Shown here piece by piece: positions 1-7,148 of a stretch of 7,148 nt of DNA. Each line of letters begins with the position of its first letter. Positions within the stretch are counted from its first letter, which is position 1. Under the pieces are notes generated by a model. That model was not told where the DNA came from. It made no database searches and saw only the letters and a program-made list of their open reading frames with translations. The translations under genes and the position numbers were made by a program. Origin of the DNA: a bacterium (GTDB taxonomy: Bacteria; Cyanobacteriota; Vampirovibrionia; Obscuribacterales; Obscuribacteraceae); the NCBI GenBank assembly GCA_030431355.1, contig JAUIJG010000280.1:1-7148 (forward strand). The letters run 5' to 3'.

Positions 1-18
1 CCTACGTAGTTTCCCCAC

Positions 19-47
19 TTACGTCAACAATATGTCACGCTTAAAAT
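19..47 (+). promoter_or_regulatory. Possible weak promoter upstream of the 253-residue ORF
   Basis: TAAAAT at 42-47 matches a sigma-70 -10 hexamer at five of six positions and lies about 47 nt before the ATG at 94. The corresponding -35 region around 19-24 (TTACGT) is poor. An 8-bp palindrome, CTACGTAG, lies at 2-9, but nothing links it to regulation. The rest of 1-93 shows only a T-run followed by AGGA (77-80), which is the likely ribosome binding site at a rather long spacing of 13 nt. Confidence 0.22.
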
Positions 48-93
48 GGGTGCATCTCGCAAATCACGTTTTTTTTAGGAATCAACTACTATC

Positions 94-855
94 ATGGACG
101 AAATCGACTACACCCAGAACCGTGCAGCAGAAACAAGCATAGCCCTCAATGCTATACAGGAAGAGGCACTGGATAACCTCCTCAAGGATGGTGTCTCATC
201 AACCCTGAGAAGCACAGGCAACTATTCCGACAACGGTCTTGAGATTACCACCCACGATGAATCAGACGGTAGCGACAGCACTCTCCTTATAAAAGGTGAA
301 GAGAAGAGCGGTTCTGATTTTACCGGAGTATACGTAAACGGTGAGTACGACATAGAACGTAGAGAAGGCGGCGAGCTCTCCCAGGAGAAAGCAAGCTTCA
401 ACCTGAGACATAGTCATTTCGACGAGTTCAGAGGCCTGAGCCACTACAAAGTCTCCATGGATAGAGAGACAGCTTCCGGTCAACCGATAGAATCCTTTGA
501 CCCTGCAGTTAGCAGACTGAAAAGTGAAGACGGACATCTGGTATACGACCAGAATAATCAACCGGTAAGATTGGCGGAATCCACTGACGGAGTCAACTGC
601 AAACCCGATTATTCAAGACCGAATACCGGCAAAATGGATTGTGAATACATCCTCAACGACGCGGAATTGGGAAGACTGAGCTTCAACATGACCAGACAAA
701 AACTCGGTAACGGCTCCATGGAAGATCGCTCCGTTGTAAGAAATCTGGAAGGCAAAGTACTGGCGATTTTAAACCTGAACTATAAAACTGACGCCAACGG
801 TCATCTAGAAAGCGCCGTGGCAAGCGCCAGAAGACCAAAAGGCTACAAAGACTGA
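94..855 (+). CDS. Hypothetical protein, 253 residues, probably cytosolic and beta-rich
   Basis: I do not recognise this protein. It opens with a short helix-like stretch (residues about 10-31, rich in A, E and L). After that it is acidic and polar, with alternating hydrophobic and charged residues and many G, N and D turns that suggest beta strands (about 60-90, 100-125 and 180-235). It has no signal peptide, membrane segment or recognisable enzyme motif. It contains only two cysteines (169 and 183), and the last ten residues are basic. The ATG at 94 is preceded by AGGA at 77-80, and no better in-frame start is seen. The gene stands alone, followed by a strong terminator at 879-915, so it is probably monocistronic. 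Arginine codon use is striking: 13 of 16 Arg codons are AGA, whereas argF in the same window mainly uses AGG and CGG. That suggests different origin or different translational selection. I am confident that it is coding, because the ORF is long, has an orderly composition and is followed by its own terminator. Its function is unknown. Confidence 0.8.
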   Translation: MDEIDYTQNRAAETSIALNAIQEEALDNLLKDGVSSTLRSTGNYSDNGLEITTHDESDGSDSTLLIKGEEKSGSDFTGVYVNGEYDIERREGGELSQEKASFNLRHSHFDEFRGLSHYKVSMDRETASGQPIESFDPAVSRLKSEDGHLVYDQNNQPVRLAESTDGVNCKPDYSRPNTGKMDCEYILNDAELGRLSFNMTRQKLGNGSMEDRSVVRNLEGKVLAILNLNYKTDANGHLESAVASARRPKGYKD

Positions 856-878
856 GCCTGAGAGAATCATCTAAAGAG

Positions 879-915
879 ACAGGTGCCATTACATAATGGT
901 GCCTGTTTTTCTTTT
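879..915 (+). terminator. Strong intrinsic terminator after the 253-residue ORF
   Basis: The arm at 879-890 pairs along its full 12 bp with 895-906, including two G-U pairs, around the 4-nt loop ACAT. A run of T interrupted by one C follows at once (907-915). It begins 23 nt after the stop codon at 853-855. Read on the minus strand it lacks a good T-tract, so it acts mainly on the plus strand. Confidence 0.9.
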
Positions 916-957
916 GGGAGACAAATAATTTATAAAAGAAGCAATGACAATGCCTGA

Positions 958-988
958 TTGAAGCTATGATAGTAGTACTAAATACAAT
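958..988 (+). promoter_or_regulatory. Possible promoter upstream of the small membrane-protein ORF
   Basis: TTGAAG at 958-963 and TACAAT at 983-988 resemble -35 and -10 hexamers, but the 19-nt spacing is longer than ideal. A competing -10 is TATGAT at 965-970, paired with ATGACA at 944-949 (15 nt). A promoter is expected here, because a strong terminator lies just upstream and an SD-preceded ATG just downstream. The exact boxes are uncertain. Confidence 0.3.
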
Positions 989-1006
989 ATCACTCAGGTA
1001 AGTAAA

Positions 1007-1158
1007 ATGCGAAAATAGCAAAGACTAAGAATCAAAGAAAAGAAGGACGCAAGCTCAGCGGATCTTCCTGGCTTACGCCAATCACCCTGTTCATGCTTAT
1101 TCTAGCCTGGACAGCGATAATGGTAATCCCCTACGTGATTGCCCTCTATCAACAGTAA
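1007..1158 (+). pseudogene. Small single-TM protein gene, reading frame broken near its start
   Basis: The ATG at 1007-1009 is well placed 8 nt after AGG (996-998) but reads only M-R-K before a TAG at 1016-1018. The next frame (from ATA at 1015) runs open for 47 codons to TAA at 1156-1158. It encodes a basic N-terminal segment (many K and R), then SGSSWLTP, then a hydrophobic helix of about 22 residues rich in L, I, M, V, A and W, then Y-Q-Q. That frame has no ATG, GTG or TTG before the helix. One extra A in the A-run 1012-1015 would join ATG-CGA-AAA to ATA-GCA-AAG and give a 50-residue protein with a basic cytosolic tail and one membrane segment. A hairpin terminator follows directly. Possible explanations are a one-base deletion in a homopolymer (real or a sequencing error), slippage on the A-run, or non-canonical ATA initiation. 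I do not recognise the family. Confidence 0.5.
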
Positions 1159-1160
1159 AA

Positions 1161-1208
1161 GCTCGGTCATATATCAAAACGCCAAAAGCGCTCGATATAT
1201 GACCTTTT
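1161..1208. terminator. Bidirectional hairpin terminator between convergent genes
   Basis: A perfect 11-bp inverted repeat (1165-1175 with 1194-1204) encloses 18 nt, within which CGC/GCG can form a small inner stem. On the plus strand TTTT follows directly (1205-1208). On the minus strand the stem is followed by GAGC and then TTTT (1160-1157). It lies between the plus-strand small ORF (ends 1158) and the minus-strand argF (ends 1223), as expected for a shared terminator of convergent genes. Confidence 0.75.
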
Positions 1209-1222
1209 AACGATCTGACTAT

Positions 1223-2293
1223 TTATAGCACCAGAGACAATATTGCTTTCTGGGCATGCAAGCGGTTCTCCGCTTGATCATAAATAACCGACTGGGGCCC
1301 GTCTAAGACCTCGGCGGTCACCTCTTCTCCCCGGTGGGCCGGCAAACAGTGCATAACCAGGGCGTCTTTCTTGGCGAGACTCATAAGCTTCTCATCCACT
1401 TGATACTCTTTGAAGATCATAATTCTTCTCGAGTATTCGTCTTCCTGCCCCATGGAGACCCAGGTGTCGGTATAGATTACATCAGCGTCCCTGGCTGCCT
1501 CCTCTGGAGATTCTCCCACAAAGAGCACCGAACCGTTCTCCTTCGCCGCTTGCTTGGCGGCTTTCATTATGTCGTTCGGCGGGATGTAACCTTCCGGCGT
1601 TGCCAGATAGAAATCCATTCCTACCTTGGTAGCAAGCAACATGAGAGAAGCAGCCACATTGTTACCGTCTCCCACATAGGATATCTTCAGCCCTTTTGGA
1701 TCTTTTCCTTTGTGTTCCACAATGGTCATGTAGTCGGCCAGGGCCTGGCAGGGATGCTCCCGGTCACTGAGACCGTTGATGACTGGAATTTTAGCGTTGT
1801 CAGCCAGCTCCTTGAGAGTCTCATGGTCAAAGACCCTCGCCATGATCCCATCCAACCAACGATCCAGATTCATCGCCACATCGGAGACCGGCTCCCTCTT
1901 ACCGAGCTTGCTCTCCAGATAGATACCGCTTCCACCCAACTGAGTCATGCCTGCTTCAAAAGTAACCCGGGTCCTTAAGGACGGCTTCTCAAAAAGCATC
2001 GCCAGGGTCTGACCTTTGGCAAACAGTGTCTGGGTCTCATCGAACTTATTAGCTTTCAATTTGAGAGCAACATCCAGGATCAAATTCAGCTCCTCTTTGG
2101 ATAACTCCTCAATCCCGAGAATGTCTCGACCCCTCAAAGTGTTCTCTTCCAGGATGTAAGCAATCTCTGATTGGCCCTTAGGGGGAGCCATCCTTTGTGC
2201 GAGAGCCCCCATAATCTTCTCCGAGATCGATAGTTTTTTATTTCCATCTTTGCCGGAAGCAGAAGCCTGGTTGTCGACTAACTTGGGAAACAT
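1223..2293 (-). CDS. argF: Ornithine carbamoyltransferase with N-terminal extension
   Basis: This enzyme condenses carbamoyl phosphate with ornithine to give citrulline in cytosolic arginine biosynthesis. Visible family motifs are the carbamoyl-phosphate loop F-E-K-P-S-L-R-T-R (101-109), H-P-C-Q (180-183), a GDG-N-N-V strand-loop (208-213), D-T-W-V-S-M-G (276-282, the ornithine SMG loop) and H-C-L-P (315-318). Together these separate it from aspartate carbamoyltransferase. The loop reads SLRT rather than the textbook STRT. The catalytic core begins near residue 53 (L-R-G-R-D), so about 50 residues precede it, against a handful in typical enzymes of roughly 300-330 residues. The 356-residue start is well supported by AGGAGA at 2306-2301, 7 nt before the ATG. 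M28 (ATG at 2212) also has an SD-like GGAGA, so a shorter second form is possible. The extension is polar, with lysines, then an amphipathic stretch, and has no clear targeting signal. The gene has its own promoter and a long leader containing a likely attenuator. It is not obviously joined to other arg genes here. Confidence 0.96.
   Translation of the reverse strand: MFPKLVDNQASASGKDGNKKLSISEKIMGALAQRMAPPKGQSEIAYILEENTLRGRDILGIEELSKEELNLILDVALKLKANKFDETQTLFAKGQTLAMLFEKPSLRTRVTFEAGMTQLGGSGIYLESKLGKREPVSDVAMNLDRWLDGIMARVFDHETLKELADNAKIPVINGLSDREHPCQALADYMTIVEHKGKDPKGLKISYVGDGNNVAASLMLLATKVGMDFYLATPEGYIPPNDIMKAAKQAAKENGSVLFVGESPEEAARDADVIYTDTWVSMGQEDEYSRRIMIFKEYQVDEKLMSLAKKDALVMHCLPAHRGEEVTAEVLDGPQSVIYDQAENRLHAQKAILSLVL
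2213..2222 (-). promoter_or_regulatory. Internal SD-like site in argF before Met28
   Basis: GGAGAAGATT immediately precedes the in-frame ATG at 2212. It could initiate a 329-residue form, closer to the usual family length. The same bases encode S-E-K-I, so the match may be coincidental. The upstream SD at 2306-2301 is the stronger one. Confidence 0.3.
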
Positions 2294-2300
2294 TTGAAAT

Positions 2301-2306
2301 TCTCCT
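2301..2306 (-). promoter_or_regulatory. Shine-Dalgarno of argF deciding the long start
   Basis: AGGAGA read on the minus strand sits 7 nt before the ATG at 2293. This supports the long, N-terminally extended form. It lies only about a dozen nucleotides after the T-tracts of the leader hairpin, so terminator folding and ribosome access are physically close. Confidence 0.85.
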
Positions 2307-2311
2307 GGTTG

Positions 2312-2345
2312 AAAAAGTAAAAAAGCCGAGTGGATGACACCCGGG
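2312..2345 (-). terminator. Candidate attenuator (intrinsic terminator) in the argF leader
   Basis: Read on the minus strand, CCGGGTG (2344-2338) pairs with CACTCGG (2332-2326) in a 7-bp GC-rich stem with one G-U pair and a 5-nt loop. It is followed by one C and six T (2324-2319), then AC and five more T (2316-2312). This is a normal intrinsic terminator in form. It lies inside the transcription unit, after the argF promoter and about 25 nt before the argF start, which is the position of an attenuator. No upstream gene needs a terminator here other than the outer-membrane factor, which ends 245 nt earlier and before the argF promoter. Confidence 0.7.
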
Positions 2346-2371
2346 ATAGCTGGAACTGAAGTTCTGGAAAC

Positions 2372-2467
2372 TTAGAGACGTCCAGTAAAAGGACAGGCAA
2401 CACCCCGAGCAGATCTGTTCGAATCGCTTCGTCGTCGGAGATGGAGGCTGTTCAGATAACCGGTCAT
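2372..2467 (-). CDS. Arginine-rich putative leader peptide of argF (31 residues)
   Basis: The ATG at 2467 is preceded by CAGG with a 7-nt spacer and reads 31 codons to TAA (2374-2372). The peptide includes three successive Arg codons, CGA-CGA-CGA (residues 11-13, 2437-2429), then Arg at 18, 21 and 30: six Arg in 31, five of them within residues 11-21. An in-frame ATG at 2494 lies almost exactly at the predicted transcription start, so a leaderless 40-residue version is also possible. The stop codon is 27 nt before the attenuator stem. A short Arg-rich ORF between the promoter and a terminator of an arginine biosynthesis gene is what ribosome-mediated attenuation would need. Arg scarcity would stall the ribosome at codons 11-13. 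The SD is weak and the ORF short, so chance is not excluded. Confidence 0.5.
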   Translation of the reverse strand: MTGYLNSLHLRRRSDSNRSARGVACPFTGRL

Positions 2468-2499
2468 GAAAAAACCTGGTGTGGACTTGGACATGGTTG

Positions 2500-2528
2500 A
2501 AGATAAACCGGTAGCCCCGGCTTGTCAA
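2500..2528 (-). promoter_or_regulatory. Sigma-70-type promoter of argF
   Basis: On the minus strand a perfect -35 hexamer TTGACA (2528-2523) is followed after exactly 17 nt by TATCTT (2505-2500), four of six matches to the -10 consensus. The predicted start is near 2493, giving a leader of about 200 nt before argF. It lies after the end of the outer-membrane factor gene at 2590, so argF can be transcribed independently of the exporter operon. No full ARG-box palindrome was seen. Only a half-site TGAAT occurs at 2540-2544. Confidence 0.75.
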
Positions 2529-2550
2529 CCAGCGCCCCTGAATAATTGCG

Positions 2551-2584
2551 AAAAGTTTAAGAAGCCCATCTAACCTCAGAGCTT
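2551..2584 (-). terminator. Weak possible terminator after the outer-membrane factor gene
   Basis: Read on the minus strand, AAGCTC (2584-2579) can pair with GGGCTT (2567-2562) in a 6-bp stem with one G-U pair and an 11-nt loop. A broken T-rich stretch ends in TTTT at 2554-2551. The stem is short and the T-tract interrupted, so it may be leaky or not a terminator at all. If it fails, exporter transcripts would run into the argF leader. Confidence 0.25.
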
Positions 2585-2589
2585 GTGAA

Positions 2590-4233
2590 CTAGAGCTTGA
2601 TAGATAGATCAGAGGTCAGGGAAGCGACCGAAGTGACCCCGAGGTCTCGCACCAACTGCCCCTGGGCAATGTTGTAGTTCACCAGAGCCGTGGCTTTTCT
2701 GATCAAGGCGCTGGTGTAGTCGGATTGGGCTCGCAAGACATCGATGTTCTTGCCCAGCCCATTTTCATAGCGCAGGCGAGCAAGATTGATCTCTTCTTTA
2801 GAAGAATGGAGCCGAATCAAAGCTTCATCAATCTGCCTATCTGCTCGCAACACATTCAGATAAGAGCCTCTAACCTGCCTTACCACCTGATTTACTTCCT
2901 TGGTCAAATTCAAATTTGCCTTTCTCGCCTCATAGCGAGACTTCTGAATAGAAGAGATATCCTTCATTCCCATGCCGTCGAACTTCCAGTTTACGCCAAG
3001 ACCTACCACCAGAAGCGGTTTGATCTGTCGCGAGACACTGCGGCTTACTGGTCCGCTCACGCCCTGGACAGTCACGGTCTTTTTACTGTTTGAGAGGGTC
3101 TCACCGATACCAAATACAGAGGTAGAGAAATTGACATCCGGCTGCAATGGTGCAGCCTTCTTTACTATCTCTTTGCGAGCGGCGAGACGTAGCTCTTCTT
3201 TGAGTTTTAGCTCCGGTCTGGTACTGAGCGCTTTGACAAGAAGTCCCTGCACTCTGCTCTTCTGACTTACCAACTCTTTTTTCTTAAGTTCCAGATCTTC
3301 GGGAAGCAGGTCGAGGTCTTGCTCGACATTTAGAAACTCAGCCAGTTCTATGGCTGACTGACGCCTGTCAATCTGTTGGTCTATCAACTTCTGACGATCC
3401 GACGAGAGCTGAGTTCGAGCCTGCATAACATCCAACCTGGTGGCCGAGCCGGCATCGAATCGAGCACCGGTAATCTTGAGATTCTCCTCTGAGACCTTTA
3501 CCGCCTGAATACGAATTCTCAATACCGATTCAGACAGAATTAGTTTGTAGTATTTTTCATATGCACCGGTGAGGACATCATTTACGGTGGCATCCTTTTT
3601 GTGACCGCTGGCACGGTAGTTGTTACGCGCCTGCAAAGCTCCAAAAACGGTTCTTCCACCACGATAGAGTCCGTAGTTAATACCGGCGCTGGTTAAGATG
3701 AACGGATTGTTGAATCGAATACCTTCCGGGCTTGCTATGGGTAAATTTAGAGCACCATTTAAATAGTTGTAGTTGTAGGCAAGACTCGCCGAGGGAAGAA
3801 ATCCTGATAAAGCTTTTCGATAATCCCATTTGGAAGCGGTCTTCTCTGTATCGGCAATTCCTATATCAAGATTTCTCTCAATAGCGGTGTAGAGTACGTC
3901 TTTAAGAGAGACCGGTTTGGGGGTCTGTGCATCCAGGTTGAAAGGATTAAGGCTCTTGTCTATGGTGACAAGACCATTTAATTCCGGTCTCTTTAATTTA
4001 ATCGCTTTAGGGTCAAAAACATTGATCTCATCAGCCAACTTTCTCTCTTCGATGTTTTCACCGGCGTCGCCACCGCCGATTGGCTGTCTGAGCTTGAGAG
4101 TATCATCCTCCGGAGCACACCAGCAAGGAGAAGCCAGAATTAAGCTCAGGCAAAAGAAGATACTGCCTGTGACCAGGACAAGCAAAAGTCTATTCTTACT
4201 ATTTTGTTTTACTAGTTTTGTTAGGATTCGCAT
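2590..4233 (-). CDS. TolC-family outer-membrane efflux protein
   Basis: This is the probable outer-membrane exit duct of the exporter encoded just upstream. From the chosen start it is 547 residues. It has a basic N-terminus and a hydrophobic core (about 16-34) ending in a C-W-C-A stretch that looks like a signal-peptidase I site near residue 40. A polar linker of about 65 residues follows, then two outer-membrane efflux repeats (about 109-300 and 328-533). Typical helical-barrel repeat features are R-F-D-A-G-S-A-T-R-L-D-V near 258-269 and R-Y-E-N-G-L-G-K-N-I-D-V near 488-499. The reading frame stays open 33 codons further upstream, to an ATG at 4332. That start lacks an SD, would overlap the permease gene by 85 bp and would bury the signal peptide. 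The ATG at 4233 lies 14 nt after the permease stop, with AGAGG overlapping that stop, at a slightly long 11-nt spacing. The protein is longer than many family members because of the linker. The substrate is unknown. Confidence 0.92.
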   Translation of the reverse strand: MRILTKLVKQNSKNRLLLVLVTGSIFFCLSLILASPCWCAPEDDTLKLRQPIGGGDAGENIEERKLADEINVFDPKAIKLKRPELNGLVTIDKSLNPFNLDAQTPKPVSLKDVLYTAIERNLDIGIADTEKTASKWDYRKALSGFLPSASLAYNYNYLNGALNLPIASPEGIRFNNPFILTSAGINYGLYRGGRTVFGALQARNNYRASGHKKDATVNDVLTGAYEKYYKLILSESVLRIRIQAVKVSEENLKITGARFDAGSATRLDVMQARTQLSSDRQKLIDQQIDRRQSAIELAEFLNVEQDLDLLPEDLELKKKELVSQKSRVQGLLVKALSTRPELKLKEELRLAARKEIVKKAAPLQPDVNFSTSVFGIGETLSNSKKTVTVQGVSGPVSRSVSRQIKPLLVVGLGVNWKFDGMGMKDISSIQKSRYEARKANLNLTKEVNQVVRQVRGSYLNVLRADRQIDEALIRLHSSKEEINLARLRYENGLGKNIDVLRAQSDYTSALIRKATALVNYNIAQGQLVRDLGVTSVASLTSDLSIKL

Positions 4234-4247
4234 GGGATTCGATGCCT

Positions 4248-5366
4248 CTATTGAAGCTGTTTTCTGAAATTGCTCGCGCTCAGAGATATGAGAGCTATGG
4301 CAAAAACTGCAAGGATTAAAACTTCGGACCATATAATTTCAAGACCTACCCCTCGAAGGAGCAGGGCTCTGAGAGCGCTGACATAGTAGCGAAGCGGGTC
4401 GAAATTTGAGAGAAACTGAAACAACGCCGGCATACTCTCCACAGGGGATAGCGCACCGGATAGCTGAATCAGAGGGATATTGATAAAAAATGATGTGAGA
4501 ATAGCCTGGGTCTGATTGCCGGAATAAGTAGCAAGAGCCATTCCGATAGACATGGAGACAAAAATCGCCATGACAGAAACGAGTAGAACAAGGGCAAGAG
4601 AGCCCCGAACAGGAACATGAAATACGGCGGTGGCTATGATCAAACTCAAGCTGAGGCTTCCCATCAATAGCACCAGAAGCGGGATGATTTTGGCAATCAG
4701 GATGTCCGTCGAACTTGCCGGAGTCATAAGCAGTTGCTCGACAGTCCCCTTGTCCTTCTCCCGAATAACCGAAATAGAAGAGACCAGGGTGCCTGCAATC
4801 ACTACCACAATGCCGATCACGCCGGGCACAAAGAACCAGGAGCTGATAAGACCGGGATTGTAAGCGAAAGAGACCTGGGGATAAACCGGCAAATCTTTGC
4901 TGGATAATCCCTTCAGGTTCAGATTTAGATCGCTTACAATCTGAGTGATATAACCCTGGGCTATGCCGGCAGTGTTGGCATCGACTCCATCAATCAGAAA
5001 CTGAAGGCTGACAGGCTCTCCTCGTTTGAGTGCCCTCTGTGCGTCGGGAAGAATGACCAGTCCCACGTCTGTTTTACCATCTGCCACCATCTCGTTCAGC
5101 TCTTTCTGGCTGGATACTCTCCCGTGAATATCAAAGATCTGACTGTTCAAAAGGGCTGATACCACATCACGGCTGATGGGAGAGTTTGACGTATCCAGCA
5201 CGGTTAGGCGCAAATGTTCTACTTCGGGACTGAGGGCGAATCCGTAAAGCATCAACTGTAGTACCGGAGGAACCACAAGTAAAACCAGAGTTTGTCGATC
5301 CCGAAGTATCTGTCGAAACTCCTTGGATGCGAGGGCTTTGAAGGCGCTGAGGTTGACGTTGAACAT
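4248..5366 (-). CDS. ABC-2 type transporter permease (second of pair, YbhR-like)
   Basis: This inner-membrane permease subunit has 372 residues, the usual size for the ABC-2 family with a large periplasmic insert. One membrane segment (about 26-44) follows a basic R-Q-I-L-R-D-R start. An extracytoplasmic domain (about 45-175) comes next, then five segments near 178-199, 224-248, 255-279, 288-306 and 346-363. Conserved features are N-P-G before segment 2, the R-E-K-D-K-G-T loop (202-208), which probably contacts the ATPase, and S-G-x-x-S-P-V-E near 303-310. The overall pattern resembles E. coli YbhR from memory. The ATG is 4 nt after the stop of the preceding permease, with GGAGG inside that gene's last codons, so translation is likely coupled. 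It presumably forms a heterodimer with the neighbouring permease. Confidence 0.93.
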   Translation of the reverse strand: MFNVNLSAFKALASKEFRQILRDRQTLVLLVVPPVLQLMLYGFALSPEVEHLRLTVLDTSNSPISRDVVSALLNSQIFDIHGRVSSQKELNEMVADGKTDVGLVILPDAQRALKRGEPVSLQFLIDGVDANTAGIAQGYITQIVSDLNLNLKGLSSKDLPVYPQVSFAYNPGLISSWFFVPGVIGIVVVIAGTLVSSISVIREKDKGTVEQLLMTPASSTDILIAKIIPLLVLLMGSLSLSLIIATAVFHVPVRGSLALVLLVSVMAIFVSMSIGMALATYSGNQTQAILTSFFINIPLIQLSGALSPVESMPALFQFLSNFDPLRYYVSALRALLLRGVGLEIIWSEVLILAVFAIALISLSASNFRKQLQ

Positions 5367-5370
5367 AGCC

Positions 5371-6474
5371 TCAAGCCTCCAAACGCATACGGGAAAGAAG
5401 CCTGGTACTCAGTCGATAGAGAATCAGATTTCCCAGAACAAGCGCCAAAGGAATATATAGATGGCTATGCCATTCGGAGCCACGAACAAAGGCATCCCTG
5501 CAACCTTCTATAAAATACCTTGCCGGAACGATATTGGAAATTAGTGATAGAGGATAAACAATATTTCGAATCGGGTAGATGAAGCCTGAAAGGAGAAGAG
5601 CGGTGGTAAATCCTACGGTGGCCACAATCTGAACCCCTGCCGTCTGTGTGTTAGCCCGGGAACCGGCAAGCAGGCCGAAGTTGACGCTACAGCCCAGGAA
5701 AAGTAAGAGATTCAACAGAAAAACAGGGAGACTGCCTCTAAGGCTGATTCCAAACACAAGAGCGGAAATAGAGAGAACCACTGCCGCTTCCAGAAGACCA
5801 ACCAGGGTATATGCCATCAACTTACCACCGAGGAACTCATATGGTGTCATGCTAGAAGCGAAAACTTGCAAGATGGTGCCATGCTCTTTTTCTCTGCTTA
5901 CCGAAATGGAAGCAAGCAGAGAGGGAAAGATCCACATGACAAAGGCAATGGTGCCCGGCACTATGTATAGTGCTTCTTCTCTTCCTGGATTAAACCAGAG
6001 TCTGATCTCCGGAACCAGAGGTCCTCGATTTTGAAAAAGACCCTGGGACTCAAGAAAAAAAGTATTCGAACCGACCAGGATGTTTTGCACGACCCGGGCA
6101 TTGTTAACATCGGTAGCATCCACCACCGCCTGAACATTCACGGACTCGCCTCTTCTCAAATCCCGGGAGAACTCAGGAGGAATTACCAGAGAAGCCCTGG
6201 CCTTACCCCGGTCGAGGGGGCTGTAAGGCTCACTGCCCTGAAAGCTGCTTGGAATCAACTGCCTGGTGGCAAAGATTCTCTCCACATAATCGCGACTGGC
6301 CTTGCCCGCGTCAAAATTGATTATCGCCACGGGAAGGTCTTTCACTTCCAGCCTGGTACCGAAGCCGAAGAGAAAGAGAGTGATAACAGGGAGCAAGAAC
6401 GCCAGCCCGACGGAGATTCTGTCTCTTCTAAACTGGGCAAGCTCTTTTCGGCACTGGGAGAAGACTCGGATCAT
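5371..6474 (-). CDS. ABC-2 type transporter permease (first of pair, YbhS-like)
   Basis: This 367-residue inner-membrane permease has the same architecture as its downstream neighbour. It has a basic cytoplasmic N-terminus, one segment (about 20-38), a periplasmic domain (about 40-165) and further segments near 169-191, 219-243, 249-270, 283-300 and 339-356. S-R-E-K-E-H-G-T (193-200) is the conserved coupling-loop motif after segment 2, and S-G-F-I-Y-P-I-R (296-303) is the conserved loop after segment 5. The start is well defined: GGAGG (6487-6483) sits 8 nt before the ATG, which overlaps the ATPase stop as ATGA. The two permeases share layout but are clearly divergent, so they are more likely ancient paralogues forming a heterodimer than a recent duplication. 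The substrate is unknown. Members of this group are associated with drug and cation export in E. coli, but that should not be transferred without evidence. Confidence 0.93.
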   Translation of the reverse strand: MIRVFSQCRKELAQFRRDRISVGLAFLLPVITLFLFGFGTRLEVKDLPVAIINFDAGKASRDYVERIFATRQLIPSSFQGSEPYSPLDRGKARASLVIPPEFSRDLRRGESVNVQAVVDATDVNNARVVQNILVGSNTFFLESQGLFQNRGPLVPEIRLWFNPGREEALYIVPGTIAFVMWIFPSLLASISVSREKEHGTILQVFASSMTPYEFLGGKLMAYTLVGLLEAAVVLSISALVFGISLRGSLPVFLLNLLLFLGCSVNFGLLAGSRANTQTAGVQIVATVGFTTALLLSGFIYPIRNIVYPLSLISNIVPARYFIEGCRDAFVRGSEWHSHLYIPLALVLGNLILYRLSTRLLSRMRLEA

Positions 6475-7148
6475 GATGCCTTCCTCCGAGCCGCCGCTTC
6501 CATCCTCTGAACGATGCCGATGAAAGAATCTTCTAAAGAGAACGGCACCTGGCGAATCGAAAGAACATCGATGCCTACCTCTTGCAAGTTGCCTAGAAGC
6601 TCTTCTCTATTGTCTTCCTCGGTAATCACCAGGTGAATTCGATCGGCAAAAATTGATACCTGCCAATCTTCTACTCTCTCTCTCAAAATCTTGACTGCAC
6701 TTTGCGAATCAGAGACCTTCAATTCCAGGAGCAAACCCGGCTGCTGAGACTTGATCTCCAATGGAGATCCCCTGGCGACGATCTCACCGGCAACCATAAA
6801 AGCAAGGTTGTTGCAATGCTCGGCCTCCTCAAGAAAATGAGTGGTGACCAATATCGCAGTCCCTTTGGCGGCCAGTTGACGGATCAGTTTCCAGAGCTGT
6901 CTTCTGGCTAAAGGGTCGACACCGGAGGTCGGTTCATCGAGAAAGAGAACATCCGGCTCATGCATAACACAGGCACCAAAAGCCAATCTTTGCTTCCAGC
7001 CACCAGGAAGTTTACCGGTAATCAGGTTCTCCTGACCGGCCAAACCGCAGCTATTAAGAGCCCAGGCTATGCGGGCCGGTCTCAGTGAATCTTCTATGCC
7101 GTAGACGCGACAATAAAATTTGAGATTCTCTGAGATGGTCAGATCATC
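6471..7148 (-). CDS. ABC transporter ATP-binding protein, C-terminal 225 residues (5' end outside window)
   Basis: This is the nucleotide-binding subunit powering the two permeases. The frame is open to the window edge, so the start and the Walker A motif lie beyond 7148. In the visible part the order is: D-D-L-T-I-S-E-N-L (1-9, the helical-domain stretch after the Q-loop), a signature motif L-P-G-G-W-K-Q-R (47-54) in place of canonical LSGGQ, Walker B V-L-F-L-D-E-P (67-73) with catalytic Glu72, the D-loop S-G-V-D (75-78) and the switch His at 104 (T-T-H-F). A C-terminal domain of about 90 residues follows, as in drug-type ABC ATPases. The L-P-x-G-W-K-Q-R signature fits the YbhF/YhiH/RbbA group as I remember it. 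Some members of that group carry two nucleotide-binding domains, and this could be the second half of such a protein. A TTG at 7043 is in frame but would delete conserved sequence, so it is not the start. The stop overlaps the permease start by ATGA. Confidence 0.95.
   Translation of the reverse strand, partial: DDLTISENLKFYCRVYGIEDSLRPARIAWALNSCGLAGQENLITGKLPGGWKQRLAFGACVMHEPDVLFLDEPTSGVDPLARRQLWKLIRQLAAKGTAILVTTHFLEEAEHCNNLAFMVAGEIVARGSPLEIKSQQPGLLLELKVSDSQSAVKILRERVEDWQVSIFADRIHLVITEEDNREELLGNLQEVGIDVLSIRQVPFSLEDSFIGIVQRMEAAARRKAS

Follow-up and report, generated by a model that had tools for sequence, protein, structure and literature searches.

The window, that is, the whole of the 7,148-nucleotide stretch of DNA which was analysed, carries on its minus strand an argF gene and, 5' of that gene, a short leader. 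Found on the same strand and further 5' (2590-7148) are genes for a TolC-like outer membrane efflux protein (PF02321), two ABC-2 permeases, and an ABC ATPase which is DrrA/RbbA-like, a set that may be described as a putative export operon. On the plus strand, at 94-855, is an open reading frame (ORF) of 253 amino acids that matches no NCBIfam or Pfam model, and downstream of which a long hairpin with a T-run is seen by eye at approximately 879-909. The elements of the leader along with argF itself, in 5' to 3' order, are as follows:

2500 to 2528, minus strand: promoter-like site, TTGACA-17-TATCTT (10/12 matches), with its -35 at 2528-2523 and its -10 at 2505-2500
2372 to 2467, minus strand: leader peptide ORF of 31 codons, MTGYLNSLHLRRRSDSNRSARGVACPFTGRL, with ATG at 2467 and stop codon at 2374-2372, as read from the sequence
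2429 to 2437, minus strand: putative control codons, CGA-CGA-CGA, as read from the sequence and as paralleled by CGN runs in relatives
2401 to 2411, minus strand: region 2, the 5' strand of the predicted antiterminator, TGCTCGGGGTG, from its complementarity to region 3
2338 to 2348, minus strand: region 3, TATCCCGGGTG, which by complementarity can pair with region 2 (antiterminator) or, over 2344-2338, with region 4 (terminator)
2326 to 2344, minus strand: terminator hairpin (regions 3 and 4), CCGGGTG-TCATC-CACTCGG, seven pairs including one G-U, from sequence and fold
2312 to 2324, minus strand: terminator U-tract, consisting of T6 (2324-2319), AC, and T5 (2316-2312), from the sequence
2302 to 2306, minus strand: AGGAG preceding the argF ATG (2293), from the sequence
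1223 to 2293, minus strand: argF, ornithine carbamoyltransferase of 356 amino acids, the presumed regulated gene (TIGR00658, 391.9 bits against a cut-off of 280.85)

An initial annotation of this DNA had described the TTGACA-17-TATCTT promoter, the short ORF with its CGA-CGA-CGA and six Arg in 31 codons, and the 7-bp hairpin followed by runs of six and then five T's, all of which are indeed present. It had placed the argF start about 25 nt away, which on measurement is instead 32 nt from the hairpin end and 18 nt from the T-tracts. The antiterminator segment at 2411-2401 was absent from that annotation and is added here. The promoter-like site is the best among ten such sites in the window, with 6.5 expected based on shuffles. 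An AGG (2477-2475) is found 7 nt 5' of the leader ORF's ATG, and were translation to begin instead at the in-frame ATG at 2494, the peptide would be 9 residues longer, with 40 amino acids in total.

Region 3 is thus shared by two mutually exclusive pairings. Regions 2 and 3 can form 11 continuous pairs, ungapped, of which five are G-U, and the leader segment, taken without the 3' arm of the terminator, adopts a fold of -24.7 kcal/mol that contains this pairing. The 41 nt which include the terminator hairpin fold at -11.3 kcal/mol, the weakest among 18 argF leaders, i.e., that of the window plus 17 from relatives. The whole of the window's leader is not exceptionally stable on folding (z = +1.24), as is to be expected of a switch. 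Searches with Rfam, i.e., for a T-box or other leader, gave zero matches in the window up to E = 1 and zero matches at the gathering score in six leader loci.

From the end of the CGA run to region 2 there are 17 nt. Two of the six Arg codons, AGA at 2416-2414 and CGG at 2407-2405, are so positioned that a ribosome stalled upon them would mask region 2, and therefore it is the CGA run which should be the window's sensor.

The reading that is preferred here, with a probability of roughly 0.84, is that the leader represents a ribosome-mediated (his/trp-type) transcription attenuator which senses charged tRNA-Arg. This reading, which as made from sequence was also that of the initial annotation, is supported by recurrence of the layout along with stem covariation in relatives. 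What we infer, that is, is that the leader ORF is translated, that ribosomes can stall within it, that transcription can terminate ahead of argF, and that the outcome responds to arginine. Transcription from the promoter would give rise to a leader RNA, with the short ORF translated behind the RNA polymerase. Given plentiful arginine, the ribosome would clear the CGA codons, reaching or passing region 2, so that the 3:4 terminator may form and argF would be off. Given scarce arginine, the ribosome would instead stall at the CGA run, regions 2 and 3 would pair, the terminator would be blocked, and the polymerase would continue on into argF.

For comparison, 53 genomes were considered that belong to the same order as G001, an Obscuribacterales MAG in which L001 is found, and among these 28 argF loci were read upstream; left out were one partial gene (L112, of G029) and a fragment of 25 residues where a G045 contig begins. 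The initial annotation had reckoned with relatives that keep argF but without an Arg-rich ORF or hairpin. Mostly the contrary is seen: by eye, 17 of the 28 loci possess an Arg-run leader ORF, alternative hairpins, and a U-tract, while 11 do not display this layout. Seven of the latter are in genomes with ArgR and four are in genomes where argF has neither (L081, L107, L110, L111), though the genomes of three of those four have an Arg leader before another arginine gene. The layout in relatives consists of an Arg-run ORF, then a GAACYCGGGG-like region 2, then a spacer, and then a terminator, the 5' arm of which complements region 2. Examples of these leaders are MHTAMPVITTAANRRRREFSPNPGHRLA (L106), MLKTVNTVSRRRREFN (L082), and MTFANYTSNNRRTRRVHTNSGPAGLR (L094).

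Leaders vary in their details. In L096, L082, and L083, regions 2 and 3 pair without a break over 6 bp at most, and over more with a bulge in the latter two. In 15 of the 18 leaders the stop codon is found 13-18 nt past region 2, with that of the window 29 nt past it and those of L082 and L083 just 5' of it. A GTTC-loop-GAAC hairpin immediately following the Arg run, whose 3' arm forms the beginning of region 2, is similarly present in 15 of 18, with the window, L100, and L109 the leaders from which it is absent. By a lenient search, one without a chance rate, 16 of the 18 leaders show a TTGACA-like site along with a -10-like hexamer 5' of the run, that -10 ending 33-93 nt upstream of the run. 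The two leaders without a promoter match, L102 and L103, have just approximately 30 nt of sequence 5' of the run. In all 17 of the argF-leader genomes argG is found directly 3' of argF, and in those genomes the argF leader would therefore cover both genes. The window differs, as within the 1.2 kb available there is no long ORF 3' of argF on its strand and no argG-like follower.

Among the checks which the initial annotation had proposed was a search for Arg runs that are retained despite synonymous changes, and such changes are what is found. Runs of CGN codons are present in all 17 of the relatives' argF leaders (RRTRR in five), and across the full set of 18, which includes the window, control codons one and two end in A, C, or T. 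The CG at codon bases one and two, as well as the absence of AGA and AGG from argF leaders, are by contrast consequences of the CGN pattern used in searching. Leaders preceding other arginine genes were found using a covariance model (described below) rather than chosen by that CGN pattern, and all 35 of these have at least three Arg within 12 codons in the model's frame, versus 2/35 and 0/35 in the other frames. Near the runs of these 35 non-argF leaders (L135-L161), CGC plus CGA account for 140 of 153 Arg codons, versus 141 of 335 in argF genes. That bias, as possibly reflecting choice of tRNA, is only suggestive because the model favours CG columns.

The second proposed check, for compensatory change, is likewise borne out, with both hairpins remaining paired via two-sided changes. 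In 15 leaders, window not included, the terminator helix has 100% of its cells paired and two-sided changes at 3 of 8 pairs, and for the antiterminator the corresponding figures are 94% and 2 of 9; in slid registers at most 70% (terminator) and 68% (antiterminator) are paired. The covariation score is reached in 0/500 shuffles for the terminator and also in 0/500 for the antiterminator. The number of two-sided pairs is not beyond shuffles, being reached by 278/500 (terminator) and 155/500 (antiterminator), nor are further pair types, which are reached by 500/500 and 141/500, respectively. One core column changes in concert in all three regions, with regions 2 and 4 each going from C to T and region 3 from G to A, as seen on comparing leaders of the L105 type with those of the L094 type. 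Re-pairing of 2:3 rows was as good in 152/20000 trials, a test for which regions 2 and 3 were anchored by hand in 16 rows (10 of them distinct), with the window included and L082 and L083 left out due to their bulge.

A MAFFT alignment that included the window misaligned the terminator, and consequently a covariance model, R1, was built from 15 argF leaders, i.e., without the window, L102, or L104. Run on the 53 genomes, R1 gave 87 matches at E up to 0.5. The best 45 of these (36.6 bits and up) consist of 17 argF leaders, 15 of which were used in training, 26 leaders preceding argC, argJ, argB, or argG, none of which were, and two contig ends. Among the best 52 of the 87, 48 precede arginine genes, two are at contig ends, and two are neither. 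Seven of the other 35 were inspected, of which one precedes argJ and six are neither, while further inspection of R1 matches revealed three more preceding argJ; below 33 bits, true matches and chance matches overlap. For 46 of the R1 matches the downstream gene was determined, with 36 found to precede arginine genes (14 argC, 15 argJ, 4 argB, 2 argG, and 1 argF, the last being one of the argF leaders previously read), two at contig ends, and eight, all at 32.8 bits or less, before none of these genes. Representative downstream genes were identified by curated models: argC by TIGR01850, argJ by TIGR00120, argB by TIGR00761, and argG by TIGR00032. Leader peptides thus found include those beginning MQLRQAQQVISRRRPGL (argC) and MQFSKSLTHNRRFPRRRANALGD (argJ), and in total 28 of the 53 genomes have at least one Arg leader preceding an arginine gene. 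In G047 an Arg leader precedes every gene of two argC-argJ pairs (L157, L158) that are found on separate contigs of the one assembly, which would represent either a duplication or mixed strains.

Outside of the order, no Arg leader was seen by eye among 13 inspected R1 matches. Twelve of these are from 11 of the 18 matched non-order genomes of a class scan (194 genomes) and the other is from G294, of a phylum scan (292 genomes), both samples including members of the order. These are generic terminators, with one exception, L168 (G064), where on the reverse strand, around the R1 match, an Ile/Val-rich leader ORF, MLSRSIIILTVVVLVLIGSTG, precedes a terminator; by eye, the region of that terminator's 5' arm complements an upstream GGGGTGATT. 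From its sequence, that element looks like an attenuator found outside of the order.

The window itself yields no R1 match up to E = 10 using default filters. With filters off, R1 places it correctly at 3.6 bits (E of 0.12 for 451 bases). The window's copy may thus be either a fast-changing homologue or instead an example of this design that arose independently. Its ArgF forms a long, unplaced branch on an ArgF tree; that protein is 99% identical to one other protein, 72-80% identical to three closer relatives (P0002-P0004; 67-80% over P0002-P0008), and, among relatives with a named source, 64-65% identical to proteins of Candidatus Obscuribacterales and 66-67% identical to those of Capsulimonadaceae. 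The window's ArgF possesses an N-terminal extension of approximately 55 residues with an AQRMAPPKG motif (2293-2129, minus strand), the QRM of which is visible in at least 21 of the order's 28 argF loci, so that the window's organism likely belongs near Obscuribacterales (Cyanobacteriota/Melainabacteria group). Many of the ornithine carbamoyltransferases of 410-620 amino acids among the ArgF relatives listed are fusions that also include a Clp N-terminal domain (PF02861), and three have PF00437 besides.

An Arg-rich leader ORF need not act through attenuation. In the Salmonella speF leader, as described in the pertinent sections of PMC6386406, it is Arg codons of a leader ORF, orf34, which sense arginine, with Rho-dependent termination, translation, and RNase G decay affected. 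By analogy, the leader ORF of the window could operate via its nascent peptide or via translation generally, that is, via Rho access or RNA decay. That would leave unaccounted for the classical terminator with U-tract and the covarying antiterminator which are found 3' of the ORF. In addition, leader peptides across argC, argJ, argB, argG, and argF by eye share little besides their Arg runs, a poor fit with peptide-specific stalling, and this alternative is improbable. The window's peptide was considered as a possible orf34 (DUF2618) itself, an identity rejected because by reading it does not have the HIRRT..HIMM core described for that family, as the source presents it, and because the gene which follows is argF.

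It might be asked instead whether the window's elements have come together simply by chance, i.e., as an ordinary terminator beside a GC-rich stretch which happens to read as Arg codons. When the upstream region undergoes dinucleotide shuffling, an Arg cluster within a short ORF is seen by itself in 281/4000 cases, making the ORF taken alone weak evidence, and the window has many terminator-like sites (13 versus an expected 7.2); R1's low score for the window points in the same direction. Jointly, however, ORF, terminator, and antiterminator occur in 0/4000 shuffles and, as background, in 3 of 2122 overlapping 323-nt stretches (two sites) from 30 control loci; the full layout was found in none of 30 pyrB upstream regions serving as controls. 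As the thresholds of the scanner employed were chosen after leaders had been seen, these chance tests carry less weight than does the comparative evidence, i.e., that the same gene shows the same layout in a majority of the argF loci read among relatives. Chance combination is about as improbable.

That same scanner in its strict form passes the window's copy. Twelve of the order's 28 argF loci pass for Arg versus five or fewer for any other amino acid, the five passes for Ala being probably a shifted frame of CGC runs. Five of the 17 relatives positive by eye are missed. Before a separate set of 80 argF loci it gave no pass for any amino acid, but that set includes L002 and L073, from the genomes of L083 and L082, which are positive by eye, so a scanner this strict cannot serve to exclude leaders in other lineages.

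The usual account of arginine synthesis is one of repression by ArgR, a DNA-binding protein which, acting at ARG boxes, likewise controls arginine synthesis genes but does so unlike an attenuator. Within the order, ArgR (PF01316) was found in 8 of 53 genomes, though MAGs may be incomplete. Of the 31 argG-containing genomes, an Arg leader precedes some arginine gene in 25, ArgR is found in eight (four have both), and two have neither. The four with both are G036, G037, and G038, where the leader precedes argB, and G050, where it precedes argJ. In two ArgR genomes (L093, L091) argF is preceded by a terminator-like R1 match without an Arg ORF, of 13.4 and 5.9 bits. In G032 (L273) there is one cluster, led by argR, in the order argR, argG, argF, argC, argJ, argB, with argH probably, by eye, in the 1.4-kb gap between argG and argF.

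ArgR and the argF leader are seen apart. A Fisher test comparing ArgR in 0/17 argF-leader genomes versus 7/12 others gives a p of 0.0005, which is not a true probability since the labels 'leader' and 'ArgR' each require just two changes on the ArgF tree, meaning that few events are seen; the label 'neither' requires four. Exclusion at the level of genomes is weaker (p of 0.026), as based on lists compiled by hand and given the four ArgR genomes with a leader elsewhere. That argF in the window's organism is under ArgR, with its leader a relic or a secondary control, is the least probable of these alternatives, by a small margin. Half of the ArgR genomes do show that coexistence with an Arg leader is possible, before argB or argJ, but no argF-leader genome has a detected ArgR, none of the seven ArgR genomes with argF has by eye an argF leader, and in G032 argR itself stands before argG, argF, argC, argJ, and argB.

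Attenuation of the trp/his type, as preferred here for the window, is a known mechanism. As in those systems, the leader ORF contains codons for the amino acid which the pathway makes and is accompanied by a 2:3 antiterminator and a 3:4 terminator with U-tract, and in most of the relatives, though not in the window, there is also a hairpin overlapping region 2 along with a stop codon just past region 2. The differences are of amino acid, here arginine, of pathway, and of lineage. Leader-peptide systems were known just from Proteobacteria and Actinobacteria until Firmicutes were added in 2010, according to the relevant portion of PMC2965389. For arginine operons of Actinobacteria, the sections of PMC1262725 on these genes report no RNA element, and assign arginine elsewhere to T-boxes. 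A paper on attenuator theory (PMC1183508) mentions, in the portion bearing on this point, selective charging of Arg isoacceptors and names there no arginine operon.

Other systems overlap with this one in part. Salmonella speF, like the leaders here, uses consecutive Arg codons of a leader ORF to sense arginine, and the experiments presented in that portion of PMC6386406 indicate that rare or frequent Arg codons both work. It controls instead an ornithine decarboxylase, via Rho, translation, and RNase G, and the authors saw no rho-independent terminator in that leader. Firmicutes His-leader attenuators, as treated in the corresponding part of PMC9413887, are similar in that lineages without HisR and His T-boxes have attenuators before the same genes, but those involve histidine and the his operon rather than arginine and up to five separate genes. 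The carA of Pseudomonas aeruginosa, as cited in a passage of PMC4997734, is also similar, having a leader peptide, possible attenuation, and a gene shared between arginine and pyrimidines, but there the arginine control is at transcription and it is the pyrimidine control which is possibly attenuation.

In the open-licence PMC literature, outside of which most subscription literature falls, no Arg-codon attenuator of arginine synthesis genes was found described, nor in open-licence literature was leader-peptide control found described for the Cyanobacteriota/Melainabacteria group. The mechanism, that is, is already known, while its use for this amino acid, in this pathway, and in this lineage was not found described. 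For the order as a whole, it is rather likely that a dispersed Arg-codon attenuator regulon, consisting of argC, argJ, argB, argG, and argF, has largely taken over from ArgR within this one Cyanobacteriota/Melainabacteria order, and that this represents a first arginine-synthesis attenuation regulon. If so, then arginine synthesis would join those pathways which are under ribosome-stalling control, one regulatory logic would have been replaced by another within a single order, and the leaders would serve as readable sensors of arginine supply in uncultured bacteria.
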